Assembly: GCF_002278075.1 (NCBI RefSeq)
Contig: NZ_CP022989.1
Location: forward strand, 2,790,001-2,854,000
Origin: Paraburkholderia aromaticivorans
Lineage (GTDB): Bacteria > Pseudomonadota > Gammaproteobacteria > Burkholderiales > Burkholderiaceae
DNA: 64,000 nucleotides
Direction: 5' to 3'
Shown: piece by piece, positions 1 through 64,000 of the stretch
How the letters are laid out: each line of letters starts with the position of its first letter
Position numbering within the stretch: position 1 is the first letter of the stretch
Notes under the pieces: model-generated
The model's input: the letters and a program-made list of their open reading frames with translations, nothing else
Database searches by the model: none
What the model was told of the DNA's origin: nothing
Position numbers and translations under genes: made by a program

Positions 1-128
1 CCAAGCTGGGCTTTTCGGTCGCGGTGATTCCCAGGGCCAACGCGCCGAAGCAGCCGATAGAAGGCTTACAGGTCGTTGCGGTCGAAAGGATCGAACAGGC
101 CATCGACCGGGTCCGCACGCTCGAATAG
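1..128 (+). CDS. radA: DNA repair protein RadA, C-terminal end (partial)
   Basis: Only the last 41 codons are inside the window; the 5' part lies upstream. The visible peptide begins KLGFSVAVIPRANAPK and ends RVRTLE before a TAG at 126-128. This matches the C-terminal Lon-like domain of RadA (Sms), the RecA-family ATPase that promotes branch migration during recombinational repair. The catalytic Walker motifs are outside the window, so the call rests on the tail alone. A 12-bp perfect hairpin follows the stop. Confidence 0.82.
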   Translation, partial: KLGFSVAVIPRANAPKQPIEGLQVVAVERIEQAIDRVRTLE

Positions 129-132
129 ACGG

Positions 133-160
133 GCGTCGGGCGCGCTGGCGCGCCCGACGC
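133..160 (+). terminator. Strong GC hairpin after radA
   Basis: A perfect 12-bp stem (133-144 with 149-160, loop CTGG) begins five bases after the radA stop. There is no clear U-run behind it, so it may be an mRNA-stabilising hairpin or a weak terminator rather than a classic intrinsic terminator. Confidence 0.4.
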
Positions 161-270
161 GCCGTAATGGCCCGTAAATATCTCCATATTGGCTGTAACC
201 TACCCGACATTCCTTTTTCCTAAGCTGCAAGGGTTTGCATCCCTTCTGATGCCCGAAAAAGGATCGCGCC

Positions 271-549
271 TTGAAACAGTCATATGAAACCGTGGCCGAG
301 CGGCCGATACAGGTGCGCGGCTGCCGCGTTTCCGCGCCAATTCGCCAGCCGTGGGGCGGTGCCTGCCGGATCGTCGAGTGGATCGACACGGCGGGTCAGA
401 TTTCGCGACGGGTGGTGGCCGAAGACGCCACGGCCGCCGAAGTCCGCGCGACGATCGACCGTCATGTGGAAGGCCGCAAGCACATGCTGTACGACGACGA
501 AAAGACGCCGCGGCAGACCTTGCCGCGACAGACTGCCACGCGGCGTTGA
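271..549 (+). CDS. Small conserved Burkholderia protein (DUF2866-like)
   Basis: A 92-residue basic protein with a TTG start; an AGGA Shine-Dalgarno sits seven bases upstream at 260-263. The core contains VRGCRVSAPIRQPWGG and a CRIVEWID segment. This resembles, from memory, the short DUF2866 family found mainly in Burkholderia. It has no signal peptide or membrane segment. Function is unknown. It stands alone between radA and the convergent CoA-transferase gene. The family name is recognition rather than a search result. Confidence 0.68.
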   Translation: MKQSYETVAERPIQVRGCRVSAPIRQPWGGACRIVEWIDTAGQISRRVVAEDATAAEVRATIDRHVEGRKHMLYDDEKTPRQTLPRQTATRR

Positions 550-663
550 GGTTGTTCGGGACAAAGAGACCCGAAAACGGACGCGCGGCGCGTCGACCTT
601 GGCGCATCGACCTTGCTTTGCCGGTCAATCCGGACAGGACCACAGCGCGGGTTCACCGCCACG

Positions 664-1797
664 TTACCGGATCGACCGGTCTTCCTCTTCTTCACCGCTC
701 AAGTACGCCGCATCGTCAAACGGCGGATTGAACAGCGGATGCCGCGCGGCTTCGGCCGCCGTCAGCACCGGCGAGACACAGCAGTCGAGCGCCTCCAGCA
801 TCGCAACCCATTCTGCCAGCGCGCGCTTGCCGATGACCTCGGTGAGTTCCTGCGTGAGCGCGGCGGCGTCCGGGCCGCCGATGGCCTGGCCGAGACTCCA
901 GTGGCGCGTGGCCCATTCGGGCCGGTCGAGCGCCATGCAGAGCGTTTCCCAAAACTTCAATTCGAGCGCGCCGACCGCGAGCCAGCGGTTATCCAGCGTG
1001 CGGTAGAGGTTATAGCAGGGCACGCCGCCATTGAGCAGGCTGGTGCCGGCGGCCGGCGCCTCACCTTCATTGGCGAGCGCGACCTGCGCCACGATGTTGT
1101 GCGCGTAGGTGACGTGCGTCATGGAGACATCCACGAAGCGGCCCGTCCCGCCACGCGACACATGCCACAGCGCCGCGAGAATCTGCGTGACCGCGCTCAA
1201 TGCGCCGCCGAGCAGGTCGGCAATCTGGAAGTTCGGCAGGATCGGCGCGCCGTCACGGCCCGCCAGTTGATCGAGCACGCCCGCGTAGCCGATGTAGTTC
1301 AGATCGTGACCGGCATGGTCGACGAACGGACCGCTCGCGCCGTATCCGCTGATCGCGCAATAGACCAGCCGGGGATTGGCCGCGCGCAACGTTTTGTAGC
1401 CGAGGCCGAGCCGCTCCATCACGCCGGGCCGGAAACTCTCGATCAGCACGTCCGCTTCGGCCGCGAGCGCGCACAGCACGTTGCGTCCCGCCTCGGATTT
1501 GAGGTCGAGGCGCGTTTCGCGCTTGCCGCGATTCACCAGCCGGTAAAACGCGCCGGGCCGCCCGGCCACGCGGTCGCTCGACGACTGCATCATGGTGCGG
1601 GTCGGGTCGCCGGCACCGGGTGCTTCGATCTTCAGCACGTCGGCGCCCAGTTCGGCAAGCCGCAAGGCCGCAACCGGGCCAGGCAGCAGGCGAGTCAGGT
1701 CGAGTACGCGCAGCCCCTGCAGCGCGGGCGGCGCGGCGCCGGCCGATGACACGGCCGCTGCCGCGGGCGTTGAGCCTGATGATGTCGCAGAAGACAA
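664..1797 (-). CDS. CaiB/BaiF family CoA-transferase, AMACR-like
   Basis: About 377 residues, the normal size for family III CoA-transferases and alpha-methylacyl-CoA racemases. The N-terminal Rossmann-type segment LRVLDLTRLLPGPVAALRLA is typical, followed by ADVLIESFRPGVMERLGLG and SGYGASGPF. The motif AGHDLNYIGYAGVL contains the His-Asp pair that in alpha-methylacyl-CoA racemase performs proton transfer, so a racemase role for branched-chain acyl-CoAs is as likely as CoA transfer. The start is uncertain: a GAGAGG ribosome site abuts a TTG at 1803 but is ideally spaced from the next in-frame TTG at 1797, which is used here. It lies 46 bases downstream of yheS on the same strand. Confidence 0.82.
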   Translation of the reverse strand: MSSATSSGSTPAAAAVSSAGAAPPALQGLRVLDLTRLLPGPVAALRLAELGADVLKIEAPGAGDPTRTMMQSSSDRVAGRPGAFYRLVNRGKRETRLDLKSEAGRNVLCALAAEADVLIESFRPGVMERLGLGYKTLRAANPRLVYCAISGYGASGPFVDHAGHDLNYIGYAGVLDQLAGRDGAPILPNFQIADLLGGALSAVTQILAALWHVSRGGTGRFVDVSMTHVTYAHNIVAQVALANEGEAPAAGTSLLNGGVPCYNLYRTLDNRWLAVGALELKFWETLCMALDRPEWATRHWSLGQAIGGPDAAALTQELTEVIGKRALAEWVAMLEALDCCVSPVLTAAEAARHPLFNPPFDDAAYLSGEEEEDRSIR

Positions 1798-1843
1798 AGC
1801 CAACCTCTCGTCGATGCCGGCGCGGACCTGAAACCGCGTGCCG

Positions 1844-3808
1844 CTAGCCGATTTGTTCGAGTTCCTCGTGTGTCTCGAGCCATTCGGCTTCGAGCGCTTC
1901 GAGGCGCGCGTTCACATCCGCCTGACGGCGGATCGCCTCCGTCAGTTTGCTTTTCTGTGCGGGCTCGTAACTCGCCGGATCGGCGACGAATGCATCGAGC
2001 GTCGCTTTCTCCGCATTGAGCGCGTCCATTTCTTTTTCGATCTTCGTGATCCGGCTTTGCAGCGGTTTTTTCAGGTGCGCGAGCTTCTGCCGCGTTTCGG
2101 CTTCGAGGCGCCGCTGTTCCTTGCGGTTCACGCCGCTATCCGCGCCGCCGTCGCTTCCGCTTGCCCCATTGCCGCCGTTAGACCCGGCGCCCGCCTTGAG
2201 CGCCGCGCGCTGTTCGGCCGCGTGTTGCAGCAGCCAGTCGCGGTAGTCGTCGAGGTCGCCGTCGAACTCCTGCAGGCGATGTTTCGCAACCAGCATGAAT
2301 TGATCGGTGGTGGCACGCAGCAGATGCCGGTCGTGCGAGACCAGGATCAGCGTGCCTTCGAATTGCGCGAGCGCCATGGTCAGTGCGTGACGCGTTTCGA
2401 GATCCAGGTGGTTGGTCGGTTCGTCGAGCAGCAGCAGGTTCGGCTTTTGCCAGATGATCAGCGCGAGCGCGAGACGGGCTTTCTCGCCGCCGGAGAAGGG
2501 CGCGATCTTCGAGGTCGCCATCTCGCCGGAAAAGTTGAAGCTGCCGAGGAAGTCGCGTAACTCCTGCTCGCGCGTATCGGGCGCGAGACGCGCGAGGTGC
2601 TGCAACGGCGTGTCGTCCGGCCGCAAGGTTTCGAGCTGATGCTGCGCGAAGTAGCCGATGCGCAGCCCCTTGCCTTCCCGCACGTGGCCGCCGAGCGGCT
2701 CGAGCGTGCCGGCGAGCGTCTTGATCAGCGTGGACTTGCCCTGGCCGTTCGCGCCGAGCAGGCCGATGCGCTGGCCGTTCTGGATGGACAGCATGACGTG
2801 GTCCACGATCGGAATTTCGACACTGGGTTCGCCTTCGCTGCGATAGCCGCAACGCACGTCTTCCATCACCATCATCGGATTCGGCGCGGAATCCGGCGTG
2901 CGGAACTCGAACGTAAACGGCGAGGCCGCATGCGCCGGCGCGATCAGCTCCATCTTTTCCAGCGCCTTGACGCGGCTTTGCGCCTGGCGCGCCTTGGTAG
3001 CCTGCGCCTTGAAGCGGTTGATGTAGCTCTGCAGATGTTCGACCGTGCGCTGCTGTTTCTCGTACGCGCTTTGTTGCAGCGCGATCTGTTGCGCGCGCAG
3101 CACTTCGAATTGCGAGTAGTTGCCGCCGTAGCGCTTGATCTGCTGCTGCTCCAGATGCAGCGTGACATTGCAGACCGAGTCGAGGAATTCGCGGTCGTGG
3201 GAGATCACGATCAGCGTGCCCGGATAACGGGCCAGCCAGTCTTCCAGCCAGACGATCGCGTCGAGGTCCAGGTGGTTCGTCGGTTCGTCGAGCAGCAGCA
3301 GGTCGGAGCGGCACATCAACGCCTGCGCGAGATTCAGACGCATGCGCCAGCCGCCCGAAAAGCTGCTGACCGGCTCGCGTGTCTGGTCGAGCGTGAAGCC
3401 GAGGCCGAGCAGCAACGCTTCGGCGCGCGCGGGCGCGGTGTAGCCGTCGGCGTCGGCGAACGCGGCGTGCGCTTCGCCTTCGGCCGCGCCGTCATGGGCG
3501 GCGGAGGCGGCGGCAATGCGCGCTTCGATCGCGCGCAGCGCGGCGTCGCCATCCAGCGTGTAGGCGAGGGCGGTCTTGTCCGCGGCGGGCGTTTCCTGCG
3601 CGACGTGAGCGATCTGCCAGGTGGGCGGGATCGAAAAATCGCCGCCGTCCGCGTGCAGCTCGCCGCGCAGCACGGCGAACAGCGTCGACTTGCCCGCGCC
3701 GTTCGCCCCCACCAGGCCGGCCTTTTCGCCGGGGTTGAGGGTGAACGTGGTGTGGTCGAAGAGCGGCTTGGTGCCGCGCGCGAGGCTGAACTGGTTAAAG
3801 CGGATCAC
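1844..3808 (-). CDS. yheS: ABC-F ATPase YheS
   Basis: A 654-residue soluble protein with two ATP-binding cassettes and no membrane segment, the ABC-F layout. The first Walker A is GANGAGKST at residues 34-42, with signature SFSGGWRMRL and Walker B LLLLDEPTNHLDLD. The second cassette has GANGQGKST, FSGGEKARLAL and another LLLLDEPTNHLD. The interdomain linker (PtIM) sits between them, and a charged coiled coil forms the C-terminal 90 residues. Nearly the whole sequence aligns by eye with E. coli YheS, a ribosome-associated translation factor. ABC-F proteins act at the ribosomal E site. The ATG start is followed by the family's usual N-terminus. Confidence 0.92.
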   Translation of the reverse strand: MIRFNQFSLARGTKPLFDHTTFTLNPGEKAGLVGANGAGKSTLFAVLRGELHADGGDFSIPPTWQIAHVAQETPAADKTALAYTLDGDAALRAIEARIAAASAAHDGAAEGEAHAAFADADGYTAPARAEALLLGLGFTLDQTREPVSSFSGGWRMRLNLAQALMCRSDLLLLDEPTNHLDLDAIVWLEDWLARYPGTLIVISHDREFLDSVCNVTLHLEQQQIKRYGGNYSQFEVLRAQQIALQQSAYEKQQRTVEHLQSYINRFKAQATKARQAQSRVKALEKMELIAPAHAASPFTFEFRTPDSAPNPMMVMEDVRCGYRSEGEPSVEIPIVDHVMLSIQNGQRIGLLGANGQGKSTLIKTLAGTLEPLGGHVREGKGLRIGYFAQHQLETLRPDDTPLQHLARLAPDTREQELRDFLGSFNFSGEMATSKIAPFSGGEKARLALALIIWQKPNLLLLDEPTNHLDLETRHALTMALAQFEGTLILVSHDRHLLRATTDQFMLVAKHRLQEFDGDLDDYRDWLLQHAAEQRAALKAGAGSNGGNGASGSDGGADSGVNRKEQRRLEAETRQKLAHLKKPLQSRITKIEKEMDALNAEKATLDAFVADPASYEPAQKSKLTEAIRRQADVNARLEALEAEWLETHEELEQIG

Positions 3809-3943
3809 GAAGAGGCCGGCTGGAGAAAACCGCTATTTTAGACTGCCGGGGCTGACACCGGGCGCGCAACCGGGGTCGGCCATTCGGCCGACTGTACCGG
3901 CGAAGCTTTTGGCATAGACTGACGGCTTTCACGGGGGGAGCCC

Positions 3944-4423
3944 ATGACATCGATTTATTCGTTCTCGGCACGCACGCTCGGCGGCGAGGAAGTGAGCCTC
4001 GAGCAGTATCGCGGCAAGGTTTTGCTGATCGTCAACACGGCGAGCGAATGCGGCTTCACGCCGCAATACGCCGGCTTGCAGAAGCTGTACGACACCTACG
4101 CGGCGCGTGGGCTCACGGTACTCGGGTTTCCGTGCAACCAGTTCGGCAAGCAGGAGCCGGGCGACGCCGCGCAGATCGGCAGCTTCTGCGAGAAGAACTA
4201 TGGCGTGACGTTCCCGATGTTCGACAAGGTCGAGGTGAACGGTGCGAACGCGCATCCGCTGTTCCGTTATCTGACGGGCGAGGCGCCGGGCCTGCTCGGT
4301 CTCGAGGCGATCAAGTGGAATTTCACCAAGTTCCTGATCGACCGTGACGGCAACGTGGTGAAGCGCTACGCGCCGCTGACGAAGCCCGAAGCGATTACCG
4401 AGGATATTGAAAAGCTGCTGTGA
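3944..4423 (+). CDS. Glutathione peroxidase (Cys type, BtuE/Gpx)
   Basis: 159 residues, the usual length of bacterial thiol-dependent glutathione peroxidases. The peroxidatic residue is cysteine, not selenocysteine, at position 36 (NTASECGFTPQY). The catalytic tetrad is completed by Gln70 in FPCNQFGKQEPG and Trp125-Asn126 in KWNFTKF. Cys82 occupies the resolving-cysteine position of thioredoxin-dependent members, so thioredoxin rather than glutathione may be the true reductant. It is cytosolic and reduces H2O2 and organic hydroperoxides. A strong GGGGGAG ribosome site precedes the ATG. It is monocistronic between convergent and divergent neighbours. Confidence 0.92.
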   Translation: MTSIYSFSARTLGGEEVSLEQYRGKVLLIVNTASECGFTPQYAGLQKLYDTYAARGLTVLGFPCNQFGKQEPGDAAQIGSFCEKNYGVTFPMFDKVEVNGANAHPLFRYLTGEAPGLLGLEAIKWNFTKFLIDRDGNVVKRYAPLTKPEAITEDIEKLL

Positions 4424-4773
4424 GAGGCCGCGGGAATCATGGGTTGGCTGTGCGTCATGGGAGAACGCAGTGCGCTCGCGGCATGGGCGAGGCTGCCGCT
4501 ATCGCGCCACGGCTGATGCAAATGCTCTCGCGTAATGGCTAAGGCGGGCGCTTTCGCGTCATGGCCGAGGCCACTGCGCTCGCGGCATGACTAAGACAGC
4601 ACTAAGACAGGTGCTCCGACGCGTCGCGGCTGCAGTTCAAGGCCGCTACGCCCTTAGCTAACCCTGAGGCACGGCACCCGGGTTCGACGGCCCTGAATCG
4701 CCGTTTTCGCGCGGCTGCGAATCCGGCCTCAGGCAGCAGCGGCGGGCCGGACTTGCCCGGCGCAACGCGGCCC
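4424..4773. repeat. Intergenic region with dispersed imperfect repeats
   Basis: No gene is seen in these 350 bases between convergent gpx and cls. The first half carries about four diverged copies of a short motif, roughly GCGCTCGCGGCATGG, near 4470-4485, 4522-4536, 4549-4563 and 4574-4589, two of them almost identical. The second half (after about 4630) has no recognised structure. Confidence 0.45.
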
Positions 4774-6225
4774 CTACAGAATTGGCGAAAAGAGCCGCGC
4801 CACATGCATCAGCACGCGCTTGAACGCGCTTGCCTGCCGGTATTCGTTGCGGTCGATTTCACTCGACTTTGCGAAGTCGGCCAGCAGCATCGTTTCGACC
4901 TCTTCGGCAAAGCCGCGATCCACGGTCAGCACCATGATTTCGAAGTTCAGCCGGAACGAGCGGTTGTCGAGATTGGCGCTGCCGACCGCCGCGGCCACGC
5001 GGTCGATCAGCACGACCTTCTGATGCAGGAATCCGGGCTGGTAGCGGAAGATCCGGATGCCGGCGCGCAGCGAGTCATACGCATACAGTTTCGAGGCGGC
5101 GAACACGACGAGGTGGTCGCGCCGGCTCGGAATCAGAATGCGCACGTCCACGCCGCGCAGCACCGCGAGCCGCAACGCGGAGAACACCGCTTCATCGGGG
5201 ATCAGATAGGGCGAGGTGATCCAGATCCGCTCGCGCGCCGCATTGATCGCTTCGACGAAAAAGAGCGAGCAGGTCTCCTGCTTGTCCGCCGGGCCGCTCG
5301 GCACCACGAGGCAGTGCATGCCCTGGCTGGCGGCGGGGTCGGTGGCCGGAGCGGGCGGCATGTCGAACTCGGGCAACTGCTGTGTGGCCCAGTGCCAGTC
5401 TTCGGTGAACACGAACTGGATGCTGGCGACCGCCGGGCCGCGCACCTCGATGTGCGTATCGCGCCATGGCGAAAGCGGCGGCTTGCCGCCGAGATATTCC
5501 ACGCCCACGTTGTGTCCGCCGACAAACGCGCGTTCGCCGTCCACTGAAACGATCTTGCGGTGATTGCGGAAGTTCACTTGCAGCCGGTTGACGAAGCGGC
5601 GATGGGTGGCGAACGGATGCGTCTCCACGCCGCCCGCGCGCAGCGCCGCCACATAGCGGCGGGGCAGATCGAAGCTGCCGATGCTGTCGTACAGGAAATA
5701 GACGCGCACGCCTTGTTGCGCTTTGGCGATCAGCGCGTCTTTGAGCATCTCGCCGAGCGCGTCGTCGCGCACGATGAAGAACTGCACGATGATGTAGCGG
5801 CGCGCATTCTCGATCGCCTCGAAGATGGCTTCGAAAGTCGCCGCGCCGTTGACCAGCGTGCGCACCGTATTGCCGGGCAGAAACGGCATGCCGCCGAGGC
5901 GCGTGAGCGAATGCACGAGCCTGCCGCCGAGCTCCAGCGTGGGCACGCTCGCCGACGAGGCACGTGCTTCCCACTGCGGCGGATGTGCGCGCGCGCGCAG
6001 CAGTTCGTTTTCGACGCGGCGCGCGTCCGCGTAGCCGGCAAACTTGCTGCGGCCGAGGAACAGATACGGCACCAGCGTCAGATAAGGCATCGCGACCAGC
6101 GACACGGCCCACGCAATCGCGCCTTGCGAGGTGCGGGTGTTGAGAATCGCATGGCACGCGGCGACCACGCCGAGAATATGGCAGAGGCCGACCAGCGTGC
6201 CGATGTGAAGCAGGTCGAATTGCAT
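4774..6225 (-). CDS. cls: Cardiolipin synthase
   Basis: 483 residues, matching ClsA-type cardiolipin synthases. Two hydrophobic segments at residues about 7-25 and 36-57 anchor it in the inner membrane. Two HKD phospholipase-D motifs are intact: His222-Lys224-Asp229 in NHRKIVSVDG and His401-Lys403-Asp408 in LHQKVVLID, each followed by the conserved GG/GSAN glycine stretch (FVGGHNVG, VGSANLDNRS). The enzyme condenses two phosphatidylglycerols into cardiolipin plus glycerol. ATG start at 6225. Transcribed alone, towards gpx. Confidence 0.92.
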   Translation of the reverse strand: MQFDLLHIGTLVGLCHILGVVAACHAILNTRTSQGAIAWAVSLVAMPYLTLVPYLFLGRSKFAGYADARRVENELLRARAHPPQWEARASSASVPTLELGGRLVHSLTRLGGMPFLPGNTVRTLVNGAATFEAIFEAIENARRYIIVQFFIVRDDALGEMLKDALIAKAQQGVRVYFLYDSIGSFDLPRRYVAALRAGGVETHPFATHRRFVNRLQVNFRNHRKIVSVDGERAFVGGHNVGVEYLGGKPPLSPWRDTHIEVRGPAVASIQFVFTEDWHWATQQLPEFDMPPAPATDPAASQGMHCLVVPSGPADKQETCSLFFVEAINAARERIWITSPYLIPDEAVFSALRLAVLRGVDVRILIPSRRDHLVVFAASKLYAYDSLRAGIRIFRYQPGFLHQKVVLIDRVAAAVGSANLDNRSFRLNFEIMVLTVDRGFAEEVETMLLADFAKSSEIDRNEYRQASAFKRVLMHVARLFSPIL

Positions 6226-6368
6226 AGGCGGACGAAGGGTTGGCGAGGGGCTGCCCGTGCTGAATCGATGAGCGCCGGGAAGCTGACCGCGCTTATCTTA
6301 CCGAACGCGCGTGCTTTCGGGGCGCGCCGGGCGAGCTTGCTGGTTTCGTGCGCGAATGCGGCGGAACT

Positions 6369-7253
6369 TCAGACCGGCAAATCGGCAGCCTGAATCAGGA
6401 ACACGTTGTCGTCGCCGGCACTGGTCGACAGCCAGACCAGATCGAGCCCGCCGAATGCCGCCTCCACGTGCTCGCGCTCATTGCCGATTTCGATGACCAG
6501 CACACCGTCGTCGGTCAGCCAGTTGCGTGCTTCGGAGATGATCCTGCGCACGATGTCCATACCGTCGGCGCCGCCCGCGAGCGCCATGGCCGGCTCGTGC
6601 CTGTATTCGGCGGGCAGTTCCTGCATCGACGCCGCGTTCACGTACGGCGGGTTGCTGATGATCACGTCGTAACGGCGCTCGGCGAGCGGCGCATACAGAT
6701 CGCCCTCGAACAGGGCGATGCGATCGTCGAGCTTGTAGTCCGTGACGTTGCGCACGGCGACTTCCAGCGCGGGCGCCGACAGATCCACGGCGTCGATGTC
6801 CGCGTTCGGAAACGCATGGGCCGCGAGAATCGCGAGGCAGCCGGAGCCGGTGCACAACTCCAGCACGGCGCTCACCTGTTCGGGATCTTCCACGTAGGGC
6901 TGCAACCCGTCCTGCAACAGTTCGCCGATGAACGAGCGCGGCACGATCACGCGCTCGTCTACGTAAAAGCGAAAGCCGTGCATCCACGCTTCATGCGTGA
7001 TGTAGGCGGCCGGCACGCGTTCGGCGGCGCGGCGCTCGATCACGTTCAGCACGGCGTCGATTTCGGCGGCGCTCAAACGCGCGTCGAGAAACGGCTCCAG
7101 CAGATCGAGCGGCAGATGCAGCGTATGCAGCACCAGATAGGCGGCTTCGTCGTAAGCATTGGCCGAGCCGTGGCCGAACGATAGATCAGCCTGGTTGAAG
7201 CGCGAGACCGCAAAACGCAGCAGGTCGCGAACGGTGGAAAACGGGAGCGTCAT
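6369..7253 (-). CDS. prmB: Ribosomal protein L3 N5-glutamine methyltransferase PrmB
   Basis: 294 residues with a seven-beta-strand SAM methyltransferase fold. The SAM loop is VLELCTGSGCLAILAA and the catalytic NPPY motif is IISNPPYVN, both diagnostic of the PrmA/B/C and HemK group; the N-terminal RFAVSRFNQADLSFGHG is PrmB-type. It methylates a conserved glutamine of ribosomal protein L3 during 50S assembly. An upstream in-frame start at 7277 would overlap dapE; the ATG at 7253 has an AGGA site eight bases upstream and is preferred. It is the last gene of the dapC-dapD-yffB-dapE-prmB run. Confidence 0.92.
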   Translation of the reverse strand: MTLPFSTVRDLLRFAVSRFNQADLSFGHGSANAYDEAAYLVLHTLHLPLDLLEPFLDARLSAAEIDAVLNVIERRAAERVPAAYITHEAWMHGFRFYVDERVIVPRSFIGELLQDGLQPYVEDPEQVSAVLELCTGSGCLAILAAHAFPNADIDAVDLSAPALEVAVRNVTDYKLDDRIALFEGDLYAPLAERRYDVIISNPPYVNAASMQELPAEYRHEPAMALAGGADGMDIVRRIISEARNWLTDDGVLVIEIGNEREHVEAAFGGLDLVWLSTSAGDDNVFLIQAADLPV

Positions 7254-7269
7254 CGCAATAGTCCTTGGG

Positions 7270-8532
<1,263 letters not shown>

Positions 8533-8567
8533 CTACCGATCATGCGCATTGAAGCACGCGCACAGGA

Positions 8568-8933
8568 TCATGCGAACAGCGCCGCGTAGTCGTCCGCGGA
8601 AAAACCGAGCGACTTGACCCGCCCGTTGACCACCAGCACCGGCCGCTTGATCACCGACGGCTTGTGGATCATCAACGCGATCGCGCCCGACTGCGTGTCC
8701 GCGGCCGCCTTCATGTCGTCGGACAGCGCGCGCCAGGTGGTGCCGCGACGGTTCAGCAGCGCGTCGAGCTTCACGTCTTTCAGCCAGTCCTGCACGAGCG
8801 GCTCGGTCACGCCGTGCTTCTTGAAGTCGTGGAACTCGAACTCGACGCCGTGCTCTTCCAGCCACACGCGGGCTTTCTTCACGGTGTCGCAGTTCGGGAT
8901 GCCGTAGACGACGGTCTTGGTGCCGCGCGCCAT
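8568..8933 (-). CDS. yffB: ArsC/Spx-family thioredoxin-fold protein YffB
   Basis: 121 residues of thioredoxin-like fold related to arsenate reductase ArsC and Spx. A single N-terminal cysteine, Cys15 in YGIPNCDTVKKAR, matches the family's active-site Cys; the conserved FHDFKKHGVTEPL and KRPVLV segments follow. True arsenate reductase activity is not implied; YffB proteins are glutathione-linked reductases of unknown substrate that often sit beside dapE. Its ATG overlaps the dapD stop as TGATG, indicating translational coupling. Confidence 0.88.
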   Translation of the reverse strand: MARGTKTVVYGIPNCDTVKKARVWLEEHGVEFEFHDFKKHGVTEPLVQDWLKDVKLDALLNRRGTTWRALSDDMKAAADTQSGAIALMIHKPSVIKRPVLVVNGRVKSLGFSADDYAALFA

Positions 8934-9760
8934 CAGTCGCCTCGCAGCAGCTCGTTCAGGCCGACCTTCGCGCGCGTCTTGGCGTCGACCTTCTTGACGA
9001 TCACGGCGCAGTAGAGGCTATGCGAGCCGTCTTTCGACGGCAGGTTGCCCGCCACCACCACCGAGCCCGCCGGAATGCGGCCATACGTGACTTCGCCGGT
9101 TTCGCGGTCGTAAATCTTGGTGCTCTGGCCGAGGTACACGCCCATCGAGATCACCGAGTTTTCTTCGACGATCACGCCTTCCACCACTTCCGAACGCGCG
9201 CCGATAAAGCAGTTGTCCTCGATGATCACCGGGTTCGCCTGCAGCGGCTCCAGCACGCCGCCGATGCCCACGCCGCCCGACAGGTGCACGTTCTTGCCGA
9301 TCTGCGCGCACGAACCGACGGTGGCCCACGTGTCGACCATCGTGCCTTCGTCCACGTATGCGCCGATGTTGGTGTACGACGGCATCAGCACGACGTTCTT
9401 CGCGATGAACGAGCCGCGCCGCGCGATGGCGGGCGGCACCACGCGGAAGCCGCCGGCGGCGAAGTCTTCAGCGGTGTAGTTGGCGAACTTCGACGGCACT
9501 TTGTCGTAGAACTGGGAGTAACCGCCGGCCGGCATCGGTGCGTTGTCTTCCAGGCGGAACGACAGCAGCACGGCTTTCTTCAGCCATTGATTGACGACCC
9601 AGTCGCCGTCTTTCTTCTCGGCGACGCGCAGCAGGCCCTTGTCCAGTTGCTCGATGGCGTGGGCGACGGCTTCGCGCACGTCGGCCGGCGCGGCCTTCGG
9701 CGACAGTTCGGCGCGATTTTCCCAGGCGGTGTCAATGATCTGCTGAAGGTGTTGCGACAT
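8933..9760 (-). CDS. dapD: Tetrahydrodipicolinate N-succinyltransferase
   Basis: 275 residues, the standard DapD length. An alpha-helical N-terminal domain ([20 protein letters not shown]) is followed from about residue 105 by a left-handed beta-helix of hexapeptide repeats ([34 protein letters not shown]) and a short C-terminal domain. It transfers succinyl from succinyl-CoA to tetrahydrodipicolinate in the succinylase branch of diaminopimelate synthesis. The gene after dapC and overlapping yffB by one base; the cluster encodes three of the pathway's consecutive enzymes. Confidence 0.97.
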
Positions 9761-9831
9761 ATGCGTGCTTTATCGAAGAGTTGAGGTCTGAAGAAGGGAA
9801 TGCGGTGCGCGGAGGTTGCCGTTGACGCAAC

Positions 9832-11049
9832 TCAACCCGCCAGCGCGCGGCAAAAGTCGACGATCCGCTGCGCGCCCTGCGTGCATTCGTCGACGTCGGC
9901 GACGAGCGCCATGCGCACGAAATTGCGGCCGGGGTTCACGCCGTGCGCAGTGCGCGCGAGAAACGAGCCCGGCAGAACCGTCACATTATAGTCGGCGTAG
10001 AGGCGCTGGGCGAACTCGGTGTCCGTGAGGCCCGTGCGCGAGACGTCCGCCCACAGGTAGAACGCGGCGTCCGGCAGGCGCACGTCGAGCACCTCGGCGA
10101 GCATCGGCGTCACGGTGGAAAACTTCTGTACATACTTCGCGCGGTTCTCGCGCACGTGCGCTTCGTCGTTCCAGGCCGCGATGCTGGCGCTCTGGAACAC
10201 CGTCGACAGGGCCGCGCCGTGGTATGTCCGGTACAGCAGGAAGTCCTTGAGAATCGCCGCGTCGCCCGCGACGAAGCCCGAGCGCATGCCCGGCACGTTC
10301 GAGCGCTTGGACAGGCTCGACAGCATGACGAGCCGCTCGAAACCGCGGCCGAGCCGGTGCGCCGCTTCGAGGCCGCCGAGCGGCGGGTTGGCTTCGTCGA
10401 AATAGATTTCGGAGTAGCACTCGTCCGAGGCGATCACGAAGCCGTAGCGGTCCGACAGCGCGAACAGCTCGCGCCAGTCGTCGAGCGTGAGCACGGCGCC
10501 GGTCGGATTGCCGGGCGAGCAGACATAGAGCAGTTGCGTGCGCGCCCAGATCCCGGCCGGCACCGCCGAATAGTCGCAGGCGAAGTTGCGCGCTGGATCG
10601 CTATTGACGAAGTACGGTTGCGCGCCCGCGAGAATCGCCGCGCCTTCGTAGATTTGGTAGAACGGGTTCGGACAGAGTACGATCGCAGGCTCGCCGTCGG
10701 CATTCTTTTTCGGATCGAGCACGGTTTGGGCGAGCGCGAACAACGCCTCGCGCGAACCTGATACCGGCAGCACCTGGGTGGCCGGATCGACCGGCGGCAG
10801 GTGGTAGCGCTGCGTGACCCACTTCGCGATCGCCTCGCGCAAGGCCGGCGTTCCGATCGTGGCCGGATACGCGGACAAGCCGCCGAGCGAGGCCACCACG
10901 GCGTCGCGGATCAGCGCGGGCGTGGGGTGTTTCGGTTCGCCGATGCCAAAGCTGATATGCGCGAGGCTGGCGTTCGGCGTGACGTCCGCGAACAGCGCGC
11001 GCAGTTTTTCGAATGGATAGGGCTGAAGGGAGTCGAGTAGCGGGTTCAC
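9832..11049 (-). CDS. dapC: N-succinyldiaminopimelate aminotransferase DapC
   Basis: 405 residues of fold-type I PLP aminotransferase. The Schiff-base lysine lies in LSSLSKRSNVPGMRSGF; substrate and PLP motifs YVCSPGNPTGAVL and ASDECYSEIYF are intact. With dapD and dapE beside it, it is best assigned as DapC, using glutamate to aminate N-succinyl-2-amino-6-ketopimelate. The frame stays open to 11355, but that extension is arginine-rich, unlike the family. The typical N-terminus NPLLDSLQPYPFEKL follows a GTG at 11049, chosen as start. First gene of the leftward dap cluster. Confidence 0.93.
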   Translation of the reverse strand: MNPLLDSLQPYPFEKLRALFADVTPNASLAHISFGIGEPKHPTPALIRDAVVASLGGLSAYPATIGTPALREAIAKWVTQRYHLPPVDPATQVLPVSGSREALFALAQTVLDPKKNADGEPAIVLCPNPFYQIYEGAAILAGAQPYFVNSDPARNFACDYSAVPAGIWARTQLLYVCSPGNPTGAVLTLDDWRELFALSDRYGFVIASDECYSEIYFDEANPPLGGLEAAHRLGRGFERLVMLSSLSKRSNVPGMRSGFVAGDAAILKDFLLYRTYHGAALSTVFQSASIAAWNDEAHVRENRAKYVQKFSTVTPMLAEVLDVRLPDAAFYLWADVSRTGLTDTEFAQRLYADYNVTVLPGSFLARTAHGVNPGRNFVRMALVADVDECTQGAQRIVDFCRALAG

Positions 11050-11486
11050 GGGCGGATCGAGCCTGATCGAAGATGAGCGCTGATGGATGCGGGAAAAGCG
11101 GAGCACGCGGGCCGGCGTCAAGCGCGCCGGCCGAGCGCGCCAAACGCGCCAGACAGACGGCCGCAGCGGCGAGCGGATGATTATAGCGTGGTGCGCGGGG
11201 CGCGTCGGCCATACGGCGGAGCAAACCGCCGCCGCGCGCCGCCGCGCGGCGCATGCCAGCGCAGCGGACCAACAACATCGCGCCGGTGAACCACGGCGCA
11301 ACCCGCCAGGCGGCGCAGGCAATGCGCTGCAGCGGGAACGACGCGAACCGCGCACGGTTCGTGCAAGAAAGAAGCAGGAGCAGCAATGGTTGCAGCAGTC
11401 CCGGAGACACTCGGACCCAGCAGGCGCAAGAACGCCGCGGTCCTCGGCGGGAACCCCGCGAACGGCTCCGCAAGGAGCCCCGCACC
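11050..11486. other. Divergent intergenic region between dapC and the DMT transporter
   Basis: 437 bases without a supported gene. Very GC-rich with many CG-only runs around 11200-11260. The only recognisable signal is a perfect TATAAT on the minus strand at 11180-11185, about 130 bases upstream of dapC. No promoter was identified for the rightward gene. Confidence 0.5.
11180..11208 (-). promoter_or_regulatory. Possible dapC promoter
   Basis: On the minus strand the -10 element is a consensus TATAAT (11180-11185). The matching -35 position, 17 bases away, reads CCGACG and is a poor match, so the call depends on the -10 and its position upstream of dapC. Confidence 0.35.
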
Positions 11487-12482
11487 ATGACCAACTGGCT
11501 TCGCAACGGTTGGCCGACGCTCGCGATCATGCTGGGCGCGTCGGTGTGGGGAATGATCTGGTATCCATTGCGCATGCTGAATGCGCTCGGCGTGACGGGC
11601 ACGGCGGCCAGCGCGCTCACGAGCGGCGCCGGCTGCCTGTTCGTGCTGCTGGTGCGTTATCGCGCGCTCAGAACCGTGCGCTGGCACTGGCTGCTGCCGG
11701 CTCTCGCGCTCGCTGCGGGGATTACCAACCTCGGCTTCGTGTGGGGCTCGATTCACGGCCAGGTGATGCGGGTGCTGCTGCTGTTCTATCTCACCCCGGC
11801 GTGGACCGCGCTCTTCGCGCACTTCATCCTGCATGAACGGCTCACGTGGTCGGGCGCGGCTCTCGCCGCGCTCTCGCTCGCCGGTGCGATGACCATGCTG
11901 TGGTCGCCGCAACTGGGCATTCCCGTGCCCGGCAATCTCGCCGAATGGGCGGGCCTCGCGGGCGGCATGGGCTTTGCCATGAGCAACGTGTTGATTCTCA
12001 AGACGAGCCGCGTGCTGCCTGACATGAGGCCGGAAATGCGCACCGCGACGATCTTCGGCGGCGCGGCGATTTTCAGCGCCTGCGCTTCGCTGTTCGAGGC
12101 AATGCCCGCGCCGCCCACCGGCGCGCGTCTCGGCACGGCCGCGTGGCTGGTGCTCGGCCTCGGCTTCCTGCTGGCGTCGAACAATATGCTGGTGCAGTAC
12201 GGGCTCGCGCGAGTGCCGGCCAACCGGGCGTCGATCATCATGCTGTTCGAGATCGTGGTCACGGCGTTGTCGGCCTGGCTCTTCGCCGGCGAGATGCCCG
12301 GTTCGCGCGAATGGGCGGGCGGCGTGTGCATTGTGCTGGCTTCGGCGCTCTCCAGTTGGGTGCATCGGACCAGGTCCATGCCGCCCGATCCGGCCATTCA
12401 GGACGCGAGCTCCGCCAATGAACGCGATGCGGACCCCGGCGAGCACAAGGACGGCAAGAACCGCCCACGCGCGATGGTATGA
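11487..12482 (+). CDS. DMT-superfamily transporter (EamA domains)
   Basis: 331 residues forming about ten hydrophobic helices arranged as two EamA repeats, the second beginning around residue 155 (LAEWAGLAGGMGFAMSNVLIL). Proteins of this superfamily are inner-membrane exporters of amino acids or other metabolites; the substrate cannot be read from the sequence. The open frame extends to 11253, but an AGGAG ribosome site eight bases before the ATG at 11487 and the membrane-protein N-terminus fix the start. The C-terminal 30 residues are hydrophilic. Followed after 158 bases by smc. Confidence 0.87.
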   Translation: MTNWLRNGWPTLAIMLGASVWGMIWYPLRMLNALGVTGTAASALTSGAGCLFVLLVRYRALRTVRWHWLLPALALAAGITNLGFVWGSIHGQVMRVLLLFYLTPAWTALFAHFILHERLTWSGAALAALSLAGAMTMLWSPQLGIPVPGNLAEWAGLAGGMGFAMSNVLILKTSRVLPDMRPEMRTATIFGGAAIFSACASLFEAMPAPPTGARLGTAAWLVLGLGFLLASNNMLVQYGLARVPANRASIIMLFEIVVTALSAWLFAGEMPGSREWAGGVCIVLASALSSWVHRTRSMPPDPAIQDASSANERDADPGEHKDGKNRPRAMV

Positions 12483-12640
12483 TTGCCCCTCATTGGCCGG
12501 CGCATGCGTGAGCGCGTGAAGCCGGCGCCCGTGTCCCGAGGGTTCGCGGGGGTTCGCGGGCCGTGTCGCTGTTTCGGCGAACGGCTGGCGCGGCCCTCAA
12601 GAGCCACCCATTTTTCCCCTTTTCAAACAGCGAAATCGCC

Positions 12641-15600
12641 GTGCGTCTGACCTCGATCAAACTCGCTGGCTTCAAGTCATTCGTCGATCCCACGCATTTC
12701 CAGGTCCCCGGCCAGCTTGTCGGCGTGGTCGGACCGAATGGGTGCGGCAAGTCCAACATCATCGACGCCGTGCGCTGGGTGCTCGGCGAATCGCGCGCTT
12801 CCGAGTTGCGCGGCGAGTCGATGCAGGACGTGATCTTCAATGGCTCGACCGCGCGCAAGCCGGGTAGCCGCGCCAGCGTCGAACTGGTGTTCGACAACGC
12901 CGACGGCCGGGCCGCCGGCCAGTGGGGCCAGTATGCCGAAATCGCCGTGAAACGCGTGCTGACGCGCGACGGCACTTCGAGCTACTACATCAACAATTTG
13001 CCGGCGCGTCGCCGGGACATTCAGGACATCTTCCTCGGCACCGGTCTCGGGCCGCGCGCGTACGCGATCATCGGGCAGGGCATGATCGCGCGCCTGATCG
13101 AGGCGAAGCCGGAAGAGCTGCGCGTGTTTCTCGAAGAAGCCGCGGGCGTGTCGAAGTACAAGGAACGCCGCCGCGAAACCGAGAACCGGTTGCACGACAC
13201 GCGCGAGAATCTGACGCGGGTCGAGGACATCGTCCGCGAACTGGGGGCGAACCTCGAGAAGCTGGAAGCGCAGGCGGTGGTCGCCACGCGTTACAAGGAA
13301 TTGCAGACCGACGGCGAAGAGAAGCAACGGCTCTTGTGGCTGTTGCGCAAGAACGAAGCCGGCAGCGAGCAGGAGCGCCAACAACGCGCGATCGAACAGG
13401 CCCAGATCGATCTCGAAGCGCACACCGCGAAGCTGCGCGAAGTCGAAGCGCAACTCGAAACGCTGCGCGTCGCGCATTACTCCGCCAGCGACGCGATGCA
13501 GGGCGCGCAAGGCGCGCTCTACGAGGCGAATTCGGAAGTCAGCCGGCTTGAAGCCGAGATCAAGTTCATCGTCGAATCGCGCAATCGCGTGCAGGCGCAG
13601 ATCGCCGCACTGAATGCGCAGCGTGAGCAGTGGCAATCGCAGGCGCAAAAAGCGCAAGACGATCTGGCGGAGGCCGAAGAACAACTGGCCGTTGCCGAAG
13701 AAAAAGCCGCGCTGGCCGAAGACGAAGCCGCCGCCAAGCACGACGCGATGCCCGCGCTCGAAGCGCGCTGGCGCGATGCGCAAACGGAGTTGAACGCCGA
13801 GCGCGGCGGGATCGCGCAAACCGAACAGGCGCTCAAGCTCGAAGCCGCGCATCAGCGCAATGCCGATCAGCAATTGCAGCAATTGCAGGCGCGTCACGAG
13901 CGTTTGAAGTCGGAAGCAGGCGGTCTCGACGCCCCCGACGAAGCGCAACTCGAAGACTTGCGCATGCAGCTTGCCGAGCACGAGGAAATCCTGCACGACG
14001 CGCAAGCGCGGCTCGCCGACGCGCAGGAAACGCTGCCGCGTCTGGACGGCGAGCGCCGCGCCGCGCAGGAGCGCGTGCAGGCCGAAAGCGCGCAGATTCA
14101 TCAACTCGACGCGCGCCTCGCCGCCCTCAAGCAGTTGCAGGAAAACGTCCAGACCGAAGGCAAGATCCAGCCGTGGCTCGAAAAGCACGAACTGGGCGGC
14201 CTGCCGCGTCTGTGGAAAAAGCTGCATGTCGAAGCCGGTTGGGAAACCGCGCTCGAGGCCGTGCTGCGCGAGCGCCTCGCCGCGCTGGAAGTGTCGAACC
14301 TCGACTGGGTCAAGGCATTCGCCACCGACGCGCCGCCCGCCAAGCTCGCCTTCTACGCGCCGCCCCTAGCCGGCCAGCCGGCCGCCACGCCGCCTGCATT
14401 GCGGCCGCTGCTGTCGCTGGTGCGGATCGACGACGCGGGCATCCGCGCGGTCCTGAACGACTGGCTCGGCCTTGCGTTCGTCGCCGACGATCTGCAGCAG
14501 GCGCTCTCCATGCGCTCGCAACTGCCGGAAGGCGGCTCGTTCGTCGTCAAGGCGGGGCATGTGGTGACGCGCGTCGGCGTGCAACTGTATGCCGCCGACT
14601 CCGAACAGGCCGGCATGCTGGCGCGTCAGCAGGAAATCGAAAACCTGGCGCGCCAGGTTCGCGCGCAAGCCTTGCGCGCCGACGAGGCGAAGGCCGCCGC
14701 GATCCGCGCCGAAGCCGCTCACACGCAAGCCGCCCAGGCATTGACCGACGTGCGCCAGCAGGCGGAGCGCGCCACCCAGCGCGTGCACGCGTTGCAAATG
14801 GACGTGCTCAAGCTCACTCAGGCGCACGAGCGTTACACGCAGCGCAGCACGCAGATTCGCGAGGAACTCGCAGAGATCACCGCGCAGATCGAAGAGCAAC
14901 GCGCGATGCGCGCGGAGTCGGAAGCGAACTTCGAGCGTCACGACGGTGAACTCGCCGAATTGCAGGCGCGTTTCGAAGACCACCAGCTGGCGTTCGAAGC
15001 GCTCGACGAAGCACTCACCGCCGCTCGCGGCGAGGCGCGCGATCTCGACCGTGCCGCTACCGACGCGCGCTTTGCCGCGCGCAACGTGGCGAACCGCATC
15101 GACGAACTGAAGCGCAGCATTCAGGTCGCGCACGAGCAGAGCGAGCGTGTCGCGGCGTCGCTGGAAGACGCGCGCGCCGAGCTGGAAACCATCAACGAGC
15201 AGACCGCGCACACCGGTTTGCAGGACGCGCTCGACATCCGCGCCGTCAAGGAAGAAGCGCTGCACGCCGCGCGCCTCGAACTCGACGACCTCACCGCCAA
15301 GCTGCGTGCCGCCGACGAAACGCGTCTCACGGCCGAGCGCGCGCTGCAGCCGCTGCGCGACCGTATCAACGAATTGCAGTTGAAGGAACAGGCGGCGCGC
15401 CTGAACGGCGAGCAGTTCATCGAGCAGCTGGCCGCGGCCGGCGTCGACGAGGCGCAGTTGCAGGCCAAGCTCACGCCGGACATGAAGCCGTCGTATCTGC
15501 AGGGCGAAGTCACGCGCATCAACAACGCCATCACCGCGCTCGGCCCGGTCAACATGGCCGCGCTCGACGAACTGAAGGCCGCGACCGAGCGCAAGTCGTT

Positions 15601-16159
15601 CCTCGACTCGCAATCGACCGACCTGAACAGCGCGATCGAAACGCTCGAAGACGCGATCCGCAAGATCGACGCGGAAACGCGTACGCTGTTGCAAGGCACC
15701 TTCGACCAGGTGAACCAGCATTTCGGCGAACTGTTCCCGCGTCTTTTCGGCGGCGGCCAGGCGAGACTGATCATGACCGGCGACGAAATTCTCGATGCCG
15801 GCGTGCAGGTGATGGCGCAGCCGCCGGGCAAGAAGAATTCGACAATTCACCTGCTGTCGGGCGGCGAAAAAGCGCTGACCGCCACCGCCCTGGTGTTCGC
15901 GATGTTCCAGCTCAATCCCGCGCCGTTCTGTCTGCTCGACGAAGTGGACGCGCCGCTCGACGACGCCAATACGGAACGTTTCGCGAACCTTGTGCGGGCG
16001 ATGTCGGACAAAACCCAGTTCCTTTTCATCTCGCACAACAAGATCGCGATGGAAATGGCGCAGCAATTGATCGGTGTGACCATGCAGGAGCAGGGCGTGT
16101 CGCGCATCGTTGCCGTCGACATGGAAACGGCCGCGGGTTTCGCCCAGAATATCGTTTGA
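12641..16159 (+). CDS. smc: Chromosome partition protein Smc
   Basis: 1172 residues with the complete SMC architecture. The N-terminal head has Walker A GPNGCGKSN (residues 31-39) and the family opening LTSIKLAGFKSFVDP. Two long charged coiled coils flank a globular hinge at about residues 510-660. The C-terminal head carries signature LLSGGEKALTA and Walker B PFCLLDEVDAPLDDAN. It forms condensin with ScpAB (not in this window) to organise and segregate the chromosome. The reading frame continues upstream to 12563, but the family starts at V/M-RLTSIKLAG, giving a GTG at 12641; no strong ribosome site is visible. Confidence 0.96.
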   Translation: MRLTSIKLAGFKSFVDPTHFQVPGQLVGVVGPNGCGKSNIIDAVRWVLGESRASELRGESMQDVIFNGSTARKPGSRASVELVFDNADGRAAGQWGQYAEIAVKRVLTRDGTSSYYINNLPARRRDIQDIFLGTGLGPRAYAIIGQGMIARLIEAKPEELRVFLEEAAGVSKYKERRRETENRLHDTRENLTRVEDIVRELGANLEKLEAQAVVATRYKELQTDGEEKQRLLWLLRKNEAGSEQERQQRAIEQAQIDLEAHTAKLREVEAQLETLRVAHYSASDAMQGAQGALYEANSEVSRLEAEIKFIVESRNRVQAQIAALNAQREQWQSQAQKAQDDLAEAEEQLAVAEEKAALAEDEAAAKHDAMPALEARWRDAQTELNAERGGIAQTEQALKLEAAHQRNADQQLQQLQARHERLKSEAGGLDAPDEAQLEDLRMQLAEHEEILHDAQARLADAQETLPRLDGERRAAQERVQAESAQIHQLDARLAALKQLQENVQTEGKIQPWLEKHELGGLPRLWKKLHVEAGWETALEAVLRERLAALEVSNLDWVKAFATDAPPAKLAFYAPPLAGQPAATPPALRPLLSLVRIDDAGIRAVLNDWLGLAFVADDLQQALSMRSQLPEGGSFVVKAGHVVTRVGVQLYAADSEQAGMLARQQEIENLARQVRAQALRADEAKAAAIRAEAAHTQAAQALTDVRQQAERATQRVHALQMDVLKLTQAHERYTQRSTQIREELAEITAQIEEQRAMRAESEANFERHDGELAELQARFEDHQLAFEALDEALTAARGEARDLDRAATDARFAARNVANRIDELKRSIQVAHEQSERVAASLEDARAELETINEQTAHTGLQDALDIRAVKEEALHAARLELDDLTAKLRAADETRLTAERALQPLRDRINELQLKEQAARLNGEQFIEQLAAAGVDEAQLQAKLTPDMKPSYLQGEVTRINNAITALGPVNMAALDELKAATERKSFLDSQSTDLNSAIETLEDAIRKIDAETRTLLQGTFDQVNQHFGELFPRLFGGGQARLIMTGDEILDAGVQVMAQPPGKKNSTIHLLSGGEKALTATALVFAMFQLNPAPFCLLDEVDAPLDDANTERFANLVRAMSDKTQFLFISHNKIAMEMAQQLIGVTMQEQGVSRIVAVDMETAAGFAQNIV

Positions 16160-16298
16160 GTTGCGCTTGATTTGCGCTTGAATTGCTTTTGAGTCGACAT
16201 TCGCGGGTGTCCGCGTTCAGCGCAGCGGCCGTTGGCCGCGCGACACGTGAGCCGGGCGTAGAAGCCGCGCAGATAAAAGAATTGCTGATGGAGCATGC

Positions 16299-17585
16299 AT
16301 GGACGAGTTGACACTCGGTTTGATCGGCGCGGGTGCCGTGGTGGTCGGGGGCGTGGTCGTGTACAACGCATGGCAGGGCGCGAAGGTGCGCCGCAAGATG
16401 CCGCGGCCAATGCCGGCCGACACCGCCGAGAACTTCGCGCGGGACGATCAGGAGGAACAGAGCCCGTTCATCGAGCCGGCCCGGCCGACCACGCGCCGCG
16501 AGCCGGTGGTGGGCACCGAAGCGGCAGGAGAAACCGCGGCGGCGCGCGTCGAGCCGACTTTCGGCGGCCCCGCAGCGGCGCCTCTCGATACGCCAGCCGA
16601 TATCCAGGCCGAGACGGTCACGCCGAACGGCTACCCGGAAGCCGAGGGCACGGCTGAAGCCGAAGCCGGCGACCACGCGCAGGCGGGCAGCGCCGCGCAA
16701 GCCGCCCGCCCGGCCGACGAGCCGGCCGAACCGATTCTGCCCGCCGCCACGACGATCTCGTCGGCGCCGCCGGCGATCGTCGATCGCCGCATCGACTGTA
16801 TCGTGCCGATCCGTTTGAACGGCCCGGTGGCGGGCGACAAGGTGATTCCGCTTGCGCAGCGTCTGCGCCGCGCGGGCAGCAAGCCGGTGCATATCGAGGG
16901 CAAGCTCGAAGGCGGCGCGTGGGAACTGCTGCAGAACGGCGCGCGCTATGAAGAGTTGCGTGCGGCCGCGCAATTGGCCAACCGCAGCGGCGCGCTCAAC
17001 GAACTGGAGTTTTCCGAGTTCGTGACCGGCGTGCAGCAATTCGCGGACGCGCTGGATGCATCGCCGGAATTTCCGGACATGCTGGAAACGGTGGCGATGG
17101 CGCGTGAGCTCGACGGCTTTGCCGCGCAGTGCGACGCGCAGCTGTCGATCAACGTGCTCTCCGACGGCGCGCCGTGGTCCGCCAATTACGTGCAGGCGAT
17201 TGCGTCGCAAGACGGCCTGCTGCTTTCGCGCGACGGTACGCGTTTCGTCAAGCTCGACGCGCGGCAAAGCCCGGTGTTCATGCTGCAGTTCGGCGACACC
17301 AACTTCCTGCGCGACGACCTGACCTACAAAGGCGGTCAGATGATCACGCTGGTGCTCGACGTGCCGGTGGCCGACGAAGACATCCTGCCGTTCCGGCTGA
17401 TGTGCGACTACGCGAAATCGTTGGCCGAGCGCATCGGCGGGCGGGTGGTCGACGACGGCCGGCGGCCGTTGCCGGAAACCGCATTGCTCGCCATCGAAAA
17501 GCAACTGATGACGCTCTACGCGAAGCTCGAACAGGCGGGGATTCCGGCCGGCTCGCCGGCCACGCGGCGTTTGTTCAGTCAGTAA
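16299..17585 (+). CDS. zipA: Cell division protein ZipA
   Basis: 428 residues. An N-terminal membrane helix (residues 6-23, GLIGAGAVVVGGVVVYNA) is followed by a low-complexity Pro/Ala/Glu linker (about 30-160) and a C-terminal globular domain that matches the ZipA FtsZ-binding fold (ILPFRLMCDYAKSLAERIGG). This is the ZipA layout: it tethers and bundles FtsZ at the division site on the inner membrane. The linker is long and poorly conserved, as usual. Position between smc and ligA is the normal betaproteobacterial order and supports the call. Confidence 0.87.
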   Translation: MDELTLGLIGAGAVVVGGVVVYNAWQGAKVRRKMPRPMPADTAENFARDDQEEQSPFIEPARPTTRREPVVGTEAAGETAAARVEPTFGGPAAAPLDTPADIQAETVTPNGYPEAEGTAEAEAGDHAQAGSAAQAARPADEPAEPILPAATTISSAPPAIVDRRIDCIVPIRLNGPVAGDKVIPLAQRLRRAGSKPVHIEGKLEGGAWELLQNGARYEELRAAAQLANRSGALNELEFSEFVTGVQQFADALDASPEFPDMLETVAMARELDGFAAQCDAQLSINVLSDGAPWSANYVQAIASQDGLLLSRDGTRFVKLDARQSPVFMLQFGDTNFLRDDLTYKGGQMITLVLDVPVADEDILPFRLMCDYAKSLAERIGGRVVDDGRRPLPETALLAIEKQLMTLYAKLEQAGIPAGSPATRRLFSQ

Positions 17586-17612
17586 TTTTTTTAAGTTTTA
17601 CCAGTGTCACTT

Positions 17613-17640
17613 GCGGCCGCACGATGTGCGGCCGCTGTCG
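17613..17640 (+). terminator. Hairpin after zipA
   Basis: A perfect 10-bp GC-rich stem (17613-17622 with 17626-17635, loop GAT) lies 28 bases after zipA. The downstream tract TGTCGTTTC is only weakly U-rich, so termination may be partial. Confidence 0.45.
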
Positions 17641-17715
17641 TTTCAGGCGGCGAGCTCGCGCATGGCGTTCGAGCGGACGCGCCGCGCGCCGAAACTGGCC
17701 ATTCGGCCGATGTAA

Positions 17716-20372
<2,657 letters not shown>

Positions 20373-20495
20373 CCCTCTTTGCCGTGGCTACGTGTTCTAA
20401 AAATGCGTGCGTGTTGCCGGGCTATCAGGTGATGCCAGCCCAGCGTCGCTCAGGCTGACGGGTGGCTGGGTGGCGGAAAGGCCGGCTCATTAGCA

Positions 20496-20537
20496 AACAA
20501 CCCCACGTTCTCGAAAAAACGCGGGGTTGTTTTTTTG
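20496..20537 (+). terminator. Intrinsic terminator between def and the pseudouridine synthase gene
   Basis: Stem AACAACCCC (20496-20504) with GGGGTTGTT (20523-20531) followed by seven Ts. It sits between two convergent genes and the A-rich side makes it plausibly bidirectional. Confidence 0.82.
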
Positions 20538-20599
20538 CGCCGCCTTGCTAGCGGCCGGGGTGAGGATTTAACCGCGCCCTCCGCATCCGGCTCACAGCG

Positions 20600-22645
20600 T
20601 CAGAACGATTCGTCGGCTGAGAGGTAGCGCCATTGCCCAGGCGGCAACGCGCCCAGCATCACGTGGCCCATCCGTACGCGTTTCAGGCCGATCACTTCGA
20701 GGCCGACCAGTTCGCACATGCGGCGAATCTGGCGCTTCTTGCCTTCACGCAGCACGAAACGCAATTGCTCGCCGTTTTGCCAGCTCACCTGCGCGGGCTT
20801 GAGCGGCACATCGTCGAGCGAAAGGCCGTGTCGCAGCAGCGCGAGGCTCTCCGGCGGGAAGTGGCTTTCGACATCGGTGGTGTGCTCGCCGAACGCCACG
20901 CGCACGAGATACTCCTTGTCGATCTCAGAATGACCGCCGATCAGCTGCTTCGCGATACGGCCGTCCTGCGTCAGCACGAGCAGGCCCGTCGAATCGATAT
21001 CCAGACGGCCCGCCGGCGCGAGCTGGCGCAAGTGCGCAACCGAGAAGCGGATGCCCGAGCGGTCGCCTTCCCAGCGGTTCTCCGGCGTGACCAGCGTAAT
21101 GGCCGGCTGATAGCCGTCTTCCGCCTGACCCGAGACGAAACCCACCGTCTTGTGGATCAGCACGGTCACCTGGCTTGCCTGCGCGGCCTCCGCAGCGGGG
21201 TCGATCTCGATGCGCTGGTCCGGGCGCACCTTGGTGCCGAGCGTGTCGATGCGCTCGCCGTCCACCATCACCCAGCCTTTTTCGATCCATTCGTCGGCTT
21301 CCCGGCGTGAACACAGGCCGAGTTCGGACATCAGCTTGGACAGGCGCAGGGTGCCCGGCGCGTCTTCGTAATCGCGACGCGGTGTACGCGGCGCGGCATC
21401 GGTTCCGCTCTCGCGCTCGGCTCGTGCCGAGGCCCGCGGCTTGTCGGCGCGCGCGGGACGGTCGTCGCCGAAGCGGCGTCCGGCGGCCGGCAACGTCTTG
21501 TCGAAGCTGCGGGCAGGGCGTTCGCCACGGTCGGTGCGTTCCGCGCCGCGCGCCGGACGATCGCCGAATTCACGTTTGGCCGGAGCGCGTTCGTCGCGCG
21601 GAGCGCGTGCGGGACGCTCGGAGCGGTCGCCGTAGCCGCTTTTGACGGGCTTGGCAAAGCTGCGCTCGCCACGTTCGGATGAACCGCGCTCGCCTTCGAA
21701 ACGGCGTGGCGCGCTGTCGCTGCGCGGCCCACGCTCGCCAGCGTGGCGCTCCTGCGGAGCGCCACGGTCGCTGCCGAAGCGCGGACGCTCGGATGCATCG
21801 CGTTCACGGCGCTCCGGACGCGCACCGCGCGGCGCACCGTCTGAAGCGCGGCCCGCGCCTGGGCGCGCACCGCTGAATGGACGGCGTTCGCCGTCCTCGC
21901 GCCGCGGGGCGCGGTCGCCGAAGCTGCGCGGAGCGCGTTCGCCGCGCTCGGCGCTGCCTTCGAAGCGACGGGGCGCGCGTTCAGCACGCTCGCCGGTTTC
22001 GCGGCGCGGGGCACGCTCGCCTCGATCTGAACTACCTTCAAAACGACGCGGCGGACGATCGCCTCGCTCGCCCGCGCCTTCAAAACGCCGGGGCGCCCGC
22101 TCGCCGCGCTCACCGCCTTCGGCACGGCGCGCAGTCCGTTCGCCGCGCTCGCTTGCGCCTTCGAAACGGCGCGGTGCGCCCCCGGAGCGGTCGCCGCCGC
22201 CCTCAAACCGGCGCGGTGCGCGTTCGCTGTCCGCCCTGCGCGGTGCACGTTCGCTGCGCTCACCGCTACCTTCAAAGCGGCGCGGCGCGCGTTCACCACG
22301 TTCAGCATCATCCCGGCGCGGCGCACGCTCGCCAGCGCCTTCGAAACGGCGCGGCGGCCGATCCGACGGCGCGCGCCGTGCGCCACCGGCATCCCGCTCG
22401 CGCGAAAACGACCCTTCAGCCCTGGCGGGGCGCGCACCGGCACCGGCCGGCTTGCCGCTGCCTGCCGGCCGCTTGCCAGCGCCCGCGGCACCAGCGCCTT
22501 CGCCTCGCGCGCCGCTCGATCCCGGCGTTGCCGGCCGGGGGCCCGCCGGCCGCGTCGGCTTACGCGCCGAGGTGCTTCCGGTACGGACAGGGGCGCGTTC
22601 GGACGAAGCCGGCCGCGGGTGCTTGGCTGTTAATTTGACTCGCAT
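20600..22645 (-). CDS. RluB/RluF-family rRNA pseudouridine synthase with long Arg-rich N-terminal arm
   Basis: 681 residues. The catalytic core is the last 245 residues: an S4 domain (LRLSKLMSELGLCSRREADEW), then the RluB/E/F-type active site GRLDIDSTGLLVL with the catalytic Asp near residue 546, and GKKRQIRRMCELVG. Spacing and the C-terminus resemble RluF more than RluB. It isomerises uridine in 23S rRNA. Residues 1 to about 430 are a low-complexity arm rich in Arg, Gly, Glu and Ser, with about ten copies of R-A-P-R-R-F-E-G type repeats, far longer than in E. coli relatives. ATG six bases after the glnD stop, so it is in the map-glnD operon. Confidence 0.87.
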   Translation of the reverse strand: MRVKLTAKHPRPASSERAPVRTGSTSARKPTRPAGPRPATPGSSGARGEGAGAAGAGKRPAGSGKPAGAGARPARAEGSFSRERDAGGARRAPSDRPPRRFEGAGERAPRRDDAERGERAPRRFEGSGERSERAPRRADSERAPRRFEGGGDRSGGAPRRFEGASERGERTARRAEGGERGERAPRRFEGAGERGDRPPRRFEGSSDRGERAPRRETGERAERAPRRFEGSAERGERAPRSFGDRAPRREDGERRPFSGARPGAGRASDGAPRGARPERRERDASERPRFGSDRGAPQERHAGERGPRSDSAPRRFEGERGSSERGERSFAKPVKSGYGDRSERPARAPRDERAPAKREFGDRPARGAERTDRGERPARSFDKTLPAAGRRFGDDRPARADKPRASARAERESGTDAAPRTPRRDYEDAPGTLRLSKLMSELGLCSRREADEWIEKGWVMVDGERIDTLGTKVRPDQRIEIDPAAEAAQASQVTVLIHKTVGFVSGQAEDGYQPAITLVTPENRWEGDRSGIRFSVAHLRQLAPAGRLDIDSTGLLVLTQDGRIAKQLIGGHSEIDKEYLVRVAFGEHTTDVESHFPPESLALLRHGLSLDDVPLKPAQVSWQNGEQLRFVLREGKKRQIRRMCELVGLEVIGLKRVRMGHVMLGALPPGQWRYLSADESF

Positions 22646-22651
22646 GAAATC

Positions 22652-25222
<2,571 letters not shown>

Positions 25223-25252
25223 TGGCAGGCGCGAGGTGAGTTCGGAAGTCGT

Positions 25253-26062
25253 TCAGGCGGTGGCCGCGACGACCGGCGGACGCGCGGGCGTGCCGGCGGA
25301 AACGGTCAGCACGTCGTAGCCGGTTTCGGTGACGAGCACGGTATGCTCCCACTGCGCCGACAGGCTGCGGTCTTTCGTTTTGACGGTCCACTGGTCCGGC
25401 ATGGTGCGGATGTCGCGGCGGCCGGCGTTGATCATCGGCTCGATCGTAAAGATCATGCCGGTTTGCAGCTCGAGCCCGGTGCCGGGGCGGCCGTAGTGCA
25501 GGATCTGCGGGTCTTCGTGGAACACCGTGCCGATGCCGTGACCGCAATATTCGCGCACCACGCTGTAGCCCTGGCCTTCCGCATGCTTCTGGATCGCATA
25601 GCCGATATCGCCGAGATGGGCGCCCGGACGCACCTGGTCAATGCCGAGCCACATGCATTCGAAGGTGGTCTGAACCAGACGTTTGGCCAGGATCGAGCCT
25701 TCGCCGACGATGAACATGCGGCTGGTGTCGCCGAAATAGCCTTCCTTGATGACGGTGACGTCGATGTTCAGCGCATCGCCGTTCTTCAGGGTCTTGTCGC
25801 CGGGAATGCCGTGGCAGATCACGTCGTTGACGGAAATGCAGGTGGCTTTCGGATAGGGCGGGTAGCCGGGCGGCTGATAGTTCAGCGGCGCCGGGATCGT
25901 GCCCTGTTCCTTCAGCATGTATTCGTGGCACAGGCGGTCGAGTTCGCCGGTCGTGACGCCGGCCGTGACGAACGGCGTGATGTAGTCGAGCACTTCGCTC
26001 GCCAGTTTGCAGGCGACGCGCATCTGCGCGATATCGTGTTCGTTTTTGAGCGTAATAGCCAT
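25253..26062 (-). CDS. map: Methionine aminopeptidase, type I
   Basis: 269 residues of the type Ia pita-bread fold. Metal ligands lie in NIDVTVIKEGYFGDTSRMF (two Asp), YCGHGIGTVFHEDP (His) and FTIEPMINAG (Glu). It removes the initiator methionine after deformylation, so it works downstream of the def product encoded nearby. It is divergent from rpsB, as in many bacteria, and leads the map-glnD operon. Confidence 0.97.
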   Translation of the reverse strand: MAITLKNEHDIAQMRVACKLASEVLDYITPFVTAGVTTGELDRLCHEYMLKEQGTIPAPLNYQPPGYPPYPKATCISVNDVICHGIPGDKTLKNGDALNIDVTVIKEGYFGDTSRMFIVGEGSILAKRLVQTTFECMWLGIDQVRPGAHLGDIGYAIQKHAEGQGYSVVREYCGHGIGTVFHEDPQILHYGRPGTGLELQTGMIFTIEPMINAGRRDIRTMPDQWTVKTKDRSLSAQWEHTVLVTETGYDVLTVSAGTPARPPVVAATA

Positions 26063-26351
26063 GAGTCGGGCCTGAAATGCGATTTATTGCGAGATTATCG
26101 CACCATATTCCGGCTGCCGCAGGCTTTTGCGACCAGGGTGGAGCCTGTCGGGAGCCCGAAAGACGGGGCCCGGAACAGGTCCTGCGAGCTTGCGCGTTCC
26201 GCAGGCGGTGCGGGCGTCGCCCGATGTCGAGGCGGGCCGCGGCCGGCTGCACCTTGCCGGGCCGGCTCGAAGCGGCTCGAAGCGGCTATATGAATTCGAC
26301 GGCCGGGACGCGGGTGCAACCGGCGCGGCAGACGGGAGCTACCGGGGCAGG

Positions 26352-26381
26352 TTGAGTCGTGCAATAGTCGCGTGCTATAAT
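26352..26381 (+). promoter_or_regulatory. rpsB promoter
   Basis: TTGAGT at 26352-26357, an 18-base spacer, then a consensus TATAAT at 26376-26381. This is the best sigma-70 match in the map-rpsB gap. It predicts a transcript start near 26388 and a leader of about 260 nt before rpsB. Confidence 0.7.
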
Positions 26382-26387
26382 CTTCGG

Positions 26388-26651
26388 CTAAGTCGATCTC
26401 TGTCTTGCTTTATCGCTTCTATGGGGCGATAAAGCAGCAATAAAGTGGCAGGATTAAAGTGGCAGGATAAGTGGCAGGATTGGCTTCTCATGGCGCTGGT
26501 TGCCTGCGCCATGAGGTGGGAAAGCAAGACAAGGCAACAGACTCGCAAGCCGGCGCACCCAGGGTGTCCGCCGCGTTCAGCCAAAGATACAGAAATGGCA
26601 ACGCGGCCGATACGGCAGCCGGCTTAAGACCCAACCCTCGCGGAGATTTTC
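26388..26651 (+). ncRNA. Structured 5' leader of rpsB
   Basis: The leader holds several exact inverted repeats. Hairpin 1 is an 11-bp stem (26406-26416 with 26426-26436). Three tandem copies of about 13 bases, AAAGTGGCAGGAT, fill 26442-26481. Hairpin 2 is a 10-bp stem (26487-26496 with 26506-26515). The segment 26402-26411 can instead pair perfectly with 26521-26530, in competition with hairpin 1. A nested pair follows: 26547-26554 with 26618-26625, enclosing 26570-26577 with 26600-26607. Ribosomal protein S2 autoregulates rpsB through its leader in enterobacteria; the same role is inferred here. The start is predicted from the promoter. Confidence 0.6.
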
Positions 26652-27404
26652 ATGGCAGTTACCATGCGTCAAATGCTGGAAGCCGGTGTCCACTTCGGTC
26701 ACCAAACGCGCTTCTGGAACCCGAAGATGGCCCCGTTCATTTTCGGTCATCGCAACAAGATTCACATCATCAACCTCGAAAAGACGCTGCCGATGTACAA
26801 CGACGCGCTGAAGTACGCGCGTCAACTGGCAGCGAACCGCGGCACGATCCTGTTCGTGGGCACGAAGCGTCAGTCGCGCGACACGATCGCTGAAGAAGCG
26901 CAACGCGCTGGCATGCCGTACGTCAACGCACGCTGGCTCGGCGGCATGCTGACCAACTTCAAGACGCTGAAGGTCTCGATCAAGCGCCTGAAGGACATGG
27001 AAGCCGCGCTGGAAGCAGGCGAAACCGAGCGCATGAGCAAGAAGGAAGCGCTCCTGTTCGAACGCGAAATGGCCAAGCTGCAAAAGTCGATCGGCGGCGT
27101 GAAGGACATGGGCGGCATTCCGGACGCGATCTTCGTGGTCGACGTCGGCTACCACAAGATTGCCGTGACCGAAGCCAACAAGCTCGGCATTCCGGTCATC
27201 GCCGTGGTCGACACGAACCACTCGCCGGAAGGCATCGATTACGTGATTCCGGGTAACGACGACGCCTCCAAGGCTGTCGCTCTGTACACGGCTGGCGTGG
27301 CTGACGCGATCGTCGAAGGCCGTGCGAACGCGGTCAACGAAGTGGTGCAGGCTGCACGTGGCGGCGACGGCGACGAGTTCGTCGAGGTCAACGCGGAAGC
27401 GTAA
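26652..27404 (+). CDS. rpsB: Ribosomal protein S2
   Basis: 250 residues, the usual length for uS2. Typical segments are [30 protein letters not shown] and [17 protein letters not shown]2 joins the 30S subunit late and is needed for binding of S1. GGAG lies seven bases before the ATG. First gene of a translation and envelope operon; an intrinsic terminator follows it, so tsf and later genes may receive fewer transcripts. Codon use is strongly biased, as for a highly expressed gene. Confidence 0.98.
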
Positions 27405-27422
27405 AGCTGCCCCGTGTCCGGC

Positions 27423-27456
27423 AAAAAAGGGGGCTTTCTACAGGCCCCCTTTTTTT
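27423..27456 (+). terminator. Terminator or attenuator between rpsB and tsf
   Basis: Stem GGGGGC (27429-27434) with GCCCCC (27444-27449), extended by an A-run and a T-run of seven. It stands inside the rpsB-tsf operon, so it probably acts as a partial terminator that sets the S2:EF-Ts ratio. Confidence 0.82.
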
Positions 27457-27611
27457 AAGCCGCGACATCGTAGTAGGGCGCTGCCGGCAGTCTCTCCCGA
27501 GCGGTGCCCAGGCGTTGTCCGCAAAAATGCACGCACAACGCTGAAACGAATTCTTGCCGCCGGCATCGAAGTGCGGGCGGCGTGTGACAGACGGAACTCA
27601 AGGAGCAAATG

Positions 27612-28493
27612 ATGGCGGCAATTACCGCAAGCATGGTTGCAGAACTGCGCGCAAAGACCGACGCGCCGATGATGGAATGCAAGAAGGCGCTGACGGAAGC
27701 CGACGGCGACATGGCGCGCGCTGAAGAGCTGCTGCGCGTGAAGCTGGGCAACAAGGCCAGCAAGGCAGCGTCGCGCGTGACGGCTGAAGGCGTGGTCGCA
27801 TCGTTCATCGGCGGCAACGCGGGTTCGCTGGTCGAGCTGAACTGCGAAACCGACTTCGTTTCGAAGAACGACGACTTCCTCGCTTTCTCGAAGAAGGTCG
27901 CCGAGCTGGTCGCCACGCAAAACCCGGCTGACGTTGCCGCTCTGTCGGCACTGCCGCTGGACGGCTCGACGGTCGACGCAGTGCGCCTCGCGCTGGTCGG
28001 CAAGATCGGCGAAAACCTGTCGATCCGCCGTTTCGTGCGTTTCGACACCGCCAACAAGCTGGCAGCGTACCTGCACGGCACGCGTATCGGCGTGCTGGTC
28101 GAGTACACGGGCGCAGACGAGCAGGTCGGCAAGGACGTGGCGATGCACATCGCCGCAATGAAGCCGGTGTCGCTGTCGTCGGACGACGTGCCGGCGGATC
28201 TGATCGCCAAGGAACGCAGCATCGCCGAGCAGAAGGCCGCGGAATCGGGCAAGCCGGCTGAAATCGTCGCCAAGATGGTTGACGGCAGCGTGCAGAAGTA
28301 TCTGAAGGAAGTGTCGCTGCTGAACCAGACGTTCGTTAAGAACGACAAGCAGACGATCGAACAGATGCTGAAGGCCGGCAACGCGAGCGTGCAGAAGTTC
28401 GCGCTGTTCGTGGTCGGCGAAGGCATCGAGAAGAAGCAGGACGACTTCGCTGCTGAAGTGGCCGCTCAAGTCGCTGCTGCAAAGCAACAATAA
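27612..28493 (+). CDS. tsf: Translation elongation factor Ts
   Basis: 293 residues, full length for proteobacterial EF-Ts. It has the N-terminal UBA-like domain ([19 protein letters not shown]) and the EF-Tu interaction motif [15 protein letters not shown], which inserts into EF-Tu to expel GDP. Two adjacent ATGs exist; the second (27612) lies six bases after AGGAG and is preferred over 27609. It is downstream of the rpsB terminator. Confidence 0.98.
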
Positions 28494-28527
28494 GTTTCAC
28501 CTAAGCATCACTGTTGTATCGTTGGAC

Positions 28528-28554
28528 CCGCGGCGAAGCAAGACTTTGCCGCGG
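28528..28554 (+). repeat. Hairpin between tsf and pyrH
   Basis: An 11-bp stem with one G-U pair (28528-28538 with 28544-28554, loop CAAGA), 34 bases after tsf. No U-run follows, so it is more likely an RNA processing or stabilising structure than a terminator. Confidence 0.5.
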
Positions 28555-28714
28555 TCGGCAGCGCCGCAAGGCTGCGCGCGGGTTGACCCTCGCCGCGCGG
28601 CCGCCGCTGGCGAACCCCAGGGTTCGTCAATTTGGCGACGCTTGCCCGAATCAGCATTTCACCCCTACATTAGTCCCTTGTTGTTGCCCTGTTCTGCGCG
28701 ATCTGGATACCCCT

Positions 28715-29428
28715 ATGCCCACTGCCTATAAACGCGTCCTGCTCAAACTCTCCGGTGAAGCCCTGATGGGCGACGATGCTTTCGGCATCAATCGCGCGAC
28801 CATCGAACGAATGGTGGCGGACGTGGCCGAAGTGGTCCGTCTCGGAACGCAGCTGGCCGTGGTGATCGGCGGCGGCAATATTTTCCGCGGCGTCGCAGGT
28901 GGTGCGGCGGGTATGGATCGCGCTACGGCCGACTACATGGGCATGCTGGCCACCATGATGAACGCCCTGGCGCTGCAGGACGCGATGCGCCACGCCGGCA
29001 TCGAGGCGCGCGTGCAATCGGCGCTGCGCATGGACCAGGTCGTCGAGCCGTATATCCGGCCCCGCGCGATTCGCCAGCTCGAAGAAGGCAAAGTCGTGAT
29101 TTTCGCGGCCGGCACCGGCAACCCGTTTTTCACGACTGATACGGCCGCCGCGCTGCGTGGCTCGGAAATCGGCGCGGAAGTCGTGTTGAAAGCAACCAAG
29201 GTGGACGGCGTCTATTCCGCCGACCCGAAGAAAGACCCGAGCGCGACCCGTTACACCACGATCAGCTTCGACGAGGCAATCGGCCGCAATCTGCAGGTCA
29301 TGGACGCCACGGCGTTCGCACTGTGCCGCGACCAGAAGCTGCCGATCCGTGTGTTTTCGATCGTCAAGCCGGGCGCGCTCAAGCGCATCGTACAAGGTGA
29401 GGACGAAGGCACCCTCGTCCACGTGTAA
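28715..29428 (+). CDS. pyrH: UMP kinase
   Basis: 237 residues of the amino acid kinase fold. Motifs include [14 protein letters not shown] at the N-terminus, [10 protein letters not shown] for substrate and [19 protein letters not shown] for nucleotide binding. It phosphorylates UMP to UDP in pyrimidine synthesis and is allosterically controlled by GTP and UTP. The frame is open to 28514, but homologues begin at [10 protein letters not shown], giving the ATG at 28715. The 220-base gap from tsf holds one strong hairpin. Confidence 0.97.
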
Positions 29429-29528
29429 ACTCTCGTTCACATAACGTGGGCTTTGACGCGAGCCCGGGTCGCCGCATCTTGCGCGCGCTGGCCGGCTCGC
29501 ACCGTTTTGAAGGTTCGGAGGTTTAAAA

Positions 29529-30089
29529 ATGTCTGTGGCTGATATCAGGAAGGGCGCTGAACAAAAGATGCAGCGCTCCATCGACGCGTTCAAGAACGAC
29601 CTGTCGAAGATCCGCACGGGCCGTGCGCACACGGGCCTGCTCGATCATATTCAGTGCGATTACTACGGTTCGCCGGTGCCGATTTCGCAAGTCGCGAACC
29701 TGACGCTGATCGACGCCCGCACGATCGGCGTGCAGCCGTGGGAAAAGAAGATGGTTCAGGTGGTCGAGAAGGCGATTCGCGAGTCGGATCTCGGCCTGAA
29801 CCCCGCCACGCAAGGCGACGTGATTCGCGTGCCGATGCCCGCGCTGACCGAAGAACGCCGCCGCGAGCTGACCAAAGTGGTCAAGAGCGAAGCGGAAACG
29901 GCCAAGATCGCCGTGCGTAACCTGCGTCGTGATGCGAACGAGCAACTGAAAAAGCTCGTCAAAGACAAGGAAATTTCGGAAGACGACGAGCGTCGTGCCG
30001 GTGACGACGTTCAGAAGCTGACGGACAAGTTCGTCGCGGAAATCGACAAACTCGTCGTGACGAAAGAAGCCGAGATCATGACGGTCTGA
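29529..30089 (+). CDS. frr: Ribosome recycling factor
   Basis: 186 residues, the standard RRF length. The three-helix bundle segments [30 protein letters not shown] and the domain II stretch [15 protein letters not shown] are conserved. With EF-G it splits the post-termination ribosome. A GGAGG site nine bases before the ATG is strong. It follows pyrH by 100 bases. Confidence 0.98.
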
Positions 30090-30147
30090 GGCCGTCCGCC
30101 TCTTAAGAAAACGCCGTGCCGCGCCAAGGGTTTTCCGGCCCGCAGGG

Positions 30148-30195
30148 AGTCCCTTTCGGGGACTGCCGCCTCGGGCGGCTGGCGTGAAGCGCCAG
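30148..30195 (+). repeat. Three adjacent hairpins between frr and uppS
   Basis: Three consecutive perfect six-bp stems are packed into 48 bases: 30148-30153 with 30159-30164, 30165-30170 with 30174-30179, and 30179-30184 with 30190-30195. None has a U-run. They probably shape processing of the operon mRNA. Confidence 0.45.
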
Positions 30196-30260
30196 GTTTG
30201 GGGGCACTCAGTACTTTCAGGGTTTCCACTTCTTTATTTGCAGTCACTGTCCCGACGGCC

Positions 30261-31043
30261 ATGACCTATACCAGCTCAACCGTGCGCGTGCCTGATGTCG
30301 CCGCGGTGCCGCGACATATCGCGATCATCATGGACGGCAACGGCCGTTGGGCCACCCAGCGGCGCTTGCCGCGCGTGGCGGGCCATACGCGCGGCGTCGA
30401 CGCGGTGCGTGCGGCCGTCGAGGCGTGCGCCCGGCAGGGCGTCGAATACCTGACGCTATTCGCTTTCAGCTCGGAAAACTGGCGCCGTCCCAACGACGAA
30501 GTATCGTTCCTGATGCGCCTGTTCGTGACCGCGCTGGAGCGCGAGATCGGCAAACTGCACGCCAACGGCATCCGTTTGCGGGTGGTGGGCGATCTGTCGC
30601 GCTTCGATATGCGCATCCGCGACCTGATCAAGCGCGCGGAGACCAAGACCGCGCGCAATACCCGTCTGACGCTCACGATCGCCGCGAATTATGGCGGCCG
30701 CTGGGACATCATGCAGGCCACTCGTAAGCTCGCCGAGCAGTCGGCGCTGGCGGGCAAGGCGGTCGAGGTGAGCGAGGAATCGTTCGCCGAGCATCTGTCC
30801 ATGGCTTATGCGCCGGAGCCGGATCTGTTCATCCGCACCGGCGGCGAGCGCCGCGTCAGCAACTTTTTGCTGTGGCAGCTCGCCTACACCGAGTTCTACT
30901 TCACCGACACGTTCTGGCCGGATTTCGACGCCGACGCGCTCGGCCACGCCATCGCTTCGTACGCGGAGCGCGAACGCCGCTTCGGCCGCACCAGTGCTCA
31001 ACTCGAGCCGCAATCGCAAAACGTCGATTCGCTTCCATGCTAA
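30261..31043 (+). CDS. uppS: Undecaprenyl diphosphate synthase
   Basis: 260 residues of cis-prenyltransferase. The pyrophosphate-binding [12 protein letters not shown] carries the catalytic Asp25; [12 protein letters not shown] and the C-terminal [18 protein letters not shown] are diagnostic. It builds the C55 lipid carrier for peptidoglycan and O-antigen from IPP, whose precursor enzyme Dxr is encoded two genes on. The frame is open to 30198, but homologues start near the ATG at 30261. Its end overlaps cdsA by seven bases. Confidence 0.96.
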
Positions 31044-31858
31044 AAACCCGTGTCATCACGGCGATCGTCCTGCTGGCGGTATTCCTGCCGGTCACGCTGT
31101 TCGCGCCGGTGGGCGCGTTCGGCGCGCTGATCGCCTTCGTCGTCGTGTTCGCCGCGTGGGAATGGGCGCGCCTGCTGAAGCTGGGCGGCGCGGGGCCGAT
31201 CGTTTATGCGCTGGTGGCCGCGGTGGCGCTGGTCGCCAGCACGCGGCTCGGCACCGGTATCGAGCAAGCAAGACCGCTCTTTCAGGCGGCGGCGATTTTC
31301 TGGGTGATCGCCGGTCCGTTCGTGCTGCTGCGCAAGCCCACGCTCGCGCAGGGCGCCTGGCGCTCCTTTCTGTTTCTTGCCGGCATTGTGGTATTCGTCG
31401 CGTGCTGGCATGCTCTCGTCGCCGCGCGCGTGCAAGGCGTGCCGTTCGTGCTGTCATTGCTGCTCCTCGTATGGCTGGCCGATATCGGCGCATACTTCTC
31501 TGGAAAAGCATTCGGCAAACACAAGCTGGCGCCTGCCATCAGTCCGGGTAAGACTTGGGAGGGCGCGATCGGCGGCTGGCTGGTGGTGATGATCGTCGCT
31601 GCGGCGGCGGTCTTTTTGCATGCGTTCGAGCCGACCCTGTATTCTGCGTTGCTGGCGCATTGGGGCGCCGTGCGCACGTTGCTCGCCCTGACCCTGCTGG
31701 TCGCGTTCAGTGTGGTGGGCGACCTGTTCGAATCCATGATGAAACGCCAGGCCGGGGTGAAAGATTCAAGTGGCCTGTTGCCGGGGCACGGTGGCGTGCT
31801 CGACCGCATCGACGCATTGTTGCCGGTGCTGCCGCTTGCCATGCTGCTGCTCGGCTAG
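31037..31858 (+). CDS. cdsA: Phosphatidate cytidylyltransferase
   Basis: 273 residues with about eight hydrophobic helices, an inner-membrane enzyme. The CDP-alcohol signature near the C-terminus is [21 protein letters not shown] followed by [12 protein letters not shown]. It makes CDP-diacylglycerol from phosphatidate and CTP, feeding all phospholipids including the cardiolipin made by the synthase encoded at 4.8-6.2 kb. The ATG at 31037 lies inside the end of uppS, so translation is coupled. Confidence 0.96.
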
Positions 31859-31868
31859 AGAAAGAGAT

Positions 31869-33074
31869 ATGCAAAAACGTCTGACACTGCTCGGTTCCAC
31901 GGGCTCGATTGGAGACAGCACGCTCGACGTCGTCGCGCGTCATCCCGAGCGTTTTTCGGTTTATGCGTTGAGCGCGCATCGCAACGGCGACAAGCTCGTC
32001 GAGCAATGCCTGCGCTTTCAGCCCGAAGTCGCGGTGGTTGGCGACGCCGAGACGGCCGCCGGCGTCGCCGCGAAATTGCGCGAGGCGGGTTGCAAGACCG
32101 AGGTCACGTACGGACCGCAGGCGCTCGTCGACGTGTCGAAGAGCGACGGCTGCGATACGGTGGTGGCGGCGATCGTCGGCGCGGCCGGCCTCGCGCCGAG
32201 CCTTGCCGCCGCGCGCGCCGGCAAACGGATCCTGCTCGCCAACAAGGAAGCGCTGGTCATGTCCGGCGCGATCTTCATGGACGCGGTGCGCGACAACGGC
32301 GCCGTGCTCCTGCCGGTGGACAGCGAGCACAACGCAATTTTCCAATGCCTGCCGCGCGAAGCCGCGCTGCACGGCGGCGTCTCCAAGATCATTCTGACCG
32401 CCTCGGGCGGCCCGTTCCGCACCCGCGAACCGGCCACGCTCGTCGACGTCACGCCGGAAGAAGCCTGCAAGCATCCGAACTGGGTCATGGGCCGCAAGAT
32501 CTCGGTCGACTCGGCCACCATGATGAACAAGGGTCTCGAGGTGATCGAGGCGCATTGGCTGTTCGATCTGCCGGGCGAGCGCATCGACGTGCTGATCCAC
32601 CCGCAAAGCGTGATTCACTCGCTGGTCTCTTACGCCGACGGTTCGGTGCTCGCGCAACTCGGCAACCCCGACATGCGCACGCCGATCGCGCACGCGCTGG
32701 CCTTCCCGGATCGCGTGGATTCGGGCGTCGCGCAGCTCGATCTCGCGCAGATCGCGTCGCTCTCGTTCGAAAAGCCGGATTACGCGCGTTTCCCGTGTCT
32801 CGCACTTGCCATGAAGGCGCTGGCCGAGGGTGGTGTGGCGAGCGCGGCCCTGAACGCCGCGAACGAAATCGCGGTGGAAGCGTTCCTGTCGCGTCGGATC
32901 GGTTTCATGGCGATTGCCCAGGTGGTCGACGCGGTGCTCAACGCATTGCCGAACCGCAGCGCGCACGCGCTCGAAGACGTGATCGAAGCGGACGCCGCCG
33001 CGCGTCGCGCCGCTGCCGAATTCATCGCGCGTCTGCCTGACGGCGCCCGTCGCACGGAACGCGCCGTCCAGTGA
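31869..33074 (+). CDS. dxr: 1-deoxy-D-xylulose 5-phosphate reductoisomerase
   Basis: 401 residues. The NADPH-binding loop is [12 protein letters not shown] at the N-terminus; the metal and substrate region contains [19 protein letters not shown] and [18 protein letters not shown], which are all conserved in Dxr. It catalyses the second step of the MEP isoprenoid pathway, forming 2-C-methylerythritol 4-phosphate. ATG 10 bases after cdsA. It supplies the pathway that feeds uppS in the same operon. Confidence 0.97.
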
Positions 33075-33081
33075 GGCGCTC

Positions 33082-34467
33082 ATGAACCTGCTGATCGAAT
33101 TGCTCGCCTTCGCGGTCGCGATTGGCGTACTCGTGGTCGTCCACGAATACGGGCACTACAGCGTGGCGCGCCTGTGCGGCGTCAAGGTGCTGCGCTTTTC
33201 GATCGGCTTCGGCAAGCCGCTGTTCCAGTGGGTGAGCCCGAAAACGGGCACCGAATGGACCATCGCCGCGCTGCCGCTCGGCGGCTACGTGAAGATGCTC
33301 GACGAGCGCGAAACCGGCGCCGAGCCGATTCCCGCGGAAGCCTTGCCGAATGCGTTCAACCGGCAGTCCGTGTGGCGCCGGTTTGCGATCGTCGCGGCCG
33401 GTCCGGTCGCGAACTTCCTCCTTGCCATCGTGCTGTTCGCGCTGGTCTTCGCCACCGGCGTGACCGAGCCGGCTGCCGTGGTGGCGGCGCCCGCGCCGAA
33501 TACGCCGGCGGCGCTCGCCGGCTTCGACGGCGGCGAGACGATCGTTGCGGTGCGCGCCGAGAACGCCAGCGAATCCGAGCCGGTGCGCTCATGGTCGGAC
33601 CTGCGCTGGAAGCTGCTGGGTGCGGCATTCGATCACAAGCGCGTCGTGCTGAGCGCGAAAGACGCACACGGCACGTCGGACTTTCAGCTCGATCTGCGCG
33701 GCCTGACCGAGAAAGACGTCGATGACGACTTCATGTCGCATCTCGGTTTCGAGCCTGGTGGTGGCAAGCTGACGGTGGCCGGTGTGCAGCCGGGCAGCGC
33801 GGCGCAGAAAGCCGGGCTCGTCGCAGGCGATCGTCTGCGCGCCGTCGACGGCATTCCGACCGACAACGCCACAGCCTTCATCGCTTATGTAAAATCGCAC
33901 GCCGGCAAACCGGTGACGCTGCAAGTGGAGCGCGGCGGGCCGGCGGCGGCCAGGCTCGAAGACATCGGCCTCGTGCCGCAGTCGCAGCGTGACGAAGCGA
34001 CGGGCCAGCAGATCGGCCGCATCGGCGCGGAACTGGCCACGCAGGTGCCGTCGATCGACGTGCGTTACGGGCCGCTCGAGAGCCTGCAACTGGGTGCGCG
34101 CCGCACGTGGGATCTGGCGGTGTATTCGGTGCGCATGTTCGGCAGGATGATCGTGGGCGAGGCATCGCTGAAGAATCTTTCCGGCCCGGTGACGATCGCC
34201 GATTACGCGGGAAAGAGCGCACGTCTAGGTCCTTCTGCATTCCTGTCGTTCCTGGCCCTTGTCAGTATTAGCCTTGGCGTACTGAACCTGTTACCAATTC
34301 CGGTATTGGACGGGGGGCATCTGTTATATTATTTGGTTGAAGCTGTTACCGGTAAAGTTGTCTCCGATCGCTGGCAACTCGTTTTTCAGAGGGCGGGTCT
34401 CGCCTGCATCGTCGCGTTGTCGGCGATCGCGCTGTTCAACGATCTGGCTCGTTTAATCCATTTTTAA
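33082..34467 (+). CDS. rseP: Site-2 intramembrane protease RseP
   Basis: 461 residues. The zinc site HEYGH (His21, Glu22, His25) lies in the first membrane helix; the third metal ligand is in PIPVLDGGHLLYY near the C-terminus. A periplasmic region with PDZ sequence (GVQPGSAAQKAGLVAGDRL) lies between. It cleaves anti-sigma-E factor RseA after DegS and trims signal-peptide remnants. Located just before bamA and skp, whose products are monitored by sigma-E. ATG seven bases after dxr. Confidence 0.96.
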   Translation: MNLLIELLAFAVAIGVLVVVHEYGHYSVARLCGVKVLRFSIGFGKPLFQWVSPKTGTEWTIAALPLGGYVKMLDERETGAEPIPAEALPNAFNRQSVWRRFAIVAAGPVANFLLAIVLFALVFATGVTEPAAVVAAPAPNTPAALAGFDGGETIVAVRAENASESEPVRSWSDLRWKLLGAAFDHKRVVLSAKDAHGTSDFQLDLRGLTEKDVDDDFMSHLGFEPGGGKLTVAGVQPGSAAQKAGLVAGDRLRAVDGIPTDNATAFIAYVKSHAGKPVTLQVERGGPAAARLEDIGLVPQSQRDEATGQQIGRIGAELATQVPSIDVRYGPLESLQLGARRTWDLAVYSVRMFGRMIVGEASLKNLSGPVTIADYAGKSARLGPSAFLSFLALVSISLGVLNLLPIPVLDGGHLLYYLVEAVTGKVVSDRWQLVFQRAGLACIVALSAIALFNDLARLIHF

Positions 34468-34534
34468 AGTGTTCGGCGGCGTTCACGATGGCGACCGCCC
34501 GACCTGATGCAGCTATACACACTGGGGAAGCACG

Positions 34535-36838
34535 TTGTTTAAACCTCATCGCTTTGTTCCAAAGACGGTTATAGCCGCGGCATTCGCCGCGCATGGGCTG
34601 GTTGCTCACGCAACGACGCCCTTCGTGGTGCAAGACATCCGGATCGAGGGATTGCAACGCGTCGAACCTGGTACGGTGTTCGCCTACCTGCCCATCAAGC
34701 AAGGCGACACCTTCAGCGACGACAAGGCATCGGAGGCCATTCGCGCCCTGTATGCCACGGGCTTCTTCAACGACGTCAAGATTGCGACCGAAGGCAATGT
34801 CGTCGTCGTGCAGGTGCTGGAGCGTCCGGCTATCGGCACGATCGATTTCGCCGGCATTCATGAGTTCGACAAGGAAAACCTGACCAAGGCGCTGCGCGCC
34901 GTGGGTCTGTCGCAGGGCCGTTATTACGACAAGGCGCTCGTCGACAAGGCCGAGCAGGAACTGAAGCGCCAATACCTGACGCGCGGCTACTACGCCGCCG
35001 AGGTCACCACCACGATCACGCCGATCGACCGCAACCGCGTGTCCGTGCTGTTCTCGGTGGCCGAAGGGCCGAGCGCGAAGATCCGCCAGATCAACTTCAT
35101 CGGCAACAAGGCGTTCAGCACGGGTACGCTGCGCGACGAAATGCAGTTGTCCACGCCGAACTGGTTCTCGTGGTACACGAAGAACGACCTGTACGCGAAA
35201 GACAAGCTCACCGGCGACCTCGAAAACGTCCGCTCGTATTACCTGAACCGCGGCTACCTCGAGTTCAACATCGATTCCACCCAGGTGTCGATCTCGCCGG
35301 ACAAGAAGGACATGTATCTCACGGTCACGCTGCATGAAGGCGAGCCGTACACGATTTCGAGCATCAAGCTGGCGGGCAATCTGCTCGACCGCGAGCCGGA
35401 GCTGGCGAAGCTCATCAAGATCAAACCGGGCGACCGCTTCTCGGCTGAAAAGCTGCAGGCCACCACCAAGGCGATCGTCGACAAGCTGGGCGAATACGGC
35501 TATGCGTTCGCCACCGTCAACGCGCAGCCGCAGATCGACCAGTCCAACCACAAGGTGGACCTCACGCTGCAGGTGGACCCGAGCCGCCGCGTGTACGTGC
35601 GCCGCATCAACGTGGTGGGCAACACCCGCACGCGTGACGAAGTGGTGCGCCGCGAAATGCGCCAGCTCGAAAGCTCGTGGTTCGATTCGAACCGCCTCGC
35701 GCTGTCGAAAGACCGGATCAACCGTCTCGGCTACTTCACGGATGTCGACGTGACCACGGTGCCGGTGGAAGGCACACCCGACCAGGTCGACGTGGACGTC
35801 AAGGTGGCCGAAAAGCCGACCGGCGCGATCACGCTGGGCGCGGGCTTCTCGTCGACCGACAAGGTGGTGCTCTCCGCGGGCGTGTCCCAGGACAACGTGT
35901 TCGGCTCGGGCACGAGTCTCGCGGTGAACATTAATACCGCGAAGACGTACCGCACGCTGACGGTCACGCAGGTCGATCCGTACTTCACGGTCGACGGCAT
36001 CAAGCGTATTACCGACGTTTATTACCGTACATATCAGCCGCTGTATTACTCCACGGATTCGAGCTTCAAGATCGTCACGATCGGTGGCGACCTGAAGTTC
36101 GGTATTCCGTTCTCCGAAGTGGACACGGTCTACTTTGGCGCCGGCCTCGAGCAGAACCAGCTGGACATCGACGCGAACACGCCGCAAAGCTATATCGACT
36201 ACGTGCACGAATTCGGCCGCGTGTCGAACAACGTGCCGATCACGGTAGGCTGGTCACGCGACGCGCGTGACAGCGCACTGGTGCCGAGCCGTGGTTACTT
36301 CACGCAGGCGAACGCCGAATACGGCACGCCGATCGGCGGCACGCAGTACTACAAGGCCGACATCAACGCGCAGTACTATTATTCGTTCTCGCGCGGGTTC
36401 GTGCTGGGCTTCAACTTCCAGGGCGGTTACGGTAACGGCCTCGGCGGCAAGCCTTATCCGATTTTCAAGAACTACTATGCGGGCGGTATCGGTTCGGTGC
36501 GGGGCTACGAGCCGAGCTCGCTGGGTCCGCGCGACGCGAAGACGAACGACCCGATCGGCGGCTCGAAGCTGCTGGTGGGTAACGTCGAGTTGACGTTCCC
36601 GCTGCCGGGCACGGGTTACGACCGCACGCTGCGTGTCTTCACGTTCCTCGACGCCGGTAACGTGTGGGGCACGGAGGGCAACAGTATCGGCGCCAACGGC
36701 CTGCGTTACGGCTATGGTGTCGGTCTGGCGTGGATCTCGCCGATCGGTCCGCTCAAGCTGAGCCTGGGCTTCCCGCTCACGAAGCATACGGGCGACCAGT
36801 ACCAGAAATTCCAGTTCCAGATCGGGACGGCGTTCTGA
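34535..36838 (+). CDS. bamA: Outer-membrane assembly factor BamA
   Basis: 767 residues. A signal peptide (about 1-26, ending AHA) is followed by five POTRA domains (from VQDIRIEGLQRVEPGTVFAY) and a C-terminal 16-strand Omp85 barrel with the conserved VRGYEPSSLGP loop and terminal aromatic residue in IGTAF. It inserts beta-barrel proteins into the outer membrane. Translation starts at TTG (34535), nine bases after GGGGAAG; no in-frame ATG offers a full signal peptide, so a weak start codon for an essential gene appears real. Confidence 0.96.
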   Translation: MFKPHRFVPKTVIAAAFAAHGLVAHATTPFVVQDIRIEGLQRVEPGTVFAYLPIKQGDTFSDDKASEAIRALYATGFFNDVKIATEGNVVVVQVLERPAIGTIDFAGIHEFDKENLTKALRAVGLSQGRYYDKALVDKAEQELKRQYLTRGYYAAEVTTTITPIDRNRVSVLFSVAEGPSAKIRQINFIGNKAFSTGTLRDEMQLSTPNWFSWYTKNDLYAKDKLTGDLENVRSYYLNRGYLEFNIDSTQVSISPDKKDMYLTVTLHEGEPYTISSIKLAGNLLDREPELAKLIKIKPGDRFSAEKLQATTKAIVDKLGEYGYAFATVNAQPQIDQSNHKVDLTLQVDPSRRVYVRRINVVGNTRTRDEVVRREMRQLESSWFDSNRLALSKDRINRLGYFTDVDVTTVPVEGTPDQVDVDVKVAEKPTGAITLGAGFSSTDKVVLSAGVSQDNVFGSGTSLAVNINTAKTYRTLTVTQVDPYFTVDGIKRITDVYYRTYQPLYYSTDSSFKIVTIGGDLKFGIPFSEVDTVYFGAGLEQNQLDIDANTPQSYIDYVHEFGRVSNNVPITVGWSRDARDSALVPSRGYFTQANAEYGTPIGGTQYYKADINAQYYYSFSRGFVLGFNFQGGYGNGLGGKPYPIFKNYYAGGIGSVRGYEPSSLGPRDAKTNDPIGGSKLLVGNVELTFPLPGTGYDRTLRVFTFLDAGNVWGTEGNSIGANGLRYGYGVGLAWISPIGPLKLSLGFPLTKHTGDQYQKFQFQIGTAF

Positions 36839-36899
36839 TCCGGCGGCTGGCGGCTCGGCCAGGAGCGGCTGGCCAAACTACAGTATCGAGAGGATGACT

Positions 36900-37421
36900 T
36901 TGCTAACCGGTATGTTTTCGAAACGTGTGGCGTGCGCGCTGGCGCTGGCAATGACCTTGGGTGTCGGGGTGGCGCATGCGCAGGAGGCAAGGATCGCGGC
37001 GGTGAATTCCGACCGGATCCTGCGCGAATCCGCTGCCGCGAAGGCCGCGCAGGTCAAGCTCGAGGCCGAGTTCGCCAAGCGTGACAAGGACCTTGCCGAC
37101 ATGGCGCAGAAGCTGAAGGCGACGTCCGACTCCCTCGACAAGAACGGTGCGTCGATGTCGCCCGCCGATCGCGCGCAGAAGCAGCGCGATCTGTCGCAAC
37201 TCGACACGGACTTCCAGCGCAAGCAACGTGAGTTTCGCGAGGATCTGAACCAGCGCCGCAACGAAGAACTGGCGGCGGTGCTCGACCGCGCGAACAAGGT
37301 GATCAAGCAGATCGCCGAGGCGCAGCACTATGATCTGATCGTTCAGGAAGCGGTGTACGTGAGTCCGCGTATCGATATCACCGATCAGGTGCTCAAGGCC
37401 CTGGCGGCGTCGGGTAACTGA
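36900..37421 (+). CDS. skp: Periplasmic chaperone Skp/OmpH
   Basis: About 173 residues. The signal peptide contains KRVACALALAMTLGVGVAHA, cut before QEARIA; the mature part is a charged coiled-coil typical of the Skp trimer tentacles. It holds unfolded outer-membrane proteins between Sec and Bam. The start is ambiguous: ATG at 36894 directly abuts a GAGAGG ribosome site, the TTG at 36900 has ideal spacing and is used, and an ATG at 36912 also leaves a full signal peptide. It sits between bamA and lpxD, the usual order. Confidence 0.92.
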   Translation: MLTGMFSKRVACALALAMTLGVGVAHAQEARIAAVNSDRILRESAAAKAAQVKLEAEFAKRDKDLADMAQKLKATSDSLDKNGASMSPADRAQKQRDLSQLDTDFQRKQREFREDLNQRRNEELAAVLDRANKVIKQIAEAQHYDLIVQEAVYVSPRIDITDQVLKALAASGN

Positions 37422-37496
37422 TCGCGGCAGCCGCTCAGGTGACCCGGCAGCGCAAGATCTCACAAGTTGAACTGAACAGTAGGAGACAGGACAGGC

Positions 37497-38609
37497 ATGG
37501 CATTTACGCTCGAGGACATCGTCCAGCGGTTCGGCGGTGAAGTAGTCGGAAATGGTTCGCAGCGCGTCGGCAGTCTCGCGCCGCTCGACCAGGCAGGCCC
37601 GGACCAGCTGGCGTTCCTCGCCAATCCGAAGTACCTGTCGCAGGTCGAAACGACCCGTGCGGGCGCGGTGCTGATCAACGCCGACGACCTCGCCAAACTC
37701 GCTTCCCGCGAGAATCGTAACTTCATCGTCACGCCGAATCCGTACGCTTACTTTGCGCGCGTCGCGCAAACCTTCATCGACCTCGCCGCACCCAAGGCGG
37801 TGCCCGGCGTGCATCCGAGCGCAACCATCGACCCGTCGGCGCAGATTGCCGCGAGCGCGGTGATCGGCCCGCACGTCACGGTGGAAGCGGGCGCGGTGAT
37901 CGGCGAAAACGTGCGGCTCGACGCCAATGTCGTGGTCGGCCGGGGCACGCGCATCGGCGCGGGCTCGCATCTTTATCCCAATGTCGCGGTGTACTACGGT
38001 TGCAAGCTCGGCGAGCGCGTGATCGTGCACGCGGGCGCGGTGATCGGCTCGGACGGTTTCGGCTTCGCGCCGGATTTCGTCGGCGAGGGTGAGGCGCGTA
38101 CCGGCAGCTGGGTGAAGATTCCGCAGGTCGGCGGCGTGTCCATTGCGGCAGACGTCGAAATCGGTGCGAACACCACGATCGACCGTGGCGCGATGGCCGA
38201 CACCATCATCGAAGAGTGCGTGAAGATCGACAATCTCGTGCAGATCGGCCACAACTGCAAGGTCGGGGCCTATACGGTGATCGCCGGCTGCGCGGGCATT
38301 GCGGGCAGCACGACGATCGGCCGTCATTGCATGATCGGCGGCGCGGTTGGGATCGCCGGGCACGTCACCCTCGCCGACTATGTGATCGTCACCGCGAAGT
38401 CAGGCGTCTCGAAGTCGCTGCTGAAGCCTGGTATGTACACCAGTGCCTTCCCGGCCGTGAACCATGCAGACTGGAACAAGAGCGCGGCGTTGCTGCGCAA
38501 TATCGACAAACTCCGCGATCGTATCAAGGCGCTCGAAAACGCCGCGGCTGAGAAGCAGGGCAGTCCGGCTGCCAATGCCGCAAGCCGTGGCGCAGACGAC
38601 CAAGCCTGA
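37497..38609 (+). CDS. lpxD: UDP-3-O-acylglucosamine N-acyltransferase LpxD
   Basis: 370 residues. An N-terminal uridine-binding domain is followed by a left-handed beta-helix of hexapeptide repeats and a C-terminal helix. The catalytic His is in [16 protein letters not shown]. It adds the second 3-hydroxyacyl chain in lipid A synthesis. The last 25 residues are an Ala/Asp-rich tail. A GGAG site precedes the ATG. Together with fabZ, lpxA and lpxB it forms the lipid A part of the operon. Confidence 0.97.
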
Positions 38610-38610
38610 G

Positions 38611-38651
38611 AGGTACCAGGGTAAGGTACCAGGTAAGGCACCAGGGTAAGC
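38611..38651 (+). repeat. Three-copy tandem repeat after lpxD
   Basis: Three imperfect copies of about 14 bases, GGTACCAGGGTAA type, begin two bases after the lpxD stop and continue to about 38651. The first two contain GGTACC, the third GGCACC. The remaining 215 bases before fabZ show no other structure. Confidence 0.6.
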
Positions 38652-38867
38652 CACAGCCGACTCGCGCAACAATTCGCCTGGCATTTCGCAGGGCAACCGG
38701 CCGGCACCGCGTAAAATAGCGGGCGAGCATCAGGAAGCAAAGTCGGTTGCCGTGACCGGGTGGCACGGCCGCCGGGTCATGGCGAGCGCCGGCAGCATGC
38801 GTTATCAACCCACCTGCACCAGCATCCGCAGTCATCATCGCGCAGTCAATGCGTGAGTAGAAACACC

Positions 38868-39332
38868 ATGAGCACCGAAAAAATCAATCTCGACATTCAT
38901 AAGATTCTCACGCTGCTGCCACATCGTTACCCGATCCTGCTGGTCGACCGGGTGCTCGAACTCGAGCCGCACAAGAGCATCAAAGCGTTGAAGAACGTGT
39001 CGATCAACGAACCGTATTTCCAGGGTCATTTCCCGACCCGTCCGGTCATGCCGGGCGTGCTGATTCTCGAAGCGCTCGCGCAAACGGCGGCTCTGCTGAC
39101 GTTTTCGGAAGAGCCGAGCGACCCGTCGAACACGCTGTATCTGTTCGTCGGCATCGACAACGCGCGTTTCAAGCGCGTGGTGGAACCGGGCGACCAGCTG
39201 ATCCTGAACTGCACGTTCGAGCGTCATATGCGCGGCATCTGGAAGTTCAAGGCGCGCGCCGAAGTGGATGGCGTGGTAGCGGCGGAAGCCGACCTGATGT
39301 GCGCGGTGCGGCACACGGACAAGGACGCTTGA
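38868..39332 (+). CDS. fabZ: 3-hydroxyacyl-ACP dehydratase FabZ
   Basis: 154 residues, a hot-dog fold dehydratase. The active site is [21 protein letters not shown] with catalytic His54 and Glu68. It dehydrates 3-hydroxyacyl-ACPs in fatty-acid elongation and competes with LpxA and LpxD for the same substrates, which explains its place in the lpx operon. The frame is open to 38760, but the conserved protein begins at the ATG at 38868. Confidence 0.97.
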
Positions 39333-39435
39333 CGCTCAAGCCAGTGTCCGGGCGGTCGCGGCGGCGTGACACACGCGCTGCTCGCCCCGCCAGATGCCCA
39401 TCCAGACAACGCAACAGAATCAGAAGCGAGGACGC

Positions 39436-40224
39436 ATGAGCAGGATTCATCCCACTGCGATCGTCGAACCGGGCGCGCAACTCGACGAATCCGTCGAAGT
39501 CGGACCGTATGCCGTGATCGGCGCACATGTGACGATCGGCGCGCGGACCACGATCGGTTCGCACAGCGTGATCGAAGGTCACACCACGCTCGGCGAAGAC
39601 AACCGGATCGGCCACTACGCATCGGTCGGCGGCCGTCCGCAGGACATGAAGTACAAGGACGAGCCGACCCGGCTCGTGATCGGCAACCGCAACACGATCC
39701 GCGAATTCACCACGATCCACACCGGCACGATGCAGGACGCGGGCGTCACCACGCTTGGCGACGACAACTGGATCATGGCGTACGTGCACATCGGGCACGA
39801 CTGCCACGTCGGCAGCAACGTCATTCTGTCGAGCAATGCGCAGATGGCCGGCCACGTCACGATCGGCGACCACGCGATCGTGGGCGGCATGTCAGGCGTG
39901 CATCAGTTCGTGCGCATCGGCGAGCATTCCATGCTGGGCGGCGCGTCGGCGCTGGTGCAGGACATTCCGCCGTTCGTGATCGCCGCCGGCAACAAGGCCG
40001 AACCGCATGGCATCAATGTCGAAGGCCTGCGCCGCCGCGGTTTCTCGCCGGACGCGATCTCGGCGCTGCGCGCGGCTTATCGCGTGCTGTACAAGAACGG
40101 CCTGTCGCTGGAAGAGGCGAAGGTCCAGTTGCGCGAACTCGCGTCCGCGGGCGGCGACGGTGACGAACCGGTGCAGACGCTGCTCGCGTTCGTCGAAGCG
40201 TCGCAGCGCGGCATCATCCGCTAA
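39436..40224 (+). CDS. lpxA: UDP-N-acetylglucosamine acyltransferase LpxA
   Basis: 262 residues, the standard length. A left-handed beta-helix of hexapeptide repeats ([20 protein letters not shown]) with the catalytic His in [15 protein letters not shown], and the C-terminal helical segment [12 protein letters not shown]. It performs the first acylation of lipid A synthesis. An upstream ATG at 39394 is in frame, but GAGG five bases before the ATG at 39436 and the family N-terminus favour the shorter form. Three bases separate it from lpxB. Confidence 0.97.
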
Positions 40225-40227
40225 CCG

Positions 40228-41397
40228 ATGGCATTGCAACCCAGTCCACTGCGCGTCGCGATGGTGGCCGGCGAACCGTCCGGCGACCTGCTGGCGGCGT
40301 CGCTGCTCGACGGTCTCGCGAGCCGTTTGCCGGCCGGCACCCAGTACTACGGGATCGGCGGGCCACGCATGATCGCCACGGGCTTCGACGCCCACTTCCC
40401 GATGGAAAAGCTGTCGGTGCGCGGCTATGTCGAGGCACTGAAGCACATTCCGGGCATTCTCGGCATTCGCAACGAACTGAAGCGCCAACTGCTGGCCGAA
40501 CCGCCGGCAGTATTCGTCGGCGTGGATGCGCCCGATTTCAACTTCGGTCTCGAGCATCCGTTGCGCGACGCCGGGATCCCGACCGTGCACTTCGTGTGTC
40601 CGTCCATCTGGGCATGGCGCGGCGGGCGCATCAAGAAGATCGCCAAGGCGGTCGACCACATGCTGTGCGTGTTTCCGTTCGAAACGGCGCTGCTGGAGAA
40701 GGCGGGCGTCGCGGCTTCGTACGTGGGCCATCCGCTTGCCGATGAGATTCCGCTCGTACCGGACACGCTCGGCGCGCGCCGGGCGCTGGGTCTTGCGGAA
40801 GAGGGCCCGATCATCGCGGTGCTGCCGGGCAGCCGGCGCTCGGAGATCGATCTGATCGGCCCGACGTTCTTCGCCGCGATGGAGATGATGCAGCACCAGG
40901 AGCCCGGTCTGCGCTTCGTGATGCCGGCGGCCACGCCGGCGCTGCGCGAGATGCTGCGGCCGCTGGTGGATTCCCACCCCGGCCTCGCGCTGACGATTAC
41001 CGACGGCCAGTCGCAACTCGCCATGACCGCGGCTGACGCGATTCTCGTGAAGAGCGGCACCGTGACGCTGGAAGCCGCGCTGCTGAAAAAGCCGATGGTG
41101 ATCTCGTACAAGGTGCCCTGGCTGACCGGCCAGATCATGCGCCGTCAGGGCTATCTGCCCTACGTCGGTCTGCCGAACATTCTCGCGGGGCGTTTCGTGG
41201 TGCCGGAGATCCTGCAGCACTTCGCCACGCCTCAGGCCTTGGCCGAAGCCACGCTGAAACAGTTGCGCGACGAGACCAACCGGCGCACGCTGACAGAAAT
41301 CTTCACGGAGATGCATCACGTGCTGAAGCAGAATACCGCGCAGCGTGCGGCGGAAGTCGTGGCGGGCGTCATCGAAAAGCGCAGGGCGCGGCCGTGA
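40228..41397 (+). CDS. lpxB: Lipid A disaccharide synthase LpxB
   Basis: 389 residues of a GT-B type glycosyltransferase (family 19). Conserved segments are [15 protein letters not shown], the helical [28 protein letters not shown] and LPGSRRSEI, plus [17 protein letters not shown] for UDP-sugar binding. It joins two acylated glucosamines into the lipid A disaccharide. ATG three bases after lpxA; its stop overlaps the rnhB start by four bases. Confidence 0.97.
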
Positions 41398-42137
41398 CCA
41401 GCGCGCGTGCACCTCGCCGCAAAACCGTTGCCGGAGCGGCGGCGCAGCAGGTCGGCCTGAACTTCGAGACGCCGGACGACATTGTCTGCGGCGTCGACGA
41501 AGCCGGGCGCGGGCCGCTGGCCGGCCCGGTCGTGGCCGCGGCGGTGATTTTCGATCCGGCGAAGCCGATGATTCGCGGCCTCGACGATTCCAAAGCGCTG
41601 AGCGCGAAAAAGCGTGACGATCTGTACGACAAGATCGTGGACCGGGCGCTTGCTTATTGCATCGCTTCGGCATCGGTGGAAGAAATCGATTCGCTGAACA
41701 TCCTGCACGCCACCATGCTGGCCATGAAGCGCGCCGTGGAAGGCCTCTCCGTCGTGCCGACGCTCGTGAAAGTCGACGGCAATCGCTGTCCGGCGCTGAG
41801 TGTTCGCAGCGAAGCAGTGATCGGCGGCGACGCGCTCGTCAAGAGCATCTCGGCAGCCTCGATTCTTGCCAAGGTCACGCGGGACCGCATGCTGCTCGAA
41901 TTGCACCAGGCGCATCCGGTCTACGGCTTCAATGCGCATGCCGGTTACGGCACGCCGCAGCATCTCGCGGCGCTGCGTGAACACGGGCCTTGCGAGCATC
42001 ATCGGCGTTCGTTCGCGCCGGTGCGGGAAGCGCATCTGCGTTTCGGCACGGGGGTGACATTGCCGGCCGGTGACAGGGTCATCATGCCCGGCGCGATGCT
42101 CGACGACGACGCCTTCGGCGAACTCAGCGGCGTCTAA
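41394..42137 (+). CDS. rnhB: Ribonuclease HII
   Basis: 247 residues. The catalytic acidic residues are in [20 protein letters not shown] (Asp, Glu) and [10 protein letters not shown] (Asp), with [14 protein letters not shown] at the C-terminal side. It cleaves RNA of RNA:DNA hybrids and initiates ribonucleotide excision. Translation begins at GTG (41394) overlapping the lpxB stop (GTGA), so about 25 residues precede the conserved domain; a shorter start is possible. Confidence 0.95.
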
Positions 42138-42222
42138 GCTGGCACAAGCGCCCCATGGGCGTGACGTGCAGCAGCCTGCCACCGCGCCAACCCTTTCCTC
42201 ATTCTCACTGTCGTCGCTGCCT

Positions 42223-43008
42223 GTGAAAGCCATCACCTCGCGGGACAATCCGCTCTACAAACGTCTGAAGGCATTGGCCGGTTCGACGCATCAACAGCGC
42301 AAAAGCGGCCACGCGCTGCTCGAAGGGTTTCACCTCGCGAGCGCGTATCTCGACGTCGCCGGGCAGCCGGAAATGTGCATCGTCACCGACGGCGCGTTGC
42401 GTCACGACGAAGCCCAGGCGATCGTTTCGCGCATCGAAGATCATCGTGTCGTGACACTGCCGGATGCGCTATTCGGGCAGTTGTCGAATGTCGTGCACGG
42501 GGTTGGCATTCTGCTGCTGGTCGACAAGCTCGACACGCCGCTGCCCGATACGGTTGCGCAAACCTGCCTCGTACTCGACGGCGTGCAGGACGCGGGCAAC
42601 GTCGGCTCGATTTTGCGCAGCGCGGCGGCCGCGGGCATTCAGCAGGTGTTCTGCGCGCCGGGTACGGCGTACGCGTGGTCCTCGAAGGTGCTGCGCTCGG
42701 GCATGGGCGCGCATTTCCTGCTGCAGATCCACGAGGACGTGCAAGCGCAGCCGCTGATCGAGCGCCTCGCGGTGCCGATCGTTATTACGGATTCGCACGG
42801 CGCCGAGGCGATCTACGATTGCAATCTGAGCGGCCCGCTCGCGTGGGTGTTCGGCAACGAAGGGGCGGGCGTCTCGCAGATCTGGCGCGATGCGGTCTCA
42901 TTGCGGGTAACGATTCCCCAGCCGGGCGGCATGGAGTCGCTGAATGTGGCGGCCGCGGCGGCCGTGTGCGTGTTCGAGCAGTGCCGCCAGCAGCGCGGGC
43001 GTGCTTGA
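42223..43008 (+). CDS. SpoU-family (TrmH) RNA 2'-O-methyltransferase
   Basis: About 261 residues. An N-terminal RNA-binding substrate domain (ITSRDNPLYKRLKALAG) precedes the SPOUT trefoil-knot domain: motif 1 LVLDGVQDAGNVGSILRSA, motif 2 WVFGNEGAGVS and motif 3 RVTIPQPGGMESLNVAAA. It methylates ribose in rRNA or tRNA; the exact site is unknown. The frame stays open upstream to 42070, overlapping rnhB. The GTG at 42223 matches where homologues begin, but no ribosome site is seen, so a GTG at 42169 is an alternative. Confidence 0.9.
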   Translation: MKAITSRDNPLYKRLKALAGSTHQQRKSGHALLEGFHLASAYLDVAGQPEMCIVTDGALRHDEAQAIVSRIEDHRVVTLPDALFGQLSNVVHGVGILLLVDKLDTPLPDTVAQTCLVLDGVQDAGNVGSILRSAAAAGIQQVFCAPGTAYAWSSKVLRSGMGAHFLLQIHEDVQAQPLIERLAVPIVITDSHGAEAIYDCNLSGPLAWVFGNEGAGVSQIWRDAVSLRVTIPQPGGMESLNVAAAAAVCVFEQCRQQRGRA

Positions 43009-43071
43009 CGCGGGCGACACGCGCATTGTTGCGCGTGTTGCTTCTTCAGGCCGTCTCGCTTGCCGGGCGGC

Positions 43072-43887
43072 TCAATATGCCGGCCGGTCGAGTTTGATTT
43101 CCTGCAGGATCGTCGTTGCGATTTCTTCGATCGACTTGTGCGTCGACGACAGCCACTTGATCCCTTCCCGCCGCATCATCGTTTCGGCTTCGTTGATCTC
43201 ATAGCGGCAATTCTCCGGCGCGGCGTACTTGCTGCCGGGACGGCGCTCGTTGCGAATCTCCGAAAGCCGCTGCGGATCGATCGACAAGCCGAACATCTTC
43301 TGCCGATGCGCGAGCAGCGGCGTAGGTAATTTGCCGCGCTCGAAATCTTCCGGAATCAGCGGATAGTTGGCCGCTTTCACGCCATATTGCATGGCCAGAT
43401 AGAGGCTCGTCGGCGTCTTGCCGCTGCGCGAGACGCCGACCAGAATCACGTCGGCATCCGCCAGGTTGCGGTTGGACTGGCCGTCGTCGTGAGCGAGCGA
43501 GAAATTGATCGCCTCGATCCGGTTCTTGTACTCCTCGGTATCCGCGTTCTGGTGGCCGCGGCCCATGGCGTGGCTCGACTTCAGTTCCAGTTCCTGTTCG
43601 AGCGGCTCGACGAAGGTCTGAAACATGTCCAGCACGAGCGCATTCGAGCCTTTGACGATCTGATTCGACGCGCTGTCCACCAGCGTCGTGAAGACGATCG
43701 GACGGCGACCGTCCTGCTGGATGGCTTCGTTGATCTTTTCGAGCGTGGCGTAGGCCTTTTCCGTCGAGTCGACGAAGGGCACGCGAACCAGGCGGAACTT
43801 CTGGTCGAACTGGGAGAGGATCGAATGCGCGAAGGTTTCGGCAGTGATCCCGGTACCGTCGGAGACGATGAATACGGTGGGCGGCAT
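43072..43887 (-). CDS. ppsR: PEP synthase regulatory kinase/phosphorylase PpsR
   Basis: 271 residues of the DUF299 bifunctional kinase/pyrophosphorylase family. The opening [16 protein letters not shown] and the P-loop [15 protein letters not shown] are diagnostic. It inactivates PEP synthase by ADP-dependent phosphorylation and reactivates it with phosphate. Its target gene ppsA is the divergent neighbour, which supports PEP synthase rather than PPDK as target. The open frame extends to 44007, but the family begins at [13 protein letters not shown] (ATG 43887). Confidence 0.95.
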
Positions 43888-44427
43888 CAGTGGGGCTGGG
43901 GAACGTGAGCGCGAAAAAACGCTCGAATGAAACATCGCTGTGTCGGCGCCGCTGCCCGGTGGCTGACCGGAGAGCGCAGCGGCGTGCAACCAGCGCACCG
44001 TGGGCACCGCAACTGCGCCCGGATGGCGGCGGGGCCTCGCAAAGGCCCGTCAGCCGGTCCGGGGCGCGATTCGAGGCGCAATTCTCGTCCGACTGTCACA
44101 TTTTCAAAGTCGGCACGGTAGAATAGCGGCAACCTGTTGGATAAGCAATTGCAGGCGATTGGCGTCTAACTCACCCCGAACGGTCGGTCAACGCCTCGCT
44201 TTTGACCGGTATTTTAGTCGCCATGTTGCGGCGAACGTGGTGGATCGATCGGTAAATTCGTCCATTCGCGTTCTTCGTCGCGCATCAGTGCATCCGGTGC
44301 GTCGGGCGATTGGCGGCGATTGCTTCTCCAACAGGTTGTGCAAGACGCGAGGTCACGCTCCCAATGGGCGTCTCGCGTCCAAGCCCACTTGCACAACCGT
44401 GAATTTCTTTCACACTTAGGGGCTTGT
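43888..44427. promoter_or_regulatory. Divergent ppsR-ppsA regulatory region
   Basis: 540 bases without a gene. A possible -10 TAGAAT lies at 44119-44124 with a poor -35. A 7-bp inverted repeat, CGGTCAA at 44185-44191 and TTGACCG at 44202-44208, could be an operator. The last 95 bases before ppsA hold the long hairpin annotated separately. No binding protein can be named. Confidence 0.45.
44334..44398 (+). ncRNA. Long hairpin in the ppsA 5' leader
   Basis: A 65-nt imperfect hairpin. The basal stem is 11 perfect base pairs (44334-44344 with 44388-44398); next comes a 7-bp stem (44345-44351 with 44372-44378), the two separated on the 3' side by a nine-base bulge (44379-44387); a small apical stem closes on an AAT loop. 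It ends 29 bases before the ppsA ATG and lacks a U-run, so it is not an intrinsic terminator. Role as a leader control element is inferred. Confidence 0.6.
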
Positions 44428-46830
44428 ATGACTAACGCAGTTACCGTCGCAAAGGATAAGGCGTATGTAGTTCCGTTCGAGCAGTTGCGGATGACCGATG
44501 TGGAGATTGTCGGCGGCAAGAACGCGTCGCTTGGCGAGATGATCAGTCAGCTCGCCGAAGCCGGCGTGCGCGTGCCGACCGGTTTCGCCACCACGGCGCT
44601 GGCTTTCCGTGACTTTCTGAATCACAACAATCTGACTGAACGCATCGCCAAACGTCTCGAAACGCTCGACGTCGACGACGTGAAGGCGCTCGCCGAAGCG
44701 GGCAAGGAGATCCGTCAATGGATCGTCGAGGCGCCGCTGCAGCCGCAACTCGAGGCTGATATCCGTGCGGGCTTCGACACCCTGCAAAACAGCTCGCCTG
44801 AAGAGCTGTCCTTTGCCGTGCGTTCTTCGGCAACGGCGGAAGACTTGCCGGACGCATCGTTCGCGGGCCAGCAGGAGAGCTACCTCAACGTGGTCGGCAT
44901 CGACGACGTGCTCGATCGCATGAAGCACGTGTTCGCGTCGCTATACAACGACCGCGCTATCTCCTATCGCGTCCATAAGGGCTTCACCCACGCTGAAGTC
45001 GCGTTGTCGGCGGGCGTGCAGCGCATGGTGCGCTCGGACGTCGGCGCGGCCGGCGTGATGTTCACGCTGGACACCGAATCGGGCTTCAAGGACGCCGTGT
45101 TCATCACGTCGAGCTACGGTCTGGGCGAAACCGTCGTGCAAGGCGCGGTGAATCCGGACGAGTTCTACGTCTACAAGACCACGCTCGCTCAAGGCAAGTA
45201 CCCGATCATCCGTCGTTCCATCGGCTCGAAGCTGATCAAGATGGAATTCACCAAGGCGGGCGAAGAAGGCCGCGTGAAGACCGTCGACGTCGCGCACGAG
45301 CAGCGCAACCGCTTCTCGATCACGGACGAAGACGTGATCGAGCTGGCTAAGTACGCCGTCATCATCGAAAAGCACTACGAGCGTCCGATGGACATCGAGT
45401 GGGGCAAAGACGGCCGCGACGGCAAGATCTTCATTCTGCAGGCGCGTCCGGAAACAGTGAAGAGCCAGGCGGCGGGCAAGGCCGAGCAGCGCTTCAAGCT
45501 GAAGGGTCAATCGAACGTGCTGGCCACGGGCCGCGCGATCGGTCAGAAGATCGGCGCGGGTCCGGTGCGCGTGATTCACGATCCGTCGGAAATGGATCGT
45601 GTGCAGCCGGGCGACGTGCTGGTCGCCGACATGACCGACCCGAACTGGGAGCCGGTCATGAAGCGTGCATCGGCGATCGTCACGAATCGCGGCGGCCGTA
45701 CCTGTCACGCGGCGATCATCGCGCGTGAACTGGGCGTGCCGGCGGTGGTCGGCTGCGGCGACGCGACCGACGTGCTGAAGGAAGGCGCGCTGGTCACCGT
45801 GTCGTGCGCGGAAGGCGACGAAGGCAAGATCTACGACGGCCTTCTGGAAACCGAAATCACCGAAGTGCAGCGCGGCGAACTGCCGCCGATTCCGGTGAAG
45901 ATCATGATGAACGTCGGCAACCCGCAACTGGCCTTCGACTTCTCGCAGCTGCCGAACGCAGGCGTGGGTCTGGCGCGGCTCGAGTTCATCATCAACAACA
46001 ACATCGGCGTTCACCCGAAGGCGATTCTCGAATACCCGAACATCGATCAGGACCTGAAGAAGGCGGTGGAAAGCGTTGCTCGTGGTCATGCATCGCCGCG
46101 CGCGTTCTACGTCGACAAGCTGACCGAAGGCATCGCCACGATCGCGGCGGCGTTCTATCCGAAGCCCGTGATCGTGCGTCTGTCCGACTTCAAGTCGAAC
46201 GAGTACAAGAAGCTGATCGGCGGTTCGCGCTACGAGCCGGACGAAGAAAACCCGATGCTGGGTTTCCGTGGCGCGTCGCGCTACATCGCCGACGACTTCG
46301 CCGAAGCGTTCCAGATGGAATGCATCGCGCTGAAGAGGGTGCGCGAAGAGATGGGCCTCGACAACGTCGAGATCATGGTCCCGTTCGTGCGCACGCTGAA
46401 GCAGGCGGAGCGCGTGGTCGGGCTGCTGGCCAAGTACGGCCTGAAGCGCGGCGAGAATGGCCTGCGCCTGATCATGATGTGCGAAGTGCCGTCGAATGCG
46501 ATCCTCGCTGAAGAATTCCTGCAGTTCTTCGACGGCTTCTCGATCGGCTCGAACGACCTGACGCAGCTCACGCTCGGCCTCGACCGCGACTCCGGCATGG
46601 AACTGCTGGCAGTCGACTTCGACGAACGCGATCCGGCGGTCAAGTTCCTGTTGAAGCGCGCGATTGAAACCTGCCTGCGACTGGACAAGTACGTCGGTAT
46701 CTGCGGTCAGGGCCCGTCGGATCACCCGGACTTCGCGCAGTGGCTGACCGACGAAGGCATCAAGTCGATCTCGCTGAATCCGGATACGATCATCGAAACG
46801 TGGCAGCAGCTGGCTAAGTCGACGAAGTAA
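44428..46830 (+). CDS. ppsA: Phosphoenolpyruvate synthase
   Basis: 800 residues, full PpsA length. The ATP-grasp domain begins [11 protein letters not shown] and contains [20 protein letters not shown]; the phosphorylated His427 lies in [14 protein letters not shown]; the PEP-binding barrel ends with the catalytic Cys in [10 protein letters not shown]. It converts pyruvate, ATP and water to PEP, AMP and phosphate for gluconeogenesis. It is controlled by the divergent ppsR product. The ATG at 44428 fits homologues; an in-frame extension to 44320 overlaps the leader hairpin and is rejected. Confidence 0.97.
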
Positions 46831-46952
46831 TGCGAGCGGCATGCCGTTTTCAGGCGGCATGCATAACGCGCGGCGCGGTATTTCAAACGTGCGCCCCAAT
46901 GCACGTTAAACCGTACTGCGCCGCCCGTTGAAATGCCCCCGCTTCGTGCTAT

Positions 46953-46980
46953 AAACACCCCGGTAGATCCGGGGTGTTTT
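46953..46980 (+). terminator. Intrinsic terminator after ppsA
   Basis: A perfect 11-bp stem (46953-46963 with 46969-46979, loop TAGAT) ending in TTTT, 123 bases after the ppsA stop. Confidence 0.78.
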
Positions 46981-46997
46981 GCTTTGTGGAGGTCGAC

Positions 46998-47453
46998 GTG
47001 GCGCCAGGTGGATTGTTCTGGTGGATCGGGGCGGGCGTGCTGGTCGTGCTGGAATTGCTCAGCGGCACGTTCTATCTGCTGATGATCGCGCTGGGCTGTG
47101 TGGCGGCCGCTATCGCGCATCTCCTGGGCGCCGCAGCCGACGTGCAGTTCGCGGCCGCGGCCGTGGTGGCGCTGGCGGCGGTCCTGCTGCTCAGGCGTTC
47201 GCGGTTTGGCCGCAGAACGCGCAAGGAGGCGTCGCGCAACCCGGACGTCAATCTCGACATCGGCCAGACGCTCACGGTGCCGGCCTGGCACGAGCGCAGG
47301 GCGCGCGTCAATTATCGCGGCGCGGCATGGGATGTCGAACTGGCCGCGGGCGAACCTGAAGACGCACAGCTCTACGAAATCACGGAATTGCGCGGCAGTT
47401 GCCTCGTCGTCGTGGCGGCCCGCCATTCGACCAAACGGGCCACCACGGCCTGA
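46998..47453 (+). CDS. NfeD-family membrane protein
   Basis: 151 residues. Two or three N-terminal hydrophobic helices (VLVVLELLSGTFYLLMIALG and a second to about residue 70) precede a soluble OB-fold domain (VNLDIGQTLTVPAW ... ARVNYRGAAWDVEL), the short NfeD form. Such proteins partner with the stomatin homologue encoded next, 50 bases downstream, in membrane-domain organisation; the mechanism is poorly known. Start GTG at 46998 with GGAGG five bases upstream; the longer frame begins inside the ppsA terminator. Confidence 0.88.
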   Translation: MAPGGLFWWIGAGVLVVLELLSGTFYLLMIALGCVAAAIAHLLGAAADVQFAAAAVVALAAVLLLRRSRFGRRTRKEASRNPDVNLDIGQTLTVPAWHERRARVNYRGAAWDVELAAGEPEDAQLYEITELRGSCLVVVAARHSTKRATTA

Positions 47454-47503
47454 GTCTTCTCGCAGCACACACAACTATTCCAACCAGGGACCGGAGGACA
47501 GTA

Positions 47504-48436
47504 ATGGATTCGACCATCGTGGGGGCGGTGCTTCTGATCATCGTGATCGTACTGGCGGCGCAGACCATCAAGATCGTGCCGCAGCAGCATGCGTGGGTTC
47601 TGGAGCGGCTTGGCCGCTATCACCGTACGCTGACGCCGGGTTTGAGCTTTGCGTTTCCGTTTGTCGACCGGATTGCCTATAAGCACATTCTCAAGGAAAT
47701 TCCGCTCGAGGTGCCGAGCCAGGTCTGTATCACGCGCGACAACACCCAGCTGCAGGTGGACGGCGTGCTGTACTTTCAGGTCACCGATCCCATGAAGGCC
47801 TCGTACGGATCGAGCAACTTCGTGTTCGCGATCACGCAGTTGTCGCAGACCACGCTGCGCTCGGTCATCGGCAAGCTCGAACTGGACAAGACTTTCGAGG
47901 AGCGCGACTTCATCAACCACAGCATCGTCTCGTCGCTCGATGAAGCGGCCTCGAACTGGGGCGTGAAGGTGCTGCGCTACGAGATCAAGGACCTGACGCC
48001 GCCCAAGGAGATTCTGCACGCGATGCAGGCGCAGATTACCGCCGAGCGGGAAAAGCGCGCGTTGATCGCCGCTTCGGAAGGGCGCAAGCAGGAGCAGATC
48101 AACATCGCGTCCGGCGGCCGTGAGGCGGCGATCCAGAAGTCGGAGGGCGAGCGGCAGGCGGCGATCAATCAGGCGCAGGGTCAGGCATCGGCGATTCTGG
48201 CCGTGGCCGAAGCGAACTCGCAGGCGATTCAGAAGATTGCAGCGGCGATTCAGTCGAATGGCGGGATGGAAGCGGTCAATCTCAAGGTGGCCGAACAATA
48301 TGTGAACGCGTTCGGCAATCTGGCGAAGCAGGGCACCACGCTGATCGTGCCGGGCAACCTTGCCGACATGAGTTCGATGATCGCTTCGGCGCTGACGATC
48401 GTGAACAAAGGGAAGGGTGCGGCTGAGATGCGCTGA
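47504..48436 (+). CDS. SPFH/stomatin-family protein (QmcA-like)
   Basis: 310 residues. A single N-terminal membrane anchor (about 5-19) is followed by an SPFH/Band 7 domain (QHAWVLERLGRYHRTLTPGL, LPLEVPSQ region) and an Ala/Gln/Glu-rich coiled coil (EREKRALIAASEGRKQEQ). It resembles E. coli QmcA and forms membrane-associated oligomers. GGAGG precedes the ATG at 47504. Paired with the NfeD gene, the common NfeD-stomatin operon. Confidence 0.9.
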   Translation: MDSTIVGAVLLIIVIVLAAQTIKIVPQQHAWVLERLGRYHRTLTPGLSFAFPFVDRIAYKHILKEIPLEVPSQVCITRDNTQLQVDGVLYFQVTDPMKASYGSSNFVFAITQLSQTTLRSVIGKLELDKTFEERDFINHSIVSSLDEAASNWGVKVLRYEIKDLTPPKEILHAMQAQITAEREKRALIAASEGRKQEQINIASGGREAAIQKSEGERQAAINQAQGQASAILAVAEANSQAIQKIAAAIQSNGGMEAVNLKVAEQYVNAFGNLAKQGTTLIVPGNLADMSSMIASALTIVNKGKGAAEMR

Positions 48437-48536
48437 GCGTCGTACCACTGCGCACAGTGGGTGGCGCTGAGGCCAGCGCACCGCTGCGCATGTCGCGCAG
48501 AACCCGCCGGATGCGCTTTAACCTGTTGAAAAGAAG

Positions 48537-48567
48537 AATGGCCCGCGAAGTCCGCGGGCCATTTTCG
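48537..48567. terminator. Bidirectional terminator between the stomatin gene and smpB
   Basis: Perfect 11-bp stem (48537-48547 with 48553-48563, loop AAGTC) with TTTT on one side and an A-rich run on the other, between two convergent genes. Confidence 0.78.
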
Positions 48568-48689
48568 CTTGAGCGCTCACGGGCCGGGTTGTGCGCCGCC
48601 TGTGAGTCGATTCCGGCGCGTTGGTGGCAAACGAGGCGCGACATATCCGCGCAGCGCCGGCCGCCGATCCGATCAGCCGAATCCATCCG

Positions 48690-49136
48690 TCAACTCGGCG
48701 AGCGCATCAAGCGCGCCTTCTCGCGTTCCCAATCGCGCTTCTTCTCCGTCTCGCGCTTATCGTGCTGCTTCTTGCCTTTGGCCAGACCGATCTCACATTT
48801 GACGCGGCCGCCTTTGTAGTGGAAGTTCAGCGGCACGAGCGTGTACCCGCGCTGCTCGACCTTGCCGATCAGCTTGCTGATCTCTTCGCTATGCAGAAGC
48901 AGCTTGCGCGTGCGCACCGGGTCGGGGTTGATATGGGTCGAGGCTTCGGGCAGCGGGCTGATGTGCGTGCCGATCAGGAACAGTTCGTTATTGCGGATCA
49001 CCACATAACCTTCCTTGATCTGGCCGCGCCCGGCGCGCAGCGCCTTGACCTCCCATCCTTCGAGCACGAGCCCTGCTTCATAGCGTTCTTCGACCGAGTA
49101 GTCGTAGAAGGCTTTTCTGTTGTCGATGATGCTCAT
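48690..49136 (-). CDS. smpB: SsrA-binding protein SmpB
   Basis: 148 residues, the standard length. The OB-fold core includes [19 protein letters not shown] and [14 protein letters not shown]; the C-terminal tail is strongly basic ([20 protein letters not shown]) and enters the ribosomal decoding site. It delivers tmRNA to stalled ribosomes. The tmRNA gene itself was not seen in the window. ATG at 49136, divergent from ratA with only about 100 bases between. Confidence 0.96.
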
Positions 49137-49236
49137 GAATGGAAAGTGCCCAACTCGTTTAAAATCACGATTTTAGCAAAGCGGGGCAAGGAAAGCCCGC
49201 TGCGCTCGTCCACCCTTGCCACGCGCTGTTCAATTT

Positions 49237-49674
49237 ATGGCAGATGTCCAGAAAACCGTGTTGATCCGCCATTCGGCGGAACAGATGTTCGACCTCGTCA
49301 CCGACGTCGCCGATTACCCCAACTTCCTGCCTTGGTGCGGGGGAGTCGAAATTCGCCGGCAGGACGAAACCGGCATGGAGGCGAAGATCGATATCAACTT
49401 CAAGGGCATCAAGCAGCATTTCGCCACGCGCAACAGTATGGAGCGGCCCACGCGCATCGACATGGAATTCGCGGACGGCCCGTTTCGCAAATTCACCGGC
49501 TTCTGGCGCTTCACACCGTTGCGCGCCGACGCCTGCAAGATCGAATTCGCGCTGCACTACGAATTCACCAACATCATTCTCGAGAAGATCATTGGTCCGG
49601 TGTTCAGTCACATCGCGAATACCTTCGTCGAATCGTTCGTGAAGCGCGCCGACCAGCGCTACGGTAAGGCATGA
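49237..49674 (+). CDS. ratA: RatA/Coq10-like START-domain protein
   Basis: 145 residues with the START/polyketide-cyclase fold: VLIRHSAEQMFDLVTDVADY, FLPWCGGVEI and a C-terminal helix IIGPVFSHIANTFVESF. In E. coli the protein was called RatA toxin (blocks 70S assembly); homologues act as coenzyme Q binding chaperones, so either role is possible. The frame opens at 49216, but homologues begin at MADVQKTVLI. It is next to smpB and overlaps rnfH by four bases. Confidence 0.91.
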   Translation: MADVQKTVLIRHSAEQMFDLVTDVADYPNFLPWCGGVEIRRQDETGMEAKIDINFKGIKQHFATRNSMERPTRIDMEFADGPFRKFTGFWRFTPLRADACKIEFALHYEFTNIILEKIIGPVFSHIANTFVESFVKRADQRYGKA

Positions 49675-50003
49675 GCGCGCGCTTGTCGATTGAAGTCTGC
49701 TACGCGTCGCCCGGCGAGCAGGCGCTGATCGCCGTGGAACTACCGGAAGGCGCCACGCTGCAGCAGGCGCTGGACGCGAGCGGCATCCTGAAGCGTTTCC
49801 CGCAGATCGATCTTGGCACGCAGAAGGTGGGCGTATTCGGCAAGCTCAAACCGCTCGACGCGGTGCTCGCCGACCACGATCGGGTGGAGATTTACCGGCC
49901 GCTGCTGGTCGATCCCAAGGTGTCGCGTCAACGCCGCGTCGAGAAGACCCGCAAGGCTGGCTCGATCGAAGGGCGGCGCTGGCAGAACAAGGATTCGCGG
50001 TAG
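49671..50003 (+). CDS. rnfH: RnfH-family ubiquitin-like protein
   Basis: 110 residues. A beta-grasp domain typical of UPF0125 (IEVCYASPGEQALIAVELPEG, then LGTQKVGVFGKLKPLDAVLADHDRVEIYRPL). It is normally the second gene after ratA and overlaps it as ATGA. Function is unknown; in RatAB naming it was proposed as an antitoxin but this is disputed. The C-terminus is basic. Confidence 0.88.
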   Translation: MSARLSIEVCYASPGEQALIAVELPEGATLQQALDASGILKRFPQIDLGTQKVGVFGKLKPLDAVLADHDRVEIYRPLLVDPKVSRQRRVEKTRKAGSIEGRRWQNKDSR

Positions 50004-50108
50004 GGGGAGTGCGGTCAGGGTGCGGGAAGCCGCGCGGCCAGTTGACACGTGAGGCGTGGTGATGGGGCAGCGAAGCCGTGCGTCAGGCAATGCCGGGCGC
50101 GCCCGGTC

Positions 50109-51086
50109 TCAAGGAGCCGACACTTGCGGCTTGTCCTTGATTGGTGTCGTTGCGGACGTATCGTCGTCGGCATGCTGGCGCACCGACCAGCACACGCCGG
50201 CCACCAGCAGCAGAATGGCCGCCAGTTCCGGCGGGCGCGGCAGTCGCTGGTCGTAAATGAACGCGTAAAGCAGCGCGAAAAGCGTCTCGAACACGATCAT
50301 CTGGCCGGACAGCGTCAGCGGCAGCCGTTTCGACGCGGCGTTCCACAGCCCGTTGCCGAGCCACGATGCGCCGATCGCGAGGCCCAGATTGAGCAGCCAG
50401 AAGGTGTGCCAGCGGCCGTCGGCCAACTCGTCTTGCGGGCCGCCCGACGGCAGCACGGCGATCACGAGCCACAGCGCGGCGCCGAGCGCGCCTGTCACGA
50501 CACCCCAAAGAACCGACCACTCATTGCCGCTGAAATGCGTCTGGCGCTGCAGATAGCGGGCGTTTTCGACCGCGAACCACGTCCAGCAGCCCAGCGCGCC
50601 GACCGCGCAGGCCAGTCCGAGCAGTTTGGTGGCGACGCTCACCGGCGTGCTGTCCGCCACCGTAAACACGTCGATGTTGATGCAGGCGATGCCCGCCATC
50701 ACCATCGCCAGCGGCCAGGCGAGGCGGGCGAGCGGCACCGCGCCGTGATCGCGCCGGCCGAGCAGCGTCACCGTGACGGGCAGCACGCCGACGATCAGCG
50801 AGGCCGGCGCGATGCCGATCAGGTGCACGGCCGTCGTCAGCAGCAGGTAATAGAGCAGGTTGCCGGCCAGCGCCAGCTTCACGAGCGCGCCGAGATCCTC
50901 GCGGGTCAGGCGTTTGACGAGCGAGCGCGCCATGGGCAGCGCGGCGGCCAGCGAGACCGCGCCGTACATGGTGTAGCGGCCGGCGCTCAGCAGCAGCGGC
51001 GAAAAATCGGGCAGCACGCGCGGCACCAGAAACACCATGCCCCATAGGGCTCCGGCCAGAACTCCATAAGCCACGCCACGCTGCAT
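50109..51086 (-). CDS. DMT-superfamily transporter (EamA domains)
   Basis: 325 residues with about ten hydrophobic helices in two EamA repeats ([38 protein letters not shown]). Inner-membrane exporter of unknown substrate. It is distinct in sequence from the transporter at 11.5 kb. AGGAG eight bases before the ATG at 51086 sets the start; the longer open frame continues to 51203 into the guaB upstream region. Divergent from guaB. Confidence 0.86.
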
Positions 51087-51303
51087 CGACTGCTCCTGCA
51101 AGAAAAACTGGAATGGTCGGCAGAATAGCGGGTTGGCGGCCCCGGCGTCTTGTTCGATTCTGCATTCGGACCCGGCGACGCCTTGCTGCACCCGAACGCG
51201 CAAACGAAACCGGATCGAACCCGAGGCGAACAGCCAAGCGAAATCCAGGCGGCCCGATCACGCGAAAAAACGACCTGAAATTCGCTAAGCTGCTGTTAGT
51301 GCA

Positions 51304-51332
51304 GTGAAAACCAGGGAGGTATCGCGTATAAT
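51304..51332 (+). promoter_or_regulatory. guaB promoter
   Basis: A consensus TATAAT at 51327-51332 with GTGAAA at 51304-51309 (17-base spacer, four of six -35 matches). Transcription would start near 51339, leaving a short leader of about 20 bases before guaB. Confidence 0.6.
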
Positions 51333-51358
51333 TCGCTTTTGCGCCTATAGGATTTGCC

Positions 51359-52819
51359 ATGCGTCTGATCCAAACAGCACTCACGTTCGATGACGTGCTC
51401 CTCGTCCCGGCTTTCTCCGATGTTCTGCCGCGCGACACCAGCCTCAAGACCCGGCTGACCCGCAACATCTCCCTGAATATGCCGCTCGTGTCCGCCGCCA
51501 TGGACACGGTCACCGAAGCCCGCCTCGCCATCGCCATGGCGCAAATGGGTGGCGTGGGCATCATCCACAAGAACCTCACGGCTACCGAACAGGCGCGTGA
51601 AGTCGCCAAGGTGAAGCGTTTCGAGTCGGGTGTCGTGCGCGATCCGATCACCGTGCCGCCGCAAATGAAGGTGCGCGACGTGATCGCGCTGTCGCGCCAG
51701 CATGGCATTTCGGGTTTCCCGGTTGTCGAAGGCGCGCAACTGGTGGGGATCGTCACCAACCGTGACCTGCGCTTCGAAGAGCGTCTGGACGAGCCGGTGC
51801 GCAACATCATGACGCCGCGCGAGCGCCTCGTCACCGTCAAGGAAGGCACGCCGCTCGCCGAAGCCAAGGCGCTGATGCACAGCCACCGCCTCGAGCGCGT
51901 GCTGGTGATCAACGACGCATTCGAACTGCGCGGCCTGATGACCGTCAAGGACATCACCAAGCAGACCGAACACCCGGACGCGTGTAAAGACGAACATGGC
52001 AAGTTGCGCGCAGGCGCGGCGGTCGGTGTGGGCGCAGATAACGAAGAGCGCGTCGAGCTGCTGGTGCAGGCGGGCGTCGACGTGATCGTCGTGGATACCG
52101 CGCACGGCCACAGCCAGGGCGTGCTCGAGCGCGTCAAGTGGGTCAAGCAGAACTTCCCGCACGTCGAAGTGATCGGCGGCAACATCGCCACCGCGGCGGC
52201 CGCCAAGGCGCTCGTCGAATACGGCGCGGACGGCGTGAAGGTCGGTATCGGCCCGGGCTCGATCTGCACGACGCGGATCGTCGCGGGCGTGGGCGTGCCG
52301 CAGGTCACGGCGATCTCGAACGTTTCCGAAGCGCTGAAGGGCACGGGTGTGCCGGTCATCGCCGACGGCGGCGTGCGTTTCTCCGGCGACGTCAGCAAGG
52401 CGCTGGCCGCCGGCGCGAATGCCGTGATGATGGGCAGCATGTTCGCCGGCACCGAAGAAGCGCCGGGCGACGTGTTCCTGTTCCAGGGCCGTCAGTACAA
52501 GTCGTACCGTGGCATGGGCTCGGTCGGCGCGATGAAAGACGGCGCGGCCGATCGCTACTTCCAGGACAACTCCGCGAACATCGACAAGCTGGTGCCGGAA
52601 GGTATCGAAGGCCGCGTCGCCTACAAGGGCTCGGTCAACGCGATCCTGTTCCAGCTGATCGGCGGCGTGCGCGCCAGCATGGGCTATTGCGGCTGCCGCA
52701 CCATCGCCGAGATGAACGACAAGGCCGAGTTCGTGCAGATCACGGGCGCGGGCTTGCGTGAGTCGCATGTGCATGATGTGCAGATCACCAAGGAAGCACC
52801 CAACTACCACGTGGACTAA
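51359..52819 (+). CDS. guaB: IMP dehydrogenase
   Basis: 486 residues. The TIM barrel is interrupted by two CBS domains (about 95-210; [20 protein letters not shown]). The catalytic Cys303 is in [18 protein letters not shown], and the mobile flap region [13 protein letters not shown] is intact. It converts IMP to XMP, the branch point to GMP. It is separated from guaA by a membrane-protein gene, all on the same strand, so a guanine-nucleotide operon is likely. Confidence 0.97.
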
Positions 52820-52825
52820 ACGCCA

Positions 52826-53551
52826 ATGAAGCCATTGCTGCGCGGTGTACTCATCCTCGATGCCTTGCTGTTGCTTGCGTTCGGCCTGCTGTTTCTGCTG
52901 ACGCCGTGGACTTCGTTGTACAACGCGCTGCTTCTGGTGCAGACCCAGCCGGCTCTGGTCGGCCAGGGGTTTGGCGTGGCGCTGATCGGGCTTGCGTGGC
53001 TGGCCTTGCACGCGTCGATCGACGGAGCGCTGACGTCCTCGGTCGCGCGGGTGGTCGGCCATGTGAACTGGCTGACCGGCGTGCTGATGCTGGTCTGGCT
53101 GCTCGGCCTGCATACGCCGGCGCTGACCGGTTTCGGTCAGATCGTCGCGGTGCTGACGGGTGTCGTGCTGCTGGTGATCGGTCTGGGTGGCGTGCGTTTG
53201 TCGGGCGCGGTGCGGCGGCGCGAGAAAGTGCGGCTGGTCGAAGCCGCCGCCGCTGAACGCGCCGAAAAGCAGGCTGTCAAAGACGCGGCAAAAGACGCGG
53301 CCAACCGCCGCGAGCCGGGCCGCGTGACAGCGGGCTTTCCGGTGTATCGCGCCGAGCCGGTCGTTGAGCCCGTCATGCCGGTTACGCGGCCTCTCGATTC
53401 CGCCAGTCCTGTCGCGGCGCCGCTTCACCCCGTGGCCGACGAAGCCGGCCTGACGGCCTCCGAACGCGCAGCGCGGGCAGAAGCCGCGGCCGCGCGTGAC
53501 GAAGCCCGCGATGGCGCCGCCAACGCGCCCCGGCCGCCGCTTCATGGCTGA
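52826..53551 (+). CDS. Putative membrane protein between guaB and guaA
   Basis: 241 residues, family not recognised. Four hydrophobic helices fill residues about 5-125 (LILDALLLLAFGLLFLLTPW, FGVALIGLAWLALHA, LTGVLMLVWLLGLH, VLTGVVLLVIGLGG). The C-terminal 115 residues are charged, Ala/Glu/Arg-rich and probably cytoplasmic and disordered. It starts six bases after guaB and ends about 200 bases before guaA. No metal site or catalytic motif is visible. A function linked to purine metabolism is only suggested by position. Confidence 0.75.
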   Translation: MKPLLRGVLILDALLLLAFGLLFLLTPWTSLYNALLLVQTQPALVGQGFGVALIGLAWLALHASIDGALTSSVARVVGHVNWLTGVLMLVWLLGLHTPALTGFGQIVAVLTGVVLLVIGLGGVRLSGAVRRREKVRLVEAAAAERAEKQAVKDAAKDAANRREPGRVTAGFPVYRAEPVVEPVMPVTRPLDSASPVAAPLHPVADEAGLTASERAARAEAAAARDEARDGAANAPRPPLHG

Positions 53552-53755
53552 GGCGTCGCGCGCCACGCCGTCCGCCGAAGTCACCGGATTTCGTTTGCGC
53601 TTGCCGCAGGCCACGGTATGTGGCGCCGTACGGGCCACGCCGCTGCATCGTCACGCTTCACGCTCGATCGTCCCCACGTGGACCGCTTTGAATTCAACGC
53701 CGCGCGCTGTGCGCGGCATTCCGTATCCGCTTACTCTTTGACTCCGTCCGCTGCC

Positions 53756-55339
53756 ATGCACGACAAGATTCTGATCCTCGACTTCGGTTCGCAAGTCACC
53801 CAACTGATTGCACGTCGCGTTCGCGAAGCCAACGTGTATTCGGAAATTCACCCGTACGACGTCGATGCGTCGTTCATTCGCGACTTCGCGCCGAAGGGCG
53901 TGATCCTCTCCGGCGGCCCGAGCTCGGTCACCGAAACGGACACGCCGCGCGTGCCGCAAGCCGTGTTCGAACTCGGCGTGCCGGTGCTCGGCATCTGCTA
54001 CGGCATGCAGGCTATGGCCGAGCAGCTCGGCGGCAAGGTCGATATCGGCCACCTGCGCGAGTTCGGTTATGCCGAAGTGCGCGCACGCAACCATACGAGC
54101 CTGCTCGAAGGCATCAGCGATTTCACCACGGCGGAAGGTCATGGCATGTTGAAGGTGTGGATGAGCCACGGCGACAAGGTGCTGGAAATGCCGCCGGGCT
54201 TCGCGCTGATGGCGTCGACGGAATCGTGCCCGATCGCGGCGATGGCCGACGAAAAGCGCCATTTCTACGGCCTGCAGTGGCACCCGGAAGTCACGCATAC
54301 CGTGCAGGGCCGCGCCATGCTCGAACGCTTCGTGCTGAAGATCTGCGGCGCGCGGCCGGATTGGGAAATGGGCCACTATATCGACGAGGCCGTCGCGAAG
54401 ATTCGTGAGCAGGTCGGTCAGGAACACGTGATTCTGGGGCTCTCGGGCGGGGTGGATTCGTCGGTGGCGGCGGCGCTGCTGCACCGCGCGATCGGTGATC
54501 AGCTGACCTGCGTGTTCGTCGACCACGGCCTGCTGCGCCTGAACGAAGCCGAGCAGGTGATGGCGACCTTCGCGGACCACCTGGGCGTGAAGGTGATTCA
54601 CGTCGACGCGAGCGAGGTGTTCCTGCGCAAGCTGGCCGGTGTGACCGATCCGGAAGCGAAGCGCAAGATCATCGGCGCGGAATTCGTCGAGGTGTTCCAG
54701 ACCGAAGCCGGCAAGCTGACCGATGCGAAGTGGCTCGCGCAAGGCACGATTTATCCGGACGTGATCGAATCGGCCGGCAAGGGCAAGAAGGCCACGCAAA
54801 CCATCAAGAGCCACCACAACGTGGGCGGCCTGCCCGAGACGCTGAATCTGAAGCTGCTCGAACCGTTGCGCGAACTGTTCAAGGACGAAGTGCGCGAACT
54901 CGGCGTCAAGCTCGGTTTGCCGCCGGCCATGGTGTACCGCCATCCGTTCCCGGGCCCGGGTCTGGGCGTGCGGATTCTCGGCGAGGTGAAGCGCGATTTC
55001 GCGGACCTGCTGCGCCGAGCGGACGCGATTTTCATCGAGACGCTGCGCACCTTCATCGACAAGGAAACCGGCAAGTCCTGGTACGATCTGACGAGCCAGG
55101 CGTTCGCGGTGTTTCTGCCGGTGAAGAGCGTCGGCGTGATGGGCGACGGCCGCACTTACGAATATGTGGTTGCGCTGCGCGCCGTGCAGACGCTGGACTT
55201 CATGACCGCGCATTGGGCGCATCTGCCGCATGAACTGCTGGGGCATGTGTCGAACCGGATCATCAACGAAGTGCGCGGGATTAACCGGGTGGTGTATGAC
55301 ATCTCGGGTAAGCCGCCGGCGACCATCGAGTGGGAGTGA
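53756..55339 (+). CDS. guaA: GMP synthase (glutamine-hydrolysing)
   Basis: 527 residues. The glutaminase domain has Cys81 in LGICYGMQA and a His-Glu pair in [10 protein letters not shown]. The synthetase domain has the PP-motif [14 protein letters not shown], and the dimerisation domain ends [18 protein letters not shown]. It aminates XMP to GMP. The reading frame is open upstream to 53618, but the conserved start is the ATG at 53756. The 3' end of guaA is a known integration target for genomic islands; the DNA beyond it changes in character. Confidence 0.97.
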
Positions 55340-55951
55340 AAAATCCTGACGAATCAGGGGCTTAGTCGACTCCCGCTGCAGCGCATTCGTTGATGGTGCG
55401 ATAGTTCATGACCGGGTTTCCGGTTCAGTTCGTCCGCTGTCCAAGCCCGGATTTGGACAGGATTTGGACAGGAAACGGCTTGGCAATTGCCAGGCCGTTT
55501 CGCATTGTAGTCGCATAAACAGGTGTGGAGGCGGACTGGCGGGCAGAACCCTGCTGGCGCGACTGGAAGAGCATGGGCGGCATGCCAACTCACGGTTGCG
55601 ATGGCTCCATGCCAGGTGGATTGCTCAAACATACCCTGTAAGACAGTTGCACGTCAGCCGGAGGCAGCTACGGCGCCGTACGATGAGAACCATCCCTCGC
55701 CTGAGAGAAAATTGCTTGCGGGCCTTGGCAAACCACGCTCGGATGCGCCCGCGTCCGGCAGGGTAGAATGAGGCTATGTGGTTTCCATGGTCCATCCAGG
55801 GCGTGGAATCCGAGAGCACGAGTTGCCGGTCCCGTTCCGGCTTAGGTGGTGTCCGTTCCCCTCGCTCGTTTCACGGCTATGTCCTTCAATGACGTGTTCA
55901 TCGCGTCAGGTCAGTGCATCGCCGATCGCAACGATTTTGAGGGTTCATGAC
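55340..55951. other. Junction between guaA and accessory DNA
   Basis: 612 bases without a supported gene. It includes a two-copy tandem repeat of GGATTTGGACA (55449-55459, 55460-55470), then a hairpin 55473-55500 (7-bp outer stem plus 4-bp inner stem). The rest is unrelated to known families by eye. The frames open here are short and lack plausible ribosome sites. Confidence 0.5.
55473..55500 (+). terminator. Possible guaA terminator
   Basis: Imperfect palindrome: AAACGGC (55473-55479) with GCCGTTT (55494-55500), inner TGGC with GCCA, loop AATT. The downstream tract TTTCGCATTGT is short, so termination may be partial. Confidence 0.5.
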
Positions 55952-56773
55952 GTGAATGCTTTCCCCACTTCTTTTTTTCCTGATCAGGTTTCCGATGCAG
56001 CTGGCATCGTGCCGGGTCGAGCGTCATCCGCGACCGGGATCGAATCGCCGGACATCATCAATCAAGACTGCGATGCCACTTCGGCCTCTGCGGTCGACGA
56101 TGACGTCCGGGATCTGGCCAAAATTTTCCCGGCGCGATTCCAGGAGTGGTCTGACTGCCTGTGGGCGGCGCCTGGTGAACTGGTCCTGCTGTCGCTGGGT
56201 ATCGATCCGAAGTCTGCAATTGCAGCGGCCGACCTCGTTTACGCGGCGGAGGAGGTCCCCGGCTATGGGATCCATGAGAAGGAGTATCAGCGCCGGATGG
56301 AGGCGGTTCGGCATGCTGTGCAGGGAGGCCGGTTAGCGATCAAATCGCCAGGGCAACAGGCATCCATACGGGTTCTTGCTTTTCTCCGATGGGCAGCGGC
56401 TTCTTCCTGGCCGATGCCAGAGGGGCTCTCCGTGTTGTCCCGTCATCAGGCCAGGGTTGAACGGCATAGTCACGCCGCTGGATACAGGCAACAGACCGGT
56501 CCCCGTGCTGAGACGCAGCATAGACACCAGCTGTATTTCGAGATCGCCCAGCAGGTGGCGTCTGACGTTCCCAATCTCTCTCGCACTGACCTTGCTCGGC
56601 GCGTCGCACGGAGAGCATCAGATAAGTTGTCGGAGTCTGTAAGCTACCAAACGGTTCGTAACGTGCTGTTTTACAACGAGGATGCACCGCTTCGAGGAGA
56701 GGCCTGGCGAACGTTCCAGGCGAAAGCGAGGGAAGTGCGCCGCAACTGGCCTGTCGGGCAGAATACGCTGTAA
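55952..56773 (+). CDS. Unknown protein upstream of the primase-helicase
   Basis: About 273 residues starting at GTG 55952, eight bases after GAGGG. No family is recognised. Residues near 60-110 (LAKIFPARFQEWSDCLWA, VLLSLGIDPKSA) are moderately conserved-looking; the C-terminal third contains ARRVARRASDKLSESVSYQTVRN, which has helix-turn-helix-like spacing and a basic character. The open frame runs to 55778, but that extension is Cys/Pro-rich and lacks a ribosome site. It is the first gene of the accessory region and 133 bases upstream of the DUF927 gene, so a replication or regulatory accessory role is possible. Confidence 0.6.
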   Translation: MNAFPTSFFPDQVSDAAGIVPGRASSATGIESPDIINQDCDATSASAVDDDVRDLAKIFPARFQEWSDCLWAAPGELVLLSLGIDPKSAIAAADLVYAAEEVPGYGIHEKEYQRRMEAVRHAVQGGRLAIKSPGQQASIRVLAFLRWAAASSWPMPEGLSVLSRHQARVERHSHAAGYRQQTGPRAETQHRHQLYFEIAQQVASDVPNLSRTDLARRVARRASDKLSESVSYQTVRNVLFYNEDAPLRGEAWRTFQAKAREVRRNWPVGQNTL

Positions 56774-56803
56774 GTTATTGAATTATATGGATTGTGAAGA
56801 AAG

Positions 56804-56828
56804 TTGCCTGATTCGTTATGTCAGGCAA
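56804..56828 (+). promoter_or_regulatory. Inverted repeat before the primase-helicase gene
   Basis: TTGCCTGA (56804-56811) and TCAGGCAA (56821-56828) form a perfect 8-bp inverted repeat with a nine-base loop, 79 bases before the ATG at 56907. It could be an operator or a short terminator for the upstream gene. Confidence 0.4.
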
Positions 56829-56906
56829 ATCGGGCGGCCAACATCGGATTCCTAGCGGGTACACGGATACCCCGTGTCACCAGAGCTACATAGCAGGAAT
56901 CCTTGC

Positions 56907-59846
56907 ATGTCTTCATTTTCAGAAACAGTAACGCCCGCCCTGAGTGACGGGCTCACGAACGCTTCGTCCCTTGCCTCGATCAACGGGGGGCCAGGACGGA
57001 TCGATTTCGGGCAGCTTGCCGAACTGGCTCTTGCGAATTTCGCCACGGTCGTCGAGGAGATCCTTGGTCTCGAAGGCGAGTACCGGGGACAGGAGTTCGT
57101 CGCCATTAATCCGAAGCGCGACGACCATGAACTTGGTTCGTTCTCGATCAACGTCGAGTCCGGGAAATACGCCGACTTTGCAATTCTGGACGAGTGCAAG
57201 GGCGGGGACTTGATCGCTCTTGCGAGCTATATCTGGGACTGCCGTCCGATAGAAGCCGCAAAGCAGTTGCAGGAGAAGCTCAGGCCACAGGCTGATGTAC
57301 CGACAGCCTTGGATTTAATTCGAAGTGCTAATCGCATGGGTCGGGAAAGATTCGGCTCGTCGGTCGCATCACAAGTGATGGAACCCATTCCAGACGGGAG
57401 CCCGGAACTTGATGTTCGACGATTCGAGTCGCATGGCTCGACAGTGGAAGAGCGATACGACTACTTGAACACTGATGGAAAGCGGTGCTTCGTTCAGTTG
57501 CGCTTGCGCAGGGCAGATGGCGGCAAGACCTTCATGACGTTGCGTGTTGATAGGCACGAGGACGGTTCGCTTCACTGGACCGGCGGAATGCCGGAGGGTC
57601 AACGCCCACTCTTTGGCTTGAACGCTCTGGCAGGTGCGTGTGATGATCAGCTAGTTTTCGTTGTCGAGGGGGAGAAGGCGGCACTGGCTCTGCAAAAGAT
57701 GCTGCCCTCAGTTGTGGTGGTGACCTCCGCTGGTGGAGCGTCGGCACCATCGAAGACGGACTGGTCTCCGCTCGCAGGGCGCAACGTTGTGATCTGGCGT
57801 GACAACGACGGCCCCGGCCTGAACTATCAGGACAGAGTGGTCCAGCTGATCCGTGCGATTGATCTGAGCACGAGGATCAGTGTGATCGACGTTGAGTCCT
57901 TGTTGCGTACGTTCTGCCCAATGATGGGCTGGGTCTACGACGAAAAAGCTGTAGAACTGAAGGGCTGGGACGCCGCAGATGTCGCGGCACTTGGCTTGGA
58001 CCATTCGGTGATTGCTGAAGTTGTAGCGGCCGCGACGCGAGAGGTATCGGTGGATGGTGTGGCCACAGCCTCGGAGGCGCTGATCGAACCTGAGGGGCCA
58101 CATGTTTCGTGGGCCACTGACACCATGTACTTAGTGAGGGACGGTCGTGTATTGGCTAGCAAGGCAGGAAGGGATGGTCAGCCGTACTCGGTCCCTGTTT
58201 GTTCACGGGTGGACATCGTTCGACAACTCCGCGACGACGTGAGCACCGGGTGGAGTCTTGAGCTCGTCCTGCATACTCCGGACGGCAGAACGAAGACGCA
58301 TATTCTGCCGCGCTCTCGCTTGTCTGACCTCCGTACGCTGAAAGCCGAAATGAACGATCTCGGTGTCATCGTCTATAACTGGGCCGAGTTCCAGCAGTAC
58401 CTTGAGCATGCAATTCCTCGGGACACGCATCGGCTGGTACGGAACGTGGGCTGGCATGACGGCGTTTTCGTACAAGCCGATAGGGTGTATGGCGCGGCGT
58501 CGGAGTCGCTGGCCCTCGATAGCGATGCCCCGGCGAGCAAGGCTTTCTGGCAACATGGTGAACTTGCGAGGTGGAATCGAGATGTCGGTCGCTTGTGTGC
58601 GAGCAATTCCCGACTGATGCTGTCGGTTTGCACTTCTCTGGCCGGACCGTTGCTAGGCTTGCTCGGGGTTGAGAACGGCGGCATTCACCTCGTTGGTCCG
58701 AGCAGCGTTGGGAAGACTACGTCCTTGCGTGTAGCTGCATCCGTTTGGGGCGAGCCTACTCGTATTATTCAGTCTTGGCGTTCGACTTCGAACGGGCTGG
58801 AAGTAGTTGCGGCCGGCTTGAATGACAGCGTGCTGTTGCTCGATGAACTGAATCAAGCTTCTCCGCAGGAGGCCGGCGAGGCCGTTTACATGCTGGGCAA
58901 TGGTCAAGGAAAGCAAAGGATGGGGCGCTCTGGGCATGCCGCCCGACTCCTTCAGTGGAGACTGCTGTTCATGTCAACGGGAGAGATTCCGTTGCAGCAG
59001 CACATCGAGTCGGCTGGCCGGATGGCTCGGGCCGGCATGGAAGTTCGACTATTGAACGTGCCTGCCGACGCCGGTCACGGCTTTGGTCTATTCGATTCGC
59101 TTGCTGGCTTCGAGAGCAGCAAAGAGCTGGCTGATCATTTGCATACATCGACGTTGCAAGTCTTTGGTGTGGCGGGACACACGTGGCTGTCGTACCTCGT
59201 AGGGCAAATGGCAGAGCAGGGGTATGCCGTGTTTTGCGAAGGATTGCAGACGCGCCTGGGGGGCATCGAGAATCTGTTTGTTCGCTCGAATGCCGACGGT
59301 CTGGTAAATCGTGCTGCTCGGCGTTTCGCCATATTAGCATTGGCTGGCGAAATGGCGGAACGAGCAGGAATTGGAGGCTGGGCGGCAGATGAGTCGATCG
59401 TAATGTTGCAGCATTGCTTCGAAGCATGGATCGTGGAGCGTGGCGGTACCGGGTCTAGCGAGGAAGCACAGGCGCTACGACAGGTCCAGCGGTTCTTCGA
59501 GCAGCATGGTCAGTCAGCGTTTCAGCGCGTAGGTTGGCCAGACGGACTTGAAGGTGCTGAGCAGTCTCGTGTGATTTCCAATCGAGCCGGATACTATGGC
59601 TCGACAAAGACCGGTGGCATGTTTTTCGTGTTGCCTGAGCCATTCAAGAGCCGTGTGTGCGAGGGGTTAAACGTGAAGCTCGTCGTTGATGCGCTTCGGA
59701 AACACGGGCTCCTGTTGCGTGATGCGAGTAATACGGCTCGGGTACCGGATCTGCCGAACGCGATTCGTGCGTACTGGATAAGCGAGCGTATCATTGGTTT
59801 TGGTCCTGGGGAACCGCAGGCCGAGCAAGATTTGGCGATTGCCTGA
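56907..59846 (+). CDS. Toprim/DUF927-type primase-helicase of a mobile element
   Basis: 979 residues. The N-terminal 120 residues resemble a degenerate CHC2 primase finger without its cysteines (GSFSINVESGKYADFAI). A Toprim domain follows, with VFVVEGEKAALAL near 249 and VVIWRDNDGPG near 295. A DUF927-type superfamily 3-like helicase domain has Walker A GPSSVGKTT (about 597-605) and Walker B VLLLDELNQ (about 643). This combination is used by plasmids, satellites and integrated elements to start their own replication. ATG 56907 has AGGA upstream; a GTG at 56874 is a weaker alternative. Just downstream lies a candidate origin. Confidence 0.82.
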   Translation: MSSFSETVTPALSDGLTNASSLASINGGPGRIDFGQLAELALANFATVVEEILGLEGEYRGQEFVAINPKRDDHELGSFSINVESGKYADFAILDECKGGDLIALASYIWDCRPIEAAKQLQEKLRPQADVPTALDLIRSANRMGRERFGSSVASQVMEPIPDGSPELDVRRFESHGSTVEERYDYLNTDGKRCFVQLRLRRADGGKTFMTLRVDRHEDGSLHWTGGMPEGQRPLFGLNALAGACDDQLVFVVEGEKAALALQKMLPSVVVVTSAGGASAPSKTDWSPLAGRNVVIWRDNDGPGLNYQDRVVQLIRAIDLSTRISVIDVESLLRTFCPMMGWVYDEKAVELKGWDAADVAALGLDHSVIAEVVAAATREVSVDGVATASEALIEPEGPHVSWATDTMYLVRDGRVLASKAGRDGQPYSVPVCSRVDIVRQLRDDVSTGWSLELVLHTPDGRTKTHILPRSRLSDLRTLKAEMNDLGVIVYNWAEFQQYLEHAIPRDTHRLVRNVGWHDGVFVQADRVYGAASESLALDSDAPASKAFWQHGELARWNRDVGRLCASNSRLMLSVCTSLAGPLLGLLGVENGGIHLVGPSSVGKTTSLRVAASVWGEPTRIIQSWRSTSNGLEVVAAGLNDSVLLLDELNQASPQEAGEAVYMLGNGQGKQRMGRSGHAARLLQWRLLFMSTGEIPLQQHIESAGRMARAGMEVRLLNVPADAGHGFGLFDSLAGFESSKELADHLHTSTLQVFGVAGHTWLSYLVGQMAEQGYAVFCEGLQTRLGGIENLFVRSNADGLVNRAARRFAILALAGEMAERAGIGGWAADESIVMLQHCFEAWIVERGGTGSSEEAQALRQVQRFFEQHGQSAFQRVGWPDGLEGAEQSRVISNRAGYYGSTKTGGMFFVLPEPFKSRVCEGLNVKLVVDALRKHGLLLRDASNTARVPDLPNAIRAYWISERIIGFGPGEPQAEQDLAIA

Positions 59847-60201
59847 TAGCCGGGTTAGGTGACGGACGTGACGCGGCCGTCACCAACCTGATTGCGTAGA
59901 AACCAAGGCAATCAAAGGCTGTGACAATGTGACATTTGTGACGGATGGAATTAGTATTCCTCTATTTTTCCAGGGAGGGCGACTGTCAGGTATAAAACCC
60001 TACTATCCGGCAAGTCGATAAGAGTAATCTCTGTAAACCGTCACAAATGTCACATTGTCACAGCCTTGCTGGTCAAGGGGTCTGCAGAAATACACTTGTC
60101 ACGTGGCCGTCACCGTGGTCACGATCGTACTGCTTGGGGCTTTCCGATTTGCCATTTGCGGATAACAATGGTTTAGTTTAGCTGCTGAATTACGCTAAGA
60201 A
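59847..60201. other. Candidate origin: palindromic array of GTGAC boxes
   Basis: 355 bases without a gene, between the primase-helicase and a rightward gene. Two arms of 30 bases are perfect inverted copies (59915-59944 and 60038-60067), separated by 93 AT-richer bases. Each arm holds three TGTGAC-type boxes (59920, 59928, 59937 on the left). Flanking boxes continue outward: GGTGAC, CGTGAC and CGTCACC at 59858-59884, and TGTCAC, CGTCACC and GGTCAC at 60097-60122. The mirror layout is typical of an initiator-binding origin; an operator is the alternative. Confidence 0.6.
59915..60067. repeat. Perfect 30-bp inverted repeat
   Basis: Left arm 59915-59944, right arm 60038-60067; the 30 bases are exact reverse complements. 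The left arm reads AAGGCTGTGACAATGTGACA and continues with TTTGTGACGG. The loop of 93 bases is AT-rich. Confidence 0.85.
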
Positions 60202-60960
60202 ATGGACAAAAATCAAGCGTTGATATTGCTGCGGGGCTTGCTCGGAGAAATCACCACCTCCACTGATTCGGCTGCCCTGGATCGTTACGGTAGCCTGAGG
60301 GAAGTCGACGCCAAGGTTCGGGAAGCGAAGCACGTCTTCGAGGCGGTCGAAGGTTTGCCTCGGACGTTTGTCGGCGAAATGTCAACCGATACCGACTTCG
60401 ATGTGCAAAGTCGCAGGGTCCGTTTAGAGGCACTGGCTGGCTACATCCGTAGTGCAATCAAATTCATTGAATCGGGCTCGATCGCTAAGCCTCAAAAAGT
60501 TATCCTGTCTCCCCCTGACGTCTCGAAGCTCACAGTCACCCTTCCGAATCTCAAGGACGCGATCGAACGGCGATGGAGAGAAGCGCAGAAGTGCATCCAC
60601 GTTGAATGCTTCACTTCCGCCGTGATCATGATGGGCAGCATCCTCGAAGGCCTTTTGCTAGCACGTGCCAATCTCGCTCCTGCGGAGGCATATCAATCAC
60701 CGAAAGCGCCACGTGATCGACAAGACAAAGTCCCGGCGATACAAGATTGGAGCTTGAACTCGTTGATCGATGTTGCCGTTGACGTCGGGTGGCTGAAGAC
60801 TGACCGTGGAAAATTCGGTCATGCATTGCGTGAATCGAGAAACGTCGTACATCCGTGGGTGGAGGTAACGACACGAGCGAACTTCGATCTTGCCACGTGC
60901 AAGACCTCGTGGGGTGTGCTAGAGGCGTCAGTGGATGATCTGCTCGCCTCAGTTCGCTGA
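60202..60960 (+). CDS. HEPN-like protein beside the candidate origin
   Basis: 252 residues, mostly alpha-helical. The C-terminal 120 residues resemble HEPN or DUF4145-like helical domains: SAVIMMGSILEGLLLARANL, then SLNSLIDVAVDVGWL, and a R-x6-H motif in LRESRNVVHPW (Arg210 to His217) as in HEPN RNases. HEPN domains occur in toxins and phage-defence proteins. The N-terminal 100 residues are unassigned. No signal peptide. No antitoxin gene is obvious; it ends 216 bases before the convergent PLD gene. The family is inferred from motif form, not from a search. Confidence 0.55.
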   Translation: MDKNQALILLRGLLGEITTSTDSAALDRYGSLREVDAKVREAKHVFEAVEGLPRTFVGEMSTDTDFDVQSRRVRLEALAGYIRSAIKFIESGSIAKPQKVILSPPDVSKLTVTLPNLKDAIERRWREAQKCIHVECFTSAVIMMGSILEGLLLARANLAPAEAYQSPKAPRDRQDKVPAIQDWSLNSLIDVAVDVGWLKTDRGKFGHALRESRNVVHPWVEVTTRANFDLATCKTSWGVLEASVDDLLASVR

Positions 60961-61176
60961 TACGGCAGTCTGCAGATGATCGTTGCAGCGGCGAGGTTTG
61001 AAGCATTGATCAACGAGCCGACTGAGCCAGCCGATGAACGATATTTTTGAAGGACGGCGTAGGTGCGTAACCAATTTCAGAACATAACCTTTTTCGGCAT
61101 TGCGTGCGAAACCAGCCGTGATGCGCTAGGCAGCAGGTGGCTGCACATTTGTCCGTCGCTTGGCAAGGCTGGTAGG

Positions 61177-62145
61177 CTAATTAAACTCATTCAGGAACTT
61201 CTCAACCGGAATCAGTTCGCCTTCCGCTCCCCCCGGGAGGGACCATTTGGCCTTCCTCAGGCGTTTCTCCAACGCTGCGCATTCCCGGTTGCCGAACTGT
61301 CGTCCGGCGAGTTCATCGATCGGCGAGCAGAGGTGAAGGATCATCTCTTCCCCCTTGTTGTACCCAGCAGTTCGCCTTGCTCGAATTACATCTCCGATTC
61401 CGTATGCCCCGTCTACCCGAATGTCTCCTTCCGGGCCAGAATATACCGATATGACCTGTTGCCCAGTCTTCATACCATCCCAGTCCTCATAAAAGCTGAT
61501 CTCAGTATCAGTATTCAGGTGGTTGGTCTGCCGCCACTTCGAGAAAGCGCGCGTTGCCTGCGGAGTCGGATCAAGTCGATACGCGGCGACGTATACATTT
61601 CGGCCCTTTAATTGCTCTGGCGTCATCGACAGGATCGAGTCATTCCCCTTGGTGCGAGCGATTCGGTTGCGAACCCGACGACTCCAGTTCAGCTTAGCTT
61701 GCCGGAGCATAGCGGGAGTTATCTTCTGTCCGCAGTGCGCCCACTGATCATCGAACCACGTCTGCATTTTCCGCACATCCGTGACTTTATCAGTGACATA
61801 ACCGGCCTCGTGCCATCCGTCGAACTCCTCTTCCTCAATGTTTAGGCCATTGGTGGAGAAGTTTGCGGAGCCCACGATAGCTGAGTTAGGTCCGACGATG
61901 ACTTTGGCGTGAAGATCAGGACAATGCCGCACGTCGTAGCCCCGCTTGAGAATTTCCTCGATCTCCGCCGGGTTCGTCCCGCCGCTTGTCAGGTTGCAGA
62001 GAATCCTGAAAGTCTTGGCGGATTTCTTCAAATACTTGGATGCGCCCTTACCCCAAAAAGCGACAGCAATATCAATGGAATGGCTGTCTTCGATCAACTT
62101 ATCGACGTATTGTTTGTATTCATTCTCGTCAGAACATATGAACAT
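61177..62145 (-). CDS. PLD-family nuclease-like protein
   Basis: About 322 residues. A single phospholipase-D type HxK motif (His79, Lys81) lies in CPDLHAKVIVGPNSAIVGSA, followed by NFSTNGL; the usual Asp four residues after the Lys is not present, so activity is uncertain. One motif per chain suggests a dimer as in BfiI-like and Nuc-type nucleases. The C-terminal half (VYVAAYRLDPTPQATRAF) is unassigned. GGGGAA five bases before the ATG at 62145 sets the start; an upstream TTG at 62187 is possible. It lies 74 bases downstream of the DUF3644 gene on the same strand, so the two are probably an operon. Confidence 0.75.
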   Translation of the reverse strand: MFICSDENEYKQYVDKLIEDSHSIDIAVAFWGKGASKYLKKSAKTFRILCNLTSGGTNPAEIEEILKRGYDVRHCPDLHAKVIVGPNSAIVGSANFSTNGLNIEEEEFDGWHEAGYVTDKVTDVRKMQTWFDDQWAHCGQKITPAMLRQAKLNWSRRVRNRIARTKGNDSILSMTPEQLKGRNVYVAAYRLDPTPQATRAFSKWRQTNHLNTDTEISFYEDWDGMKTGQQVISVYSGPEGDIRVDGAYGIGDVIRARRTAGYNKGEEMILHLCSPIDELAGRQFGNRECAALEKRLRKAKWSLPGGAEGELIPVEKFLNEFN

Positions 62146-62219
62146 CGTTTCCCCGTTGTATTCTGAAAACCTGATCAAAGTCCCCAATGCGGCTGACGAG
62201 CAGTCCAGTAACTATGGGG

Positions 62220-63203
62220 CTATTGATACTGAGCTGCGTTGTCGGCGCAATGAGCGCTCACCTGCTCGATCCACGGTTCATACCAGTACCACGTTTTCAC
62301 AACCAGCGTGCCCAACCCCTTCGCCGGATTCTTTGCATCGACTTGTTTCCAGAACTGCGTGTGGTGGTGCATGCTGAATCTTGGATAGCCAGCTGCCTGC
62401 ATTGCCGCTACAACCTGCTTCGGTAGATACTTCGGTCGTTCAGTTTCTTTGATAACAGCGTATTGCGCATTGATGCCCTTCGCAAGCTCAGAATCCGCTT
62501 TGACGAACTCGATAACCTGATCCGCCTGACCCTTGCGGTTCGCAGTCTTCGGAACGAACAGTATGCGGTAGGCAAACCGGGGGTCATTGAACTCGTCTGC
62601 AGTCAACTTGGCGTCGAAACCGGTGATGAATGCAAGAATGTGCCCCGGCAACCCTACAGTTTGATCGAGAAGGTTGACGTGATCGCGAGTGATCGAAGAG
62701 AACTGCAGGCTGAACGCTAGATGCTTGTCGATGCCGTGCTCATCGCCGAAAAGATTTTTGATGTGATCGTTGTAGTTCAGGCAGCAGGCCTGGAAGCGAG
62801 CACTCAAAAACTCATCCAAACGCTTCGTCATCTGGTGTTCGATTTCGTGCCGCAGCTCAATCAAGAAGCGCAGATTGTTCGCCGCGTTTTTGTCAACTGG
62901 AGATGCCTTATCGTTGAGACAGCGCTCAAGCTCCCAGTACTTCTCCGCTCCATTGGCAGTGTGATCGAATCGCTTCCTCTTGCCGACCATCCGGTAGTAG
63001 CGATACTCGATGCCGTGCTTGCGGTAGTTGGCGTGAAGAAGATATGTCCAAGATATGACCATCAAGACCACGTAGATTTCAGCCTTGAAGGTGATCGCTG
63101 GGTTGTTGAAAACTTGCACCGCAGCCAAGGCTGCTTCACGAGATTTCTTCAGCAGTTCCTTAGAGACGGAACCGATTGTTCGAATTCGCTTCTTGGCTGC
63201 CAT
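62220..63203 (-). CDS. DUF3644 (HEPN-type) protein
   Basis: 327 residues. The N-terminal stretch KSREAALAAVQVFNNPAITF and YVVLMVISWTYLLHA match the DUF3644 family, and the HEPN-type R-x4-H motif is LIELRHEIEHQ (Arg118 to His123). DUF3644 proteins are HEPN-related and often found in defence islands; RNase activity is inferred, not shown. A second half of about 190 residues has no recognised domain. GGGGGAA before the ATG at 63203 sets the start. It is preceded on the same strand by the protease gene. Confidence 0.78.
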   Translation of the reverse strand: MAAKKRIRTIGSVSKELLKKSREAALAAVQVFNNPAITFKAEIYVVLMVISWTYLLHANYRKHGIEYRYYRMVGKRKRFDHTANGAEKYWELERCLNDKASPVDKNAANNLRFLIELRHEIEHQMTKRLDEFLSARFQACCLNYNDHIKNLFGDEHGIDKHLAFSLQFSSITRDHVNLLDQTVGLPGHILAFITGFDAKLTADEFNDPRFAYRILFVPKTANRKGQADQVIEFVKADSELAKGINAQYAVIKETERPKYLPKQVVAAMQAAGYPRFSMHHHTQFWKQVDAKNPAKGLGTLVVKTWYWYEPWIEQVSAHCADNAAQYQ

Positions 63204-63344
63204 GCTTCCCCCGACATTCAGCATCAGACCAGATCACAACCCTCGAATCAAACGACAATCTGCAGCAGTCGACAATGAACAATTCAAAACGGTTAAGCTT
63301 AGCTGGTCCATTCCTCGTGACCCAGCGGCGCCTGGTTCAATTCG

Positions 63345-64000
63345 TCACGATGTGGGCGCCTCTGCGGAAGATGCCGGTCCAGGCAATGAACCGATCGTTG
63401 TGGTGGCACTGCGCAGAGTATCAAAGGGTTCCAAGTTGGTTGAATCCTTCACCACGAGCCGTGGCGCATAGGGAATCAGATTGCCATGTGCGTCAAGCGC
63501 CGGTACTCCGTCAACAACTTCTCTAACAAAATGTAAGGGCATGCATCGCTCGATACTCGATTGCTCGAAACCACCATTAGCTCCGAGATCTGCTACATAC
63601 ATGCCGATCGTCTGCATCTCGATTCCGCTTTGTCGCTCTCTACGTAGAACGACCGGGCCACCGGAGCTGCCGGCGCGGCCCGCCGAGTGTACAAAGAAGT
63701 TAAACTGATTTGCTCGGAAATCGGCAGCAAGCGAGCACTTGTATGCTACGGCCTGGCCATCGGGAAAACTGTATCCGCCAGGGAACGAGTACATTAGACC
63801 CGAGGATCCCGTGGTCACGCTCAGGCCGGTTTCAACAATCGTGTAGTCACCGAACACGCCACAATCGTTGATTGCTGCGACATTTTTCGGAGCTTGAATT
63901 TCTACAGCCGCAACGTCGATGCACGCGTTGAATGGGTCGTGATACCAACGGAACACCGGCCGGTCACCGTTATACAAGGGAACCGCGACGTTTAGCGCGG
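63345..64000 (-). CDS. Trypsin-like serine protease, C-terminal part (cut by window end)
   Basis: At least 217 residues are visible; the frame stays open to the window edge, so the N-terminus with the catalytic His is missing. The catalytic Asp is probably in FNACIDVAAVEI and the nucleophile serine is in GRAGSSGGPVVLRR, the GxSGGP motif of the trypsin fold. The C-terminal 50 residues look unstructured. It ends 141 bases before the DUF3644 gene, in the same direction, suggesting a protease-HEPN-PLD cassette. GC is markedly lower than in the core genome. Confidence 0.75.
   Translation of the reverse strand, partial: ALNVAVPLYNGDRPVFRWYHDPFNACIDVAAVEIQAPKNVAAINDCGVFGDYTIVETGLSVTTGSSGLMYSFPGGYSFPDGQAVAYKCSLAADFRANQFNFFVHSAGRAGSSGGPVVLRRERQSGIEMQTIGMYVADLGANGGFEQSSIERCMPLHFVREVVDGVPALDAHGNLIPYAPRLVVKDSTNLEPFDTLRSATTTIGSLPGPASSAEAPTS

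What the first reader, a model, noticed from the sequence alone, without database searches (positions are those of the whole stretch)
59847..60201. Mirror-symmetric GTGAC-box array with a perfect 30-bp inverted repeat: candidate origin of an integrated element
The sequence shows two exact 30-base inverted arms around a 93-base AT-richer centre, with three TGTGAC-type boxes per arm and about three more GTGAC/GTCAC boxes on each outer side. The array sits just after a Toprim/DUF927 primase-helicase gene. Initiator-bound repeats next to a primase-helicase are known for satellite and plasmid origins such as phage P4. The mirror form suggests bidirectional loading of one initiator. I infer an origin; an operator for the neighbouring genes is the main alternative.
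Basis: partly seen in the sequence, partly recalled or inferred. Interest (0 to 1): 0.78.

Follow-up and report, generated by a model that had tools for sequence, protein, structure and literature searches.

The report
Mirror-image replication origin of mobile element
A mobile DNA element in this bacterial chromosome carries, right behind the gene for its own DNA-copying protein, a mirror-image set of twelve short boxes that is most likely its start site for DNA replication; many related elements have a comparable set with another box, and box and protein seem to change together, so the pairing can be tested directly.

The parts
55244..55339 (+). attL: last 96 bp of guaA including the stop; identical copy (attR) at G000:C1:2878146-2878241, outside the window
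   Evidence: exact 96-bp direct repeat; guaA by Pfam
56874..59846 (+). Toprim/DUF927 primase-helicase gene, 990 aa (979 aa if it starts at 56907, as in P0001); predicted initiator
59457..59810 (+). part of the gene for the C-terminal domain (residues 851-968 of the 979-aa form), predicted box reader
   Evidence: helix, hairpin, two helices and wing-like strands in the model; diverges where the box changes among close relatives
59859..60122 (.). 12-box mirror array, predicted origin
59859..59883 (.). left outer boxes 59859(+), 59868(+), 59879(-)
59915..59944 (+). left 30-bp arm with boxes 59921, 59929, 59938
59945..60037 (.). 93-bp AT-richer centre (AT 0.59), predicted melting region
60038..60067 (-). 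right 30-bp arm with boxes 60040, 60049, 60057 in reverse orientation
60098..60122 (.). right outer boxes 60098, 60109, 60118 (all GTCAC)

Best explanation
The array is the replication origin of a 32.9-kb guaA-integrated element. The element's Toprim/DUF927 protein is its initiator: a primase fused to a SaPIbov1-Rep/Cch-type hexameric helicase with a C-terminal DNA-binding domain. That domain reads GTGAC boxes; each half-array of six boxes positions one hexamer, the two facing each other; the AT-richer centre melts, the rings load and move apart, and the fused primase starts synthesis with host polymerase. Shown here: the array, its mirror register, the element ends, the predicted fold of the initiator, the recurrence of arrays behind this gene, and the co-divergence of box and C-terminal domain among close relatives. 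Inferred: binding, one hexamer per half, melting, bidirectional replication, excision.
Against: No binding, excision or replication data. GC skew: of 9 circular records, 5 have the gene's 3' end near the cumulative maximum (rank 0.87-0.99), not the minimum, perhaps gene-strand bias (two of the 9, L089 and L097, had no array there). 31 of 113 loci have no significant array within 600 bp; L089 and L090 have a box cluster further off, not tested against shuffles, and L090 also carries a repM gene. Twenty related loci (L046, L048-L060, L063-L065, L067-L069) have few boxes (5-7) and no mirror score (L046 scored 1.0). The third outer box pair is not mirrored in orientation. The centre of array 2 is not AT-rich (0.46). 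Below 0.6 helicase identity same-box pairs do not have consistently more similar C-termini. The closest relatives of the protein (53-67% identity) could not be read as DNA.
Confidence: 0.85

Rival explanations
1. Operator or silencer: a regulator binds GTGAC boxes to control the 252-aa gene at 60202 (or the DUF927 operon), with no role in replication.
For: The array lies directly 5' of the next gene, and one weak sigma-70-like match overlaps it (1 found, 0.4 expected). The second array lies between a small HTH-like ORF (my reading of the translation, not searched) and the integrase gene.
Against: In three relatives with significant arrays (L087, L091, L093) the array lies between convergent genes, so it is upstream of neither neighbour. 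Arrays are rare upstream of the DUF927 gene (3 of 84). Only two GTGAC-type 5-mers in 55300-56900, one at the gene's start. Twelve boxes over 264 bp are many for an operator. Box changes track the DUF927 C-terminus among close relatives. What gene comes next was not tabulated over all loci.
Confidence: 0.06
2. P4-like two-site system (an extension of the best explanation, not its opposite): array 1 is the origin and array 2 a crr-like second cis site or copy control, both bound by the same initiator.
For: Second array with the same box and register, 5.9 kb away in the circle. P4 is recalled to need ori plus crr. Two other records have a second cluster (L086, L096).
Against: None of the other 18 loci read with up to about 20 kb on each side shows a second cluster of its own box. 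Array 2 could also be the relic of another element's origin.
Confidence: 0.3
3. RNA-level element: the inverted repeat acts as terminator or attenuator.
For: It is a perfect inverted repeat behind a gene.
Against: 93-nt loop, no terminator-like match, no Rfam match at gathering score. Boxes keep mirror positions outside the pairing arms.
Confidence: 0.02

Closest known systems
SaPI origins (SaPIbov1 Rep, DUF927 type)
   Different: Here the helicase is fused to a Toprim primase (the SaPIbov1 primase is reported as AEP); other box; 32.9-kb element; second array. SaPI origin DNA was not compared here.
Gram-negative PICI origins (EcCICFT073)
   Same: [quoted passage not shown] origin function shown there by plasmid maintenance (PMC6092414, passages)
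   Different: [quoted passage not shown] arrays behind DUF927 genes are found here also in records filed as plasmids, in linear plasmids with protelomerase genes and in an island with no capsid gene among its 14 proteins scanned
SCCmec Cch / Cch2
   Different: Cch2 belongs to another helicase family and has three reported iterons; the Cch chain (603 aa) has no Toprim part aligned
Phage P4 ori/crr with alpha protein
   Same: Primase-helicase with iterons; two sites (recalled)
   Different: P4 alpha and its DNA were not compared directly
pRN1 orf904 origin
   Same: Origin behind the primase-helicase gene; stem-loop with long loop (PMC4234260, passages)
   Different: pRN1 depends on the stem-loop and its protein showed no specific binding in gel shifts; here box positions mirror also outside the pairing arms

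Membership tests
SaPI/PICI-type replicon (rep-ori) | origin region immediately 3' of the rep/pri gene | tested here: met
   first box 12 bp after the stop
[quoted passage not shown]
   6+6 boxes, centre AT 0.59 against 0.42 in the gene; not the local AT maximum
SaPI/PICI-type replicon (rep-ori) | Rep helicase of SaPIbov1/Cch type | tested here: met
   [not shown]
SaPI/PICI-type replicon (rep-ori) | Rep C-terminal domain binds the iterons | tested here: inconclusive
   only indirect: C-terminal divergence tracks box change among close relatives
SaPI/PICI-type replicon (rep-ori) | rep-ori sustains autonomous replication | not testable with these tools
   needs an experiment
PICI (whole element) | about 10-20 kb, AlpA/Stl-type regulator, phage packaging or interference genes | tested here: inconclusive
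   32.9 kb; none of these genes among the 14 element proteins scanned with Pfam, but many ORFs were not scanned
P4-type satellite | two initiator-bound cis sites (ori and crr, recalled) | tested here: inconclusive
   second array present; binding and function unknown
P4-type satellite | alpha-type primase-helicase | not tested
   no direct comparison made

The most novel reading that the evidence does not exclude
DUF927 elements share one loading geometry: two rigid six-box half-origins, one box per helicase subunit, spaced near 9 bp so that successive boxes turn by roughly 50-60 degrees like the subunits of a six-fold ring, with a melting region of free length between them. Specificity sits in an exchangeable pair of C-terminal domain and box, giving many orthogonal initiator-origin codes across plasmids, satellites and islands, with some elements adding a second such platform.
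Probability: 0.3. Interest if true: 0.8.

Novelty: new variant of a known kind. Interest (0 to 1): 0.62.

Why it matters
How self-loading helicases are placed head to head on duplex DNA is open for mobile elements. A natural set of arrays with many boxes (41 top hexamers, some of them shifted readings of one box), and near-identical helicases that differ in box and C-terminal domain, would make both the recognition code and the one-hexamer-per-half model testable. It also suggests a function (replication module) for the DUF927 genes of mobilizable islands, reported as dispensable for mobilization and of elusive role (PMC7449626, passages), and, if borne out, extends the PICI origin type beyond PICIs.

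Tried and rejected
GC skew as origin marker: mostly not at the minimum. Upstream 331-aa ORF as initiator: no Pfam, PHROG, NCBIfam or PADLOC match at 0.001 and, of 141 genomes of the genus searched, found only in the own one. tRNA or Rfam element: none found. Terminator: none found. Similar DNA in plasmids or phages: none. DNA of the closest protein relatives: not reached. Empty guaA site: 28 of 31 genomes match the query; outside the own genome the main match is the guaA end (at most 115 of 815 bases), a few short pieces further along also match, and no clean empty site was shown. Toprim-only proteins as negative control: 10 of 11 had too little downstream DNA, the one left was negative. C-terminal piece folded alone: pLDDT 38, not used.

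Selection and dropped rows. The box motifs were picked, so layout and spacing counts there are descriptive; search all hexamers against shuffles. One search left out window duplicates (L001-L003, L034, L114) and Toprim-only loci (L028-L031, L033, L137, L139-L143); it kept weak and broken DUF927 loci. The class-level set not used to set up the test (23 loci) gave a mirror score of at least 5 with at most 1 of 100 shuffles in 7 of 23 and significant density in 13 of 23 (one of them, L129 with CAGCAG, may be coding repetition). The score threshold was set. Residue limits of the C-terminal region differ by 11 between (numbering of the 990- and 979-residue forms). One search suggests arrays in viral contigs L144 and L145 too, not shuffle-tested.

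Papers. Only passages were seen for PMC6092414, PMC7581432, PMC7449626, PMC4234260, PMC10111431 and PMC7145576; other papers only in listings. Searches listed no paper that by title or abstract start treats the six-box half or the box/C-terminal pairing; the library lacks most subscription papers (Ubeda 2007 not held) and holds no figures, so the published iteron maps were not seen. P4 crr is recalled.

Full report
What is there. Two exact 30-bp arms, 59915-59944 and 60038-60067, flank 93 bp. Twelve GTGAC/GTCAC boxes lie between 59859 and 60122, three per arm and three on each outer side; 0.54 would be expected in 264 bp. Their centres mirror within 1 bp in all six pairs, although only the arms are palindromic in sequence; five of six pairs also mirror in orientation. 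The first box lies 12 bp after the stop of the DUF927 gene.

The element. The last 96 bp of guaA (55244-55339) recur without a mismatch at G000:C1:2878146-2878241, just beyond a tyrosine integrase gene. The DNA between is a 32,902-bp element with the DUF927 gene, a type I restriction R subunit, a DUF3644 protein matching PADLOC PDC-S19, a protein with a weak PLD match, a large protein with a weak reverse-transcriptase match, an IS transposase, a Gp3-like factor, YqaJ and DUF932. No clean empty site was found.

The rule. For 113 DUF927 loci, the 600 bp behind the gene beat all 50 shuffles in hexamer density in 82; the last 600 bp of the gene did so in 2 of 113 and the upstream 600 bp in 3 of 84. 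One of the 2, L124, has an ORF that may run into its own array (13 copies of a hexamer). After clustering at 70% identity, 40 of 64 clusters have at least one positive locus. The set includes 20 closely related loci of one genus (L046, L048-L060, L063-L065, L067-L069), with 5-7 boxes each. Of the 31 negatives some genes are short or broken, and L089 and L090 have a box cluster beyond a small gene. Forty-one different hexamers lead; some are shifted readings of one box. Among 14 plasmid or phage records read whole, 11 are positive (L086-L088, L091-L096, L098, L099), including two linear plasmid records with protelomerase genes. In L087, L091 and L093 the array sits between convergent genes.

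Geometry. In eight loci with the layout FFF-R-FF|RR-F-RRR (in L018 and L081 after setting aside one extra box each), the five spacings of the 16 halves average 8.9, 8.9, 31.5, 22.5 and 8.9 bp (sd 0.3-1.2), while the central gap runs from 12 to 46 bp (sd 10.9). They were picked for that layout, and several come from one clade. Other loci have other layouts or fewer boxes. Over 31 loci with hand-picked boxes, 118 of 168 same-strand spacings up to 13 bp are 9 bp. The window's array has another order (2-1-3|3-1-2) but again six boxes per half: 9, 11, 42, 8, 9 and 9, 11, 41, 8, 9, with 97 bp between the inner boxes. Six per half fits one hexamer per half; this is inference.

The second array. At L035 12584-12840 (G000:C1:2876584-2876840) the same box recurs: 10 GTGAC/GTCAC in 401 bp, against a mean of 1.8 and a maximum of 6 in 500 shuffles. 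The right half has 8, 11, 43, 8, 9; the left has 9, 54, 8, 9 with one slot empty and one box changed to ATGAC. Three inter-box segments are no more alike between the arrays than shuffles. Its centre has AT 0.46. In the circle the arrays would be 5.9 kb apart. Of 19 loci read with up to about 20 kb on each side, only the window's element has a second cluster of its own box. Of 14 other records scanned with their own box, L086 and L096 have a second cluster elsewhere (5 and 7 boxes), and L091 has one inside the DUF927 gene.

Box and reader. Among 101 pairs with helicase identity of at least 0.6 after collapsing near-identical loci, C-terminal identity given helicase identity is higher for same-box pairs (n=27, residual +0.056) than for different-box pairs (n=74, -0.021); 0 of 5000 binned label shuffles reach this, but pairs are not independent. 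The clearest case is L046 against L049: 2 of 362 helicase and 23 of 110 C-terminal differences, top hexamers CCTCCA and TCTCCA. Against it: at helicase identity of 0.98 or more all 18 different-box pairs involve L046 (C-terminal identity 0.74-0.84), and same-box pairs go down to 0.81; L019 and L023 differ in box at C-terminal 0.81 and helicase 0.71; and in the bins below 0.6 the trend is absent or reversed (same against different box: 0.31 and 0.28, 0.31 and 0.36, 0.44 and 0.45).

Comparison with the known. SaPI and Gram-negative PICI origins are described as two iteron sets around an AT-rich region behind rep/pri, with the statement that no other known bacterial replicon shares this (PMC6092414, passages). 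Cch carries DUF927 and is related to SaPIbov1 Rep; [quoted passage not shown] The window's array meets the sequence features of that origin type; function is untested. It is filed as a new variant: Toprim fusion, own box, second array, 33-kb island. Whether its box order is new cannot be said, because the published maps are figures that were not seen.

Against. GC skew mostly does not mark the array: of 9 circular records 5 have the gene's 3' end near the cumulative maximum; in L095 the minimum falls inside the array. The most AT-rich 60 bp nearby lies outside the centre. No relative of the window's own subfamily (53-67% identity) could be read as DNA. The mirror test on the class-level set was positive in only 7 of 23, density in 13 of 23.

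Noticed in passing
G000:C1:2876584-2876840 (L035 12584-12840), outside the window: Second mirror array with the same GTGAC box and register, between a small HTH-like ORF / 105-aa ORF and the integrase gene.
   Followed up: partly
window 61177-63224: Protein with weak PLD, DrmC and DpdK matches, and a DUF3644 protein (PADLOC PDC-S19, 9.7e-166): candidate defence genes beside the array.
   Followed up: no
L034 13385-19776: Type I restriction R subunit followed by a 1070-aa protein with a weak reverse-transcriptase match (RVT_1 4.9e-05, below cut-off).
   Followed up: no
L035 6926-8668: 581-aa protein with a deoxycytidylate-deaminase-type domain and a weak AAA match.
   Followed up: no
loci L006-L009, L066 and L046, L048-L060, L063-L065, L067-L069: Related Burkholderiaceae loci with looser boxes (GGGAAC, GGAGAC, TCTCCA) and no mirror layout by the score (0 to 2.5).
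   Followed up: partly
L091, L093: Linear plasmid records with protelomerase genes carry the DUF927 gene with an array behind it (inverted-repeat gap 84 bp in both).
   Followed up: partly
window 60202-60960: 252-aa ORF directly after the array, no match in Pfam, PHROGs, PADLOC or NCBIfam at 0.001.
   Followed up: no
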